This document shows positions 1-44,366 of a stretch of 44,366 bases of DNA, in pieces. The number at the start of each line of letters is the position of its first letter. Position 1 is the first letter of the stretch. Position numbers and translations under genes: made by a program. The notes below the pieces were generated by a model. The model was not told where the DNA came from. It was given only the letters and a program-made list of their open reading frames with translations, and did not search any database. The stretch lies in assembly GCA_016928095.1 (NCBI GenBank), contig JAFGLL010000069.1, positions 1 through 44,366 of the forward strand. The letters run 5' to 3'. This DNA is from Thermoplasmatota archaeon (GTDB lineage Archaea > Thermoplasmatota > Penumbrarchaeia > Penumbrarchaeales > Penumbrarchaeaceae).

Positions 1-795
1 GATTACGATGAGGAGACCTACGAGGAGATCATGACGGTGGAATACAGTGATTACGACGTCTCCGGGTCCGCCGATATTACGGCCACCATGGATATGGAGT
101 TCGATCCACCCCTTGATCTCTTCAACTTCCCGATAGAGGTGGACGAGGAATGGATCGCGGGATCCAACGTCACCCTCTCTGGGACCTACCAGGGGACCAT
201 CGATGCCGATGGACTCCCCGAGGAGTTGTTATCTGATATGCTCGAGGAGAGCATGGCCTTCCCGATAATACTCGAGGAACTGGATACGGGCAGCGAGGAT
301 ATAAAGGACGGCATCATCCAGGAGCAGGTGGTCCCCTTGAGCATACCCCTCATGTGTACCGGGACCGAGATGGTTACGCTCTCCGACGGGTCATCTTCCG
401 AGGCCTACGTTATCCAGTTCGGGGAAGAGGAATATGTGGACCCCTATGATGATTATCTTCTGGATGATGATGACTATCTCTTCGAGGAGGAGGAAAGTTC
501 GGGGCTCTCGGGAATGAAGTTACTCTACTGCCCGGAGGAAGGCTTCTTCGTTTCAATGAAGATTGATAGCCTTGGAGAGGACCTCGGGATGGATGATCTG
601 CCCGGTTCGGTCGATTCCTTCGAGCTCGAGCCGATGAGCACGGATGATGCAGAAAAGAACATTGGCGCATACGACAAGGAGGGCTCCAGTGATGATGGTA
701 GTCTCCTCATCATCATCCTGATAGTGGCTGCGATCTTGGCCATCCTCCTGATATTGATTGTGGTGGTCGTTATAGTACTTCTCATGAGGAAGTAA
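1..795 (+). CDS. C-terminally anchored acidic surface protein, 5' end outside window
   Basis: The reading frame is open from the first base of the window, so the ATG at 31 is probably internal and the gene begins upstream. The visible 264 residues are very acidic, with runs of Asp, Glu and Tyr around residues 140-170, and end in one hydrophobic segment at about residues 234-261 followed by a short basic tail (MRK). This is the layout of a protein exposed outside the cell and held by a C-terminal membrane anchor. No catalytic motif or known domain is recognised. The next gene is convergent, so it gives no operon context. The coding call is firm because of the continuous frame and the anchor; the function is unknown. 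Confidence 0.8.
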   Translation, partial: DYDEETYEEIMTVEYSDYDVSGSADITATMDMEFDPPLDLFNFPIEVDEEWIAGSNVTLSGTYQGTIDADGLPEELLSDMLEESMAFPIILEELDTGSEDIKDGIIQEQVVPLSIPLMCTGTEMVTLSDGSSSEAYVIQFGEEEYVDPYDDYLLDDDDYLFEEEESSGLSGMKLLYCPEEGFFVSMKIDSLGEDLGMDDLPGSVDSFELEPMSTDDAEKNIGAYDKEGSSDDGSLLIIILIVAAILAILLILIVVVVIVLLMRK

Positions 796-826
796 GTGGA
801 CATAACGTACTATTCCTCACCCTTCC

Positions 827-2482
827 TCAGAAGCTCGGAGCGGGAATGAGGCACAGTGCAACCATCAGACCCGCATAGCCGATCATCGTGGTGATAGAGA
901 TCACCTGGGCTGCCAGGTTGATGATATTGCGCCCCTCCTCTTTCATCGACGTGCGACCGATCCACATGCTGACAGGAGCGAGAGGGAAAAAGAAAAGCCC
1001 CCCCAATGACAGAGAAAAGGCAAGCTTTGATTCATTCCTTCTACCGTGGTCTATACCGTTCCTCTCGACCACGTTCAGCCACTCGGGTCGGTACAGATAT
1101 TCCTTTGCATCGAGCCTTGCAGCCTGCCACCATCTTTTCCGGCCTTCTGTCCTTTCCCGTCTCCCGGGGAGAACCTTCTCTGCAATCTTTGCCATGCACC
1201 ATTCCATACCGCCCACATATTCCACCTTCTCCCATGCCCGAAGGACGATCTCCCAGAGCAGGAGTGTCATCGGCATCATGACCAGTACCGGTAGCCACCA
1301 CCCGATATTTTCGGGGTAAGGCCATTTCCCTGACACGAAAGGGAAAACACCCATCAGTGCCCGAGGTATGGCATCTATGAACTGGAATGTGTAGATGGAG
1401 AAGGCGACGTAACCGTACCTTCGGATGGAGAGGGTTCTTTTCCCGAATTCCCTCCCCCTCCCCCGGAATTCGACCAGCCTCAGGACCAGAAGGACCCCGG
1501 CGAGCTGACCCCCGGTGAGGAACAGGAACCACCAGAACCATAATGTGGGGTAAAGACCAGGGGGCTGGTAGAAATTATCCATCAAGCGTTCCGGGTCACC
1601 GATACCCAGGGCTATTACCACAACCGTGCCGATTAATCCCACCGATGCAAGTCCGACCCCGAAGAGGATACCGTTCCTGGGCATCTTCCTTGGGCAGTCC
1701 TTCTGGCAGAGATATATCCCGATGATGGACCCGATGAAGGTTATGGCCAGATAGGGGAAGAGTGGTTCGGGATTCCCACCCAGGGGAAACATGACAGCCT
1801 TCAGCAGGATATCCCATATGCTCGATTCCCCTATCACTGGATACTGGACATCGAGGCTCCCGACGATGGAGGATCCCCACTTCGCAAACGGATACCCCGG
1901 AACGATCATCCTAAGCGCCTTGTAGACCGGACCTGTCAAAGCGACGGACAGGACCGCAAGCAAAGCATAGACCCGGATGTTCCTTTTGATCTTGGCATGG
2001 CCTCCGTTCCTGGAGAGCAGCCCCTGCACTATACCGTTCACGATCACGCAGAAGGCGATCGTGTGGATCGTTTCCATGTGGAACCCTCGGTAAAGGATCG
2101 TCGTCCACCTGTCGAACTTACCCTCAACCGCATATCCCAGGAATGCATGGTATCCGATGGTGGACTCCACGAGCACAGCAGCCAGAAGCAGGAGCAACCC
2201 CCCTACTATCTGGAAGGTCATGACCTTCTTCCAGGACTTACCCCTCTCGAGGTTGCGGTACATCGAGATCATGTTGCCGATGGAGCTCACGAGGAGGAAG
2301 AAACCGGCCCATGCAGAGAAGTAGACAACTATCAGGAAGAACACAAGACCCACCATTGGAACCCCTTCCAGGTCCCCATCCTGGATCCAGCTACCGTCAT
2401 ACCATCTCATGATGACATGGAACATTATCATCATCCAGATGGCGAACCCGCGCATGAAGTCGATGCTCGAGAACCTTCTCAT
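827..2482 (-). CDS. multi-pass membrane protein, acyltransferase-like (DUF1624/YeiB type)
   Basis: A 551-residue integral membrane protein with about ten hydrophobic segments. It opens with RRFSSIDFMRGFAIWMMI followed by FHVIMRW; this 'SIDxxRGxAIxxMxxFH' start is typical of the DUF1624, heparan-alpha-glucosaminide N-acetyltransferase and YeiB-like families, which are thought to move acyl groups across the membrane. The Arg of the first motif and the His of FH are present. A basic, Trp- and Arg-rich cytoplasmic stretch lies near residues 430-480, before two last membrane segments. The ATG at 2482 follows a good ribosome site (GGGAGGAAGGG). A TATA-like ATTTAAAT near 2558 fits a promoter. The family call rests on the N-terminal motif; the substrate is not known. 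Confidence 0.72.
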   Translation of the reverse strand: MRRFSSIDFMRGFAIWMMIMFHVIMRWYDGSWIQDGDLEGVPMVGLVFFLIVVYFSAWAGFFLLVSSIGNMISMYRNLERGKSWKKVMTFQIVGGLLLLLAAVLVESTIGYHAFLGYAVEGKFDRWTTILYRGFHMETIHTIAFCVIVNGIVQGLLSRNGGHAKIKRNIRVYALLAVLSVALTGPVYKALRMIVPGYPFAKWGSSIVGSLDVQYPVIGESSIWDILLKAVMFPLGGNPEPLFPYLAITFIGSIIGIYLCQKDCPRKMPRNGILFGVGLASVGLIGTVVVIALGIGDPERLMDNFYQPPGLYPTLWFWWFLFLTGGQLAGVLLVLRLVEFRGRGREFGKRTLSIRRYGYVAFSIYTFQFIDAIPRALMGVFPFVSGKWPYPENIGWWLPVLVMMPMTLLLWEIVLRAWEKVEYVGGMEWCMAKIAEKVLPGRRERTEGRKRWWQAARLDAKEYLYRPEWLNVVERNGIDHGRRNESKLAFSLSLGGLFFFPLAPVSMWIGRTSMKEEGRNIINLAAQVISITTMIGYAGLMVALCLIPAPSF

Positions 2483-2716
2483 TGAACCCTTCCTCCCTGT
2501 TAGTTTTCACTCGCTGCTATACTTACAATGACCTCCCGAGGATTTGAGTAAATATGCGGATTTAAATCTTTGCAGGAACATCCCATTTTCGATCTGAATA
2601 TTTCCTGAACGGGCAGACCCTTCGAGGATCGATACCGATGAACCCGGGGGAGTCGGCGATCTCCAGGGATATGATGATCTCTTGACCTGTGCACTTAGGG
2701 AGACCATAAAGGGCTA

Positions 2717-3019
2717 CTAAAGGTCTTCCTGTATCTCTCCGGCCGAATCGACGACCCAGGAGACGTAGTCTGGCCCCATCTCGTTGAAGATCTTCTCCCG
2801 GATCTCGTCGGGTATGTACATATTGCTGAGCATGTATCCGAGGGTATCCTCCTCGTGGACCTTCCACAGGTGCAGGAAGAGCTCCTCTTCCACATCATTC
2901 CTGTCGCCCAAGAAGGTACGGGGGCAGAAAGGGCACTTCACGGAAACGGAGATATCCACTTCCGGATCGTCGATATCTTCCTCGACGCCCGAAAAGGGCT
3001 CGCTGTGCAACATGATCAT
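2717..3019 (-). CDS. small C2H2 zinc-finger-like protein
   Basis: About 100 residues with one likely zinc site: CPFC near residue 29 and HLWKVH near residue 51, i.e. a Cys2-His2 spacing with a longer than usual finger. The sequence on both sides is acidic. The second half, with IPDEIREKIFNEMG, looks helical. Start choice is unclear: GTG 3022, ATG 3019 and ATG 3013 are in frame, with GGTGAT just upstream. It is transcribed away from the dUTPase-family gene and shares a 90-base upstream region with it. It could bind nucleic acid or a protein partner; the sequence does not decide. Single C2H2-like fingers are common in archaeal small proteins. Confidence 0.65.
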   Translation of the reverse strand: MIMLHSEPFSGVEEDIDDPEVDISVSVKCPFCPRTFLGDRNDVEEELFLHLWKVHEEDTLGYMLSNMYIPDEIREKIFNEMGPDYVSWVVDSAGEIQEDL

Positions 3020-3077
3020 CACCGGGGTTATGCGTCAAAGCTCGCTACTACAAAAGCATTGCGAAGGCGAACAGAAA

Positions 3078-3085
3078 AGATATTA
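3078..3085 (+). promoter_or_regulatory. TATA-like box for the dUTPase-family operon
   Basis: AGATATTA lies 26-33 bases before the ATG at 3111. No Shine-Dalgarno match precedes that ATG, so the transcript is probably leaderless or nearly so. This is inferred from spacing only. Confidence 0.4.
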
Positions 3086-3110
3086 CTCATGGTCCCCCTA
3101 GACCCTTTTC

Positions 3111-3602
3111 ATGGTAGTCCTTTCAGACCATGATATCGTTTCCCGGCTGGAGAGGGGGGCCATGAGGATAGAACCGTTCAGGGAGAGGAACCTGACCCCG
3201 AACGGATATGACCTCACCATATCGGAGGTATATACCAGGAACCCGGAGGGGAAGGTCACCATCGGCCAGGTCTACCTGGCGCCCGGAGATTGGTGCCTTG
3301 TATCGACCGGGGAGTTCCTGGAGATACCCCCCGACCTGTGCGGTAATCTCTGGATGAGGTCCTCGTTCATCAGGAAGGGGCTGACAGGCGGGTTCGGTGT
3401 TGTCGATGCGGGTTTCAAGGGAACACTGACCTTCTCCGTGACGAACCTCGGTCCGGAGGGGGTCTCACTTCCCATCGGGGAGAGGATCTGCCAGCTTGTC
3501 CTTGTCAAACTCTCGTCCAGCCCTCAACAGCTTTACGAGGACCGTTCGGGGACCTACCAGGGGCAGACAGGGGTCACGCTCGACGGGGGAAGGCATGTTT
3601 GA
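3111..3602 (+). CDS. dCTP deaminase/dUTPase family protein, probably dUTP diphosphatase
   Basis: A 163-residue trimeric-fold nucleotide hydrolase of the DCD/DUT superfamily. Visible motifs are RSS at residues 83-85, GVVDAGFKGTLTFSVTN at 96-112, GERICQLVLV at 123-132 and a C-terminal YQGQTG. The N-terminal layout and YQGQTG resemble archaeal dCTP deaminases. The third motif, however, reads like dUTPase (GxxDxxYxGxLxxSVxN): Asp99 is kept, and the position of the glutamate that deaminates dCTP in Escherichia coli Dcd is Ser109. Hydrolysis of dUTP to dUMP without deamination is therefore the more likely activity. It is the first gene of a tight plus-strand operon and its stop overlaps the next start. 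Confidence 0.85.
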   Translation: MVVLSDHDIVSRLERGAMRIEPFRERNLTPNGYDLTISEVYTRNPEGKVTIGQVYLAPGDWCLVSTGEFLEIPPDLCGNLWMRSSFIRKGLTGGFGVVDAGFKGTLTFSVTNLGPEGVSLPIGERICQLVLVKLSSSPQQLYEDRSGTYQGQTGVTLDGGRHV

Positions 3603-3961
3603 AGGGGACTGTCTGCAGGAAGCATGGATGCAGCTTCTGCTGCATAGGGACGGAGATGCCACTGACCCGTGAGGATGTTGAACGCCTCCTCGCTTCCGGC
3701 AGGAGCGAGTTCTATGATGAGGACACGAGGCAGCTTCGGAACATCGATGGGAGATGTGTTTTCCTGTCGCCCGAAGGAAGCTGCACGGTCTATGACATAC
3801 GCCCAAGGGGGTGCAGATCGTTCCCTTTGATAATGTCGGTCCCGTCCATGGAGCCGCTCTTCGATGACGAATGTCCCCACAGGTCCGAGTTCACATTCGA
3901 GCCGGAGGATGTACTTGAATTGAAGGAACTTGTAGAGACCTTGCTGGAGGAAGAAGCCTGA
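3599..3961 (+). CDS. YkgJ-family cysteine-cluster protein
   Basis: A 120-residue protein with a cysteine cluster near the N terminus, Cys6-x4-Cys11-x2-Cys14-Cys15, and further cysteines in the motif YDIRPRGCRSFP (around residue 72) and in DDECPH (around residue 92). This pattern is that of the YkgJ/UPF0153 family, predicted zinc- or iron-sulfur-binding proteins of unsettled function. Translation starts at TTG 3599, inside the TTGA that also holds the stop of the upstream gene, so the two are translationally coupled. The next gene follows at once. In this operon a cluster-binding protein beside a ThiI-like domain could be linked to sulfur or cluster chemistry, but that is inference. Confidence 0.82.
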   Translation: MKGTVCRKHGCSFCCIGTEMPLTREDVERLLASGRSEFYDEDTRQLRNIDGRCVFLSPEGSCTVYDIRPRGCRSFPLIMSVPSMEPLFDDECPHRSEFTFEPEDVLELKELVETLLEEEA

Positions 3962-4590
3962 GGTACATCTCATTGATGTCGGGGGGGATAGATTCTCCGG
4001 TGGCAACCCACCTGATGCTGAGAGCGGGTGCCGATATCAGGATACTTAACATGGACCCACGTCCGTTGGGAGGGGACGACGAGATGGAAAAGGTGAACGA
4101 GCTGGCTTCCCATCTGGAGCGGCAGTACCCCGGCAGGGTCCGATTATATCGGGCTCCCCATGGCATTTTCCTGACGGCCTTCAAGGAGAGATCGGACCCG
4201 AGGTATACCTGCGTACTCTGCAAGAAGGCCATGCTTGAACTTGCGGACCTTCTGTGCGATAGATGGGACCTTGATGGTATAGTAATGGGGGATTCCATGG
4301 GGCAGGTAGCTTCCCAGACACTTCATAATATGGCCGCAGTAAGTGCGGGTGTTAGGCATCCGATCATCCGGCCTCTCATAGGGTTCGACAAGGTGGAGAT
4401 CGAGAATATTGGTAAGGAGATCGGGACCTTCAGCATATCCATCAGGCGGACCTCGGGATGTATTGCTGCCCCCAGATATCCAATAACAAGGGCGGATGCT
4501 CTCTTTCTCCAAAGGGGATCGGACAAGGCCGGGCTTCCTGAACTGATGGAGGAAGTAATTGCACGGGTCGAGGAGGTCCGCCTCCGTTAG
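3958..4590 (+). CDS. stand-alone ThiI-type PP-loop domain (tRNA sulfurtransferase-like)
   Basis: About 210 residues with the PP-loop ATP-pyrophosphatase signature SGGIDSPVA, as in ThiI, which adenylates tRNA U8 for 4-thiouridine formation. A CxxC (YTCVLCKK) and a later SGCIAAP cysteine match the three-cysteine layout of archaeal ThiI proteins thought to carry an iron-sulfur cluster. The N-terminal ferredoxin-like and THUMP tRNA-binding domains of full ThiI are absent. The TTG 3973 and ATG 3976 starts would remove the beta strand before the P-loop. A CTG at 3958, overlapping the previous stop as CTGA and seven bases after GGAGG (3946-3950), restores RYISLMSGGIDS and fits better. No upstream in-frame ATG exists after the stop at 3916. 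Confidence 0.8.
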   Translation: MRYISLMSGGIDSPVATHLMLRAGADIRILNMDPRPLGGDDEMEKVNELASHLERQYPGRVRLYRAPHGIFLTAFKERSDPRYTCVLCKKAMLELADLLCDRWDLDGIVMGDSMGQVASQTLHNMAAVSAGVRHPIIRPLIGFDKVEIENIGKEIGTFSISIRRTSGCIAAPRYPITRADALFLQRGSDKAGLPELMEEVIARVEEVRLR

Positions 4591-4632
4591 CGTTAAAATC
4601 CACGAGTGACATACCAGGTGCAGGTGAGGAAC

Positions 4633-4989
4633 ATGGACTATGCCGAATGCAAGATCTGTCAGAACGGTGTCCTTCTGCCTTTCACCGGACCCCAGGGGCA
4701 CACGGTCTATTTTTGTACAAGCTGCGGATCGAGGTTCTCGGGATACCAGGAGGAACCCATGTTCGATGATGTACCGGTCTTCTCCCAGATGGCAACCTAT
4801 CTGGTGTCCGATTCCCTTGAAACGGGGGAACCCTTCAGCACAGGGGAGGTCCACAACTCCTACCGAGCAATACTGGACCAGAATCCCCCCCTTTCCATGG
4901 GGTCGACCATCCCGGAATGCGATTATTGCTCCAGGGACCTTCTCATGGAGTGCGAACACCTGGATATATGCTGGCTCCCCACTTTGTGA
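4633..4989 (+). CDS. zinc-ribbon-like hypothetical protein
   Basis: A 118-residue protein with two paired-cysteine sites: CKIC and CTSC in the first 35 residues form a zinc-ribbon-like unit, and CDYC with a further CEHLDIC near the C terminus may form another. No known enzyme motif is seen between them. The chosen start is ATG 4633, just after GGTGAGG at 4623-4629; an in-frame GTG at 4606 is possible. It is the last gene of the plus-strand operon, 42 bases after the ThiI-like gene, and converges on the DUF531 gene. A role in metal binding or as a small adaptor is plausible; the sequence shows no more. Confidence 0.7.
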   Translation: MDYAECKICQNGVLLPFTGPQGHTVYFCTSCGSRFSGYQEEPMFDDVPVFSQMATYLVSDSLETGEPFSTGEVHNSYRAILDQNPPLSMGSTIPECDYCSRDLLMECEHLDICWLPTL

Positions 4990-4996
4990 AGGTCTT

Positions 4997-5548
4997 CTAT
5001 CGGGGCCGTGTCATCTCCAGGTAGGTCATGATCCTTGCGGGAGCAGCCCCGATGGCGGTACAGGTTTCCAGGCTCACTCCCTTTGTCGTAAGGTCCATGT
5101 GATGTTCACCCATGCTCATGACCTTTTCCGGAAGGCCTCTCGGGCCCAATCCGAACAGCAGGAGTATCGATCGCCCATCCCTCAGCATCAGGGAGACATC
5201 GCGCGGTGAAACGGATATCCTGCCGTCAGGCCTCCTTGTGGCGATCACCACCTTTCCGAGCTGTGGTGGAAATCCCCCCTTTGGAAAAGGGAAATGATTG
5301 AATCGTCCTTCTTCCGCAAGTTTGACGATCCAATCCCCGCCCTGTCCTATGGAGGTCGTGGTAACGAGCCATTCGGCGATCTCCCGCGGGGTATGCAGGT
5401 CGGGATCGAACGGAAACCCGAAGACAGCAAGATTGCATTCGAAGGCCGCAGCTACCGGGGCTGCCCTGGCAAGTGCACGTCTGTGGGCTTCCGCCAGCTT
5501 GATAGGGTCCAGCGAGTTATACAGCCCCAGGGTCAATCTGCCGGTCAT
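4997..5548 (-). CDS. DUF531 family archaeal protein
   Basis: A 183-residue protein that I recognise as the archaeal DUF531 family from its opening (RLTLGLYNSLDPIKLAEAHR), the segment FECNLAVFGFPFD and the glycine-rich LLLFGLGPRGLP. The alternating hydrophobic strands and Gly-rich loop near the C terminus suggest an alpha/beta fold such as a SPOUT-like or P-loop-like fold, but no function is established. The ATG at 5548 lies seven bases after AGGGGG and within the end of the rRNA methyltransferase gene, overlapping it by 32 bases. The longer GTG/ATG start near 5569 is less likely. The tight overlap with rlmE and the RPA genes suggests a role in RNA or DNA metabolism. Confidence 0.78.
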   Translation of the reverse strand: MTGRLTLGLYNSLDPIKLAEAHRRALARAAPVAAAFECNLAVFGFPFDPDLHTPREIAEWLVTTTSIGQGGDWIVKLAEEGRFNHFPFPKGGFPPQLGKVVIATRRPDGRISVSPRDVSLMLRDGRSILLLFGLGPRGLPEKVMSMGEHHMDLTTKGVSLETCTAIGAAPARIMTYLEMTRPR

Positions 5549-6143
5549 CCTTCTTCCCCCTGAACGCAATGAAGATCTCTATGGACCTTTGAAGGGAGGA
5601 GCGCGGTTTCATCCGGTCGATGCTGCTGTACTGAGGACCGAACTCATCAATAAGCTCCTCCACCTCGGACCCCTGGAACATCTTTACCAGAACGCTGCCC
5701 CTTTTCCGGAGCACCCTGGAAGCTATCGTCAGGACCGCCCATGATAGCGCCAGGGTCCTGCCACGGTCCAGGGTCCTGTTGCCGGAGAGCTTCGGTGCTG
5801 CATCGGATATCACCGCATCAAACTCTCTGCAGATATTGAGCACCTTCTCCAGAACCAGGGGGTCCTCGATGTCACCCGGGATGAACTTCACCCCATCCAG
5901 GGCATCCATCGGAACAAGGTCCACGGCGACAACCACACCACCAGGACCCACCGTCTCCAATGCTACCTTGCTCCACCCACCGGGAGAAGCTCCGATGTCA
6001 AGTACTCTGGACCCGGTGGTGATGATATGGAGCCTTGAGTTCATCTCCTTTAGCTTGTAGGCAGCCCTGGACCCGTATCCTTCAGCACGTGCTTTTCGGT
6101 AGTAGGGATCGCGTTTCCTCTGCCTTATCCAATCCTTGGTCAA
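5517..6143 (-). CDS. rlmE: 23S rRNA 2'-O-ribose uridine methyltransferase (RlmE/FtsJ)
   Basis: A 208-residue SAM-dependent methyltransferase of the RrmJ/FtsJ family that modifies the A-loop uridine of large-subunit rRNA. The SAM-binding motif VLDIGASPGGWSKVA is at about 47-61. The K-D-K-E catalytic tetrad is complete: Lys30 in SRAAYKL, Asp114 in VISDAAPK, Lys154 in VLVKMFQG and Glu189 in SIEIFIAF. The length is normal for a prokaryotic member. Translation starts at TTG 6143 after GAGGGG, nine bases downstream of the RPA-associated gene's stop, so it belongs to the same minus-strand operon. The function call is firm; paralogues acting on tRNA exist, but the architecture fits the rRNA enzyme. 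Confidence 0.93.
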   Translation of the reverse strand: MTKDWIRQRKRDPYYRKARAEGYGSRAAYKLKEMNSRLHIITTGSRVLDIGASPGGWSKVALETVGPGGVVVAVDLVPMDALDGVKFIPGDIEDPLVLEKVLNICREFDAVISDAAPKLSGNRTLDRGRTLALSWAVLTIASRVLRKRGSVLVKMFQGSEVEELIDEFGPQYSSIDRMKPRSSLQRSIEIFIAFRGKKDDRQIDPGAV

Positions 6144-6152
6144 TGAAGCCCC

Positions 6153-7046
6153 TCATATGGGTTTGATTATCCCTATCGTCGGCTCGTAGATCTGACCCTC
6201 GTCCAGTAGCTCCTGGATGGTCTCCTCGAGCTGTATCTTGTCGATCCCGCTCTTCTCGCATCTGGCGATTATGTCGCGGTAGAGGGCGCCCTTCTCCCCA
6301 GATACATCGTTGATGATCTTTAGGATCTGTTCCTTCAGGTCCGCATTGTTCTTATCATCCTTTTCGATGTTTAGTTGGGGAACCTCCCGGTCCGCGGTCC
6401 CCGGCCCTATGCTCTTACCATCGCTTTCCAGTACCATGTCCAGGGCTGTCCTGACCCCTTCTTTGTATGGGGACAGGTCGAAGTTGCCGTAAAGACCGAC
6501 GGCATTCACCCCGGACTCAGCGGTCCTTTTCGGGTGCCCCTTCTCCATGAGCGAGTCGATGGATGGTTGTTCCTCCTCCATGGCGTCCTTGACCGCTCTC
6601 AACCTCTCCATGGTGAACCTGGATGTCTCCACGATCCAACGATCCCTCTGCGGTATATCCACAGGGAATACAGCTTCGGGCTTGACGGAGGCATAGAAAG
6701 TACCGTCCTCCTTCACGAAGGTCCGGACCTTGCCCACCACCCCCACAAGTGTGGGGGGGTCCAACCCGGCGATCATGTTGATGGCCTGAGGCTGGTACTG
6801 CCCGGCATAAAGATAGAACGTTCCCGTGGGATCCCTGACCTCCACCCGGTACTGCGGGGAGTCGTCCGAACCGGTATTGCTCTTGGTCATCATCACACCA
6901 ACGAAGTAGACGCGGTTCACTGTTGCACCAAGTGGTGTGATGATGTAATTCGGGGCGTTCTCCTCCAGACCCTTGTCCTCGTGCTGGGACCTGTTGTACT
7001 CCACTGCGAAGACCCTTCTAGCAACCTCCCTCATCCTTGCCATCAT
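6153..7046 (-). CDS. RPA-associated OB-fold protein (COG3390 type)
   Basis: A 297-residue partner of replication protein A. The first 150 residues hold an OB-fold with strands such as RVYFVGVMMTK, YRVEVRDPTGTFYLYAGQY and LVGVVGKVRTF, as in the COG3390 (RPA32-like) proteins that archaea encode beside RPA. A long charged linker follows, and the last 65 residues (LKEQILKIINDVSGEKGALYRDII and on) look like a winged helix, also seen at the end of eukaryotic RPA32. Its ATG overlaps the stop of the RPA gene as ATGA, so the pair is translationally coupled. The product probably binds single-stranded DNA together with the upstream gene product. Confidence 0.86.
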   Translation of the reverse strand: MMARMREVARRVFAVEYNRSQHEDKGLEENAPNYIITPLGATVNRVYFVGVMMTKSNTGSDDSPQYRVEVRDPTGTFYLYAGQYQPQAINMIAGLDPPTLVGVVGKVRTFVKEDGTFYASVKPEAVFPVDIPQRDRWIVETSRFTMERLRAVKDAMEEEQPSIDSLMEKGHPKRTAESGVNAVGLYGNFDLSPYKEGVRTALDMVLESDGKSIGPGTADREVPQLNIEKDDKNNADLKEQILKIINDVSGEKGALYRDIIARCEKSGIDKIQLEETIQELLDEGQIYEPTIGIIKPI

Positions 7047-8341
7047 AACACCTCCAGAGAATCCATGAGGGTCCGTGCCTCCTCCCTATCATCGGACTCA
7101 CGCAGGTTGAGCTGGGCCGGTAGTACGGTCGGGCCGAAATCGTCCCTTATCACATTCCCCCTCATAACATATTCCTGGCCCAGCAATCTTCGGTCGAGCT
7201 CCTCAATGATCTTCCTGTCATCATCGCGGAACTTATCTACGCATTCGGAAACCTTGCGGTCCAGTATCTGTTCGGTTATCTCAGTGTTCAGTATGGCGAA
7301 GAGGGCGCCAGTACCATCATCCAGGACCACCTTCGTCCTGAGGTCAGCGACCCCGGTCTGCTGTCCGTGAAGGGAGCAGCTCCCGTTGACCAAAGCCCTG
7401 TTGCATTCGGGGCATCTGAAGATCAGCCCCGATCCCTCCCGGATCTCTATTATCGTCCCGGTTATCTCGATGTCAGTGGCCCCGGCATTGATAAGGTCCT
7501 CGGCGAATAGGCGGGGTGTCTTCATCACATCGAAATCCACCCCCTTTTCCTTCTGGACCTCTGCCCTCTCGTCGAAGTTGATCTGGGGTATTCCCCTCCA
7601 ATCCTTGACATAGGCCCCTCTTATCGTCAAGGCATCCCCGATGTCAAAACCGAAATCGGACCAGGATGTGAAACGGACCCTCTTGGTATCATCGGCAAGC
7701 ATTCCGTCATAGATGTTCTTCTTGCCCTTGTCGGTCTCTATCGTCCTCTTCTCAAGGTCCATCACCTTGGCCGTGATCTGGATGTTGCCCATTCCAGGTC
7801 TGACATCCTTCAGCTTCAGCTCCAGGAGGTTGCCGAACCGGGGTAGCTTGGTAACATCCAATCCCGACAGAGATCCGTTTGGGGCATCCTCGACCTTGGT
7901 GTAGAGTCCAAGGTTGATCTCGACCTCCCCTCTGAAGGTCTTGGCCGAAGCCCCCTTGATCAGGTATGTTGACCCCTTATCGAGCATCTGCCCTTCCCAG
8001 GATACGAACCTTCTTATCATCGTATCATCGGCAATGAGGCCCGTTACCAGTGTTCTGTCACCGTTCTGCGTCTTCTGTTCCCTCTCTTTGGAGGAGAGGC
8101 ATCTGACGATCAGGTCAACGTTCATCTCTCCGCCCTTGAGTTCCCCGAGCTTTTTCTCGCCTGCGGACGCGAATGTCGCTGGTGTCCCTCCAAACTTGCG
8201 GATTATGGCCTTCTTCGCTTCCAGGGGTACGATCCCGTAGCGAAGGTATCTGTCCAATTCTGTTCTCAGTCTTTCCTCTTCTATTTCCGGAAGCGCCTCC
8301 TTTATCTCTCGGATAATAGGCGCGATCTGTTCTGGGTCCAT
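7043..8341 (-). CDS. replication protein A, single-stranded DNA-binding protein
   Basis: A 432-residue archaeal RPA. After an N-terminal helical region (residues 1-60) there are three OB-fold units, marked by repeated segments such as LVTGLIADDTMIRRFVSWEG, VRFTSWSDFGFDIGDALTIRG and IEITGTIIEIREGSG. A zinc-binding loop near residue 315, CPECNRAL with a later CSLHG, lies within the last OB-fold, as in RPA70-like proteins. The protein coats single-stranded DNA in replication and repair. ATG 8341 follows GAGGAGG by six bases, so the GTG at 8356 is rejected. It leads an operon of RPA, its partner, rlmE and the DUF531 gene. Confidence 0.93.
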   Translation of the reverse strand: MDPEQIAPIIREIKEALPEIEEERLRTELDRYLRYGIVPLEAKKAIIRKFGGTPATFASAGEKKLGELKGGEMNVDLIVRCLSSKEREQKTQNGDRTLVTGLIADDTMIRRFVSWEGQMLDKGSTYLIKGASAKTFRGEVEINLGLYTKVEDAPNGSLSGLDVTKLPRFGNLLELKLKDVRPGMGNIQITAKVMDLEKRTIETDKGKKNIYDGMLADDTKRVRFTSWSDFGFDIGDALTIRGAYVKDWRGIPQINFDERAEVQKEKGVDFDVMKTPRLFAEDLINAGATDIEITGTIIEIREGSGLIFRCPECNRALVNGSCSLHGQQTGVADLRTKVVLDDGTGALFAILNTEITEQILDRKVSECVDKFRDDDRKIIEELDRRLLGQEYVMRGNVIRDDFGPTVLPAQLNLRESDDREEARTLMDSLEVL

Positions 8342-8462
8342 GGAACCCCTCCTCACCCCAGGGGGTGGATTGCTCGTATGACAGTAGAGGGATAAAAGTG
8401 TTCCTTAAGCTCCCTCCGGGATGGGTTCTCCACGGGTCTTTACGATCAGGGAAACCCCAGGA

Positions 8463-9272
8463 TCAATTCAGCTGGCCAGGTTGCTGGAAGACAGGAGGCT
8501 GGGACCTTATAGGTTCCGCTTGTGGAGGAGCCCGGTCATGTGTGATGGGGATGCCCAGCCTTAACTTGTCCTCGTTGGAGAGGTTCTCGAGATCAAGGGT
8601 CAGCAGCACCCGAAGCTCCTTCTTCTTCTGAGCTACCACGTACAGTCTGATGATGGCGAGCGGGAGGATCACTATAAATGCAAGGACGAAGAAAACCGGG
8701 ATAAGGGGAAGCAGAGGCTCGTAATTGAACTCCATGTCCATGATGACATCCTTGTTATCGTAGGGGTCGTTGGGATCGTCCGGGTTGTAGATGATAACAT
8801 AATAGCGGTTCGTGTCGCAGTCCCTGAAAGCAAGGTCCCACTTGATCACGGGGTGGGCGGCATTGATGGTCGCGTTCCTGAACGACACCCCTTTAAGGTA
8901 AGCATGCAGCTCCCCACCCACCGTATCCGGGGACATATCGGGTACATCGTTCTTGAAGACATAGATGTAGGCACTGGCATGTTGGTCCAGATAATTCGGG
9001 GTAAGCTCGAACCGAAAATGCATGAAATAGGTGGTTGGTATGGCGATGGTATCTATTCCCAGAGGTTCCGTATTCGTGTTCTTCGAAATCTTGAACTGAG
9101 CCGTTTGCTGGGTGCTGAGTTCCGAGACCGGTGCGATGAAGACCCCAAGGATTATAAAGAAAAGCAGAGAAGTGAATATCACAGCGACGATCCACCTTAG
9201 CCTTGCGGCATCGAGGTTCGCGACCCTGTCCAAAAGCTTCTCCTGTATCGCATCGTTCTCGCTCTGCAGCAT
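8463..9272 (-). CDS. two-segment membrane protein with extracytoplasmic beta domain
   Basis: A 269-residue protein with one membrane segment near residues 27-50 (VAVIFTSLLFFIILGVFI), an extracytoplasmic domain rich in beta strands and Asn/Asp (about 51-190), a second membrane segment near 193-215 and a charged cytoplasmic tail ending in a Pro/Gln-rich stretch. No catalytic motif or named family is recognised. ATG 9272 follows GGAGG (9279-9283 on the opposite strand) by six bases and is preferred to the longer start at 9320. A TATA-like TTTATTAT at about 9322-9329 agrees. It is upstream of, and in the same direction as, the RPA operon but separated by 120 bases, so co-transcription is uncertain. 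Confidence 0.72.
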   Translation of the reverse strand: MLQSENDAIQEKLLDRVANLDAARLRWIVAVIFTSLLFFIILGVFIAPVSELSTQQTAQFKISKNTNTEPLGIDTIAIPTTYFMHFRFELTPNYLDQHASAYIYVFKNDVPDMSPDTVGGELHAYLKGVSFRNATINAAHPVIKWDLAFRDCDTNRYYVIIYNPDDPNDPYDNKDVIMDMEFNYEPLLPLIPVFFVLAFIVILPLAIIRLYVVAQKKKELRVLLTLDLENLSNEDKLRLGIPITHDRAPPQAEPIRSQPPVFQQPGQLN

Positions 9273-9962
9273 GGGAGGCCTCCAGAAATGGATAAGCGAT
9301 GCCTGATGGCCCAAATCCATAATAAACTTTTACTAGGGCTCTGCCTCACTCCATCGAATTATACAGACCTCTCTTTCCGCAAACGACAGTGTATCTGAAT
9401 ACAGCAATAAGGACGGCGATCACCAAAAGAAGCCCCCTCTAGCCAGGTAGATGCTCCCCGTGTCCGATCTCGTCTATACGAGCAGGAAACCTGTAATACT
9501 CTCATGCTCCGTGATGAAAGGTGTATTCTGGCCGTCCGGCATACGACCATATGTACGGGATCCCTTAGGTCTTGGTAAAGATACAATGGATGGGTCCCGT
9601 TTTCGTCCATCAGCAATAAGCAAGTCACGGATGTCTTGTGATGAAACACCACATCATTATCGATAGAAACGGTCATATAAATCGACCTTGAAGAGGTCCT
9701 TTTTACCAAAATTTTTATAAATTCTCAGAAAAAGACGATAAATGCATAAGAATATCGCCGAGGGAAGAACAAAGGGGCATATAGATAAGTTACGAGTTAC
9801 TGAGGGGGTACAATGGTTCTCCTGACGGTTTTGTTCGGTGGTCAACGTCAGGGATTAATTTTTTTTTTAAAAAAAAATATTATCAGGCAAGCCATCCCTC
9901 ATCCTGTTCGATGAGAAATACCAGTAATATTAATATGGTTCAGGTTAATTGGGAGACGGAAA
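9273..9962. other. 690-base gene-free, A+T-rich stretch with a T10A9 tract
   Basis: No convincing gene lies here. The best frame, minus 9709-9359, is Arg- and Cys-rich with no family resemblance. The right half is strongly A+T-rich and contains ten T followed by nine A (9859-9877), which is symmetrical and could bend DNA or act as a terminator for either strand. An AATATTAATATGG box near 9928-9940 lies 23-35 bases before the histidine kinase start at 9963 and is the likely promoter. Confidence 0.5.
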
Positions 9963-12900
9963 ATGAACAATATCGCATCTATCTCGGAGAACGGGGATAT
10001 CCTCATCGTCACCGATGAGCCAGGTCTACTCGAGGAGCTGGAGAGGATCCTTATAAAGCTTGGTCATAGGGTTCGATGGGCTCAGAACATGAAGGTTCTG
10101 ATCAAGACCATTGATCATCTTCCACCGGAATTGATACTGATAAATGTGGATCTCCCGGGATCTGATGGGTTCGAAGTGTGTTGGTACTTGAAAAAGAACC
10201 ATGATACAAGAACGATACCGGTATTGTTCATAAATATTACGGAAAAAGGATTGGATAAGGTTAAAGGATTCAAGGCGGGGGGGGCGGATTTTATAGAAAA
10301 ACCGTTCATTGAAGAAGAGATAGATGCACAGATATGTACCCATCTTAAACTCGCAAGGCTCATGATGCGTTCGGAGACGGAGATCTCCAAGGAGGACAAG
10401 GTCGTCAAGGCCAGGTCCCTGTTGAGCGAGGAATATTCTAGAAGATTGAAGGATAGTGAAGAGCGTTACAAGACCGTGATCAACTCCCTTGCCGATGCAA
10501 TATATGTGACGGATCCGGAGATGAGGATCATACTCGTCAATGAAAGATGCAATAAATTAAATGAGGATCTGGGAGTATCTTCCGATATAATAGGAAAGAA
10601 CCTGTTCGATGTCTACCCATTCTATGATGATAAGATACGACAGGAATATAAATGGGTCCTTGGAAAAGGAAAGATACTTGTGAACGAGTATATCTTTAAC
10701 ACGAGCGAGGATGACATAATCGCCGAGGTCAGAAAGATACCGATCTTCGATCAAGATGATATCGTTTTGACGATCACGGTTATCAGGGATATAACGGATC
10801 ACAAGAATGCACAGGTCGCGTTAGCCTCGGCTCATGAGAGGCTGATGGACATCGTCAATTTTCTTCCGGATCCCACTTTCGTTATCAATAACGAAAAAAA
10901 GGTAACCGCATGGAATAGGGCGATCGAGGAGATGACAGGAGTCAGGAAGAACGATATCCTCGGGAAAGGGGATCATGCCTATTCTGTCCCTTTCTATGGC
11001 AATCCATGTCCAATGTTGATCGACATGCTTGAAGATCCAGAGCCCGAATGGGAAAGGTCGATCTCCAAGATAGAAAAGAAAGGAAATTGCATCTATGCGG
11101 AAAGTTTCGTACCAAATTTGAACGATAATAAGGGAGCAAATCTTTGGTTCGTGGCCGCACCCCTCTACAACATCAAGGGGGAGATATTCGGGGCGATCCA
11201 GACCATACGTGATATAACAGAAAGGGTGAAGGTCGAGGTGGAGCTTCAACAACATCGGGAGCGATTGGAGGAGATGGTCCATGATAGGACACGCGATCTC
11301 GAGCAAGCGCAACTTATTGCTTACAATCTGATGCAGGAAGCGCACGTTCAGAAAGCAAATGCCGAGAAGGCCCTATCAAATCTTGAGCGGACAAGCAGGG
11401 AAGTAAGGAATCTGGAACTAAAGATCGAGGAAATACTCGAGATATCAAAAACAGGTATGAACATCATTGATAAAGAATACAATCTTAAATATGTAAACAC
11501 GGGTTCAAAAGAAATTTATGGTGACTGGGAAGATAGAAAGTGTTACGAATTTTTCATGGGCCTAGGATCTCCCTGTGAGGACTGTGGATTGATGGATATT
11601 ATTGAAAATAAGACCTCCAAGATCAAAGAGATGGTACTTCCGAAGGAGCCGGATAGGATAGTCCAGATCACATCCATACCTTTCCAGAACGAGGAAGGTA
11701 AGTATGAAATGGCCCAGTTGATGATGGATATCACCGAAAGAAAAAGGATAGAAGAAGAATTGAAGAATGCAATGGAGACCGCAGAAAATGCTATGCGGGC
11801 AAAAAGTGAATTTCTCGCCAATATGAGCCATGAGATAAGGACCCCGATAAATGCCATAATGGGTATGACGGACCTTGTCCTTGATACCGATCTGACATCA
11901 GAACAGCGTGAGTATCTGAGCCTGGCTAAGGAATCTGTTGAAGCACTCCTGACAGTGATCAATGATATACTGGACTTCTCGAAGATCGAGGTCGGGAAAA
12001 TGGATATTGAGAATATAGAATATGACCTGCGTCAAACCGTTGCCAGTTCAATAAGTACCATGGGGTTCAAAGCAGCAGAGAAGAATATTGCCATTGATAT
12101 GATAATCGATAATAACGTTCCTGCACACATGATGGGAGATCCCGTAAGGGTCAGACAGATACTTATCAATCTCATTGGTAACTCGATCAAGTTCACCGAA
12201 AAAGGGTCGATAAAGGTCCGGGTCATGGTTGATAAGAGATACGAAAAGCAGAGAAAGGTCCTTTTAAGGTTCTCGGTTTCGGATACGGGAATCGGGATCC
12301 CCCAAGATAAGCTTGATTGTATCTTCGATTCCTTCTGTCAGGCTGACACTTCCACCTCAAGGAAATATGGAGGATCGGGACTTGGTCTGACGATCTCGTC
12401 CAAGCTTGTTGATCTGATGGAGGGGAGAATGTGGGTCGAGAGCAAAGTGGGAAAAGGTAGTAAATTCTTTTTTACAATAAAGATGGGTATACCCGAATTT
12501 GAGAAGAACCGCTCCAGAAATGAGGAGGGTATTTTCAAGGGGACTTCCATACTGGTTGCAAATGAAAACCTTCACGATCATGACATAATACAGCAGATAC
12601 TTCAGAACTGGGGAATGGAGGTATCCTTTACCAGAAATGCAGAGGAAACCCTCAACATATTGAACGATAAGAAGAGGAAAAGGATAGATATACTACTTCT
12701 CTACGAGAGGATCCCTGATATGATCGGTGTCGAGTTCGTATCCAGGATCAAAAGGACAAGAAAGAACAAAAAACTACCTATTATACTCATATCATCGATC
12801 AACACCCTAATGAACAACGATGAATGCGAAGGACTTGGTGTCTCAGCAGTATTGTTGGAACCTCTGAACATCTTAGACCTATTTTCAGCCATTGATTCAG

Positions 12901-13367
12901 TCCATTTTGGTAGAGAACGGAGAGAGACCAATGAGATGTATCATATTAAAGAACGAGGACCTGAACAAACAGGTTACAATATACTTCTCGTGGAGGACCA
13001 TATCATCAATCAAAAATTGGCCGTAAAACTACTTGAAAAGAGAAACCACAAAGTTACTGTAGCAAACAATGGAAAAGAGGCGATCGAGATCTTGAAAGGA
13101 ACGGATTTCGACCTGGTCCTTATGGATGTTCAGATGCCGGAAATGGATGGGTTCGAGGCTACAAAGCATATCAGAGATAGATCAACTGATGTTAAAAGGC
13201 ACGACATACCCATCATCGCCATGACGGCCCATGCGATGGGGGGGGACAAGGAGAAATGTCTCAATATGGGGATGAACGGGTACATATCCAAACCTATCAA
13301 TGCCAGTGCACTCTTTGAGGAAATAATAAGGATAGTGGAAGGAAGAAAAAATAAAGGAGTGACCTAA
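9963..13367 (+). CDS. hybrid sensor histidine kinase with three receiver and three PAS domains
   Basis: A 1134-residue cytoplasmic kinase with no membrane segment. In order: receiver 1 (about 12-128, phospho-acceptor Asp63, Lys113), PAS (163-282), PAS (290-421), coiled coil (422-490), PAS (490-592, with a PCEDC cysteine pair), HisKA (about 610-680, His623 in ANMSHEIRTP), HATPase (about 723-846, with the N-box NLIGNSIKFTEKG and DTGIGIP, GGSGLGL), receiver 2 (about 862-980) and receiver 3 (about 1005-1120, Asp1055, Lys near 1110). Receiver 2 looks dead: Tyr914 replaces the phospho-acceptor and Glu replaces the lysine. The HPt gene follows four bases downstream, giving a multi-step phosphorelay. 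The input signal is unknown. Base composition here is more A+T-rich than the flanks. Confidence 0.93.
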   Translation: MNNIASISENGDILIVTDEPGLLEELERILIKLGHRVRWAQNMKVLIKTIDHLPPELILINVDLPGSDGFEVCWYLKKNHDTRTIPVLFINITEKGLDKVKGFKAGGADFIEKPFIEEEIDAQICTHLKLARLMMRSETEISKEDKVVKARSLLSEEYSRRLKDSEERYKTVINSLADAIYVTDPEMRIILVNERCNKLNEDLGVSSDIIGKNLFDVYPFYDDKIRQEYKWVLGKGKILVNEYIFNTSEDDIIAEVRKIPIFDQDDIVLTITVIRDITDHKNAQVALASAHERLMDIVNFLPDPTFVINNEKKVTAWNRAIEEMTGVRKNDILGKGDHAYSVPFYGNPCPMLIDMLEDPEPEWERSISKIEKKGNCIYAESFVPNLNDNKGANLWFVAAPLYNIKGEIFGAIQTIRDITERVKVEVELQQHRERLEEMVHDRTRDLEQAQLIAYNLMQEAHVQKANAEKALSNLERTSREVRNLELKIEEILEISKTGMNIIDKEYNLKYVNTGSKEIYGDWEDRKCYEFFMGLGSPCEDCGLMDIIENKTSKIKEMVLPKEPDRIVQITSIPFQNEEGKYEMAQLMMDITERKRIEEELKNAMETAENAMRAKSEFLANMSHEIRTPINAIMGMTDLVLDTDLTSEQREYLSLAKESVEALLTVINDILDFSKIEVGKMDIENIEYDLRQTVASSISTMGFKAAEKNIAIDMIIDNNVPAHMMGDPVRVRQILINLIGNSIKFTEKGSIKVRVMVDKRYEKQRKVLLRFSVSDTGIGIPQDKLDCIFDSFCQADTSTSRKYGGSGLGLTISSKLVDLMEGRMWVESKVGKGSKFFFTIKMGIPEFEKNRSRNEEGIFKGTSILVANENLHDHDIIQQILQNWGMEVSFTRNAEETLNILNDKKRKRIDILLLYERIPDMIGVEFVSRIKRTRKNKKLPIILISSINTLMNNDECEGLGVSAVLLEPLNILDLFSAIDSVHFGRERRETNEMYHIKERGPEQTGYNILLVEDHIINQKLAVKLLEKRNHKVTVANNGKEAIEILKGTDFDLVLMDVQMPEMDGFEATKHIRDRSTDVKRHDIPIIAMTAHAMGGDKEKCLNMGMNGYISKPINASALFEEIIRIVEGRKNKGVT

Positions 13368-13380
13368 AGGGGTGTTAAAA

Positions 13381-13758
13381 ATGATGGAAATCTTCGATCC
13401 AGAAAAGATCAAGGATCGGATTGGAGGAGATGATGAATTGCTAGGGGAGATGATAGATATCTTTCTGTCGGTTTATCCTGCCGATCTTGAAAAAATAGAA
13501 AAGGCCATCAGATCGAAGGACCTTGAAGGTATCAGAAGATCCGCTCACAGCATGAAAGGGTCCATTTCCAACTTTTCCGAAAAAGGAGCATACATTGCGG
13601 TCCGTGAGATCGAGAACGCTGCAGAAAGAAAAGACCCGAACAATATACCGCAGTTGTATGAAAGACTGTTGGAAGAGCTCGGCATCTTGATAAAGGACCT
13701 GAAGGAATACAAGATGGGGGATGGCCCTCACCAGGTCCGCACCGAGAATAATGAGTAA
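13381..13758 (+). CDS. HPt phosphotransfer protein
   Basis: A 125-residue four-helix HPt protein. The phosphorylated residue is His56 in RSAHSMKGS, the typical HPt motif. The length is that of a stand-alone HPt domain with little else. The ATG at 13381 is eight bases after AAGGGG (13367-13372); GTG 13372 and ATG 13384 are alternatives. It lies directly after the hybrid kinase and surely shares its transcript. Established phosphorelay logic would pass phosphate from receiver 3 of the kinase through this protein to the response regulator at 14346. The direction of flow and the partner are inferred from adjacency. Confidence 0.9.
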   Translation: MMEIFDPEKIKDRIGGDDELLGEMIDIFLSVYPADLEKIEKAIRSKDLEGIRRSAHSMKGSISNFSEKGAYIAVREIENAAERKDPNNIPQLYERLLEELGILIKDLKEYKMGDGPHQVRTENNE

Positions 13759-13770
13759 AGAGGGATCAAG

Positions 13771-14111
13771 ATGAACATCATTATCGCAGAAGACCACATA
13801 TCCACGCGACATTTGATCGAGAGATACATTTCATCATAGGTTTACAGATAATGTCATCATCGATCGGTCTTGAAGCTTGTAAAAAGATCGAAAGAACAGG
13901 ATCGATCGATATTGCGGGTCTGGATCGGGAGATGCTGGTGATGATAGGAGTGGAACTTGTTAATAGAATAAGGTCCAATGAAAAATTCAGGAACATTTTT
14001 ATTATATTGTTGACGGTTCGGGAACAGAATAGGAATGTCTTGGACAGCTTCGAATACCGTGTTGATGATTTCCTGTTAAAACCCGTTGTGGTCGAAAAAA
14101 ATGAAGGCTGA
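13771..14111 (+). pseudogene. broken response-regulator receiver domain
   Basis: An ATG at 13771 after AGGGATC opens MNIIIAEDHISTRHLIERYI, a clear receiver-domain start, but hits TAG at 13837. The rest continues in another frame (from about 13840): a segment ending in GLEACKKIER, then DREMLVMIGVELVNRIRS and IFIILLTV, then VDDFLLKPV, which lines up with the intact regulator at 14346. One frame change and a stop thus separate the halves. The conserved Pro after the phospho-acceptor is also lost. This is most simply a decaying paralogue of the downstream gene. Re-initiation at ATG 13851 to make an 86-residue fragment is possible but would lack the acidic pocket. Confidence 0.75.
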
Positions 14112-14246
14112 TGGAGAGGGGAAAAAGGATAGTTGGCTCCGGGATGGTTCCACGATCATCATATCAATTGTGAAATTCACTTTCTGATGAGACCATTCAT
14201 TCGATGGTTATACCGTCCCCACCAATATCCAGTTCCAGTGATCCAT

Positions 14247-14262
14247 CTGCCGTTTCCGGCAG
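14247..14262. other. perfect short hairpin before the response regulator
   Basis: CTGCCG, loop TTTC, CGGCAG form a six-base-pair stem, followed by an A+T-rich stretch. It lies between the pseudogene and the TATA box of the next gene and may end the kinase-HPt transcript. The sequence supports the stem; the role is a guess. Confidence 0.4.
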
Positions 14263-14306
14263 GTCCCCGATATAATTATTTTGCGAATAGAGGGTGTGGG
14301 ATAAAA

Positions 14307-14317
14307 AATATTAAATA
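14307..14317 (+). promoter_or_regulatory. TATA-like box for the response regulator gene
   Basis: AATATTAAATA is centred about 34 bases before ATG 14346. The predicted transcript start near 14338 leaves almost no leader, matching the lack of a ribosome site. The regulator therefore seems to have its own promoter. Confidence 0.45.
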
Positions 14318-14345
14318 CATACCGGTAGTAATAGAGCTCGATCAA

Positions 14346-14798
14346 ATGAAAATACTGATAGCTGAAGATAATCCAGTTACGGTCCACGTCCTGCAGAAAA
14401 CGCTGAAATATTGGAACCATGAGGTCCGGGCGGTCAATGATGGTTCACAGGCCTTATTGGTGATCGAAAGTTGGGGGAAACCTGATATAATTATTTCTGA
14501 TTGGATCATGCCCAGGCTTACGGGTGTCGAGCTTTGCAGGAAGATCAGAAGTGATCCGGATATACAGGATATATATATCATACTCCTGACAGCAAAGGGT
14601 AAGATCGATGATATGATCGAGGGATTCAATGCCGGGGTAGATGATTTCATTACAAAACCTGTCTCGGAAGGCGATCTGAACGCCAGTCTTAAAAAGGGCG
14701 GTAGATGCCTGAACGGAGAGATGGGCCACATCGATCGTGAAGAGTTAAGAAGGAAAAATATCGAAGAGTTCAAGAAGAGGCATCAGATAAGCCAATAA
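14346..14798 (+). CDS. single-domain response regulator
   Basis: A 150-residue protein made almost wholly of one receiver domain. The start MKILIAEDNP gives the acidic pocket (Glu7, Asp8), Asp52 in SDWIMPRL is the phospho-acceptor and Lys104 in FITKPV completes the site. About 30 basic, helical residues follow, with no DNA-binding domain. It is probably the output or shuttle of the phosphorelay encoded just upstream. The open frame runs back to 14133, but that part has no receiver character, and ATG 14346 sits at the normal domain start with a TATA-like box 34 bases before it. The effector target is not visible here. Confidence 0.9.
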   Translation: MKILIAEDNPVTVHVLQKTLKYWNHEVRAVNDGSQALLVIESWGKPDIIISDWIMPRLTGVELCRKIRSDPDIQDIYIILLTAKGKIDDMIEGFNAGVDDFITKPVSEGDLNASLKKGGRCLNGEMGHIDREELRRKNIEEFKKRHQISQ

Positions 14799-14925
14799 CC
14801 TAACCTTCCCCCAAAAAGTAACTCGATCAACATCAGTAGGAACATGGGATCCAATTTGGGCATTATCATAGGTATATCCGCAAATTTAAAATCGCAATAA
14901 GGACCGTTCAGGGTAAGGTGCCATC

Positions 14926-15489
14926 ATGAAGAGGAACAAGTTACCGGTCATGTTCTTGCTACCTATGGCTGCGGTCATCATCATGGGTCTGCTGCTATGC
15001 GGACCTGCCGAAGGTGCAGCGGTGGTGATAGAGACCTCAATGGTAACCTACGTTCCCACCGAACCGATGCATACGGATACGTTCAATGTTACCGTGGAGC
15101 CAGTCCTGGTCGATGCAGAGCCCGTCGAGGACGGTGTCGTTCTGATGTGGTCACTATGCACCGAAGATGGCTGCGGGATCGCCCAGCCAGAGGTCATGAC
15201 CGACAACGGGGACGGTACCTGGTCCGCAACCATCGGGCCTTTTGATGAGAAGCACCCGGTGACGGGAAAGGTTCATCAGGACATCCTTTTCAGGATCAAG
15301 ATAACGGCCACTCCGACCACAGGAGGCGATGAGATCGTGGAGGAGAGCGGGGCCTTGACGGTGTATTTCAAGGAGGGTTCCCCCGTTGATGACGATGACG
15401 ATCCCGACGACTCCCCTTTCGGTATGGAGATGGTCCTGCTGGGTATGATCATTGCCGCAGGGTATGTTGCATTTAGAAAGAAGGACTAG
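14926..15489 (+). CDS. small secreted protein with Ig-like domain and C-terminal anchor
   Basis: A 187-residue protein with an N-terminal signal segment (residues 7-28, LPVMFLLPMAAVIIMGLLL), a beta-rich Ig-like middle with pairs of cysteines (CTEDGC), an Asp-rich linker (DDDDDPDDS) and a C-terminal hydrophobic segment ending in FRKKD. The Asp linker, short membrane segment and basic end resemble archaeal sorting-signal tails such as PGF-CTERM, though the exact PGF motif is replaced by SPFG. ATG 14926 follows AAGGTG; a TATA-like ATTTAAAA is at about 14883. Its stop overlaps the end of the convergent hydrolase-like gene by four bases. The protein is likely displayed on the outer face; no activity is seen. 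Confidence 0.75.
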   Translation: MKRNKLPVMFLLPMAAVIIMGLLLCGPAEGAAVVIETSMVTYVPTEPMHTDTFNVTVEPVLVDAEPVEDGVVLMWSLCTEDGCGIAQPEVMTDNGDGTWSATIGPFDEKHPVTGKVHQDILFRIKITATPTTGGDEIVEESGALTVYFKEGSPVDDDDDPDDSPFGMEMVLLGMIIAAGYVAFRKKD

Positions 15490-16496
15490 GACGTAGGCGT
15501 GGTCTCCCAGCCCTCGATAAGGAATTCGTCCAGATGCGTGACGAATTCCTTGTTCTTCAGCAGGTCCATCCCTCTGGCTGACCCGGGGACGAACACCCCT
15601 TCTCCGTTTTTCTCCTCATCCTGTTCCTTCCTCTCCAGTATCATATCGACGGCAATCTCCGCCGTGCCGTCCCCTTCACCTGCGGCAAGCATTATCGGCC
15701 TCACGTCCCCCCAGTCCTCGAACACCTGCATGACATCTAGGCTGTAGCAATCGAGAGTGGGTGATATGATAGCACCGGATAGAACACCCTCCCTTGAAAG
15801 CCTTGAGAACGTGTTCATTGCATACAGCCCCCCCTTCCCCACTCCGATGAAAGATGAATACTTGCCAGCTTCGGTGTTAGGTTTTCCCTTGTCATCGACC
15901 CCGTGGACCCAGTCAAGGGCTCCCTGGATGTCGTTCTGGATAAGAAGGAGGTCCGAATGCGTCATGGTGGTCCAGTCATATGTGATATCCGCTGATTTGA
16001 TATTGTGGACCGATCCACCGTGGCCCCGCAGATCGATGGCAAGGACATTGTAGCCATCGGACCGGAGATGGACCGCATAGTCATTCCATACCGTCCGGTC
16101 CTTACCGATGTCGTGTATAAGGAATACCGTCTCCGCTCCAGGTTCGGAAGCTGCATACCACGTTCCGTTGATCGCAGCTCCGTCGGAAGCGGAATAGAAT
16201 ATATTCCTCTCGGGTGGGGCGGCATCGCCCCCGTCATGTAATATCGAATAGACCAGCAAGCTGGCTATGATGAACACCGTGGTGACCGCCAGGATGAGAA
16301 CGAGTCCTATTATCATGGGCTTCCTGGTCTCGAAATGGGACAGGTGCGACCTTCTCTTCACTTGTTCCCGCGCCTCCCTCATGCGCTTCACCGGGTCAAG
16401 ACCGGGATGCATCTTCCGATAGTGCTTCTGGATGTTCTTTGAACTTATTTTCATGGAGCAGTCAGGGCACTTCACCTTCTCGGAGTGGTCGCTCAT
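15486..16496 (-). CDS. membrane-tethered alpha/beta-hydrolase-like protein with zinc finger, nucleophile missing
   Basis: A 336-residue protein (from ATG 16496) with an N-terminal Cys2-His2 finger (Cys10, Cys13, His25, His30), a basic linker, one membrane segment at 60-86 and an alpha/beta-hydrolase domain (about 98-330). The hydrolase fold shows the oxyanion strand VFLIHDIGK (124-132) and IDLRGHGGS (154-162). The nucleophile elbow, normally GxSxG, reads GVGKG at 218-222, so the serine is replaced by Gly220. The protein is thus probably inactive as a serine hydrolase or acts as a binding domain. Topology suggests a cytoplasmic finger and external hydrolase domain. The GTG start at 16517 is possible, but a TATA-like box at 16527-16541 favours the ATG. 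Confidence 0.8.
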   Translation of the reverse strand: MSDHSEKVKCPDCSMKISSKNIQKHYRKMHPGLDPVKRMREAREQVKRRSHLSHFETRKPMIIGLVLILAVTTVFIIASLLVYSILHDGGDAAPPERNIFYSASDGAAINGTWYAASEPGAETVFLIHDIGKDRTVWNDYAVHLRSDGYNVLAIDLRGHGGSVHNIKSADITYDWTTMTHSDLLLIQNDIQGALDWVHGVDDKGKPNTEAGKYSSFIGVGKGGLYAMNTFSRLSREGVLSGAIISPTLDCYSLDVMQVFEDWGDVRPIMLAAGEGDGTAEIAVDMILERKEQDEEKNGEGVFVPGSARGMDLLKNKEFVTHLDEFLIEGWETTPTS

Positions 16497-16526
16497 CTGT
16501 ATCGCAGAGACAATCACCGGTCAACG

Positions 16527-16541
16527 TTTTAATATTTTTTG
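16527..16541 (-). promoter_or_regulatory. TATA-like box for the hydrolase-like gene
   Basis: On the minus strand the sequence reads CAAAAAATATTAAAA. Its centre lies about 38 bases before ATG 16496, leaving a leader of about ten bases. Only 37 bases separate this gene from the end of the next one upstream. Confidence 0.4.
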
Positions 16542-16554
16542 AGGCATGTTTGTA

Positions 16555-17679
16555 TCAATACCGCGATCGGAGGCCCAGCATCAGGGACATCAATGCTGCC
16601 TCCATATCGAGCGTTCCGAGACCGGTCAAGGCCGAGGGATCGATCTCCCCGAGATAGGAAAGGGCCGAAGGAATGCCGTGTGTGGCCTTGAAATATTCTC
16701 TTGCCAATCCTTCCATCATACCCATCTCGACCGCCTTTTCCATGAAGTCCCTCTCCTTCAGACCGCCCAGTGACATGATATCATCCCGCTCTGCCTCAAG
16801 ATCGCCTTCCAGTATTCCCAGGAGCGGCATGGCCAAAAGTTCCTCCGGCCAATTCTTGTCCCTCGGGTCCTTGAGGTCGGTCCTTCCCTCACCGATGAGG
16901 ACCGAAGAGAGGTCGATCATCTGTACCCCGATCATGACCATGATATCGTATCCGCTCGGTTCGATATGGTATTCCTTCTCGCCGTCCCTTGACAACCACA
17001 GGACCCTGAGGCCGGACCTCTCGGTCACGAGCTGGACCAGTGTCCTCTTTCCTGCCCCCCTGTCCCCCACAATGATGGAGACACCGTTGTGCTCCAGCAT
17101 GCTGAGGAGTCCTTCCATTTCCATGGTCCTGTCGATGACGAACTGTGGTGGGTCTGGGGGGGCTAGGGGCCTCCATCCCTCGGGGAGGGATACCACCCCG
17201 GCCCTCATGCTCAGGAGAGATGAGGATAATTCAAGCAGCTCGTTCCATCCGACGCTATTCTTGCCAAGGGCCAAGAACAGGGAGATGGGTATCCTGTTCA
17301 TCGAGGATGCCCCGAGCCGATCGTTGATCTTCCTGAGCGCGTCAACGCAGTTCTCCCTCTCGAAACGGCCATGGTCGTCTGTCCATTCTACAGTAATATC
17401 CGTGACCCGGTCCCTGAGTGCCAGGGCTGCTGTTATGCCCTTTGCGGTGAGGGAGTATAACTTCACCCTTCTGGCACGCCCGGGTGTGCGTCCCTGTGTA
17501 CCTTCGACGAAACCGTCGGTGATGAGAGGTTTCAGAGCTCGGGGAACATGCGTTCGACCTATACCGCAGCAGGCGGCTATCTCATCCTGATCTGTCGTAC
17601 CCCCGGCATTATCGGTCCGATCCCCTTTCATGAGGAGAAAGAGCAGGACCCTGTCGCTGGAGGTGAAAGCCCTCATCAT
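16555..17679 (-). CDS. winged-helix P-loop ATPase, coupled to pyrG
   Basis: A 374-residue protein. Residues 8-80 look like a MarR-like winged helix ([38 protein letters not shown]). A P-loop at 205-213 reads GDRGAGKRT, after which the pattern is that of STAND or AAA-type archaeal ATPases of the HTH-ATPase kind; a clear Walker B is not obvious. The start ATG 17679 overlaps the stop of pyrG as ATGA; the frame continues upstream to 17886 but only as shadow of pyrG. It is probably a DNA-binding ATPase or regulator. Why it is coupled to CTP synthase is unknown. Confidence 0.78.
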
Positions 17680-19304
17680 GTGTACCTCGTCCTTCGGTAT
17701 TCCATCGCCGCTTTCACAAGGCCGTAGAAGAGGGGGGCGGGTCTCCGAGGATGTGATAGGAACTCCGGATGGAACTGGCATCCAAGGTGGTAACGGTTGC
17801 AGGGCAGTTCTCCCATCTCCATCTTGATACCGTCCTCCGATACAGCCGAGAACACCCATCCCTTCTCCCTTATACGGTCTACCCATTCCGGGTTGATCTC
17901 AAAGCGGTGCCTGTGCCTCTCCTCGATCTCTATCCTCCCGTAAAGGCCGTATGCTTGGGTCCCTTCGGAGACGAACGCTTTCTGGGCCCCAAGCCTCATA
18001 GTCGCCCCCTTTTGTGTTACCCTGAGCTGCTCGGGCAGGATGTCCACTACAGGATATCTCGTATCGGGGTCGAACTCCGTGGAATTTGCACTCTCAAGCC
18101 CCATGACGTTCCTAGCATACTCCACCACGGCCAGCTGGAAACCAAGACAGATGCCCAGGAACGGCATGTCGTTCTCCCGTGCGAATCTGATGGCCTCGAT
18201 CTTCCCCTCGGTCCCCCTTGCCCCGAACCCTCCGGGTACCAACACACCGTCGCATCCGGAAAGCTGTTCCCCCATCTTTTGAAGCTCTTTGCCCCATTCC
18301 TTCCCCTTCTCGGGAGCGTCTATCCAGATGATCTCCACATTAACACCGGCATTTGCGGAGGAGTGTTCGAAGGCCTTGTAGTGGGAGATGTAGGAGTCCT
18401 TGAGACCCGTGTACTTCCCGACGAGGGCTATCTTGACATTATCCTTGGGCGATCCTATTCGTTCCACGAAGTCGTCCCACTTCGTCATCTCCGTCGGTCC
18501 CATCGACAGTGAAAGCCGCTCCTTCACACGGTCGGTCATGCCCTGATCGAGGAGCAACCTCGGGACCGAGTACACGGTCCCTACATCATGTGCAGAGAAC
18601 ACCGAACTCACGGGGACGTTGCAGAAAAGCGAGATCTTGCTCTTGGTGGAACCGTCAAGCGGCTCCTGGCACCGTCCAACTATAATATCAGGCTGAATGC
18701 CGATAGACCTGAGCTCCTTGACGCTGTGCTGCGTGGGTTTCGTCTTCTGCTCTCCGACCACGCCCATGATGGGGACCAGTGTGGTATGGACGAACATCAC
18801 GTTCCCGATGCCCTCATCCATCTGCAACTGCCTTGCAGCCTCCAGGAAGGGCATGGATTCGATATCTCCGACAGTCCCGCCAAGCTCTACCATGCAGACC
18901 TGCGCACCTGACCCTGCGGACACTTTTTTAATGGTCTCCTTTATCTCGTTGACCACATGAGGGATTATTTGAACGGTCTTTCCCAGATAGTCCCCCCTTC
19001 GCTCCTTCTCGATGACGGAGCGGTAGATCTTCCCGGTGGTGATATTGTGGTCCGACGAGAGATAGATGTCAAGGAACCTCTCGTAGTTGCCCAGGTCCAG
19101 GTCGACCTCTCCTCCATCATGGAGCACGAAAACCTCTCCGTGCTCATAAGGGTTCATCGTACCTGCATCGCAGTTGAGGTAAGGATCGACCTTGATGGCG
19201 GTGACGTTCAGGCCGGAATGCTTTAAAAGGAGACCGATCGAGGAAGCCGTTATTCCCTTTCCTAGACCGGAAAGCACCCCGCCAGATATGAAGATATATT
19301 TCAT
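17676..19304 (-). CDS. pyrG: CTP synthase
   Basis: A 542-residue enzyme that aminates UTP to CTP with ATP and glutamine, the normal length for PyrG. The N-terminal synthetase domain begins [18 protein letters not shown] with the P-loop and has [20 protein letters not shown]. The C-terminal class I glutaminase domain has the nucleophile Cys in [16 protein letters not shown] and the His/Glu pair in [12 protein letters not shown] 19304 gives the standard start; the in-frame GTG at 19313 is possible. No ribosome site is seen; a TATA-like TTTATCTA at 19337-19344 (minus strand) predicts a leaderless transcript. The ATPase gene follows with a four-base overlap. Confidence 0.97.
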
Positions 19305-19365
19305 AGATACCACGGGACGAATAGGAAGAACTCATAGATAAAGGGTGTTCAGGAGGTCCGTGAAC

Positions 19366-20736
19366 CTATTTGGAGAAGTGACCCAGGAAACCATTGACCT
19401 CCCATTCGCTCTCTCCATTTGCCCTTTTCTTCACCCAGAACGGCAGCATCACTCGCCTCGAACTGATCAGCTTGAGGGACCCGGGATCGAAACCGTAGTT
19501 TATCTCCCGGTATATGGTCGACATAAGGGTCTCCCGGACCTTGCGGTCCTTTGCCATCTGATCGCCGGCGATACGTTCCCTCAGTGCTGTCATGGCAAGA
19601 TTATGGTCATCCCGGGGGTTCTTCAGGTTATCCGGACCATGCGATCCGTCCCATCTCTCGGTCATCTCGGCCATATCATCGTAGAGCGAGCCGGGTATGT
19701 CGAAGACCTCCGACCTCAGACAGTCGTACAAGTATGTACTGTCCTGCTCTACCTGGGCGGTACCATCCTCCGGTACCATCATGTAAGATGCTTCCAGGAG
19801 AAGGAAAGGCCTGTTCTCCCTCGTCAGGCCATCCCCCTCCTCCTCACCAGCGAGAGAAAAAGCATCTTTCTCTGTGTATTTAAGCGTGGCAATGGTCGAA
19901 CCGACCCATGGGTTCTCGATTTCCGTGATCTTTTTCTTTGCCGGGACCTTGAACTCTTCGAGTTCAGGACCGGCAAGCTCTTCCATCGGAACGCGGGCAT
20001 CATCAACCGTCCATGGGTCCAGGAGGATCTGCTCCGGGACCTTCCGGGGATGATCGGATGACCCTTTTTCTGCGACTTTTTGGGGAAAAGATGTCTTGAT
20101 ATCCGGCTCATCGTCGAAATGGGGCATCTCGATCGGGGCCAGTTCAATGTCCGAAGTCTCTTCTGCGGAAGAAATACCCTGTTCACGATCGGTCCGGGGT
20201 CCCTGCTTATCGATGGGGGCAGGGGCTGCGTTATCGATGACATGACCCCCACCTATCTCGATCTCCCTTACCTTGAAACCCCCCATCTCCGTCGATACTG
20301 TCCCTTTTGGGAGGGTCCCGGAACCCTTATCCACATCCGTCCTCTCGATCTGGAGCTGGTCCCTCAAGGGACTGCCATCCTTTACGGGTTCCGTCAGCTC
20401 CCATCCGGAAATGACCAGCTCACCGACCGCGGTCGAGAAGGTAGCCCGGTCCCATGTCTCGACCCCCTCCCCCTCGAAAAGGTATCTTGCGACACTCGGG
20501 AGCCTGGATGGAGATATGAAAAGCATGGACCCGGCGGAATCATTCTGGCACATGGAGATGAACATCTCGGCCTCGCCCTCCGTGAGCTTCCCCCCGGATA
20601 TCGAATGACCCACCCCCATCAGGTTACCCTCCTTTTCAAGGAGCAGATAACGGTTCTCCCCGGAAGAGCGAATGACCCTGTAACCCCTGGACCTGAATAT
20701 GCCCTCGAGGGCAGCCATGACATCCAAATGAGACAC
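19366..20736 (-). CDS. protein with degenerate Mrr-like endonuclease domain
   Basis: A 456-residue acidic protein. Residues 1-115 resemble the restriction-endonuclease-like fold of Mrr/archaeal proteins: a helix with FRSRGYRVIRSS, the strand pair YLLLEKEGNLMGVGHSI, then GGKLTEGEAEMFISM and GSMLFISPSRLPSVARYLF and VETWDRATFS. The usual ExK of the active site reads GVGH here, so cleavage is unlikely. The middle (130-260) is low-complexity, and residues 270-456 form a second, unrecognised domain. The start is GTG 20736 or ATG 20718; the choice is open. It lies upstream of pyrG in the same direction but pyrG seems to have its own promoter. Confidence 0.7.
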   Translation of the reverse strand: MSHLDVMAALEGIFRSRGYRVIRSSGENRYLLLEKEGNLMGVGHSISGGKLTEGEAEMFISMCQNDSAGSMLFISPSRLPSVARYLFEGEGVETWDRATFSTAVGELVISGWELTEPVKDGSPLRDQLQIERTDVDKGSGTLPKGTVSTEMGGFKVREIEIGGGHVIDNAAPAPIDKQGPRTDREQGISSAEETSDIELAPIEMPHFDDEPDIKTSFPQKVAEKGSSDHPRKVPEQILLDPWTVDDARVPMEELAGPELEEFKVPAKKKITEIENPWVGSTIATLKYTEKDAFSLAGEEEGDGLTRENRPFLLLEASYMMVPEDGTAQVEQDSTYLYDCLRSEVFDIPGSLYDDMAEMTERWDGSHGPDNLKNPRDDHNLAMTALRERIAGDQMAKDRKVRETLMSTIYREINYGFDPGSLKLISSRRVMLPFWVKKRANGESEWEVNGFLGHFSK

Positions 20737-20783
20737 CCCTTGAGGTTAACGTATGAAAATGTAATAAACGTGTCGAAGGAGGC

Positions 20784-22205
20784 TCAATCGTCCAGGGACG
20801 AGAGTACATCTATCATCTCCTTTTCCACCTTCTCCCTCTTCACCTTCCCCCCTCCCAGAAGGGGAGCACGAGCCTTTCCCGGCGCCAGTTTGCCTGTGTT
20901 CTCCGGTTCCGAAAGGTCAAGGTCGAGACCGTCGTCGCTCCTCTTGAGGTCCAGGATATGGTCTTTCCTGGACGTTGTGGCTTGCGAGCTCTCTTTGGTT
21001 CCCGGGAGTGCTTTTGGAACATCCTGTCCCTTTTCCAGCTGCGCTTTCTGCTTCTTGCTCTCCCTGAGCTCTCTTCTGAGCTTGCGTCGCTCTTCCCTTC
21101 GTGTTCTTGCTCTGGCCCTTCTCTTCGGGTCGGATATTCTCCGATACAGGGCCTTGAACCCGGGATCCCTCGTCCTCCTTCTCCTCATGGTGAAGGGGTC
21201 GATCCCGAAATTGAACAGGACTATCCAGATCACCACATAGAAGAGAACGGTCCATGTCCAGGGAACGTAGAGGAAGTCGAAACCGTTGATCTGGACGAAC
21301 ACACCTGACTCGTACTCTATGGGAGCCTCCAGATTGCCGTCCTTCACCTGATAGGAGGAGTAGTGGGAGACGGCAAGTACGGAAAAATCATGCATCTCCA
21401 TGTGATACTTTGGCTCAAGCTTCCTGGGTGAGGTTATCTTTATCCTTGTCCATCCTTCGGCATCGGGACCGATGTCGAGCACGGTACTCTCGAACTCGAA
21501 GACCCATCCCGCCTTGGCATAGGCGGTCGCTCCAGGCATCGAGAGCTCCACACGCTCGAACCCGTTCCCGCTGTTCTTCACTATGCACCTGACCCAGCCG
21601 GAAGAGCCGGGAGAAAGGTCCAGCATAACGGGATCGAACGTCATGTAGAGGTAATGGTAGGGCTTAACGTTGACATATAGGGGGTATGGAGAGATGTCTC
21701 CAGATGCGAAGGGGGCCATCTCGTTGAACTGATAGTTCGCTTGCCATGTTCCGAAAACGGTGACGTTCACCAGTGGATTGACCCCTGTGGAATACTTGGT
21801 CATCGGTGCTATCTGTATGTTAACCTTGATGGGGTAATGGTTGAGCTTCGCCTGTGGTTGGATGTCGATCATGCTGGGGAATACTGTACCGGTCACCTCG
21901 GGATTGTCCGAGCTGAACTTGAGATCTATCATTATCCTTGTCCGGAGGAACTTGGCTGAGCGGTAGAACTCCAATGTCCCGTCCACGGTCACCTGACCGG
22001 TCTCCTCGGGGCCGGTACCTATCTCGATGAGGTTCCCGGTCCGGAAGTCCTGTTCCGAATCAAAATAGAACTGGGCGGAGATCGGAAGAACGGCATCCGC
22101 ATCCTCTGTCGCCTCATCGATAAAGGATACCATCGAGATAACTGTAATAAGTAGCATTGACGTCAAGAATGCAGCCCTGGCCGGTATCCACTTCCCATTT
22201 TCCAT
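20784..22205 (-). CDS. surface protein with single membrane anchor and basic cytoplasmic tail
   Basis: A 473-residue protein from ATG 22205. A signal or anchor segment lies at 9-27, followed by an external beta-rich region (about 35-310) with the NEW3-like features SPGSSGWVRCIVKNSGNGFERVEL. A membrane segment near 317-340 (WTWTVLFYVVIWIVLF) leads to a cytoplasmic tail of 130 residues that is very basic at first (RRRRTRDPGF, then Arg/Lys-rich coil around 360-410) and acidic at the end. No enzyme motif is visible. GTG 22214 is an alternative start. It follows the DUF211 gene by less than ten bases and is probably co-transcribed with it. A cell-surface structural role is inferred. Confidence 0.75.
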   Translation of the reverse strand: MENGKWIPARAAFLTSMLLITVISMVSFIDEATEDADAVLPISAQFYFDSEQDFRTGNLIEIGTGPEETGQVTVDGTLEFYRSAKFLRTRIMIDLKFSSDNPEVTGTVFPSMIDIQPQAKLNHYPIKVNIQIAPMTKYSTGVNPLVNVTVFGTWQANYQFNEMAPFASGDISPYPLYVNVKPYHYLYMTFDPVMLDLSPGSSGWVRCIVKNSGNGFERVELSMPGATAYAKAGWVFEFESTVLDIGPDAEGWTRIKITSPRKLEPKYHMEMHDFSVLAVSHYSSYQVKDGNLEAPIEYESGVFVQINGFDFLYVPWTWTVLFYVVIWIVLFNFGIDPFTMRRRRTRDPGFKALYRRISDPKRRARARTRREERRKLRRELRESKKQKAQLEKGQDVPKALPGTKESSQATTSRKDHILDLKRSDDGLDLDLSEPENTGKLAPGKARAPLLGGGKVKREKVEKEMIDVLSSLDD

Positions 22206-22215
22206 GTACCACACC

Positions 22216-22506
22216 CTATCTGTCCTGAGGGGTCTCTATCTCGTCCACTATCTCCTCGCCGGAGTAAATGGCATCTATCGAATGGACGGAACCTGCCATC
22301 TCTTCGATCGCCTTCCTGATAGCATGATAGTTGAGGTTGAAGCCCTCGATGATCACCTTTATGTTCTCGGTCTCCTGGTCCACCTCGTTGAGGAATAACG
22401 AGACGCCGGTAACATGCTTGATCTCCGAAAGTCTTTCGGAATATTCGACGATATCCGGTTTATGCGGTTTTAGAACATCAAGCACGATCTTTCTCAGGTT
22501 GGACAA
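22216..22506 (-). CDS. DUF211 family protein
   Basis: A 96-residue protein clearly of the archaeal DUF211 family: LRKIVLDVLKPHKPDIVEYS at the start, TENIKVIIEGFNLNY in the middle and SIDAIYSGEEIVDEIETPQD at the end. DUF211 proteins have a ferredoxin-like fold; their function is not established, although structures suggest small-molecule or ion binding. Translation begins at TTG 22506, nine bases after GGAGG. The gene is divergent from the small membrane protein at 22625 and leads into the surface protein downstream. Confidence 0.9.
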   Translation of the reverse strand: MSNLRKIVLDVLKPHKPDIVEYSERLSEIKHVTGVSLFLNEVDQETENIKVIIEGFNLNYHAIRKAIEEMAGSVHSIDAIYSGEEIVDEIETPQDR

Positions 22507-22624
22507 CGCGTTTAGCCTCCATTTCCGAAACTTATTTTAGTATCGCTTCCGTATTGGACAGCAAATATTAAATGGTTGGGTGAACACCATCCAAAGGTTT
22601 TCGCTGGACCCGGGAGGACATATC

Positions 22625-23014
22625 ATGGGGGGTGAACCTTCTTTCATCAGAGGAGTTCTTCTGACGCTCGCTCTCTATTTTCTGGCGGTTCCGGTCGGCA
22701 TCATTCCCCTGGTTGGCCCCCTCCTGGCGATAACGCTTGTACCTTACATAGCCGCAGCATTGGGGGCCCGCCTCGCGCTTCCAAAGGAGAGGATGCCCCT
22801 TGCGATCACCTGTGCGCTGATATGGAGCGGTCTCGTCACGTTCATCATGCTCGTGGTCATGAAGGGCATCGCCAAAGACCTCTCACCAATGGGCTTCAGG
22901 ATCGAGACCATCGCCTGGTTCGTGATCATCACGTTCTGGGTCTTGAACACGCTATTCACGGTCCTTGGGGCCATGCACCCGTGGCGCGATCCGTTCCAGG
23001 AACCCGAGGTATGA
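22625..23014 (+). CDS. small four-segment membrane protein
   Basis: A 129-residue hydrophobic protein with four likely membrane segments: residues 9-28, 30-50, 56-80 and 96-118. A Pro/Gly-rich hairpin (IIPLVGPLLAITLVP) joins the first two. No family is recognised. ATG 22625 follows GGGAGG (22612-22617) by seven bases, so the longer frame from 22580 is rejected. The A+T-rich AATATTAAATGG at 22563-22574 may be its promoter, shared in the divergent region with the DUF211 gene. The gene has no operon partner on its strand. Confidence 0.75.
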   Translation: MGGEPSFIRGVLLTLALYFLAVPVGIIPLVGPLLAITLVPYIAAALGARLALPKERMPLAITCALIWSGLVTFIMLVVMKGIAKDLSPMGFRIETIAWFVIITFWVLNTLFTVLGAMHPWRDPFQEPEV

Positions 23015-23074
23015 TGAGTTCATCCTCTTCCATTGCTACCAATTCCTGTCAGAAAGATCTTACTCTCCTTACTG

Positions 23075-24175
23075 TCAGTCGCCGGGTCCCTGCACCCTTT
23101 GTGACATCCCGACGGGCGGGGGCGGAATATATTGGGCAGCATTCTGGGTGGTGGCCTCGTTCTGTTGGGGAGGTATGTACTGTGGAGCGTAAACGGTCTT
23201 TTGAACGGCATCACCGGGCGGTGTCGCTTCGATCGGTGGTGAGGGGGCCCGCCCCGGTCCATCCTCCCAGATAGGGGATTCCGGCATCTGTTCCGGGGGC
23301 TGGTCCGCCATCTGGGTCCCGGGTGCCGGTTCCAAGGGAGTGGTGTAGGAGGTCCACTGGCTCTGTTTCTGCTTTGCAGCCATCTGCTTTCTGGCGGCCT
23401 CCCTGAGCATAAGCTGCTGCCGTCTGAACTCCTTGTCCTCTTCCATCAGCCTCTCCATGGAGCGGTCGGCCTTGCCGATGATGCCAATGACCGCTATCAC
23501 CACCCCGGCAATGAACATGAGAGCTCCTGGAAGGAGGAATATCCATCCGCTTATCATCCATCCGGTCCCACCCCAGGGGGCCTTTCCCTGACTCACTGCC
23601 CTCAATTCCTGAAGCTCGTTGGGTTCGGCCTTCACCTTGACCAGGACCTCATCACCGACCTCTCCGATCTTCTCCTCGGAATAGAACCACACATCCGGCT
23701 CCCTTTCGATGTCCTCCCGCTCCCGGAGATCCTTTCCGTCACCATCCATCTCGTATGCGTAGTATCCTTCGTAGTAACCATAGCTCTGGGTCTCAGCCTG
23801 CGCTCCGTCCTTCACAAGCATGGTGATCTCGCCGAAGATGTACTCCTCCCCCCCCGGGACCTCGTAATGTATCGATCCTGATGCCATCACGGGTGATACA
23901 TCGTTCGGGGAGAAGACCAACACCATGAAGATCAGAAAGAGCGCGATCGCAAGGAACAGCCCGATGACCGCAACGATCCCCCCCCCGCCGATCATCACAG
24001 GGTTCCTGATCCTGTCGACCTTCATGCTGGAGAGTTTCTGCTGGACCTCCTCCTCCTTGATCTGTGGTATGTCCTCCCCGGGTATGAAGACCAGGGGCGC
24101 ACCGCAGAAAGAGCATTTCTGGACGTCGCCGTAATTGTTCTTGCCACATTTGGGACACCTGCTTGTCAAGCCCAC
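23075..24175 (-). CDS. zinc-ribbon membrane protein with Pro/Gln-rich tail
   Basis: A 366-residue protein. Residues 7-24 hold a zinc ribbon (CPKC and CSFC), then a short charged helix, membrane segment 60-88, an external domain (89-205) rich in Tyr and acidic residues, membrane segment about 208-236, a cytoplasmic helical stretch (SMERLMEEDKEFRRQQLMLR) and a low-complexity Pro/Gln/Ala tail ending in two repeats of AQYIPP or PQYIPP. Start is GTG 24175 or TTG 24169, the latter seven bases after GAGGG. A TATA-like TATAAAAATATAT on the minus strand lies at 24208-24220. The function is unknown; cytoplasmic zinc ribbons joined to membrane segments recur in this window. Confidence 0.78.
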   Translation of the reverse strand: MGLTSRCPKCGKNNYGDVQKCSFCGAPLVFIPGEDIPQIKEEEVQQKLSSMKVDRIRNPVMIGGGGIVAVIGLFLAIALFLIFMVLVFSPNDVSPVMASGSIHYEVPGGEEYIFGEITMLVKDGAQAETQSYGYYEGYYAYEMDGDGKDLREREDIEREPDVWFYSEEKIGEVGDEVLVKVKAEPNELQELRAVSQGKAPWGGTGWMISGWIFLLPGALMFIAGVVIAVIGIIGKADRSMERLMEEDKEFRRQQLMLREAARKQMAAKQKQSQWTSYTTPLEPAPGTQMADQPPEQMPESPIWEDGPGRAPSPPIEATPPGDAVQKTVYAPQYIPPQQNEATTQNAAQYIPPPPVGMSQRVQGPGD

Positions 24176-24362
24176 ACCCTCAACCCGATGTTACTCTACC
24201 CTAAAATATATTTTTATAGACGGGCCTATAAGAAGCCCCGTGAATGGAGAAAGCCCTGAATGTACCGTAGACCAGGTGGGATGCGGCACCCTTCATAACC
24301 CCAGGAAAGCTGATAAAAGGATCTTGAATAACCGTTGAACAGGGAAAAAGGTCCGACAGGTC

Positions 24363-24623
24363 CTACTTTATTGATTCGAGGATCGAGGTCGCATTCCAGA
24401 TCAGTGTCCTTGCGTGAAGCGGGATGTTGGGGTCGTTCGATAGATCCTCGAGGGTGGATACCACACTTGCACACCTCAGGTCCAAAGCCTCACGCTGTCC
24501 GAAGAGCCTCTCCTTGGAATCCTTCGCCCCCTTGCGTATGTTCCGGGGGATAGACGTATCCTCGGACAACATATCGAGAAGTGTGGATACCTGTTCAAGC
24601 TTTTTTTCAACAGTATCTATCAT
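24363..24623 (-). CDS. UPF0147 family protein
   Basis: An 86-residue helical protein of the archaeal UPF0147 family, recognised from LEQVSTLLDMLSEDTSIPRN, IRKGAKDSKERLF and especially DPNIPLHARTLIWNATSILE. Members are small, conserved and of unknown function. ATG 24623 follows GGAGGT by seven bases, so the frame beginning at 24719 is too long. A TATA-like TTTATAC element on the minus strand lies near 24669-24677. It sits just downstream of the giant surface gene but a terminator-like hairpin separates the two, so it is probably independently transcribed. Confidence 0.9.
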   Translation of the reverse strand: MIDTVEKKLEQVSTLLDMLSEDTSIPRNIRKGAKDSKERLFGQREALDLRCASVVSTLEDLSNDPNIPLHARTLIWNATSILESIK

Positions 24624-24692
24624 ATCGAAACCTCCAACCCGCGGTGTTCCGGGTGTCATCACTGTCATGTATAAATAGGTTTCTTGAATATG

Positions 24693-24734
24693 AAAAAAAA
24701 AGGAAGGGGGCGAGGTCATGATGATCTCACCCCC
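24693..24734 (-). terminator. hairpin plus T-tract after the giant surface gene
   Basis: On the minus strand GGGGGTGAG (from 24734), an eleven-base loop and CTCGCCCCC (to 24706) form a nine-position stem with one mismatch, followed by TTCC and nine T (24701-24693). This begins 16 bases after the stop of the 2067-residue gene and has the form of an intrinsic terminator. Confidence 0.7.
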
Positions 24735-24750
24735 GACCGGTTCTTCGGGT

Positions 24751-27700
24751 CTATTTCTTCTTCTCGGGTATTACAAGGGTGACCCCGCATTCCTTGCAGG
24801 GAACCTCTGCGGGCCGCTTATCTATTGTAACGACCTGCTGCGTCAGGCACTTGGGGCACTGCACCTTCACGTTCTCCTTCTTCGCCCCCCTGGCATCGGG
24901 TGCCTGGGCCGGGGGCACAGGTGCAAGCTTCCCCGGGGCCGAGGGCAGTCCTGCGGCAGCCGGGGCCATAGGTGCTCCAGCCGTCTCCTTGATGACCTTT
25001 CTGGGGCCTCCCGGACCGCTACCTTCGGCCTTCAACCTGGTGATGATCTCCTCGAGCTCCCTGATCTCGCGGTTCTTGTTCATCGCAAGGAACACGACCA
25101 CGATAATGACTATCAGGATGATGACCAGGAGTATGACCACCACCCAGATGTTCCCGATGTAGGCCGAGAGGGAGAAGAGGGGAATGCTATTCTTCTTGTC
25201 CACCTCGTTGTTGTCCGTATCCTGCTCGATGATCAGGTTACCCTCGTTCACCTTGGCAATGAGCTTGTGGTCCCCGGAGGTGGGTTTCCATTCGAAGGTG
25301 AAGTTCGTCTTGCCGCTGGCGGGAACGTTCTTCTTGTCTGTCCTGTAGGACTGTTTGCCATCGTATAGGACGACCTCCACATCCTTCGCATCGGCGTTGC
25401 CTATGTTATATACCGTTACGGTGACCTCATTGATCCTTCCACTTACCGGGTCGGATGGTAGGACAAGGGAGTCATCCCTCAATACCAGTTCAGGTACCTC
25501 GGCGTTGATGTAGAGGGTGACGATCTCCTTGTATTTCTTACCCTGAGTGGACCCGTCGTCGGGAATGACCTCGAACTTGAGGGATTGGGTCCCGAAGACG
25601 AAACCATCGACGGCATAGAAGCTGATGGTCACCGTTATGGTCTTCTCGTCTCCCATCGGGATCGCCACATGGGTCTGGGAGACCGTTATCTCCCATCCAG
25701 TGGAGGATGAGGGTTTCTTGATGAGGAAGGTGTCATCCTTGTTCCCATTGTTCTGGATGGTGATCTCCACCTCCAGGTCATCAACGTCGTTGACGTCCCA
25801 TCTCTTGTAATTGCCTAGCTCCCCGCCGTTCTTGATGTCACCGATCTCGACATCGAACTTCTGTTCCACATCGACCTCGAAATCCAGCTTCTCCGGTGCG
25901 GCGTCGCGGTCCCCTTTGGAGTTTACCTCAACAGTGAAATCGTAGGTACCGGCCTCCACCTCCTCCGGGTCCCTGACATCCTCGAGGTCCGGTACGGTGA
26001 CGTTCAGCCACACCCACATCTCGTCGTCGGCTCCCTTGGGTCCCAGGGATATCTGGTCATACTGGAGCTGAGCCCAGTCGCTTTTTGTGCCCTTGACGGT
26101 CAGGTAAAAGGTGTCTGCGGTATTGGCCTCGTTGCGCACCTTGAAACGATACGATACTGTCTCTCCCGGCTTGACCTCCTCCGAATTATCCTCTGTCTCT
26201 AGGAAATGTTGGAAGGTCTCCTCCACCTCAACGGTCAGGGTAATGGTGTCGGTGGCCTTGTTCTGTTCCGCTACTGATGTCGAGTCCCTTTTAATGGTGA
26301 TCTGGTAGTCATATGTTCCAGCGAGTGCCTCCTCGGTATCATCCGGGATCCTTACGGTCAGTGTGAAGGTCTTCTTCTCGTTGGCGTCTCCCTTGGCATC
26401 AAGTGAAAGCTTCGTATTTGAAAGGGTTGCCCAGCCATCGGTTTCAAGCTCGCGAACCTCGATACGGAAGGTATCGATATCGTTACCAAGATTGGACATG
26501 GTAAGCTTGAAGACCACATCGTCTCCCACATCTCCCTTGACCTTCTCCATTTCAACGTCCAGGTCCACACCGTAGGTCTGCTTGACATCGATGGTGAAGG
26601 TCTTCCACGCGGTCACATAGTCCTCCGTGACCTTGAACTGTCCATCATCACCTGCGGAAATATACCTTGCACGGAAATTGTACTTGCCGGTGAGAGTGTC
26701 GGACCTGATGTTCAGCTCGACGCGAATGGCCTCATCGTCCTCCGATGTGACATCGCTTATCTCCTTTACGTAGATGAAATCGAAGTCATCGGAGAGGTCC
26801 TCCTCGATCTCCAGCTGGAAATCGTCGAGCCCGGTTCCTGTGTTCCTCACAATGATGTCGAAATATGCCTTCAGGTTGGATGGGTCTTCGGGATCCTCCT
26901 GTGTCCTGGCAAGGTCCTCCCCCTTGATATCCGCCCCATAGGACTGCTTCACCTTGGTGGTGAGCTTGAGCGGTTCGGAGTATTTGTTCTCCTCGGGCGT
27001 GTCTCCCTCGGAATAGGCCCATATATACGTTACATACTCGGATGGAGCATAGTTGGAGTCAGGCACCCTGAAGGTGACGGTTATTGTCTCGGACTGACCC
27101 TTGGCGATGGAACTTGTCACTTTCTTGCTGAGGATCACCCAGTCGGGTTTGTCAGAGAACTGGCCGGAAGCAATGATGGCGTCCCAGGTCGCCTGGTCCA
27201 GGGCTACTGGTTTGCCCATGCCTGACTTCAGCACCTGGATATTGAAGGAGTCGGTAGCCTCTCCCTTGTTCCTCACCTGTACCTCGTATGTCACCTCAGT
27301 ATTTCGCTGGTCAACATCCGGGACCATCTCCTTGGATTCCACACTGGTCACGAGCTCCACATCCCTGTTCGGTAGGACCACAACCTTAAGCACGATGCTC
27401 TCGGAGACCGAAATGTCACCCTTTGATGTGGCCTTCAGGGTAAAGGTCACCTCGCCAGCTGCCGCAACGTCATCGACCTCTATGGTGACCCAAATGTTCT
27501 TCGCTGCGTCCACTCCCAGATCGTCAATGGATGTCAAGGGGTTCGCGGGTGTACTGCCTTCGAAGCCGAAGTCCACCCAATCGGACTTGGTGGATGTCAT
27601 CGTTATATCGAACCCATCGACGGAGTTACCCAGGTTCTTGAGCTTGACGGTATAGGTGACAGTATCGCCGGGTTCAGCATCCTTGGATGTGGTTCCGGAG

Positions 27701-30700
27701 GGGATGGATAGGTCTGGTTCGAATTCCTCATTGACATCGACCTCGAAGGAGGCGATAGCGAAGGTCGACTTCCCGTACACGCTGGCGTTGAAGGTGAAGG
27801 TGACCTTGCCTGAAAGGGCATCGCTCTTCACATCGATAGTGGCCAGAACGTCCTTTGCCCCATTGGGGGCCAGGTCGGAAATGGTGGATGGTGAGATGGA
27901 GACCCAGTTCTTGTTCAGGCTACTCTGCAGGTTGACGTTGATCGTAGCAGGTTCGTTCCCTTTGTTGGTGATGTTCAGCTTGATGTTCTGCAGCTTGGTC
28001 CCGGGATCGGCGCTCTTAGAACCTTCGGGTATCACGAACTGGACCTTGTAGACGGGCATGACCTTCACTTTGAAGGTCAGGGTCGCAACGATAACATCAT
28101 CCGTGTCCTGGGTGGTCTCGCCCTCCGAAATGGCCTTGAAAGTGAGGTCGTATGTTCCGGTCTCAATTATCTTGTCATCGATGGAAGGGATCGATACGTT
28201 GAGATACACGTTGGCCCGCTGGTTCGAGTTGAGGATCAGCAATGACGGGGAGATGACCACGTTCTCGAACTGTTCGGACACATCATCCTCCACCATCTCG
28301 ATGGTAAAGGTGTCGGAGATCCTTGTTCCCCTGTTGACGAGGCTCATCATGAACGAGGCAACCTCCCCGGGGAGTCCCTGTTCGAACACGTCGGTGGATG
28401 CCAGATCGCCCGCGTAAGCATCGGCGAATATTGCAGTGAAATACCTGCTATCCGTCACGGTATCATCTTCGGAATGGGTCGCGGTGATCTTCGCCCAGAC
28501 AGAGCCCCAATCGGTATTGGCATCGATGGAGATATTTGCCGTCAGGATGAACGCCTGCTGCTCGAGCGGCTCCAGGACATTTGTGGTCAGGGAGCTGATC
28601 TTCCAGCTGGCGAACCTGCCGTAATCCGGATATTCGACAGTGAGAGAATAGTAATCGCTTGCTGTACCCCTGTTCTGGACAATGACCTGGAAGGAAACGC
28701 TGGACCCAAGGCCGACACGGCTGTTGTTCAGACCGGCCATCACACGAACCCTGTGGACAGGGTCCAGAACGAGGTTGAGGGTTATCGTCTTGACCTTGTC
28801 GTCATTGGTGTTGGAGATCGTACCGTTATCCGATCGGGCCTCAACGATGAACTGATAGGTGCCTGCATCGATCCCCGAGCTGATCTTCGGCATATCGACC
28901 ACCAGCCTGGCAGGTTTGGAGGAATCGCTGTTAATGATGATCTTGCTCTTGCTGTTCTCGATGAAATATATCGAGTACAGACCCGCGAAACCGGAAGGGG
29001 CGTTCAGTACGCTCACCGAGACAGAGCTGTCAGTACCCGAACCTCTATTGAACACATCAATTTCAAAGTATACGACCCGAGGTGAGCCGGTATCGTTGGA
29101 GAATTGGCCTCTCACACTTTCTTTGTTGGCCGATATGTCCACGGCATATATCTGAGGTATCCTCACCGACAGCCAGATGGTCTTGAACACAGGACTGTTC
29201 TGGGAACTGGCGTTGACCTCGAACTTATAGGTGCCCTCACTCGCGGAAGAAGGGGCGCTCACGGTGATGTTGAAATAGTACGTTTCATCAGAATCCAGCA
29301 GTGGGGTCGTGGCCGCGGAGATCAGAGGACTCCAGTTGGTCTGTATGTCGGAGGTCTCTCCCATGATGGCGAGATTGAACGCGTCCTTCCCGTTCCCCTT
29401 GTTCTGGAGCCTTACCATCATATTGTATGTGGTTCCAGGCTGGGCCTGGGGGATGATAGCACCGTTGGGCGCGTCCAGGAATGCTCCGTACTTCTTGTTG
29501 ATCTTCACCTGGAAGGTGGAATATGTGGATGGTCCGTGGGATGATTTCGCGTCGATCCTGAAGGTATAGGTCTGAGCAAGTACAACATCGGGATCCGGTG
29601 TAACTGTCACCATAACCTTCTGCGATGCGTCCCTGGCCAGGGTTATCGAGGAAGGTTCGATGGATACATCCTGGAAACCTTCGGGTGCTGTTACTGTGAA
29701 GTCCAACGTATCCTGGTCGTTCCCGGTATTGGTCACGTTGAAGTTGAAGGAGACGGTCCCATCCGCATTGACCGTCTGGAGGGACGCTCCGGTGTTGAGG
29801 ACCCTAACGTCATAGAATGGAAGTACAACGCAGGAGACCTTCACAGATCGTTTTATCAAAGGGTTGCCAACTGAGGATGCGTTGATGTAGAACTCACCCT
29901 TGGAATTAACGGCAGGCCTCAGGGACTTGGACGGTGGATATACGAAGAAGGTCACGGTTATGTTCTTGTCCGCGGCTACTTTTGAGGTCGTCGTGGTGGA
30001 AAGATCGCCTCCCCAACCCGCGGTGATGAACTGAGGCGGTATATAGTATTCAAGATTGAACTGGTCCTCGCCGTTACCCAGGTTCGTAAGCTTGACGTTG
30101 AAGTTGACAACGGTCTGGGAGGTCACATCGACCTGTTTGACCCCGTCAGACTGTATTGATAGCTTGTAGGTCTGGTTGACGTTCGCGGTGATCGTCCTCG
30201 TGGCCGAGGTGTTCGAATCGGTGATCGACTGGGCCTTTACCACGAACTGATAGGATTGGGCTTTTGCGTCGGTCGGTCCCTGGATGGTCATTGTGGCAGC
30301 TTTGGATGTACCGGGATCTATCCTGCCTGTATCAAAATCGACGGATGCTGACCAGCCCGTGGGAACGGTTATGGCCTCAAGCTTGTATCCGTCCCTGTCG
30401 TTCCCCTCGTTCTTGACATAAAAGTTATATGTCAGGGAACCACCCGGGTTCATCGATCTTATCCCTGGGGAGCTTATGGAAACACCGTATGTCCTCTTGA
30501 TAATGGTGGATATCAGTACCGATTGCGAAGAGTTCAGCGGATCTGTCTGGGAAGCGACCTTTATGGTCGCGTAGCAGTAGGCTGATATGTTCGCACCCGC
30601 GGGAGCCCTTACTGACACAGTGAAAGTATCAGTGTTCCCGCTCGCGATGTTCGAAGTGGTAGTCTTTGACAGTGTGACCTGCCAGCCGGTCGCGGGCAAG

Positions 30701-30954
30701 GAGGATACGCTGTTCTGGATGGTGTATCTGTCGCCGTTGTTACCCTCATTCGTGATGGTGAAAGCATAGGTGACCTGGCTTCCTGCACTTACTTGCTGGC
30801 TTGCGAGGTTGACGGTCAAGCTTACATCGTAGGCAGTTGCTGACTCGCCCGCAGGTAGATTGAAGACGAGAATCCCCAATCCGCTCACTATCAGCATGAT
30901 GATCACGGATATCTGAAAGAATCTTTTCAATTCGGTAGTGTTTACAGATCTCAT
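24751..30954 (-). CDS. giant surface protein with about fifteen NEW3-like repeats and cytoplasmic zinc ribbon
   Basis: A 2067-residue protein. A signal segment lies at about 10-32. Then about fifteen tandem beta-sandwich repeats of roughly 120-130 residues follow, each beginning Y-x-V and containing a line like VxFxxxxxNxGNxxDxFxL, the hallmark of NEW3/COG1470 domains. The last external domain (PELVLRDDS to NNEVDKK) is CARDB-like. A membrane segment is at about 1935-1957, then a short coiled coil (REIRELEEIITRLKAEG), a Pro/Ala-rich linker and a terminal zinc ribbon (Cys2033, Cys2036, Cys2053, Cys2056). ATG 30954 follows GAGGGA. The layout suggests a long external stalk joined to a cytoplasmic binding module. 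Ligand and role are unknown. Confidence 0.9.
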   Translation of the reverse strand: MRSVNTTELKRFFQISVIIMLIVSGLGILVFNLPAGESATAYDVSLTVNLASQQVSAGSQVTYAFTITNEGNNGDRYTIQNSVSSLPATGWQVTLSKTTTSNIASGNTDTFTVSVRAPAGANISAYCYATIKVASQTDPLNSSQSVLISTIIKRTYGVSISSPGIRSMNPGGSLTYNFYVKNEGNDRDGYKLEAITVPTGWSASVDFDTGRIDPGTSKAATMTIQGPTDAKAQSYQFVVKAQSITDSNTSATRTITANVNQTYKLSIQSDGVKQVDVTSQTVVNFNVKLTNLGNGEDQFNLEYYIPPQFITAGWGGDLSTTTTSKVAADKNITVTFFVYPPSKSLRPAVNSKGEFYINASSVGNPLIKRSVKVSCVVLPFYDVRVLNTGASLQTVNADGTVSFNFNVTNTGNDQDTLDFTVTAPEGFQDVSIEPSSITLARDASQKVMVTVTPDPDVVLAQTYTFRIDAKSSHGPSTYSTFQVKINKKYGAFLDAPNGAIIPQAQPGTTYNMMVRLQNKGNGKDAFNLAIMGETSDIQTNWSPLISAATTPLLDSDETYYFNITVSAPSSASEGTYKFEVNASSQNSPVFKTIWLSVRIPQIYAVDISANKESVRGQFSNDTGSPRVVYFEIDVFNRGSGTDSSVSVSVLNAPSGFAGLYSIYFIENSKSKIIINSDSSKPARLVVDMPKISSGIDAGTYQFIVEARSDNGTISNTNDDKVKTITLNLVLDPVHRVRVMAGLNNSRVGLGSSVSFQVIVQNRGTASDYYSLTVEYPDYGRFASWKISSLTTNVLEPLEQQAFILTANISIDANTDWGSVWAKITATHSEDDTVTDSRYFTAIFADAYAGDLASTDVFEQGLPGEVASFMMSLVNRGTRISDTFTIEMVEDDVSEQFENVVISPSLLILNSNQRANVYLNVSIPSIDDKIIETGTYDLTFKAISEGETTQDTDDVIVATLTFKVKVMPVYKVQFVIPEGSKSADPGTKLQNIKLNITNKGNEPATINVNLQSSLNKNWVSISPSTISDLAPNGAKDVLATIDVKSDALSGKVTFTFNASVYGKSTFAIASFEVDVNEEFEPDLSIPSGTTSKDAEPGDTVTYTVKLKNLGNSVDGFDITMTSTKSDWVDFGFEGSTPANPLTSIDDLGVDAAKNIWVTIEVDDVAAAGEVTFTLKATSKGDISVSESIVLKVVVLPNRDVELVTSVESKEMVPDVDQRNTEVTYEVQVRNKGEATDSFNIQVLKSGMGKPVALDQATWDAIIASGQFSDKPDWVILSKKVTSSIAKGQSETITVTFRVPDSNYAPSEYVTYIWAYSEGDTPEENKYSEPLKLTTKVKQSYGADIKGEDLARTQEDPEDPSNLKAYFDIIVRNTGTGLDDFQLEIEEDLSDDFDFIYVKEISDVTSEDDEAIRVELNIRSDTLTGKYNFRARYISAGDDGQFKVTEDYVTAWKTFTIDVKQTYGVDLDVEMEKVKGDVGDDVVFKLTMSNLGNDIDTFRIEVRELETDGWATLSNTKLSLDAKGDANEKKTFTLTVRIPDDTEEALAGTYDYQITIKRDSTSVAEQNKATDTITLTVEVEETFQHFLETEDNSEEVKPGETVSYRFKVRNEANTADTFYLTVKGTKSDWAQLQYDQISLGPKGADDEMWVWLNVTVPDLEDVRDPEEVEAGTYDFTVEVNSKGDRDAAPEKLDFEVDVEQKFDVEIGDIKNGGELGNYKRWDVNDVDDLEVEITIQNNGNKDDTFLIKKPSSSTGWEITVSQTHVAIPMGDEKTITVTISFYAVDGFVFGTQSLKFEVIPDDGSTQGKKYKEIVTLYINAEVPELVLRDDSLVLPSDPVSGRINEVTVTVYNIGNADAKDVEVVLYDGKQSYRTDKKNVPASGKTNFTFEWKPTSGDHKLIAKVNEGNLIIEQDTDNNEVDKKNSIPLFSLSAYIGNIWVVVILLVIILIVIIVVVFLAMNKNREIRELEEIITRLKAEGSGPGGPRKVIKETAGAPMAPAAAGLPSAPGKLAPVPPAQAPDARGAKKENVKVQCPKCLTQQVVTIDKRPAEVPCKECGVTLVIPEKKK

Positions 30955-30988
30955 GATGGATCCCTCTGTTCCAGGGGAGCATGAGAAT

Positions 30989-31000
30989 GTTATATAATAC
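30989..31000 (-). promoter_or_regulatory. TATA-like box for the giant surface gene
   Basis: GTATTATATAAC on the minus strand is centred 41 bases before ATG 30954. The predicted transcript start near 30969 leaves a leader of about fifteen bases that begins with the ribosome site CAGAGGGA. Confidence 0.5.
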
Positions 31001-31084
31001 TTGTCGCAAAATAGTCTAGAGAAAAATTTTTAATTGTATTATTAATTGGCAAATGAATAATATATTTATATGACATTTGTATTA

Positions 31085-31101
31085 CATATACTATGGATAT
31101 G
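31085..31101. repeat. inverted repeat CATAT-N7-ATATG between divergent genes
   Basis: CATAT and ATATG face each other across seven bases in the A+T-rich region between the giant surface gene and the AT-hook protein. It lies between two TATA-like boxes for the right-hand gene (31058-31072 and 31121-31132). It could be an operator, but short A+T palindromes arise by chance here. Confidence 0.3.
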
Positions 31102-31150
31102 TCGATGTCCATGGCATGTTATTTTAATATATGTGATAGAAGGGTCCCAA

Positions 31151-31900
31151 ATGTCCGAACTCCTCTCCATCCGGTTGCAGGAAAATGAGAAAGAGGCATT
31201 GGCACTGAGCTCCCAGTTGTCGGGAATGCCGGTATCCAAGGTGATCATGCCGTTCATATCCGAAGGTGCAAAGGTGTCACTCGGGGCGGCGTTGCTATTT
31301 CGGATAGATACCAATGTCTATAGAAGAGACCATTTCGAGGATTTCATGGAACTGGTCCACAGACCTTTGAAGACCGGAGGGCAACTCTTTTCATCGGCCA
31401 TCGTCGACCATCATCAGAACCAGGTTCCGAAGATCATCTGGGATTTCTTCGAGATGTTGTTCGAGACCCGGGCCGTGTCGAGATTGAACTCTTCACTGGA
31501 GGAGGTGTTGCTCGAGACGGACACGAGCTATGTTACCTCCGAATTCCTGGGAACGCTCTGCTACTCCATCGGAGATACCTATCTTTCCATGGGCGGAAGT
31601 CTGGATTCAATGAACTATCAGTTAGCAAGCGAAGTGTTCTTCCACAGGATGGTGTACTTCTTCTACCGCTCGAACGCGAAGGGGACCGCCAAGGCCCTAA
31701 GTACACAATGGTACTCGAAAGGGGATCTTGTATCGAAGATCGTCGGAGAGATGAACGACAGATACAACGAGAGGACCGGGTCCAGCGTACTCGAGGCAAT
31801 AGTGGTATCGTCTCCCCGGAAGAAGAGAGGACGCCCAAAGACCAAGGTCCAGAAGGAGCTCCCCCCTGCCCGGGGGGTGATGGCAAGGGAACTGAGATAG
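31151..31900 (+). CDS. possible DNA-binding protein with AT-hook
   Basis: A 249-residue protein. The first 45 residues (SELLSIRLQENEKEALALSS, then GMPVSKVIMPFISEGAKVSL) look like a strand followed by two helices, as in ribbon-helix-helix repressors. The middle, residues 50-200, is helical and unrecognised. At 226-230, RGRPK within a basic patch is an AT-hook core, which binds the minor groove of A+T-rich DNA. ATG 31151 follows GAAGGG by seven bases and a TATA-like TTTTAATATAT at 31122-31132; the upstream extension to 31070 is not needed. It is divergent from the giant surface gene across an A+T-rich region and may control it. Family unknown. Confidence 0.72.
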   Translation: MSELLSIRLQENEKEALALSSQLSGMPVSKVIMPFISEGAKVSLGAALLFRIDTNVYRRDHFEDFMELVHRPLKTGGQLFSSAIVDHHQNQVPKIIWDFFEMLFETRAVSRLNSSLEEVLLETDTSYVTSEFLGTLCYSIGDTYLSMGGSLDSMNYQLASEVFFHRMVYFFYRSNAKGTAKALSTQWYSKGDLVSKIVGEMNDRYNERTGSSVLEAIVVSSPRKKRGRPKTKVQKELPPARGVMARELR

Positions 31901-31901
31901 T

Positions 31902-32741
31902 TCAACCGTACATAGACGGCGAGGGTATGGTCTTCTTGCCTCCGGGTTTGCTGATCTTTTGATACCCCCTCATCTTGGCCTCAAGCAGGTCTGCTTCAGC
32001 GTAGAGCGGTGCAAGGTCTATCTCAAGATACGGGATTATGTTCTTTAGGACCTCGATTATCCCGGCGGCCGCTCTGGCATCCGGGATATTGTCCTTTGCT
32101 TCTGCGAGGAGGCATGTGACCTCGAAATTGCGCTTCTTACCCTCGTTCAGAAGCACACCCGGGATCCCGGATATGAGCCCTTCGGGGAAGATCGAGATAT
32201 TTGACCTCTGAAGGCGGTCCTTCCCGGAAGAGGTGGATGACAGGCCGTAAACGGTCTTCTCAATGGAACTCGGTTGGGGCGGGGCGATGACGACATTCTC
32301 CTTGTCGTTCTCCCCTCCTCCTTCAGCGCTCCCCTGAGGAAAAGCCTGCCCCTCACCCTCGATCACGAGCCCCTCCGGTGAGATCAAGCAGGAGCATTTC
32401 TGTTCCTGGGCCCAATCCAGCATGGTATTGCAGATGAGCTTGATAAGGTTCGAAGGGGGCTGGAACTCCGACAGGAACACCACGAGGCGGGTCCAATCAC
32501 CGTCCGGACCCTCAAGGTCCCCGGCATAGAACCGGACCGGATGGTGAGGCTCCCCGTCCCTGATCACGGAGACCGTGGGGAAGTAAACGGAGTCCATTAC
32601 GCCGATAAGCTCCATGTCGAGTGCCGCCACTATATAGCTTGCCGTGATGGTACTTACAAGTCCAACACTTGGAAAACCGTCTATAACGAAGGAATCCCTG
32701 AGGTCCAGCCGTCGGTACTCGTAGATCTCGATATCATCCAT
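31902..32741 (-). CDS. PAC2 family protein (proteasome-assembly-chaperone-like)
   Basis: A 279-residue protein of the PAC2 superfamily, recognised from DSFVIDGFPSVGLVSTITAS at the start, the segment LVVFLSEFQPP and the region GLISGIPGVLLNEGKKRNFE with CLLAEA and PDARAAAGIIEVL near residues 190-240. Archaeal PAC2 proteins are related to eukaryotic proteasome assembly chaperones. An unusual Gly/Glu/Asn-rich insertion sits around residues 128-150. ATG 32741 follows GAGGG by six bases, so the start at 32765 is rejected. It is convergent with the AT-hook gene, one base apart, and divergent from the reductase gene. Biochemical role in archaea is not settled. Confidence 0.85.
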   Translation of the reverse strand: MDDIEIYEYRRLDLRDSFVIDGFPSVGLVSTITASYIVAALDMELIGVMDSVYFPTVSVIRDGEPHHPVRFYAGDLEGPDGDWTRLVVFLSEFQPPSNLIKLICNTMLDWAQEQKCSCLISPEGLVIEGEGQAFPQGSAEGGGENDKENVVIAPPQPSSIEKTVYGLSSTSSGKDRLQRSNISIFPEGLISGIPGVLLNEGKKRNFEVTCLLAEAKDNIPDARAAAGIIEVLKNIIPYLEIDLAPLYAEADLLEAKMRGYQKISKPGGKKTIPSPSMYG

Positions 32742-32816
32742 TTCGTTCCCTCGCATTAGTTGCAAAGGTCTAGCACATAATTACCTTTTAACGATTGCTG
32801 TCCATCTTTGGATAGC

Positions 32817-32828
32817 ATGATATATACC
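32817..32828 (+). promoter_or_regulatory. TATA-like box for the pyrimidine reductase gene
   Basis: ATGATATATACC lies about 27 bases before ATG 32850. No ribosome site is present before that ATG, so the messenger is probably leaderless. Confidence 0.45.
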
Positions 32829-32849
32829 GTTCGGGTTCCTTGGACCATC

Positions 32850-33530
32850 ATGAGCAGGCCTTTCGTGCATATCAACTGCGCTTCCTCCTTGGACGGTAAG
32901 ATAGCAGCACCCGACGGTTCAAGACTGCGAATATCCGGACCTTGGGATATCGAGAGGGTCCACAGACTGAGGGCGGAGATGGGTGCTATACTGGTAGGGG
33001 CTGGCACGATCATTGCGGACGATCCGAAGCTGATGGTCAAGGAAGAGGTAGTCAGGAACGCACCTCCGCTGACAAAGATCATACTGGATGGTAATGGCAG
33101 GATCCCCATGAAGGCCCGCTTCCTCAGGACCCCCGGCCGCTCGCTGATAGTGACATCTACCGGATGTGACGAACATTGGCATAACGGGATGCTGGAAGAA
33201 GCTGCACGGGAAGGGCTTGACCTATCAATATTGGAGATAGAGGCCTTCGGGAGCAGGTTCGACGTCTCCATGGCGCTTACCGCCATTCATGACGAGGGGG
33301 TGGAGAGCATCCTTGTGGAAGGGGGCTCCAATGTCATCCGTGAGTTCGTTGGCCGGGGTTCTTACGATCGGTTCACCATCTATTTCGGACCGATGCTGGT
33401 GGGGGGCAGAGGGCCGTCCATTATGGATGAGGCGGTATTGGCCACCTCCCCCCAAAGGATCGAGATAATAAGCGCGGAGATGACACCGGACGGAGGTATC
33501 ATCGTGGAGCTTGCTGGCCCGGGTCAATGA
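32850..33530 (+). CDS. 2,5-diamino-6-ribosylamino-pyrimidinone phosphate reductase (RibD C-terminal family)
   Basis: A 226-residue dihydrofolate-reductase-fold enzyme of archaeal riboflavin synthesis, which reduces the ribose side chain of the diaminopyrimidinone with NAD(P)H. Seen motifs: VHINCASSLDGKIA at the start, GAILVGAGTIIADDPKL near residue 47-63, PLTKIILDGNGRIP, and SILVEGGSNVIREFV near 160, the cofactor-binding loop. This matches the RibD C-terminal (RED) family, here without a deaminase domain, as in archaea and fungi. ATG 32850 is chosen because upstream residues to 32808 are unlike the family. Its end overlaps the dnaJ gene by seven bases, convergent. Confidence 0.9.
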   Translation: MSRPFVHINCASSLDGKIAAPDGSRLRISGPWDIERVHRLRAEMGAILVGAGTIIADDPKLMVKEEVVRNAPPLTKIILDGNGRIPMKARFLRTPGRSLIVTSTGCDEHWHNGMLEEAAREGLDLSILEIEAFGSRFDVSMALTAIHDEGVESILVEGGSNVIREFVGRGSYDRFTIYFGPMLVGGRGPSIMDEAVLATSPQRIEIISAEMTPDGGIIVELAGPGQ

Positions 33531-34642
33531 TCGAACTTCGTCCTATCGCCCATCAGTTCGGAGAGTTTCTTTATTACCTTTCTCTCACGGATCCCGGGGT
33601 GTTTTGGGACCTCCACATTGACATTGACGAAGAGATCACCAGTCCTTCTTCCCCTCAGATTGGGCATTCCCTTGCCTTTTATCCGCAAAGTGCTGTTGGG
33701 CTGGGTACCCGAGGGGATCTTCACCTCCACAGGGCCCTGAAGGGTTCCGATCTCCACCTTCGTTCCCAGCACCGCCTGAGGATACGTGATCGTGATATTG
33801 CACCTGACATCATCCCCTTTCCTCTCGAAGAAAGGGTGTGGCCTGACCTCCACTGCGACATAGAGGTCCCCAGGGGGGCCACTTTTCTCGCCCGAGTCCC
33901 CCAGACCTGCGACCCTGAGTCTGTTGCCGGTCTCCACCCCCGGAGGGATGTTCACGGATTTCATCACCCTCTCCCGTACCTTCTTCTTCCCCCTGCACTT
34001 CGTGCACGGGTCCTTGACGATCTGACCCTCGCCATTGCACCTCTGGCATGTCTTGGTGGTCACGTACTGGACCGGTCCGAGGTTCTTCACGATGCGCATG
34101 CTCCCGGTGCCGTTGCATTCGGGGCATTCTATCGGATCCTCTCCCTGGGCCGATCCGGACCCATTACATACCGGGCAGCTTATCAGATGGACTATCTCGA
34201 TCTCCTTCTCGACACCGTTGGCGGCATCCTCCAGGGTGATACGGACAGAGGTCAGCCTGTCGTCCCCTTTCACCGGACCTCTGCCACGGTAGGACCTCTC
34301 CTCGAAGGGATCCCCTCCGCCAAAGAAGGACCCGAAACCACCGCCGAAGGACCGCATGAACATCCTCAGTGCTTCATCGAGGTCCACATGCTGATACTGA
34401 TAGTTGGGCATCTCTCCTTCATCGGTTGCGAACCCGTACTGGTCGTACTGTGCCCTCTTGTCATCGTCAGATAGCACCTCATAGGCCTCTGTGACCTCGG
34501 TGAACTTCTTGGCAGCAGAAGGATCATCCGGATTCCTGTCCGGGTGGAATTTCAATGCCAGCTTGCGATAGGCCTTCTCGACATCAGCCTTTGGTGCATC
34601 CTTCGATACACCGAGTATCTCATAGTAGTCCTTCTTCATCAT
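33524..34642 (-). CDS. dnaJ: chaperone DnaJ (class A Hsp40)
   Basis: A 372-residue co-chaperone that delivers clients to DnaK and stimulates its ATPase. The J domain (3-70) has the HPD at 33-35; a Gly/Phe region follows (residues 90-110, FGGGFGSFFGGG). Four CxxCxGxG-type zinc motifs run from about 145: CPVCNGSG, CPECNGTG, CQRCNGEG and CTKCRGKK; the last is slightly off the consensus. The C-terminal substrate domain is complete. This is the bacterial-type class A layout, normal in archaea with a DnaK system. Third gene of grpE-dnaK-dnaJ, but separated from dnaK by a terminator-like hairpin, and its ribosome site is weak, so its expression may be set lower. Confidence 0.97.
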   Translation of the reverse strand: MMKKDYYEILGVSKDAPKADVEKAYRKLALKFHPDRNPDDPSAAKKFTEVTEAYEVLSDDDKRAQYDQYGFATDEGEMPNYQYQHVDLDEALRMFMRSFGGGFGSFFGGGDPFEERSYRGRGPVKGDDRLTSVRITLEDAANGVEKEIEIVHLISCPVCNGSGSAQGEDPIECPECNGTGSMRIVKNLGPVQYVTTKTCQRCNGEGQIVKDPCTKCRGKKKVRERVMKSVNIPPGVETGNRLRVAGLGDSGEKSGPPGDLYVAVEVRPHPFFERKGDDVRCNITITYPQAVLGTKVEIGTLQGPVEVKIPSGTQPNSTLRIKGKGMPNLRGRRTGDLFVNVNVEVPKHPGIRERKVIKKLSELMGDRTKFDH

Positions 34643-34650
34643 GGCACGGC

Positions 34651-34685
34651 CTTAAAGAAAAAGGGGGGGGTATGATGACCCCCCC
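34651..34685 (-). terminator. hairpin plus T-rich tract between dnaK and dnaJ
   Basis: On the minus strand seven G (34685-34679), an eight-base loop and seven C (34670-34664) form a perfect stem, followed by a C and TTTTTCTTTAAG. It starts 10 bases after the dnaK stop and ends just before dnaJ. It may attenuate or end the grpE-dnaK transcript; read-through would supply dnaJ. Confidence 0.7.
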
Positions 34686-34695
34686 GTGCTCATAT

Positions 34696-36534
34696 TCACT
34701 TCTCCTCAGCCTCGACATCGATGTAGTCCTCGTCATCCTCTTTCTTGGTCGAGGGGGGCTCTTCTTCCTCCTCTTCCATGGGTGGCTTCTGGGACTTGGA
34801 TGCCTGCTGATACATCTGGGCAAAAAGCTTCTGGGAGGCTTCCGAGAGTTCTTCGGTCTTGGTCTTAATCTCATCCGGATCGTCGCCCTCCGCGATCTTT
34901 TCCAGCTCCTTCATCAGGGACTGCACTTTCTCGACCTCTGAAGCGTCGAGCTTGTCTCTGTGGTCCTTGATGGCACGCTCCGTCGAGAAGATGAGTGAGG
35001 TCGCTCCGTTCTTCGCCTCTGCCATTTCCAGTTTTTTCTTGTCGTCCTCTGCAAAACGGTCGGCATCATCCATCATCCTGTCGATATCCTTGTCCGATAG
35101 CGCTCCGGTTCCGGATACGATGATATCCTGGCTGTTGCCTGTTGCAAGGTCCTTTGCCGTCACATGCACGATGCCATTGGCATCTATCTCGAACGTGACC
35201 TCGATCTGAGGGATACCCCTTGGAGCAGGGGGGATCCCGGTCAGAGTGAACACCCCGAGGGTCTTATTGTCGGCGGCCATGGGCCTTTCTCCCTGAAGGA
35301 CATGTATCTCCACCTGGGGCTGATTGTCGGATGCGGTGGAGAATATCTTGGACTTCTTCGTTGGGATGGTGGTGTTACGGTTGATGATCTTGGTAAGCAC
35401 CCCTCCCAGGGTCTCGATCCCCAGTGAGAGCGGGGTCACATCAAGCAGTACCATATCCTTGCCTACCTCGCCGGAGAGCACACCCGCCTGGATAGCGGCC
35501 CCGATGGCCACACATTCATCCGGATTGATGTTCTTGGTAGGTTCCTTTTTCAAGACCTCATTGATCTTGCTCTGGACCATGGGGACCCTCGTGGACCCCC
35601 CGACGAGGAGGACCTTATCGATATCCTTGGGATCGAGCTTAGCATCCTTCATCGCCTGCTTGAGCGGTTTCATGGTCTTTTCGACCAGGTCATCTATCAG
35701 TGATTCGAAATTGGACCTTGTTAGCTCCATCTCGAGATGCAGAGGCCCGTCATCTCCCTGTGTGATGAACGGAATGGATATCTGGGTCGTTGGGGTCCCC
35801 GACAGCTCGATCTTTGCCTTCTCTCCGGCGTCCTTCATTCTCTGGACGGCCTGTCTGTCCTTAAGCAGGTCCACGCCGTGGCTCTTCTTGAACTCTTTTG
35901 CCATCCATTCCAGTATCCTCTGGTCGAAATCGTCTCCGCCCAGGTGGTTGTTCCCGGACGTCGATTTTACCTGGAAGACCCCATCCCCTATCTGCAGGAT
36001 GGAAACATCGAAAGTGCCACCGCCAAGATCGTACACCAGGATCGTCAGGTCCCCTTCCTTGTCAAGTCCATAGGCCAGGGCGGCGGCCGTGGGTTCATTT
36101 ATGATCCTCTTGACCTCCATGCCAGCGATCTTACCAGCATCCTTCGTGGCCTGCCGCTGAGCATCCTCGAAATATGCCGGGACCGTTATCACCGCTTCGG
36201 TGACCTTCTCTCCGAGATACGCCTCGGCGTCCTCCTTGAGCTTCTGGAGGACCATGGCGGAGATCTCCTGAGGAGTGTATTTCTTTCCCCCCATACTAAC
36301 CTTGGTCTGCTGCCCCATCTTCCTTTTGATGGAAGCGATGGTGTTGTCCGGGTTGGCAACAGCCTGCCTTTTTGCCAGCTCGCCAACAAGCCTCTCACCC
36401 TTTTTCGTAATACCGACAACGGAAGGTGTTGTTCGTGCGCCCTCCCTGTTCGGGATCACCACTGGCTGTCCGCCTTCCATGACCGCGACCACTGAGTTCG
36501 TGGTCCCAAGATCTATTCCTATTACTTTTCCCAT
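34696..36534 (-). CDS. dnaK: molecular chaperone DnaK (Hsp70)
   Basis: A 612-residue Hsp70. The ATPase domain opens [17 protein letters not shown] and has the phosphate-binding [15 protein letters not shown] and the motif [14 protein letters not shown]. The linker and substrate domain follow ([16 protein letters not shown], then the beta-sandwich), and a lid of helices runs to an acidic tail ending [11 protein letters not shown], as in bacterial DnaK. ATG 36534 follows GAGGTG by eight bases. It lies 21 bases after grpE and surely shares its transcript. DnaK is patchy in archaea and is thought to have come from bacteria; its presence here suits a mesophile or moderate thermophile. Confidence 0.98.
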
Positions 36535-36555
36535 TGAATATCACCTCTTTTACCG

Positions 36556-37434
36556 TTATTTCCTGCATTTTGCCCTCTTATCGTGCCCGGTCCTTCCATC
36601 GGCCTCCTTCTGTGGCCTTTTATTGACGATGACCTGGGCAGGTCTGAGGGTCCGTCCTTTGTAAACATAACCGGTTTTGACCTCTTGAACTATGGTCTCA
36701 TCCTCGATGTCCTTTCTCTCCGAGAAACCAACGGCTTCATGATAGTAGGGATCGAAATGCTGACCTTCCGCTCCTACCTTTGAGATACCGATCCGCTGGA
36801 ACAGGTCGATCACCTGTTTTTCCACCATCTCTACACCTTTTCTCATCTGATCGAGCGCATTGCCCCTTCCTCCGGACCTCTCCATGGAATCCCTTGCATA
36901 TTTGAAGCTGTCCAATACATCGAACAATCCTCCGGCGAGCTCTTCGATCCTTCTGTCGGCGATGGTTTCCTTCTCTCCATCGTGCCTTCTTTTAAGGTTC
37001 TGAAAATCCCTCTGGAGGTAGGAAACCCTATCCTCTAGCGATGTTCTTTCCGCGATGGTCCTTGTCAGCTCGATACGGAGCACTTCCATTTCCTTTTCCA
37101 TTTGTTGTATGGACGTGTCCACAGGGGTTATCACCGGAACGCACCTCTCCCCCTCGTGCAGAACATCATCCTGTTTCCTGGTGATCATGATCTCCAGGAC
37201 CCCCTGCGAGAACGTCACGGAGATGCCGTCCGGATCCGGTTCGAAAGGGAGTGCCTGGATTGTGCTGAACCTGCCCCGAACCCCATCCGCTTCGAGCTTG
37301 AGGATATCCTTGGACACGGCTATCCTTATCGCATCCTGGGCAACCCCTGGAAGTTCCACCGTGACCCTGGCACCTTCCGGGGTCTCCATCACTTCAGTGG
37401 TCGGTTCTCGCTCTTTGGGGTCCTTTCCGGCCAT
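36556..37434 (-). CDS. grpE: GrpE nucleotide-exchange factor fused to N-terminal Hsp20 domain
   Basis: A 292-residue protein, well above the usual 170-210 of GrpE. Residues about 12-87 read as an alpha-crystallin (Hsp20) domain: a first strand ARVTVELPGVAQDAIRIAV, then DILKLEAD, a FEPDPDGISVTF strand and SQGVLEIMITRK, which carries the conserved G-V-L. From about 108 a long coiled coil (EMEVLRIELTRTIAERTSLE) leads into the GrpE four-helix bundle (FDVLDSFKYARDSMERS), and the beta head ends with GYVYKGRTLRPAQVIVNK at about 255-272. GrpE releases ADP from DnaK; the Hsp20 domain could hold unfolded clients next to it. First gene of the operon; ATG 37434 after GGAAGG. Confidence 0.92.
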   Translation of the reverse strand: MAGKDPKEREPTTEVMETPEGARVTVELPGVAQDAIRIAVSKDILKLEADGVRGRFSTIQALPFEPDPDGISVTFSQGVLEIMITRKQDDVLHEGERCVPVITPVDTSIQQMEKEMEVLRIELTRTIAERTSLEDRVSYLQRDFQNLKRRHDGEKETIADRRIEELAGGLFDVLDSFKYARDSMERSGGRGNALDQMRKGVEMVEKQVIDLFQRIGISKVGAEGQHFDPYYHEAVGFSERKDIEDETIVQEVKTGYVYKGRTLRPAQVIVNKRPQKEADGRTGHDKRAKCRK

Positions 37435-37453
37435 GTTTATTACCTTCCTCTAT

Positions 37454-37468
37454 ACAACTTCAAGTTGT
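37454..37468. promoter_or_regulatory. perfect palindrome, possible operator of the grpE-dnaK-dnaJ operon
   Basis: ACAACTT, one base, AAGTTGT: a seven-plus-seven perfect inverted repeat. It lies within the leader of grpE, 20 bases before the ATG and just downstream of the transcript start predicted from the TATA box. That place fits a repressor that blocks elongation or initiation. Confidence 0.6.
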
Positions 37469-37494
37469 TATCTTCTTGTCACCCTTACGTATGT

Positions 37495-37509
37495 GGATAT
37501 ATTTAATCC
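37495..37509 (-). promoter_or_regulatory. TATA-like box of the chaperone operon
   Basis: GGATTAAATATATCC on the minus strand, centred about 68 bases before ATG 37434, predicts a transcript start near 37476. The box itself is partly palindromic. The leader of about 42 bases contains the inverted repeat at 37454-37468. Confidence 0.55.
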
Positions 37510-37569
37510 TTTCCCGAACGATGGAAGGGGGGGGAAATCGATTTGTAATTCCTCATCCGTTGGGAGTTC

Positions 37570-37743
37570 ATGGAGGTCCCCGCCATTGCCTACATTATCC
37601 TGATATTGACCGTGATCGGTTCGGTGGTCATGGTAAATGTAGCGAAATACGGGTGGAGAAGTAGAGGTTGGACATGGTTCTTTGCGTTACTGGGAGCTGT
37701 TTCCATGATGGTCCTGATGTTCTTGGTATATCCTGCTCTGTGA
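37570..37743 (+). CDS. 57-residue two-segment membrane protein
   Basis: A short frame with two clear hydrophobic segments, residues 5-24 (AIAYIILILTVIGSVVMVNV) and about 37-56 (FFALLGAVSMMVLMFLVYPA), joined by a basic, Trp- and Arg-rich loop (KYGWRSRGWTW). GGGAG lies just before the ATG. Its stop TGA is also part of GAGGT, the ribosome site of the PqqD-like gene, so both are probably translated in one transcript. No family is recognised. The clean membrane topology and the coupling argue that it is real. Confidence 0.65.
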   Translation: MEVPAIAYIILILTVIGSVVMVNVAKYGWRSRGWTWFFALLGAVSMMVLMFLVYPAL

Positions 37744-37752
37744 GGTATGTTC

Positions 37753-38187
37753 ATGAGGGATAGGAAAGAACTGATGGACAGCCCGACCTACAAAGGCCCG
37801 AACCCTCGTTCTCTGTTCCCTGTCAGGTCGGAGGTCGAATGGTTCTACCGCGACGGTAGGGTCGTCCTGGAATACCCCAAGAACTTCAACAGACTGGAGA
37901 GGCAGCTTCACAAGGTCCTGAAAGGACCGAAGAACATAAGGAGGCCGTTGGATGAGGTCGGTACACTGCTCTGGGAGATGAGCGATGGCGAGCACAGCCT
38001 TGTCGAGATATACCTGGAGCAGCAGAAGAGGTTCCACGAGCGGGTGGAGCCGGTGGATAAGGTCGTTGGCGGACTCCTTGAGACGATGCTTGAGCTGGGC
38101 TTGATGAGACTGCATCAATGGGATGGCAGTGATAGGACACAGGTCAGAAAGGCCAGGAGGGTCGTCATCAGGGAAAGGGATGGTTGA
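37753..38187 (+). CDS. PqqD-like protein
   Basis: A 144-residue protein. The C-terminal two thirds carry a PqqD-like fold: EWFYRDGRVVLEYPKN, then a helical winged-helix-like part with PLDEVGTLLWEMSDGEHSLV and a final helix (LLETMLELGLMRLHQWDG). PqqD proteins bind precursor peptides for radical-SAM or other modifying enzymes, but no such enzyme is in this window. A basic tail (RKARRVVIRERDG) ends the protein. ATG 37753 is six bases after GAGGT; ATG 37747 is too close to it. It follows the 57-residue membrane protein. The peptide-binding role is inferred from the family. Confidence 0.7.
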   Translation: MRDRKELMDSPTYKGPNPRSLFPVRSEVEWFYRDGRVVLEYPKNFNRLERQLHKVLKGPKNIRRPLDEVGTLLWEMSDGEHSLVEIYLEQQKRFHERVEPVDKVVGGLLETMLELGLMRLHQWDGSDRTQVRKARRVVIRERDG

Positions 38188-38230
38188 CCTGCACCCTGTC
38201 ATGGTATGACGACAATGTATTTATCCACAG

Positions 38231-38242
38231 TATTTATAAAGG
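38231..38242 (+). promoter_or_regulatory. TATA-like box for the C25-like protease gene
   Basis: TATTTATAAAGG predicts a transcript start near 38262 and a leader of about 40 bases that contains GGTGAT before ATG 38303. Confidence 0.5.
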
Positions 38243-38302
38243 CCAGGTCAATTTATGTACAGGGCCTGTTCAGGGCAGTTACTGTTCGGCAACGGTGATA
38301 TC

Positions 38303-41300
38303 ATGCACACCAACGTTTTCAATTCATGGGTCCTTATGATCGCTATCGTGTCTCTTTTCATCGTACCCCAGCAGTATCCATTCTCCGTGGATGCTGCGGA
38401 GTCCGTACTCCCTGCCGGATACGAATCCGTTTCTTATGAGGATATGACACCCGTGGACAAGGTCACACTAATCAATTACGACCGGGAGGGGATCGGGGAC
38501 GATCTCGCATTCCTAGCGGCCGTACCCGCTTCCGTGTTCAGGTCCGAAGCCGATGGTAGGGTCTTCATGAACCCGGTCATCTTCTACGAGCCTCCCAGGG
38601 AAACCTCGGATGAGGAGAAGGTACAGGACACCTATCCTGCAATTTCCTACCTCATGGAAGACCTTATGACGATCTCGGATGGTGAGCTCGATCGGATAGA
38701 GCTCATCGGGTTCAACGGGGCCTTCCCGGGAGACCTGGGGAACGATTGGAAGGCTTCAGATATCATTTCGATGGACGCCAGCGACCCGTTCGAGACCGCT
38801 ACCATGATCGCCCTGTCGAACTGGGAATGGTCCGACGAGGCGGTGATCGCAGTGGTGGACCCTGACCCTGAGGATATCGACGAGAAGATGGCCGGACAGG
38901 TTTCGGGAAGGACACCATCCTCCTCTCCACGTTCGGGTTCCGCGACCGGGGAGAAGGAGCCATCACCTGTTGATCCAAACACACACAGCTTCACTGTCGA
39001 GCCTGACTACAAGTATATAACTTCCCAGCTGACATGGGGTCAGGACTGGAACCCGCTCTCCGAGATAACCGAAAGGGGGAAGGACCCGGACCTTCAGCTC
39101 TATGACATGCAGCTGGGTATGGTGGGTGCCAGCGAGAAATGGAACGTTCTCGAAGGCGCTTCGGAAGAGATAGATTCTTACATCTACCACTCCGGGGAGT
39201 GGGAGTTCGCGGTCACATACATGCCGACGGAGAACTCACTTGTCCATGATGACGAACCGGACAGTTGGAATTCTGTTCCCTATCCCTCCCAGGTCACACC
39301 TCTCGAGAGGGAGGAATGGAAGAAGGACAGGATAAGGACGGTCATGGACGAGAGAGAGGAGAAGGGGCTCGATCCCGATGCACCTTTCGGTTCGGGGATC
39401 ACATATACGATAGATTACACCCTGTATCCGGGCATCGACGTGCCCACCCTTATCGAGACACCTTTTTACTGCAGGGATGCCAAGTTCACCCTGGAATGGT
39501 CGGACAGCAGCGCCGATCTTGGCCTCATCCTCAGAGGCCCGGAAGGGGCAGAGATAGCTGTAGCCGCAGGCTCGACCTCGGGCAATACACAGGTGCTCGA
39601 GATACCGGAACTGGGTCAGGGGGAGTATCAGGTATCGGTCGTCAATCTCGCCGGGTCCGGGACCGACTTCACTGTCAAATACGAGTTCTCACAGAAAAAG
39701 GAGCTCCGTGAAGGGACCGGCTGGGCCGGGGCCGCCAACGCTGCCGTGATAGCATCCGGGATGAATGCACCCCTGATGTTCGCGTCGTCGAAGGGATTGT
39801 CCGAAAAGACCGGGAAGGCGATCAACACGTTGGGTGTGGGGAAGGTCATCGTCGTGGACATCGATGGACACGCGGGAGACAGGGTTTACAGGGATATCGG
39901 GTCGCTTCGAGGTTTCCTGAGGAAGGAGATCGAGGTGGAGAAGCTTACGGATGTCGAAGATGTGTATGACAAGGTGAAGGAGGTCGTGGATTATGACGGT
40001 GACAGGTCCGGAGATGTCGTATTCACGACCATCAATCCCTGGACATCATGGAACGTCATCGTTGAAAGGGATACTTCGATCAACCCGAAGGGGGAATATC
40101 CCGGTGCGTTGTTCATCGGACCGGCCGCGCTGGCAGCAGCGTATCACGGAGCACCGGTATTGGTCACCGATATCCATTCCGAGCTTTCCTGTGCCCAGGC
40201 TTGGCATAATGAGTTCTGGGTCTATGCATATCATAACAGCAGAGCGCCGCCATCCGTTGCCTGTATGGTGCTGACAGCAAAGAGCACCTATAAGGTGCTC
40301 GACCGGTACGGTTTCGATAAAAGGACACCTGTGAACGAGGAGGGAAAGCACAAGGAGAGCATCATCACCGTTGCTGACCAGTTCGACATTGGTTCATCAT
40401 GGGACCGGGGGTTGGTCGGCGGGGCGGATTCCGGACGGATCATGGGAACTCCTGTGGACACTGCGGTATGGATCTCACGTAATGGCCTCTACCCGAAATT
40501 GATCTACGCAAACCCTGCCGTGGACAGTTCCCTTGACGAGACCGGTGGGATGAGGATCCAGGGGTCCGAATCCACGCGGGGGCTTTCAGGCCGTCTCGTG
40601 ATAACGACCCCGGAAAGGGAGGAAGAGGTCGATTTCCCTGTCACCATGACCTGGGTCTCCTATCAATACAAGTTCAACGAGCAGGCCTCTGAATACTGGG
40701 GATGCCCCTACACGACCAGGACCGGTATAACTCCGTATTTCGACATGTCCGATGCAAGCAGCGACCCCGACGGAATAGATCCGGAAGGGAGGTATCCAGA
40801 CCTTGATTCGTCAGAGATCATTCCGGCCTATATCGAGGCCTGCGGATACGGAACGGTATATTCGACGACCTTCGAGAAGACCATTGAGAACCTCAACCGG
40901 GGAACCATCCTGTGGCTGGAAGTGATGCACGGAGGACATACGAACTCCGGCGTGGTCGGCTGGTGGGATGAGAGGGGGGCTTCCGAAGCGAACCCATGGA
41001 GAGGATACGAGGAGACAGGCTTACCGGTCGGTACATCTACCCAGGTCCTGAGAGGTTCGACCAGCGATCCAGACGTTGTCACCATGTCCAAGCATGTTGG
41101 TTTGGACATAACACCGGGTTTCGGACCCATAACCGACATCGGGGTCGTTCCGGAAAGGCACGATGGAGTGGTCATAGCCATCGCGCAGCAGAGCCAGACC
41201 GAATACAGCGAGGACGGTCTGGTCATGGACGATGCCCTGGAGAACCTGCATTCCATGGGCTTCTCGGCCGGTAGCTGTTTGATAGCCAACACCTACCTCC

Positions 41301-41776
41301 ACCTGATGCTGGTAAGACACGGTTCCATCTTCCAGGTCATCGATCCCTGGTTGACATCCTGGTACTCCGCATTTGCCATGAACATGTTCGTTCGGGACAT
41401 CTACTACGACAGGACCGTGGGGGATGCGTTCGAGAGGGGGATATCACACGTCGGAATACAGTACCTGGTGGATGGATGGTGGTGGGATATCTTCGAGAAC
41501 CTGGTGTACTTCGGGGACCCGGACCTGAAGGTCTATTCCCCGAAGAACGACTGGCCAGAGCCGACATCCCTTCAGAAGGGGACTGTCATTCAAGGCCACT
41601 CCCCGTTCGGTTCCCGGGACCACCCGAATGCCACCAACACAGGCATCGTCTGGGATATCATGGCCTTCCTCGTGATCGCTGGTCTGGTAGGGGCCGGAGC
41701 CTATGTTTTTTACATGCAAAGGCGGGGTCAGGAGATACCATTCCTTCGGAAGATAACCAATAAAGTGAAGGCCTGA
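38303..41776 (+). CDS. C25-like (gingipain-like) membrane-anchored cysteine protease
   Basis: A 1157-residue protein. A signal segment (residues 8-27) leads to an external body. A beta-rich PPC-like domain lies at about 395-470 (LILRGPEGAEIAV, GEYQVSVVNLAGSG). Between about 480 and 1085 the pattern is that of clan CD peptidases of family C25: the strand-His motif LWLEVMHGGH (His876 and His879), the strand-Cys motif SAGSC with Cys992, and the typical ending FGDPDLKVYSP. A membrane segment at about 1113-1137 and a basic tail anchor it. C25 enzymes cut after Arg or Lys in the best-known members; specificity here is unknown. ATG 38303 follows GGTGAT. It probably matures or degrades surface proteins. 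Confidence 0.82.
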   Translation: MHTNVFNSWVLMIAIVSLFIVPQQYPFSVDAAESVLPAGYESVSYEDMTPVDKVTLINYDREGIGDDLAFLAAVPASVFRSEADGRVFMNPVIFYEPPRETSDEEKVQDTYPAISYLMEDLMTISDGELDRIELIGFNGAFPGDLGNDWKASDIISMDASDPFETATMIALSNWEWSDEAVIAVVDPDPEDIDEKMAGQVSGRTPSSSPRSGSATGEKEPSPVDPNTHSFTVEPDYKYITSQLTWGQDWNPLSEITERGKDPDLQLYDMQLGMVGASEKWNVLEGASEEIDSYIYHSGEWEFAVTYMPTENSLVHDDEPDSWNSVPYPSQVTPLEREEWKKDRIRTVMDEREEKGLDPDAPFGSGITYTIDYTLYPGIDVPTLIETPFYCRDAKFTLEWSDSSADLGLILRGPEGAEIAVAAGSTSGNTQVLEIPELGQGEYQVSVVNLAGSGTDFTVKYEFSQKKELREGTGWAGAANAAVIASGMNAPLMFASSKGLSEKTGKAINTLGVGKVIVVDIDGHAGDRVYRDIGSLRGFLRKEIEVEKLTDVEDVYDKVKEVVDYDGDRSGDVVFTTINPWTSWNVIVERDTSINPKGEYPGALFIGPAALAAAYHGAPVLVTDIHSELSCAQAWHNEFWVYAYHNSRAPPSVACMVLTAKSTYKVLDRYGFDKRTPVNEEGKHKESIITVADQFDIGSSWDRGLVGGADSGRIMGTPVDTAVWISRNGLYPKLIYANPAVDSSLDETGGMRIQGSESTRGLSGRLVITTPEREEEVDFPVTMTWVSYQYKFNEQASEYWGCPYTTRTGITPYFDMSDASSDPDGIDPEGRYPDLDSSEIIPAYIEACGYGTVYSTTFEKTIENLNRGTILWLEVMHGGHTNSGVVGWWDERGASEANPWRGYEETGLPVGTSTQVLRGSTSDPDVVTMSKHVGLDITPGFGPITDIGVVPERHDGVVIAIAQQSQTEYSEDGLVMDDALENLHSMGFSAGSCLIANTYLHLMLVRHGSIFQVIDPWLTSWYSAFAMNMFVRDIYYDRTVGDAFERGISHVGIQYLVDGWWWDIFENLVYFGDPDLKVYSPKNDWPEPTSLQKGTVIQGHSPFGSRDHPNATNTGIVWDIMAFLVIAGLVGAGAYVFYMQRRGQEIPFLRKITNKVKA

Positions 41777-41895
41777 ACGCTCGATCCTTATCGGTGCAGT
41801 GCCTGCAATAATGTTTGGAAAGTGTGTGATCTTCTGGAAAAGTGATTTATCCCTCCACCGAATTGGTGTAGTGAAGACGGTCTGAAGGGAGCTTT

Positions 41896-42591
41896 ATGAT
41901 CTTGACCAATCTCAACATCATTCCGGGACGGAGGATAGAGGAGACTCTTGGAATAGCTTACGGATATGCATCGGTCAAGGAGAAGGAAGAGGGCAGGCCT
42001 ATGATCGACAGCAGCGGGAAGGGAATCCCCTGGAAGGACACTTCCGAGGATTTCGAGGTCCTGTTCCGTGAAGCGGAGGCCAGGCTCACTTCCTCGTGTA
42101 CTTTCCTGGGCGGGGACGCCGTGATCAAGGTCGAGGGCAAGCTCTCGAGGGACGGATCCGGGAACCCGGAGATGCTCTTGATGGGTACCGCTGTAAAACT
42201 CACGGGGATGGAAGTTTTTACCTCCCCACCCGCAGAAAAAGCCGAGGTCCAGGAGGATGCCGGGGATGCGATATCCATCAAGTTCGATGGCGAGACGATG
42301 AGCTGGAAGCCGCCTCAGGCCACCAACCCGACGGTGGACGTTCTAAGGAAGATGAGGGGGAGAACGGAAAGGGATACGGAGGACCGAGACGATGCAGAAA
42401 GCCTAATTGTTCTGGCCAGGGAGGCCGGCATTTCGCAGGAGCGTATGAAGCTCCTGATCGATGGTGGTCTCGATACCCTGGAAAAGATCGCTCAAAAACC
42501 CGTTGCCGATATATCCACGATCGAGGGTATAAATCCCACCCAGGCAAGGATCATCAACAAGAAGGCCCGCCAGATGCTGTCCATGGAGTGA
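41896..42591 (+). CDS. UPF0145 (YbjQ-like) domain fused to helix-hairpin-helix domain
   Basis: A 231-residue protein. Residues 1-110 match the YbjQ/UPF0145 family: ILTNLNIIPGRRIEETLGIA with YGYASV, and a second half with the strand GGDAVIKVEGKL. A charged linker (110-160) follows. Residues 163-230 hold helix-hairpin-helix-like motifs: ERMKLLIDGGLDTLEKIAQK and DISTIEGINPTQARIINKKA, as in DNA- or protein-binding HhH pairs of RNA polymerase alpha, NusA or UvrC. UPF0145 members form pentamers; their role is unknown. ATG 41896 follows AAGGGAG. The prepilin peptidase gene starts 12 bases downstream, in one transcript. Confidence 0.78.
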   Translation: MILTNLNIIPGRRIEETLGIAYGYASVKEKEEGRPMIDSSGKGIPWKDTSEDFEVLFREAEARLTSSCTFLGGDAVIKVEGKLSRDGSGNPEMLLMGTAVKLTGMEVFTSPPAEKAEVQEDAGDAISIKFDGETMSWKPPQATNPTVDVLRKMRGRTERDTEDRDDAESLIVLAREAGISQERMKLLIDGGLDTLEKIAQKPVADISTIEGINPTQARIINKKARQMLSME

Positions 42592-42602
42592 GGTGGGATC
42601 TG

Positions 42603-43529
42603 ATGTATACCCTGGAGTTGGTCTCCACTGCCAAGACCGCGGTGGTCCTGATCACTCTGTTCGGAAGCTCCGTGATGGATATCAGATACCGCAGGATCCC
42701 GGACCGTTTCTGGTCACTGATGCTGGCAGGAGCAGGACCGCTGACGATATGGGAGATGTATCTCAGGGGCGGGGATGAGAGCCCGGTGACCTTCCTGTCC
42801 CTCCTTCTGCCGATAGCCGGGATACTATTCGTCCTGAAAGGTTATCCAGAGATCAAAGAGGTCATCAGAGGGAAGGCCCAGGACATCTTCTTCCTTGCAT
42901 TTTATCTTGTAGCGGCCGCGAGTGGGGTCGCAGCATTCGTGTTCGGTGACCGCAGTCTATTCTCCGAGGTAGGTATTTCGTTCATCTTCATGCTGATCTA
43001 TTTCGTGCTTTATACAGTGCCTATAGGAGGGACCCGTATCATCCATGGGGGGGCTGATGCAAAATGCCTGATAGTCCTTGCCGCGCTTTTTCCATGGTAT
43101 GTCCTGGACCTGCCTTTCCAGGCAGGACCTTTCTATGAGATAGTACGGGATATACCAGCGATTGCAAGGATATTCCCGGTATCATTGTCGGTAATGTTCA
43201 ATGCGGCCGTGGTGACGGCCATTGTGATGTTCATCGTGCTACCGGTCAGGAACATTGTAAAGGGGGAGTTCTCGCCGGGATCCTTCACAGGATACCATAT
43301 GGATGTGAAAGAGCTTCCAGGGAGCCATGTTTGGGTGGAGATCGAGAAGGAAGGGAAGAAGGTGAAGGAGGACCCGACGGAGAAACTTGTGAAGGGATTG
43401 ATGGAGAAAGGCATCACAAGGGTCAGGGTGACACCCAAGATCCCTTTCATTCTTTCATTGACCGTGGGTCTGATGATCCATATCGTAGCAGGTAATCTTG
43501 TGGCAATGCTCTTCCTGTTCCTCACCTGA
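42603..43529 (+). CDS. archaeal type IV prepilin/preflagellin peptidase
   Basis: A 308-residue aspartic membrane protease of family A24, which cuts leader peptides from archaeal pilins and archaellins. The first catalytic Asp is D26 in SSVMDIRYRRIPDRFW; the second is D152 in HGGADAK, the archaeal form of the GxGD motif. Six or more membrane segments are visible. The C-terminal part (SHVWVEIEKEGKK, then RVRVTPKIPFILSLTVGLM) resembles the archaeal A24 C-terminal type II domain. ATG 42603 follows GAGGTGGG; the frame runs far upstream but that part overlaps the previous gene and is not protein-like. No pilin gene is nearby. The name PibD or FlaK is not assigned since the substrate is not shown. 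Confidence 0.88.
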   Translation: MYTLELVSTAKTAVVLITLFGSSVMDIRYRRIPDRFWSLMLAGAGPLTIWEMYLRGGDESPVTFLSLLLPIAGILFVLKGYPEIKEVIRGKAQDIFFLAFYLVAAASGVAAFVFGDRSLFSEVGISFIFMLIYFVLYTVPIGGTRIIHGGADAKCLIVLAALFPWYVLDLPFQAGPFYEIVRDIPAIARIFPVSLSVMFNAAVVTAIVMFIVLPVRNIVKGEFSPGSFTGYHMDVKELPGSHVWVEIEKEGKKVKEDPTEKLVKGLMEKGITRVRVTPKIPFILSLTVGLMIHIVAGNLVAMLFLFLT

Positions 43530-43582
43530 GGTACATCCATGATACCGTCCTCACCGGGTCTTTGCCGATGATGGGATGTTGA

Positions 43583-44017
43583 CTACAATACACCGGTCTT
43601 CTGGAGCGCCTCGTGATAGTCCTTCGGGGAGAAATACCCAACGAAGTTGCCTTCGTTGTCCTTGACGACCACCGCGTATGGAGCATATTTCGAGATCATC
43701 AGCAGGACCTCGGATACGTTGTCGTCCACACCGATCTCCATGATATTGGTGTTCATGAGGTCCTCTGCGGTCTTGTCGAGGACCTCGACGCCCTTTGCGG
43801 TCGCTATCAGGAACTCCCTTGCGGTCACCGCACCGACAGGTATACCGTTCTCATCTATCAGGAAGATGGCCCCCCTCGGGACCTCGAGCAGTTTCTTGGC
43901 AAGGTCCACGCATGGGGTCGTCTTCTGCAAAGCCGTGAACTCATCCGTGATATCGAACTCGCGGATGCTCATGTTCTGGAAGGTAGAGGTCTCGTCCTTG
44001 GGCCCTTTCTCGGTCAT
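43583..44017 (-). CDS. two-CBS-domain protein
   Basis: A 144-residue protein made of a CBS pair. The first CBS unit covers about 21-80 (TTPCVDLAKKLLEVPRGAIF, VGAVTAREFLI) and the second about 82-140 (AEDLMNTNIMEIGVDDNVSE, YAVVVKDNEGNFVGYFSPKD). CBS pairs bind adenine nucleotides and often act as energy or signal sensors; no partner domain is attached here. ATG 44017 follows GAGGAGG (44025-44031 on the opposite strand) by seven bases. It is convergent with the prepilin peptidase gene across 53 bases. The ligand is unknown. Confidence 0.9.
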   Translation of the reverse strand: MTEKGPKDETSTFQNMSIREFDITDEFTALQKTTPCVDLAKKLLEVPRGAIFLIDENGIPVGAVTAREFLIATAKGVEVLDKTAEDLMNTNIMEIGVDDNVSEVLLMISKYAPYAVVVKDNEGNFVGYFSPKDYHEALQKTGVL

Positions 44018-44050
44018 TTCCCGTCCTCCTCAGGGACTTGAGGTTGATGT

Positions 44051-44061
44051 GATTATAAAAC
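44051..44061 (-). promoter_or_regulatory. TATA-like box for the CBS-domain gene
   Basis: GTTTTATAATC on the minus strand predicts a transcript start near 44030, directly before the GAGGAGG ribosome site. Confidence 0.5.
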
Positions 44062-44224
44062 ATTATCTAAGGTAATTTCAGCTTGAGATACCCTCGTGCC
44101 TCCTTTTTCCTCTTCCGAGAATGGATGCGACCGGAGGTTTCCCGGACACTAAGCATGTTTCCGGAAATACTTTTTATTCCTTCAAGTATGGGGCGCCCTG
44201 ATCATGAAATATATAATGGACCAA

Positions 44225-44352
44225 GGTTCAAATCCCACTGACCGGATATCCTATTTCCGAATATAATCCAATCATAAGGAATAGGATATGGTGGACCGGT
44301 CGGGACCTTGAACCTGTCTAATCAACAGAGAGTATTTCAAGGTTCAAGGACC
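44225..44352. repeat. long imperfect hairpin with a competing third arm
   Basis: The arms 44225-44258 and 44278-44314 pair in steps: GGTTCAA/TTGAACC, TCCC/GGGA, GACCGG/CCGGTC and ATATCCTATT/AATAGGATAT, with a CC/GG cap and a six-base bulge (44290-44295); about 29 base pairs over 90 bases. The right arm GGACCTTGAACCT (44303-44315) can also pair with AGGTTCAAGGACC (44340-44352), 12 of 13 positions. The two structures exclude each other. It could be a structured RNA, a switch in a leader, or a small mobile-element relic; the sequence alone does not decide. Confidence 0.6.
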
Positions 44353-44366
44353 AGCCAAATAAGAAC

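Follow-up and report, generated by a model that had tools for sequence, protein, structure and literature searches.

Hsp20 domains grip unfolding proteins and GrpE resets the DnaK folding machine; the two are normally separate heat-shock proteins, and the N-terminus of GrpE is usually a disordered tail. The locus described here, from a Thermoplasmatota archaeon, raises the question of whether one gene can carry both activities, and whether client holding is thereby coupled to nucleotide exchange. The window, i.e. the whole stretch of DNA that was analysed, is 44,366 nucleotides long, and the gene concerned lies on its minus strand at 36556..37434, encoding 292 amino acids from an ATG start with no internal stop. 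Our best overall explanation, to which we assign a probability of about 0.62, is that the product is a heat-inducible GrpE with an Hsp20.1-type domain, which would hold clients near DnaK and favour their hand-over.

Domains and predicted fold of the fused protein

The gene encodes an Hsp20/alpha-crystallin domain, a short disordered linker and a complete GrpE. The Hsp20 part (residues 8-88; 37171..37413, minus strand) is of a short type lacking the beta-6 loop. Pfam HSP20 (PF00011) matches residues 15-96 with 25.3 bits (cut-off 20.8), a score that is modest because the sub-type is archaeal: positions 70-151 of NCBIfam NF041800, 'archaeal heat shock protein Hsp20', align with residues 7-88 at an E-value of 8.7e-15. 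When the N-terminal 96 amino acids were compared with the PDB using phmmer, the nearest Hsp20 chain was 4rzk, Hsp20.1 of Sulfolobus solfataricus (2e-6). Seven of the nine fused members tested match Pfam HSP20; the very divergent copies of families f2 and f4 did not reach it on their own. The GrpE part (36619..37119, minus strand) comprises a long helix (106-186), a second helix (192-215) and a beta head (217-271), and PF01025 matches residues 110-272 with 132 bits (cut-off 25.8) over profile positions 7-165 of 165. Between them lies a flexible linker (residues 89-105; 37120..37170, minus strand) containing the hydrophobic V-x-V-type motif CVPVITPV.

AlphaFold prediction from the single sequence was too poor for use (pLDDT 49), and an alignment of 52 rows (fused proteins, free Hsp20s and GrpEs from the window and the fetched loci) yielded a model with a mean pLDDT of 90.5. 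In this model residues 13-86 form a seven-stranded beta-sandwich (pLDDT 95-98), residues 91-103 of the linker are disordered (pLDDT <50), and the GrpE helices and the strands of the beta head all exceed a pLDDT of 90. Its pTM is 0.58, and the orientation of the Hsp20 part relative to GrpE is not fixed by the model. Foldseek against the PDB matched the Hsp20 part to the S. solfataricus Hsp20.1 domain (TM 0.88, target-normalised; rmsd 1.2 Å; 84 columns) and the GrpE part to 1dkg, 4ani, 9bls and 9a81. Thus the earlier note, which had read the N-terminal ~90 residues as an alpha-crystallin domain in front of an intact GrpE, is borne out by two profile models, by the match to 4rzk and by the predicted fold. 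Neither of the outcomes that the note had named as refuting its reading, the lack of a beta-sandwich in residues 12-87 or of an Hsp20 profile match, was obtained.

Each fused protein has 13 residues from beta5 to beta7, as do the free archaeal Hsp20s of the 'short' type, whereas the canonical Hsp20s encoded by these genomes have 29-35; the beta-6 loop is therefore absent from the fused Hsp20 part. This loop serves strand-swapped dimers. Judged from sequence, its absence is a trait of the Hsp20.1 type and not an effect of the fusion. Only about eight residues precede the domain, so that the variable N-terminal arm is missing and the fusion contains only the domain of an Hsp20 and not the entire protein. 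The free C-terminal I-x-I/V tail is absent as well, and in most members the linker carries a V-x-[VIL] motif (VPV, VKI, VTL or VDI). In Hsp20 proteins the I-x-I motif docks in a groove of the domain.

These features count against our explanation, since many small heat-shock proteins use the arm for clients, and the Hsp20 part might instead be a docking or regulatory module that binds other Hsp20 or ClpB partners or, together with the linker, tunes DnaK by mimicking a substrate or by sensing temperature. The lost arm, the lost free C-terminus and the absent beta-6 loop all speak for such a role, as does the linker motif, which is comparable to the motif 17-IIM-19 of Escherichia coli GrpE that enters the DnaK groove (PMC12915176). 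By analogy, the V-x-[VIL] motif might dock either in the Hsp20 groove, as I-x-I does, or in that of DnaK, as the E. coli motif does. However, Hsp20.1, the closest relative with a solved structure, acts as a dimer to protect its clients (PMC9133787), and we consider a purely docking or regulatory role rather unlikely, preferring a domain that holds clients.

Distribution, constraint and origin of the fused gene

Orthologues of the fusion were found in nine other genomes, and the reading frame is open in all ten. Within family f1 the fusion is present in eight of eight genomes (one copy is cut by a contig end); outside f1 in the same class it occurs in G009 (family f2) and G011 (family f4), one genome per family, and was not found in G008 and G010. 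The absence from these two genomes and the strong divergence of the f2 and f4 copies weigh against our explanation. A draw of 390 genomes of the phylum contained no other full fusion among the matches listed, and a search of named contigs with an alignment of the closer fused proteins found only known relatives; beyond its reach, distant and independent fusions may exist in other phyla. The named relatives are metagenome-assembled genomes, named 'Candidatus Thermoplasmatota archaeon', 'Thermoplasmata archaeon' or 'Thermoplasmatales archaeon'. Chimeras occur in such assemblies, and a contig of this kind, or an overlooked stop codon, could in principle produce an apparent fusion, but the nine orthologues, in frame and with a common operator and gene order, rule out an assembly or annotation artefact, the probability of which is negligible. 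Apparent fusions in two other genomes (G253 and G256) proved to be two separate adjacent genes each. Our search of the openly accessible literature found no description of an Hsp20-GrpE fusion.

The genome to which the window belongs has three GrpEs and two DnaKs (the DnaK of the window being listed there in two pieces), and only the GrpE in the window carries an Hsp20 part. A third GrpE paralogue of this genome and its relatives, at L070:3470-4465 (G000:C112) and also in L042, L046, L036, L044 and L040, has another unusual N-terminus, an HNH/zinc-finger-like domain with the motif RDEFTCxxCG ... SNLxTxCxxC (Pfam HNH in L042 at 0.008, below the cut-off). No dnaK adjoins this paralogue within the fetched stretch.

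In a comparison of G000 with G001, identity is 87% for the Hsp20 part (dN 0.08, dS 1.20), 67% for the GrpE part (dN 0.19, dS 1.02) and 52% for the fast-evolving linker. By these substitution rates, purifying selection acts more strongly on the Hsp20 part than on GrpE, and no other portion of the protein is as constrained as the Hsp20 part. Such constraint does not distinguish a docking module from a holdase. The fusion could also lack functional coupling altogether, merely delivering two heat-shock proteins in equal amounts from one start site with independent halves. The rapid evolution of the linker would suit such an arrangement, as would the unfused neighbours hsp20 and grpE of family f43, because they indicate that adjacency can precede fusion. 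However, no f1 genome has given up the fusion, and a free short-type hsp20 was seen among them in G004 only; the fusion always stands with dnaK; and two Hsp20 domains are necessarily brought together when GrpE dimerises. Independence of the halves is therefore improbable, and coupling is preferred.

Family f43 belongs to another branch of Thermoplasmatota, and in two of its genomes hsp20 (189 amino acids) and grpE (190-197 amino acids) are separate but adjacent genes in the same frame, 3 and 15 nucleotides apart. A thermosome gene precedes the short-type hsp20 and the adjoining grpE in both (L148:1483-2649 and L150:1474-2631). The f43 Hsp20 has the same short domain behind an N-terminal arm of ~100 amino acids, the motif leading the domain being REPLTDI there and REPTTEV in the fusion of the window. 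The fusion thus resembles such an hsp20-grpE pair minus arm and stop. The f43 tandem is likely to represent the pre-fusion state, from which an adjacent hsp20 would probably have lost its N-terminal arm and its stop codon and been read through into grpE. The GrpE tree does not place the f43 proteins as sisters of the fused ones, and the pair therefore serves as an illustration of the pre-fusion state rather than as a demonstrated direct ancestor. The f1 and f2 fusions form one clade (support 95/82); the f4 copy stands on a long branch elsewhere, and a single clade including it was not rejected (p-AU 0.089). A tree of the Hsp20 domain, which is short and long-branched, did not resolve the origin.

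The operon and a candidate heat-shock regulon

Directly downstream of the fusion lies dnaK (34696..36534, minus strand; 612 amino acids; Pfam HSP70, 1.6e-243), followed by dnaJ (33524..34642, minus strand; 372 amino acids), which encodes a J domain, a zinc domain and a C-terminal domain. Every fusion examined is directly followed by dnaK, and dnaJ comes next wherever the contig is long enough. Elsewhere in the window, positions 38255-41776 encode a predicted secreted protein of 1173 amino acids that matches no Pfam family and has a hydrophobic segment near its C-terminus.

A palindrome, ACAACTTCAAGTTGT (ACAAC-N5-GTTGT; 37454..37468, not strand-specific), is situated 19 nucleotides before the start codon of the fusion and immediately follows a probable TATA box of the operon (37497..37506, minus strand), which was read from the letters and is conserved in alignment A5. 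The half-sites are invariant in the seven genomes of that alignment. By chance, 0.6 sites within one mismatch are expected in a 44-kb window, and therefore the palindrome in the window alone proves nothing. The exact palindrome, however, precedes the fusion in eight genomes, the distant G011 among them, and is absent from all of the fetched paralogous grpE loci; it was not found upstream of the G009 fusion. G000 contains five exact copies, of which four precede the fusion, a free hsp20, clpB and a gene for an ArsR-type regulator, and the fifth is intragenic. Relatives of G000 show parts of the same palindrome-preceded gene set; marked loci of the Phr-like regulator, ClpB and free Hsp20 were seen at L121:4353-5158, L122:2724-5392 and L120:3698-4259.

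The ArsR-type regulator of G000 matches HTH_5, and the NCBIfam model that fits it best is that of the Phr heat-shock regulator (2.1e-13). It scores 50.3 against a strict cut-off of 320 bits for this model, and is therefore related to Phr but is not Phr itself. Phr represses the heat-shock genes of Pyrococcus via a palindrome (PMC10746257), and the HSR1 palindrome of Archaeoglobus fulgidus is CTAAC-N5-GTTAG (PMC9133787). The layout of a regulon of the Phr/HSR1 type is found here as well, with an ArsR-type winged-helix regulator under its own putative operator, further putative operators before heat-shock genes, and an N5-spaced palindrome like that of HSR1. In contrast to those systems, the half-sites of the candidate operator are ACAAC/GTTGT and the set includes grpE-dnaK-dnaJ and clpB. 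Thus, ACAAC-N5-GTTGT marks a candidate heat-shock regulon in Thermoplasmatota, and a predicted autoregulated heat-shock repressor would control the fusion operon. In family f2, two short-type hsp20 genes occur in tandem beside Cdc48-like AAA genes (L134:1-4176 and L135:1173-3858), with a Phr-like HTH gene near the tandem in L134.

Proposed function and comparison with known systems

In our explanation, an Hsp20.1-type alpha-crystallin domain takes the place of the disordered N-terminal tail of GrpE, and the fused protein would be encoded first in a grpE-dnaK-dnaJ operon that a Phr-like repressor controls, presumably with induction by heat. The GrpE half would dimerise via its long helices and exchange ADP on the neighbouring DnaK, and the two tethered Hsp20 domains would bind unfolding client segments beside the substrate-binding domain of DnaK. 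The local client concentration would then rise and transfer to DnaK would be favoured. Pairing of two Hsp20 domains by a GrpE dimer would suit domains of this sub-type, given that Hsp20.1 itself works as a dimer. The N-terminal tails of E. coli GrpE bind the substrate-binding site of DnaK (PMC12915176). This published location, the order of dnaK and dnaJ, the shared operator and the selection on the Hsp20 part all fit the coupling of holding to nucleotide exchange that the earlier note had proposed. The fusion is conserved and heat-shock-associated, and coupling is the best-supported reading. Its domains, predicted fold, conservation, constraint, gene order and operator, together with the f43 tandem, are computational results, whereas heat induction, dimerisation, exchange activity on this DnaK, client binding and hand-over are inferred.

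The transfer of clients from small heat-shock proteins to Hsp70 is not yet settled, and work on it has relied on polydisperse partners that are not joined to each other. Here the two steps would be joined covalently by nature, within an operon of the heat-shock type; with a linker that can be cut, and relatives that keep an unfused pair for comparison, the hand-over would become directly testable. In this archaeal lineage, there may be a physical connection between holding damaged proteins and releasing them.

The fusion shares with GrpE (PF01025) the full profile, the long helices, the beta head and the adjoining dnaK and dnaJ, but its N-terminus is a folded Hsp20 domain instead of a disordered tail. 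With Sulfolobus Hsp20.1 (NF041800, PDB 4rzk) it has in common the alpha-crystallin domain and the short beta5-beta7 hairpin without a beta-6 loop; unlike Hsp20.1, the fused domain has neither an N-terminal arm nor a free C-terminal tail, and is tethered to GrpE. The closest functional parallel is eukaryotic Hsp110, which has been described as a holdase and a nucleotide exchange factor in one (PMC12987570). We tentatively suggest, as a possibility that falls short of even odds, that the fusion is a prokaryotic counterpart of Hsp110, i.e. a dimeric holdase and exchange factor in one chain made from a small heat-shock protein and GrpE, in which the GrpE dimer would pair the Hsp20 domains and clients would be presented directly to the DnaK being recharged. 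The resemblance to Hsp110/Grp170 would be functional; those proteins are built from an Hsp70 relative and have no sequence or fold relation to the fusion. If the suggestion is true, it would represent convergence with eukaryotic Hsp110 from unrelated parts.
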